Assembly (NCBI GenBank): GCA_947166205.1
Contig: CAMVDI010000076.1
Span: 1-8,193, forward strand
Reading direction: 5' to 3'
From: an uncultured Clostridia bacterium
GTDB taxonomy: Bacteria > Bacillota_A > Clostridia > Christensenellales > Aristaeellaceae
DNA: 8,193 nucleotides
Made by a program: the position numbers and the translations under genes
The notes under the pieces: generated by a model
Database searches by the model: none
Seen by the model: the letters and a program-made list of their open reading frames with translations, nothing else
Told to the model about the DNA's origin: nothing
Shown: positions 1 to 8,193 of the stretch, in pieces
Layout: the number at the start of each line of letters is the position of its first letter
Position numbering within the stretch: the stretch's first letter is position 1

Positions 1-866
1 GCGCTGCTCTGGGAGAAGTTGAAGCTGTTCATCATGGAACGGTATACATAGGTTTCGATGATGTCCGTCGTCTTGAACAGCATCGAGTTGTTTCCGACCA
101 GGTTGTAGAAGAGGCCGAAATTGCCCTTCAGGATTCCGCCGATGGCGAAGAGGAACAGGATGATGACCGTGGGCTTCAGCGTCGGCAGCGTGATGTAGCG
201 GATCCGCTGCCAGGTGGTCGCCCCGTCGATCTGGGCCGCCTCCATCATGGAAGCGTCCATCCCGGTGATGGCGGCGAAATAGACCACCGTGCCGTATCCC
301 GTGGACTTCCACAGGTTCACCATCACGATGATGTAGGGCCAGGCGTTGGCGTCCTGGTACACCTTCGGCATCTCCATCCCCAGCCCCCGGACCAGGTGGG
401 AGATAAAGCCGAAATCGTAGTTGATCATATTGTAGACCAGCAGGGAAACCAGAACGTCCGAAATGAAGTAGGGCAGGAACATGATGCTCTGGGCCAGCTT
501 CTTGTAGGTCTTGTTCCTGACCTCGTTGAGCAGCACGGCGAAGGCCAGCTGAACCACGTTGCCCAGCACGATGAAGGCCAGGTTGTAGAGCACCGTGTTC
601 CGGAGCAGAAGCCCCAGCTGGCCGGAGATAAACAGGAACTGGAAGTTCTTCAGCCCCACGAAGGGGGAGCCGAAGATCCCCTTGTCATACTGGAAGGACG
701 TAAAGGCGATGTAGGCGCCGGGCATCGGCATATAGGAAAAGACAAAGAAGAACAGGATCGCGGGCAGGCACATGAGAATCAGCGTCCTGTTCTGCGAAAT
801 CGTTCTCCAGACCGACGGCTTCTGATAGTTGATCACCCTGGGACCGGAATTCTGCAATTGATTCAC
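1..866 (-). CDS. LplB-type sugar ABC transporter permease (partial, 3' end beyond window)
   Basis: Inner-membrane permease of a binding-protein-dependent ABC importer of the LplB/YteP group, which takes up oligosaccharides or polysaccharide fragments together with a second permease (YtcP type) and a lipoprotein. I translated 288 codons. Hydrophobic segments lie near residues 28-55, 86-113, 126-147, 176-200 and 232-246. The cytoplasmic EAA loop that contacts the ATPase is clear at about 209-231 (EAAQIDGATTWQRI, then TLP). The N-terminal half also fits the family (FVFSYMPMPGAYIAF; LPYFISDVLV). Family members are about 300-320 residues, so only the last transmembrane segment and tail should be missing. 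The start is GTG at 866-864, chosen because GGAG lies 5 nt upstream and no in-frame ATG precedes the conserved region. A promoter lies at 937-965. The partner genes would lie to the left, outside the window. The substrate cannot be told from the sequence. Confidence 0.93.
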   Translation of the reverse strand, partial: MNQLQNSGPRVINYQKPSVWRTISQNRTLILMCLPAILFFFVFSYMPMPGAYIAFTSFQYDKGIFGSPFVGLKNFQFLFISGQLGLLLRNTVLYNLAFIVLGNVVQLAFAVLLNEVRNKTYKKLAQSIMFLPYFISDVLVSLLVYNMINYDFGFISHLVRGLGMEMPKVYQDANAWPYIIVMVNLWKSTGYGTVVYFAAITGMDASMMEAAQIDGATTWQRIRYITLPTLKPTVIILFLFAIGGILKGNFGLFYNLVGNNSMLFKTTDIIETYVYRSMMNSFNFSQSS

Positions 867-875
867 TCCCTCTCC
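867..875 (-). promoter_or_regulatory. Shine-Dalgarno site supporting the GTG start of the permease
   Basis: Read on the minus strand the sequence is GGAGAGGGA directly followed by GTG, which puts GGAG 5 nt from the start codon. This decides the GTG start, since there is no ATG in frame at a sensible position upstream. Confidence 0.7.
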
Positions 876-936
876 ATCTTTCGGGAATATCCGTTCATTT
901 TTCCGGGTGGCTGCGGCCGGGTTCCTGTGCAGGGAC

Positions 937-965
937 AGTTTACCGCAAAAGCACAAAAAATGCAA
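937..965 (-). promoter_or_regulatory. Probable sigma-A promoter for the ABC permease operon
   Basis: On the minus strand, -35 TTGCAT (965-960) is followed after 17 bp by -10 TAAACT (942-937). The -35 matches consensus at 3 of 6 positions and the -10 at 4 of 6. The same -35 hexamer with the same 17-bp spacing occurs in front of htpG in this window. Immediately upstream (966-990) is an A-rich run on the minus strand, resembling an UP element. Expected transcription start is near 930, leaving a leader of about 60 nt before the GTG. No operator for a sugar-responsive regulator was recognised. Confidence 0.5.
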
Positions 966-995
966 TATTGTTTTTTGTTTTTGCCCAGATTGAAC

Positions 996-1025
996 AAAAA
1001 ACAGACGGATTCCTGCTTCCGCCTG
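996..1025 (-). terminator. Rho-independent terminator downstream of the histidine kinase gene
   Basis: Minus-strand RNA forms an 8-bp stem, CAGGCGGA (1025-1018) with TCCGTCTG (1009-1002), containing one G-U pair and an 8-nt loop. Six U residues (1001-996) follow directly. A run of five A residues (1031-1027), one base before the stem, could extend pairing with the U-tract. It lies about 78 nt after the kinase stop codon and before the permease promoter, where the end of the signalling operon is expected. On the plus strand the wobble pair becomes an A-C mismatch, so it should work mainly leftward. Confidence 0.75.
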
Positions 1026-1102
1026 CTTTTTCCCCTTCATTTGCGGATCCGCGGATTGTATAAAACCGTCTTTCCGCCCCGGTCTTCCTCTTCCGGATCC
1101 TC

Positions 1103-2533
1103 TCAGGCGGCGTCCAGCGTAAAGCAGAACCCGGCGCCGTCCTCCGTGTCCGTCAGGCGGATCTCCTTTCCGTGCATCTCCATGATCCGCTGGCAGATGC
1201 TCAGCCCCAGCCCGGTCCCCTTTCCGGAGGTATGGGCCCGGTCGGAGGTGAAGAAGCGTTCGAAAATCCTGGCCCGGTCCTCCTCCGGCACCGGCGCGCC
1301 GCTGTCCCAGACCGTGATCCGGGCCTCGCCGTCCAGGATCTCCGTCCGCAGGATGATCTTCCCCTTTTCCGGGGTGAACTTGATGGCGTTGTCCAGCAGG
1401 TTGATGACCACCTGCTCGATCCGTTCGCTGTCCGCCCGGACCCTGCAGGGATCCGCCCGGAAATCGCATTCCACTTCCTGCTTCCGGGCGTCCAGGTCGT
1501 TCATCCGCCGGATGACGGCCCTGCGCATCATTTCGTTCATGTCGAATTCCGTCATCTCCAGCCTGGCGTCGTCCCGCTCCAGCCGGCTCAGCTGCAGCAG
1601 GTCCTCCACCAGCCGGCTCAGCCGGTTGCTCTCGTCCGCCACCAGGCGCAGATAGGCCGGGTGCTCCTCCGGCGGAATCACGCCTTCGGCCATGCCCTCG
1701 GCGAAGCCCCGGATGCTCGTGATGGGGCTGCGCAGCTCATGGCTCACGTTGGCCACGAACTCCCTGCGGCTGCTCTCCAGATCCCCCAGCTTCTTCCGCA
1801 TCCCGTTGAAGGTATGGGTCAGCTGCCGCAGCTCCCGGTCCCCCCGGGTCTCGTCCAGCTCCAGGCTGAAATCCCCTTCCCCCATGGCGTTCGCCGCTTC
1901 GGTCAGGGCGGTCAGGGGCTTCATGATGGACCGGACCACCACCCAGGCGGCCGCGGCCCCCAGCAGCGCGGCGGCCCCCGCCGCGGCCACCGCCTGCAGC
2001 AGCAGAGCCTCCCTGCCGCTCTGGATCCGCGGCGCCCGGGTCTGGATAAAGACCGCCCCGGTCACGGTTCCGTACTGCATGAAGGGCACGCCCACCGTGA
2101 AGGCCGCGTCGGAGCCCACCGTGCTGCGGACCCGGATCGTCTCCCCCGCCAGCACCTGCTTGAGGGCCGCGCTGATTTCCTCGCCGCTCAGGCTGGCCAC
2201 GAAGTCCGGATCCTCGCTGTAGGCCGTCTCGATATTGGTCATGACGTTGCCCCAGCGGTCCACCACCGCGATGTAGGCGCCGAATTCCCCGTTCACCTTC
2301 GCGGCCATCCGGTTCATGTAGGCCCGGGCGGTCTGGTTGTAGAACAGGCCCCCGGAGCCGTTCAGATCCGCCGCCAGAAAGGCGATCTTCTCCGCCTCCT
2401 CCGCCAGATAGTCCAGCCGGGCGCTGATCCGCTGCTCCCGCAGGCTGAAATAGCTCAGGGCGCAGAAAACCGCGGTCAGCACGAGAATCACGCTCAGCAC
2501 CACGGCCATGATCCGCGCAAACAGCGTATTCAA
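1103..2533 (-). CDS. HAMP-domain sensor histidine kinase of a two-component system
   Basis: Membrane-bound sensor kinase of 476 residues that should autophosphorylate on His and act on the response regulator two genes upstream. Order of domains: TM1 about 8-28; extracytoplasmic sensor about 29-176, no family recognised; TM2 about 177-200; HAMP about 201-253; HisKA with the H box at 258-270 (VSHELRSP, phosphoacceptor H265); HATPase_c with N box around N378 (INLLDNAIKF), G1/D box D410-S-G, F box IFERFF (423-428) and G2 box GKGTGLGLS (437-445). After D410-S-G the usual glycine is replaced (DSGAPVP rather than DxGxGI), a variant I have seen in other Firmicute kinases and not proof of inactivity. 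The start is TTG, 7 nt after GGGAGGGG and overlapping the hydrolase stop as TTGA, which implies translational coupling. ATG at residue 9 is a weaker alternative because it would cut into TM1. A terminator follows at 996-1025. The signal sensed is unknown. Confidence 0.93.
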   Translation of the reverse strand: MNTLFARIMAVVLSVILVLTAVFCALSYFSLREQRISARLDYLAEEAEKIAFLAADLNGSGGLFYNQTARAYMNRMAAKVNGEFGAYIAVVDRWGNVMTNIETAYSEDPDFVASLSGEEISAALKQVLAGETIRVRSTVGSDAAFTVGVPFMQYGTVTGAVFIQTRAPRIQSGREALLLQAVAAAGAAALLGAAAAWVVVRSIMKPLTALTEAANAMGEGDFSLELDETRGDRELRQLTHTFNGMRKKLGDLESSRREFVANVSHELRSPITSIRGFAEGMAEGVIPPEEHPAYLRLVADESNRLSRLVEDLLQLSRLERDDARLEMTEFDMNEMMRRAVIRRMNDLDARKQEVECDFRADPCRVRADSERIEQVVINLLDNAIKFTPEKGKIILRTEILDGEARITVWDSGAPVPEEDRARIFERFFTSDRAHTSGKGTGLGLSICQRIMEMHGKEIRLTDTEDGAGFCFTLDAA

Positions 2534-2548
2534 GACGCTTCCCCTCCC
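2530..2548 (-). promoter_or_regulatory. Shine-Dalgarno and TTGA stop/start overlap coupling hydrolase to kinase
   Basis: The purine run GGGAGGGG (2548-2541) lies 7 nt before TTG (2533-2531). That TTG shares bases with the TGA stop of the serine hydrolase (2532-2530). This supports the TTG start of the kinase and suggests that ribosomes finishing the hydrolase re-initiate on the kinase. Confidence 0.7.
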
Positions 2549-3702
2549 AGTACCCGGTCAATGACCGCGTGCAGCCGGGCGTCCTTCTGATGCACATAGT
2601 CCACGGAGGACGGGTGCACGCTCCCGTCCGTCCAGCGGATCCGTCCCGTTCCGTCCGGGCGCAGGCCGTAATCCTCCCTGCGCTTTCCCTCCGGCGGAAT
2701 CAGCACCGTCAGCCGGTCCCGGACCCGGTTGCCGAGAAACACGGTGTAGCGGCCCCGCTCCGGATCCACGCTGAAATGATTTCCCGTGAATCCGCCGATG
2801 CCGAACGCCCGGGAGCTCATCCCGGCGGGGATCTCCGAATAATACTGATCCGGGTGCTTCAGATAGCAGCAGTATCCCAGATACTGGGTATAGGTTCCGT
2901 CCCGCAGCTCCCGGCCGGTCCGGTTCACCGCCATGGCCCCCAGGCTTTCCGGGGAAAGGAGGCGCCCCGACAGCAGGGCCCCGGCCAGCTTTTCCAGATC
3001 CCCCAGGGTGGAAAAGAGCCCCGCGTGGCCGCACAGGTCCCCCGTGTCCCCCTGCAGCACGGCCGCCTTGGGATCATGGGGCACGCCCCGGCGCGGATCC
3101 CTCCGGCAGATCAGGTTCTCCCCCTCGATCCGGTATTCCGGGCCGTAGAGCAGGCAGTCCCCGATCCGGTCCCCGGGCACCGCCGCCCAGGTTTCCGTCA
3201 TGCCCGCGGGCTCCAGGATCATCTCCGCCGCGCATTCCGCCAGCGGCTTTCCCGCCGCCCGCTCGATCACGTATTTCAGCACCATGGCCGGGATGTCCGA
3301 ATAGGCTCTTTTCCCGGCAAAGGGCACCGGCGCCGCCTCCCGCAGGCAGGCCAGCGCCTGGAGACGGGTTTCCTGCCTGTCGATCCGCTCCGGCGTCCGC
3401 AGCTGAATCTGGAAGCCCATCAGCTGCTCCACGGTCACCGCCCCCAGCCGGGAAAACTCCGGGCAGTACCAGGCGACCCGCCGGAAGGGATCCAGCATCC
3501 CCCGCTCCCAGAGCCGCATCAGGCAGATGCCCGTAAACAGCTTCGTGACCGAGGCCAGGTCGTAGACCGTGTGCTCCCCGATCTCCCGGCCGTCCCAGGC
3601 CCGGGCGGTCCGTCCGCCCCATCCGCAGCTCACCGCCAGCCCGTCCATGATCCCGGATTCCCCGGTAAAGAAGCGAACCGCTTCCCTGATCTCTTCGTTC
3701 AT
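2530..3702 (-). CDS. Beta-lactamase-fold serine hydrolase (PF00144-like), cytoplasmic
   Basis: Serine hydrolase of 390 residues in the class C beta-lactamase / PBP4* / EstB superfamily. These enzymes use an acyl-serine intermediate on beta-lactams, D-amino-acid peptides or esters; the substrate here is unknown. The nucleophile motif S51-V-T-K54 sits in the usual context DLASVTKLFTGI. The second motif is Y134-S-D, and the family stretch GHAGLFSTLGDL is at 225-236. The third motif, usually (K/H)-T-G in GHTGFTG, reads GIGGFTG at 301-307, so both the basic residue and the Thr are absent; SVDPERGRYTVFLGNRV after it is otherwise typical. No signal peptide or membrane segment is visible, so the protein should be cytoplasmic, unlike secreted PBP-like relatives. 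GGAG 7 nt before ATG supports the start. It lies 72 bp after the response regulator stop, in a GC-rich gap with no terminator, and overlaps the kinase start by 4 bp. Placement between regulator and kinase suggests a role tied to the signal; this is inference. Confidence 0.88.
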   Translation of the reverse strand: MNEEIREAVRFFTGESGIMDGLAVSCGWGGRTARAWDGREIGEHTVYDLASVTKLFTGICLMRLWERGMLDPFRRVAWYCPEFSRLGAVTVEQLMGFQIQLRTPERIDRQETRLQALACLREAAPVPFAGKRAYSDIPAMVLKYVIERAAGKPLAECAAEMILEPAGMTETWAAVPGDRIGDCLLYGPEYRIEGENLICRRDPRRGVPHDPKAAVLQGDTGDLCGHAGLFSTLGDLEKLAGALLSGRLLSPESLGAMAVNRTGRELRDGTYTQYLGYCCYLKHPDQYYSEIPAGMSSRAFGIGGFTGNHFSVDPERGRYTVFLGNRVRDRLTVLIPPEGKRREDYGLRPDGTGRIRWTDGSVHPSSVDYVHQKDARLHAVIDRVLGGEAS

Positions 3703-3774
3703 GCTCCCGCTCCGCGCTTTCTCCGCCGGTTCCCTCCCGGCCTTCTCCGGCTCCGGCCGCCCCCGGCGTTCCGG

Positions 3775-4467
3775 TCAGCTCAGCTCGAATTTGTACCCGA
3801 CGCCCCGGACCGTATGGATGTTCCATCCGTATTTCCCGCTGTCCGGCAGCTTTTCCCGCAGGCGCTTGATATGCACGTCCACGGTCCGGCTGTCCCCGAA
3901 AAAGTCGAAGCCCCAGACCTGCTTGAGCAGCTGCTCCCGGGTGAACACCTGATTCGGCGAGGAAGCCAGGAAATACAGCACCTCCAGCTCCTTGGGGGGC
4001 ATTTCCAGCCGCCGGCCCTCGTAGTAGGCGGCGTATTCCGTGATGCTGACCGTCAGCCCGGGGAAGGACAGATCCGACTTCTTCTCCTCCTCCCCGCCCT
4101 GGGTCCGGCGCAGCACCGCCTTGATCCGGGCCACCAGCTCCTTGGCGTCGAAGGGCTTGGTGATGTAGTCGTCGGCCCCCAGCTCCAGCCCCAGCACCTT
4201 GTCAAAGGTCTCGTCCCGGGCCGTCAGCATGATCACCGGGATCACGCTGCTTTTCCGGATGCTCCGGAGCACCTGGTATCCGTCCAGGCCGGGGAGCATC
4301 ACGGCCAGCACCATCAGGTCCGGCGGCATGCGGAAAAACTCGTTGACCGCGTCGTCCCCCCGGTCCGCGGTCCGCACTTCGTACCCCTCCTTCTCCAGAT
4401 ACAGCGTCACCAGCCGGCAGATATTCGGATCGTCGTCCACCACCAGAATGTTCGGCTTTTCCTTCAT
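3775..4467 (-). CDS. OmpR/PhoB-family response regulator lacking the phospho-accepting Asp
   Basis: DNA-binding response regulator of 230 residues, full length for the family. Receiver domain about 5-120: acidic cluster VVDDD at 9-13, switch Thr in LTA (T82), conserved Lys in TKPF (K104), and GADDYITKPF intact. The phosphorylation-site strand reads PDLMVLAVMLPGLDG (49-63), where homologues have VLDVMLPG: residue 55 is Ala (codon GCC, 4305-4303) instead of Asp. A single A-to-C change from GAC would explain it. A charged linker (about 121-133) leads to a winged-helix DNA-binding domain (about 134-229) with the expected TREQLLKQVWG, RTVDVHIKRLREKL and IHTVRGVGYKF. If A55 is real, the protein cannot be activated by ordinary aspartyl phosphorylation and may act constitutively, by dimerisation or by binding a ligand. 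The gene leads a unit with the hydrolase and kinase. No promoter was recognised in the 88 bp after mutS2, so it may depend on readthrough. Its target genes are unknown. Confidence 0.95.
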   Translation of the reverse strand: MKEKPNILVVDDDPNICRLVTLYLEKEGYEVRTADRGDDAVNEFFRMPPDLMVLAVMLPGLDGYQVLRSIRKSSVIPVIMLTARDETFDKVLGLELGADDYITKPFDAKELVARIKAVLRRTQGGEEEKKSDLSFPGLTVSITEYAAYYEGRRLEMPPKELEVLYFLASSPNQVFTREQLLKQVWGFDFFGDSRTVDVHIKRLREKLPDSGKYGWNIHTVRGVGYKFELS

Positions 4468-4480
4468 GCGCTCCGCCCCG

Positions 4481-4502
4481 GGATCCCCTCCGCCGGGGAT
4501 CC
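4481..4502 (-). other. Perfect inverted repeat in the leader of the response regulator gene
   Basis: GGATCCCC (4481-4488) and GGGGATCC (4495-4502) form a perfect 8-bp stem with a 6-nt loop. On the minus strand it ends 13 nt before the response regulator ATG, just upstream of the purine-rich ribosome-binding region. No U-tract follows in either direction, so it is not an intrinsic terminator. It could be a leader hairpin affecting translation or mRNA stability, or an operator-like palindrome; the sequence does not decide. Confidence 0.45.
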
Positions 4503-4509
4503 GCCTTCC

Positions 4510-4527
4510 TTTCTCCGCTTTCTCCGC
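4510..4527 (-). repeat. Tandem 9-bp repeat in the mutS2-response regulator gap
   Basis: Two perfect adjacent copies of GCGGAGAAA (minus-strand reading) sit in the 88-bp gap between mutS2 and the response regulator. The core recurs in the gap before the hydrolase (near 3715-3726). It may be an autoregulatory half-site for the OmpR-family regulator, or only purine-rich composition. Two copies are too few to decide. Confidence 0.3.
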
Positions 4528-4555
4528 CCGGTCCGGGTTTCATGTTCCGCCGGGC

Positions 4556-7003
4556 TTATTTCAGCGTCACCACGGTGACGCCGTCCTCCCCCTCCCCGTA
4601 CATGCCTGGGCGGCAGGATTTCACATGCCGGTTTCTCCGCAGCTCCTGCCGGATGCCGCCGCGCAGGACGCCGGTGCCCTTGCCGTGAATCACGCTGACC
4701 TCATGCAGCCCGGCCAGCACCGCCTCGTCCAGATAGATCTCCACCGCGGAAAGGGCCTCCTCCAGGTTCATGCCCCGGACGTCGCATTCCATCGGAACGG
4801 TCCGGGTCATGGCCCCCGTCCGGGTCTTCACCACGGTCTTCTCCTTCTCCGGCGCGGCCTTCACAAGCCGCAGGTCCCCGATCCTGGCCTTGAACTTCAT
4901 GCTGCCGCTGGCCAGCTCCACCTCGCCCCGGCTGTTGGGGGCGGCCAGCACGGAGGCCTCCGTGCCCAGCGTCAGCACCCGGACCCGGTCCCCGGGGCGC
5001 ACCGTTTCCGGCGCCGCCCCCTCCTCCGGCGCGGGGGCGGCCAGCCCTTCGCTCAGCCGGTCGATTCCCTGGTCCAGCTGCCGGCGCAGGGCGCCGGCGT
5101 CTCCCTGGACCCCCGCCTCCTTCTTCATCCGCTTCAGGTCGCTGAGAATGCTTTCGCTTTCCCGCCGGGCGTCCTGCAGGATGCGGCGGGCTTCCTCCTT
5201 CGCCTTCCGGAGGCCCTGCTCCCGCTTCTCCTCCATCTCCCGGCGCAGCTGCTCCGCTTCGTCCCGCAGCTTCAGCGTCTCCCGGCTGGCTTCCTGGGCC
5301 AGCTGGCGCTCCCGCTCCGCGATCTGCCGGTGATACTCCGCGTTGGCGATCACGTCCTCGAAGCGCACCTCGTCGCTGCTCAAAAGCTTCTTCGCGTCGT
5401 CGATCAGGTTCTCCGGCAGGCCAAGCCGGCGGCTGATCTCAAAGGCGTTGCTCTTTCCGGGAACCCCGATGCTCAGCCGGTAGGTGGGCCGCAGGGTTTC
5501 CACGTCGAATTCCACGCTGGCGTTCTCGACCCCCTCGGTGGTCAGGGCGAAGACCTTCAGCTCGCTGTAGTGGGTGGTGGCCGCCGTGCGCACCCGGATG
5601 TGCAGGAGCCGGGTCAGAATGCTCTGGGCCAGGGCCGCGCCCTCCGTCGGGTCCGTGCCGGCGCCCAGCTCGTCAAAGAGCACCAGATCCCGGGGCGTCA
5701 CCTCCCGCATGATCCGAACGATATGGGTCATATGCCCGCTGAAGGTGCTCAGGCTCTGCTCGATGGACTGCTCGTCGCCGATATCCGCCCAGACCTGCTC
5801 AAACACCGCCATCTCGGTTCCCAGCTCCGCCGGCACCTGCAGCCCCGCCTGGGCCATCAGGGTCAGCAGCCCCAGGGTCTTCAGGGTCACGGTCTTGCCG
5901 CCGGTGTTCGGCCCGGTGATCACCAGGGTATTGAACCCGGCGCCGCTTTCCTCCCGCTTCTCCGGCGGCTGCTTCTCCCGGTTCCGCTTTCCGCTTTCCC
6001 GGCCGGCGTCCTCCCCCCGCTCCTCCTCCGGCGGGTAGCCCAGCAGAATGTCGCTGGGCACCACCCGCTCCGGGTCGATCAGGGGATGCCTTCCCCGGAT
6101 GATATGCACAAACCCCCGCTGGTTCATCTTCGGCTGCACGCAGCGCAGCCGCCGGCTCAGCAGCCCCTTGGCGAAGATGAAGTCCAGCTCCGCCAGCGTC
6201 TCCGTGTTCTCCCGCAGGCCCGCCGCGAAGGGCGCGGTCTCCGCGCTGAGGGCCGCCAGGATCCGCTCGATCTCCCGGGCCTCCCGGATCTCCCATTCCC
6301 GGATCTCGTTTCCCATCTCCACCGCGGCCATGGGCTCGATGAACAGGGTCGCCCCCGAGGAGCTCTGGTCATGGACCAGGCCCGGCACCTGGGCCCGGTA
6401 TTCCGCCCGGACGGGGATCACGTACCGGTCCCCCCGCACGGTGATGATGGCCTCCTGCAGGTATTTCTGCATGGAGGAGGAGCGGATCATCTGGTTCAGC
6501 TTCTCCTTGATCCTGTCCTGGGCCCCCCGCAGGTGCCTGCGGATGTTCATCAGCTCGGAGGATGCCCGGTCCGCGATCTCGTCCTCGCTGAGGATGGCGT
6601 CGGTGATATCCCGCTCCAGGTTCCGGACCTCGATCAGCCTCTCCGCCCGCTCCCGCAGCAGCGGCGTGTTCTCCCGCTCCGTGATCAGCACGTCCCGGGC
6701 GGCCCGGCTGGCCCGCAGCAGCCCGGCCACGCTCAGCAGCATCCCGGGGCTCAGGGTTCCGCCCTTTTCGCAGACCGTCAGCGCGGGCCGGGCATCCGGG
6801 AACTCGGTCATGGGGTGACCGCCCACGTACTGCAGGATCACCGCCGCTTCCTCGGTTTCGCGCCCGGCCAGCTCAATATCGTACAGCTCGCTGTAGGGCT
6901 CCAGGGCCCGGCACTTCTCCGCCCCCAGGGGTGTCAGCGCCCCCTCCGCCAGCATCTCCCGGATCCTGGGAAACTCCAGCACCCGCAGCGTTCTCTCCGT
7001 CAT
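4556..7003 (-). CDS. mutS2: Endonuclease MutS2 (MutS-family ATPase with Smr domain)
   Basis: MutS2 is a dimeric ATPase. Family members suppress homologous recombination, and in Bacillus subtilis MutS2 has been linked to collided-ribosome rescue through its Smr domain. The 815-residue protein is slightly longer than the usual 780-790. Residues 1-300 are the core and lever region (FIEPMAAVEMGNEIREWEIRE at 221-241). Walker A is GPNTGGKT (364-371), the signature STFSGHM is at 419-425, and Walker B is LVLFDELGAGTDPTEGAALA (440-459). A charged coiled coil spans about 535-650, followed by a KOW-like stretch (about 666-715). The Smr domain (about 737-815) has D741-V-R-G and HGKGTGVLR (773-781). An unusual charged insert (about 325-356) precedes Walker A. 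The start is ATG at 7003 because the family N-terminus (MTERTLRVLEF) begins there and GGAGG lies just upstream; the frame stays open to 7240 but crosses the CIRCE operator. The gene diverges from htpG, and the response regulator follows with no clear terminator between. Confidence 0.96.
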   Translation of the reverse strand: MTERTLRVLEFPRIREMLAEGALTPLGAEKCRALEPYSELYDIELAGRETEEAAVILQYVGGHPMTEFPDARPALTVCEKGGTLSPGMLLSVAGLLRASRAARDVLITERENTPLLRERAERLIEVRNLERDITDAILSEDEIADRASSELMNIRRHLRGAQDRIKEKLNQMIRSSSMQKYLQEAIITVRGDRYVIPVRAEYRAQVPGLVHDQSSSGATLFIEPMAAVEMGNEIREWEIREAREIERILAALSAETAPFAAGLRENTETLAELDFIFAKGLLSRRLRCVQPKMNQRGFVHIIRGRHPLIDPERVVPSDILLGYPPEEERGEDAGRESGKRNREKQPPEKREESGAGFNTLVITGPNTGGKTVTLKTLGLLTLMAQAGLQVPAELGTEMAVFEQVWADIGDEQSIEQSLSTFSGHMTHIVRIMREVTPRDLVLFDELGAGTDPTEGAALAQSILTRLLHIRVRTAATTHYSELKVFALTTEGVENASVEFDVETLRPTYRLSIGVPGKSNAFEISRRLGLPENLIDDAKKLLSSDEVRFEDVIANAEYHRQIAERERQLAQEASRETLKLRDEAEQLRREMEEKREQGLRKAKEEARRILQDARRESESILSDLKRMKKEAGVQGDAGALRRQLDQGIDRLSEGLAAPAPEEGAAPETVRPGDRVRVLTLGTEASVLAAPNSRGEVELASGSMKFKARIGDLRLVKAAPEKEKTVVKTRTGAMTRTVPMECDVRGMNLEEALSAVEIYLDEAVLAGLHEVSVIHGKGTGVLRGGIRQELRRNRHVKSCRPGMYGEGEDGVTVVTLK

Positions 7004-7164
7004 ATGCCTCCGTCCTTTCCCTCCGGCCTTTCCGCCCGTTTTCCCCGGAGCGGCGGCGCCCCGCCCTCCGGATCCCTTTCTTTCCGCTTCTGTCCGTTTT
7101 CTGTTTTCGACGTCCCCGTTCTTTTTCCTTCCGCCTCCGGCCGGGTTCGGCGCCGGCGGCGTTG
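7004..7164 (-). other. Purine-rich leader region of mutS2, no gene seen
   Basis: This stretch between the mutS2 start and the CIRCE element is strongly purine-biased on the minus strand (runs such as GGCGGAAGGAAAAAGAACGG). GGAGG at 7011-7007 serves as the mutS2 ribosome-binding site, only 3 nt from the ATG, with AAGGA a little further upstream. I see no convincing -35/-10 pair for mutS2, no ORF with family-like sequence, no terminator and no RNA gene. A mutS2 promoter must lie here or around CIRCE, but I cannot place it. Confidence 0.4.
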
Positions 7165-7191
7165 TTAGCACTCTTTTTGATTGAGTGCTAA
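7165..7191. promoter_or_regulatory. CIRCE operator (HrcA-binding site)
   Basis: TTAGCACTC (7165-7173), a 9-bp spacer, then GAGTGCTAA (7183-7191): an exact match to the CIRCE consensus, the inverted repeat bound by the heat-shock repressor HrcA. Classical targets are the dnaK and groESL operons. Here it lies between htpG and mutS2. It ends 7 bp upstream of the htpG -35 hexamer, further upstream than usual; CIRCE is commonly found around or downstream of the transcription start. It could act on htpG, on an unrecognised mutS2 promoter, or on both. Confidence 0.96.
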
Positions 7192-7198
7192 ATTTTCC

Positions 7199-7227
7199 TT
7201 GCATTTCATTTTTCCCCGTGCTACAAT
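7199..7227 (+). promoter_or_regulatory. Sigma-A-type promoter of htpG
   Basis: -35 TTGCAT (7199-7204), 17-bp spacer, -10 TACAAT (7222-7227, 5 of 6 to consensus). Expected start of transcription is near 7234, giving a leader of about 75 nt. The CIRCE operator sits immediately upstream. No sigma-B-like or CtsR-like (heptad direct repeat) site was seen. Confidence 0.75.
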
Positions 7228-7243
7228 ACCCTTCGCGCAAGGC

Positions 7244-7263
7244 GCCGTCCCCGGCGGGGCGGC
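7244..7263 (+). other. GC-rich hairpin in the htpG 5' leader
   Basis: An 8-bp stem with one G-U pair (7244-7251 with 7256-7263) closes a 4-nt loop, about 10 nt after the predicted transcription start. No U-tract follows, so it is not a terminator. It may stabilise the htpG mRNA 5' end, a role known for structured 5' leaders of heat-shock transcripts, but that role is inference here. Confidence 0.4.
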
Positions 7264-7309
7264 CGAAACCCGCGCCCGAAAGCTCATTTCAATGAGGAGG
7301 CAAATCGTC

Positions 7310-8193
7310 ATGGCTGTACAGAATGAAAACGGCAGCGTCTCCATTGACGCGCAGAATATTATGCCGGTGATCAAGCGCTGGCTCTACTCGGACAAGGATA
7401 TTTTCCTGCGGGAAACGGTGTCCAACGCCTGTGACGCCATCACCAAGTACCGGATGCTTCACCCGGATTCCGGGGAGGAAATGTCGGTTCAGGTGACGGT
7501 GAGCAAAAAGGACAGGACCATCCGGATCTCCGATACCGGCATCGGCATGACCGCGGAGGAAGTGAAGAAGTACATCAACCAGGTGGCCTTCTCCGGCGCC
7601 GCGGAGTTCATGAAGCAGTTCGAGGGGGAGGACGGCAAGAGCCCGAAGAACGATATCATCGGGCATTTCGGCCTGGGGTTCTATTCCGTGTTCATGGTTT
7701 CCGAGCAGGTGGAGATCGAGACCCTCTCCGAGCGGGAAGGCGCCGAGCCCGTGCACTGGGTTTCCGCCGACGGCATGAGCTACGCCATCTCCGAAGGGTC
7801 CCGCACTTCCCACGGGACGGATATTATCCTGCATATTACCAAGGAGGAAAAGGACTTCCTGGATGTGTGGAAGGTGCGGGAGGTGCTGCGCCGGTACTGC
7901 GGCTTCATGGCCTATCCCATTTACCTGGCCGACGCGGAAGCCAAACCCGTGGAGAAGGAAGTCCCCGTGGGGGATGAGAAGAATGAGGACGGGACCCCGA
8001 AGACCGAGAAGATCATGGAGCTCCCGAAGCCCGAAAAGATCAACGATACCGATCCCCTGTGGCTCCGCAAGCCGAAGGACTGCAAGGACGAGGATTACAA
8101 ATCCTTCTATCACCGGGTCTTTATGGATTTCGAGGATCCCCTGTTCTGGATTCACCTGAACGTGGATTATCCCTTCAACCTGAAGGGCATCCT
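7310..8193 (+). CDS. htpG: Molecular chaperone HtpG / Hsp90 (partial, 3' end beyond window)
   Basis: ATP-dependent Hsp90 chaperone; 294 codons are visible of an expected 620-680. The GHKL ATPase domain (about 8-210) has IFLRETVSNACDA (31-43; catalytic Glu E35, N39, D42 by comparison with yeast Hsp90 E33, N37, D40), DTGIGM (75-80), the glycine-rich lid IGHFGLGFYSVFMVS (117-131), and SHGTDIILHI (167-176). A charged, low-complexity linker (about 211-247) follows. The middle domain then begins near 248 (DPLWLRKPKDCKDEDYKSFY), where Hsp90s usually have P(I/L)W-type sequence. The start is ATG at 7310 with AGGAGG 9 nt upstream; an in-frame ATG at 7292 overlaps this ribosome-binding site and lacks one of its own. 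The gene is transcribed divergently from mutS2, from a promoter flanked by a CIRCE operator, which implies HrcA-controlled heat-shock induction. Sequence is divergent from E. coli HtpG (H118 for Gln, C41 for Ser), consistent with a clostridial branch. Confidence 0.97.
   Translation, partial: MAVQNENGSVSIDAQNIMPVIKRWLYSDKDIFLRETVSNACDAITKYRMLHPDSGEEMSVQVTVSKKDRTIRISDTGIGMTAEEVKKYINQVAFSGAAEFMKQFEGEDGKSPKNDIIGHFGLGFYSVFMVSEQVEIETLSEREGAEPVHWVSADGMSYAISEGSRTSHGTDIILHITKEEKDFLDVWKVREVLRRYCGFMAYPIYLADAEAKPVEKEVPVGDEKNEDGTPKTEKIMELPKPEKINDTDPLWLRKPKDCKDEDYKSFYHRVFMDFEDPLFWIHLNVDYPFNLKGI

Follow-up and report, generated by a model that had tools for sequence, protein, structure and literature searches.

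The features of the window, i.e., the whole stretch of 8,193 nucleotides that was analysed, are collected in Table 1. The order mutS2, regulator, hydrolase and kinase was the same in three relatives (L168, L169 and L170), while in a further locus, L001, the kinase directly follows the regulator and the hydrolase lies farther downstream. Among the best 30 hydrolase loci, counted by eye, 21 lay on the same contig as a regulator and at most about 6 kb from it, and 9 did not; this proximity in 21 of 30 suggests that the hydrolase is functionally linked with the two-component system, and perhaps with the cell envelope.

Table 1. Genes and codon of interest, with positions counted from the first base of the window
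Feature	Position	Strand	Basis
Sugar-type ABC permease, runs off the left end		-	
Sensor histidine kinase, 476 aa (HAMP, HisKA, HATPase_c), TTG start	1103..2533	-	Pfam
Serine hydrolase of 390 aa (PF00144; beta-lactamase/PBP-like fold), flanked by the regulator and kinase genes	2530..3702	-	Pfam, NCBIfam
OmpR/PhoB-family response regulator, 230 aa	3775..4467	-	Domain matches: PF00072 residues 7-116, PF00486 residues 151-227
Regulator codon 55: GCC (Ala), against Asp in relatives examined	4303..4305	-	Sequence and homologue comparison
mutS2, 815 aa, upstream of the regulator, same strand	4556..7003	-	Profile/homologue matches; start inferred from P0241 length (815 aa)
htpG, runs off the right end	start 7310	+	

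The kinase start overlaps the hydrolase stop by four bases (2530-2533), and its product contains two hydrophobic stretches, around residues 1-33 and 176-200. The H-box (VSHELR), N-box (LLDNAIKF) and G2 box (GKGTGLGLS) are all kept, in line with the view of a first-pass annotation of this DNA that an apparently functional kinase is encoded in the same unit as the regulator. A kinase defect arising from the G1 box, DSGAPVPEE, was considered and rejected, as this box varies among the 119 relatives (e.g., DDGASVPEE and DNGAEIPEE). The kinase and MutS2 comparisons each comprised 119 homologues, the window’s own records (P0121 and P0241) having been left out, and the MutS2 queries began at 6988, i.e., without the first five residues. 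Of note, residue 168 of the kinase (2030-2032, minus strand), just before the second hydrophobic stretch, is Pro where all 119 homologues have Gln; this Q168P is a second private change in the regulator-kinase gene cluster, besides that at codon 55 of the regulator.

Between mutS2 and htpG, at 7165-7191 on the plus strand, lies a perfect CIRCE element (TTAGCACTC-N9-GAGTGCTAA), the operator of HrcA. It ends 118 bases before the htpG start, and no such element arose in 200 shuffles. Of 30 htpG loci (L138-L167), 29 have an exact copy close to the htpG match, L166 being the exception, so that, judged by this motif, htpG seems to be widely controlled by HrcA in the window’s family. The htpG gene of Bacillus subtilis is not known to belong to the CIRCE regulon.

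Codon 55 and the receiver pocket in the window and its relatives

The plus strand reads GGC at 4303-4305, giving a minus-strand GCC (Ala) at residue 55 of the 230-aa regulator frame, in the context ...DLMVLAVMLPGLDG...; the D55A substitution with codon GCC that the first-pass annotation had reported is thus correct. Both domains of the regulator matched their Pfam profiles above cut-off and over the full length, the receiver PF00072 with 106.5 bits (profile positions 1-111 of 111) and, C-terminal to it, Trans_reg_C PF00486 with 98.3 bits (1-77 of 77), forming the receiver and winged helix of the OmpR/PhoB family. On account of these domains and its near-identity to P0001, its best match and a separate record, we filed the protein in that family. 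At the end of beta-3, where the family has a phosphorylatable Asp, it has Ala instead, and this bears on the phospho-control of the window’s copy of the regulator. The other pocket residues of the family (D11, D12, T82 and K104) are present, and a neighbouring partner histidine kinase with intact motifs, usual for such regulators if not obligatory, is present too. By comparison with PhoB, D11 and D12 are presumably the metal-binding acidic pair. The remainder of the receiver (D11, D12, D13, T82 and K104) and the DNA-binding domain, matched by PF00486 from end to end, are intact, as the earlier annotation had held.

We compared the regulator with a set of protein homologues comprising the best 120 of 7999 scored proteins, at 81-100% identity. 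D11 was common to 119 of these 120, and D12, D13, T82, A83, Y101 and K104 to all of them. The window’s regulator has Ala at T+1 (A83) and Tyr at K-3 (Y101), and also keeps the Pro at D+4 (P59) and the Gly at D+8 (G63). Over the 143 columns conserved at 97% or more, it departs at column 55 and, conservatively, at I115 (Val in 117 of 120). The gene shows no further decay, and D55A is accompanied by no other change in the pocket.

At column 55, Asp was found in every one of these best 120 of 7999 homologues, which marks it as the phospho-acceptor column. P0001 is identical to the window’s regulator at 229 of 230 residues, the sole difference being its Asp at 55, and the next homologues are at most 92% identical among the matches listed. 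Since no listed homologue is marked as encoded by the window, the window’s protein is probably one of the seven members of the P0001 cluster; of the seven, the comparison covered P0001 itself, and other records may carry the Ala as well.

The genomic comparisons gave the same picture. Regulator matches were found in all 200 family genomes, and codon 55 was read in the orthologues of 47. All 52 whole-genome loci encode Asp at this column (47 distinct orthologues from 47 genomes, one of them the gene of L001, plus two paralogues of one genome and three genes fetched twice), as do all 80 loci from the species-genome contigs, 79 of which are 40-59% identical to the window’s regulator. Among the loci from viral contigs, Asp was present in 23 of 24 at a looser cut-off, the remaining match (L104) spanning residues 68-112 only and hence not column 55; 22 of the 24 passed the stricter cut-off, and all 22 have Asp. 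The nearest relatives that bear names are metagenome-assembled Clostridia. In the three nearest genomes (87-89% identity) codon 55 is GAC, so a single A-to-C transversion is enough to yield GCC. Matches in plasmid records were short only, covering 6-12% of the gene, and came from Azospirillum and Hymenobacter. A scan of the 200 family genomes for the Ala motif, in one exact sequence context that differently worded Ala receivers would escape, returned a single match, in a frame antisense to another open frame; its candidacy as an Ala receiver was ruled out, as the open frame matches no Pfam family. A limited search of the literature for cases in which the phospho-acceptor has been lost in nature gave a paper on barley, of no relevance here.

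The comparison across orthologues that the first-pass annotation had proposed thus shows Asp in every relative examined that covers column 55, making the Ala private among them. By our own criterion, which excludes errors and private mutations, the missing Asp is not a stable trait of the lineage. That annotation had put first an atypical, phosphorylation-independent regulator. Such a regulator, an aspartate-less receiver or pseudo-receiver that acts independently of the kinase or responds to a different signal, we consider very unlikely, and the reading finds no support in the relatives. An Ala does occur at the phospho-acceptor position of known aspartate-less receivers, accounting for 9% of the substitutions there, with FrzS as an example, according to PMC4395418. 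However, the Ala appears in no examined relative covering the column, the cluster also encodes a kinase whose motifs are intact, three relatives too have a kinase there, and D11, D12, T82, K104, A83, Y101, P59 and G63 are all kept, whereas pseudo-receivers often lose such residues. As a group, they also change the second acidic residue, the Thr, the Lys and neighbouring positions, as described in PMC12632262. In its assembled sequence, the window’s protein lacks the phospho-acceptor Asp; as it carries none of these additional changes and its relatives have the canonical residues at those positions, we did not file it with the pseudo-receivers. A remodelled pocket or loss of the Y-T coupling residues, common in that class if not obligatory, was not seen, T82, A83, Y101 and K104 being as in all 120 homologues. 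The annotation had also named, as one pattern that would make the Ala an error or a private mutation, Asp in all close orthologues together with decay elsewhere in this copy; the examined orthologues that cover the column do all have Asp, even the one that is identical at every other residue, but the gene is otherwise undecayed.

Private residues and the origin of the Ala codon

We next considered how often such singular residues occur, defining a private residue as one unique to a single row at an otherwise invariant column, with the window’s row counted in. At least one was present in 20 of 121 regulator rows (22 events, including W215G, D192Y and P105H), and the kinase and MutS2 alignments, of 120 rows each, had 28 and 39 such rows, respectively. 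Spread over the 126 eligible columns of the regulator, 22 events lead to an expectation of 0.87 among the five residues of the pocket; with all columns treated alike, the probability of at least one pocket event is 0.62. Two were observed, D11E in P0096 and D55A in the window. Private residues being frequent among the aligned regulators, one on a pocket residue is unsurprising, and D55A is also singled out because the residue is famous. Caution is therefore in order, since an eye-catching change at the active site of one assembled sequence is, at the observed rate, to be expected by chance.

Taken together, these results make it highly probable that the window encodes an ordinary phospho-dependent OmpR/PhoB-type regulator, part of a Clostridia-type two-component cluster, with a private missense that is either a recent mutation or a base error. 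The third reading of the first-pass annotation, a recent loss-of-function change, is accordingly the one we favour, with base error beside it, given that the relatives examined keep Asp.

A base or assembly error would mean that the cell has Asp and that the assembly has the wrong consensus base at 4304, e.g., through low coverage or mixed strains, and we put its chance slightly below even. The regulator is the same as P0001 apart from residue 55, and singletons at invariant columns are common in such records. The kinase’s Q168P likewise falls at a fully invariant column (Gln in 119 of 119) and, had the ancestral codon been CAG, would again take a single A-to-C change. Against an error, all five tested genes are open over their aligned length, and the window’s MutS2 has no invariant-column singleton, its HtpG having one (alignment of 31 rows). 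Moreover, five genes of the window together carry 114 private non-synonymous changes at first and second codon positions, of which 16 are A-to-C, compared with 10 of 73, 19 of 117 and 11 of 94 in three relatives given the same treatment. A window-wide error signature in the form of an A-to-C excess, an idea prompted by D55A and Q168P, was thus discarded, there being no enrichment over the three relatives.

The other origin, to which we likewise assign not quite an even chance, is a real and recent mutation, confined to one strain or subpopulation, that would have abolished function or locked the regulator in one state, leaving the kinase unable to signal through it. The codon lies one transversion from that of the nearest relatives, P0001 has Asp with all other residues identical, and the gene is otherwise intact, as expected of a very recent change. 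The stretch is not visibly error-rich, and we consider base error and recent mutation to be about equally probable.

Predicted consequences and the closest known systems

From the families involved we infer that, in the normal state, the membrane kinase would phosphorylate the regulator at D55, whereupon the phosphorylated regulator would dimerise and then bind DNA through its winged helix. A single A-to-C transversion would have turned the Asp codon 55 into an Ala codon. If the Ala is real, the kinase could presumably not phosphorylate the regulator, which would stay in its unphosphorylated, low-activity state, blind to its kinase. This would be a natural one-step uncoupling of a two-component pair and useful for understanding the origins of aspartate-less receivers. 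Should the Ala be not only real but also selected, some strains would be uncoupling an intact, conserved and possibly envelope-linked system by losing the phospho-acceptor alone, with a kinase devoid of output and a regulator acting, if at all, unphosphorylated, an early stage in the evolution of an aspartate-less receiver; we regard this as a distinctly long shot.

In its kind, the system looks like one already known, a common two-component regulator and not a new type of switch. The best NCBIfam models for the window’s regulator were MtrA (242.7 bits) and YycF (241.5 bits), neither of which reached its cut-off (300 and 340, respectively), and the protein fell below the curated cut-off in each of the 25 NCBIfam families listed, of 98 matched. 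Its best PDB sequence matches were RegX3 (2oqr) and MtrA (2gwr). With these OmpR/PhoB regulators (MtrA, YycF/WalR, RegX3 and PhoP-like) it shares the full-length receiver and winged helix, and it differs from them by the Ala in place of Asp at 55.

Regarding the comparators named in the first-pass annotation, ChxR is a genuine comparator (PMC3960148), whereas the name JamC was not recognised. The likeness of the window’s regulator to RitR, ChxR, FrzS and HP1043 lies in an assembled sequence without the phospho-acceptor Asp, and FrzS, according to PMC4395418, has Ala at that very position. Yet aspartate-less receivers and pseudo-receivers are described, in PMC4395418 and PMC12632262, as having reorganised pockets and non-phosphorylation inputs. 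In the window, by contrast, the pocket is otherwise canonical, the Ala state is found in one sequence only and the partner kinase is encoded nearby.
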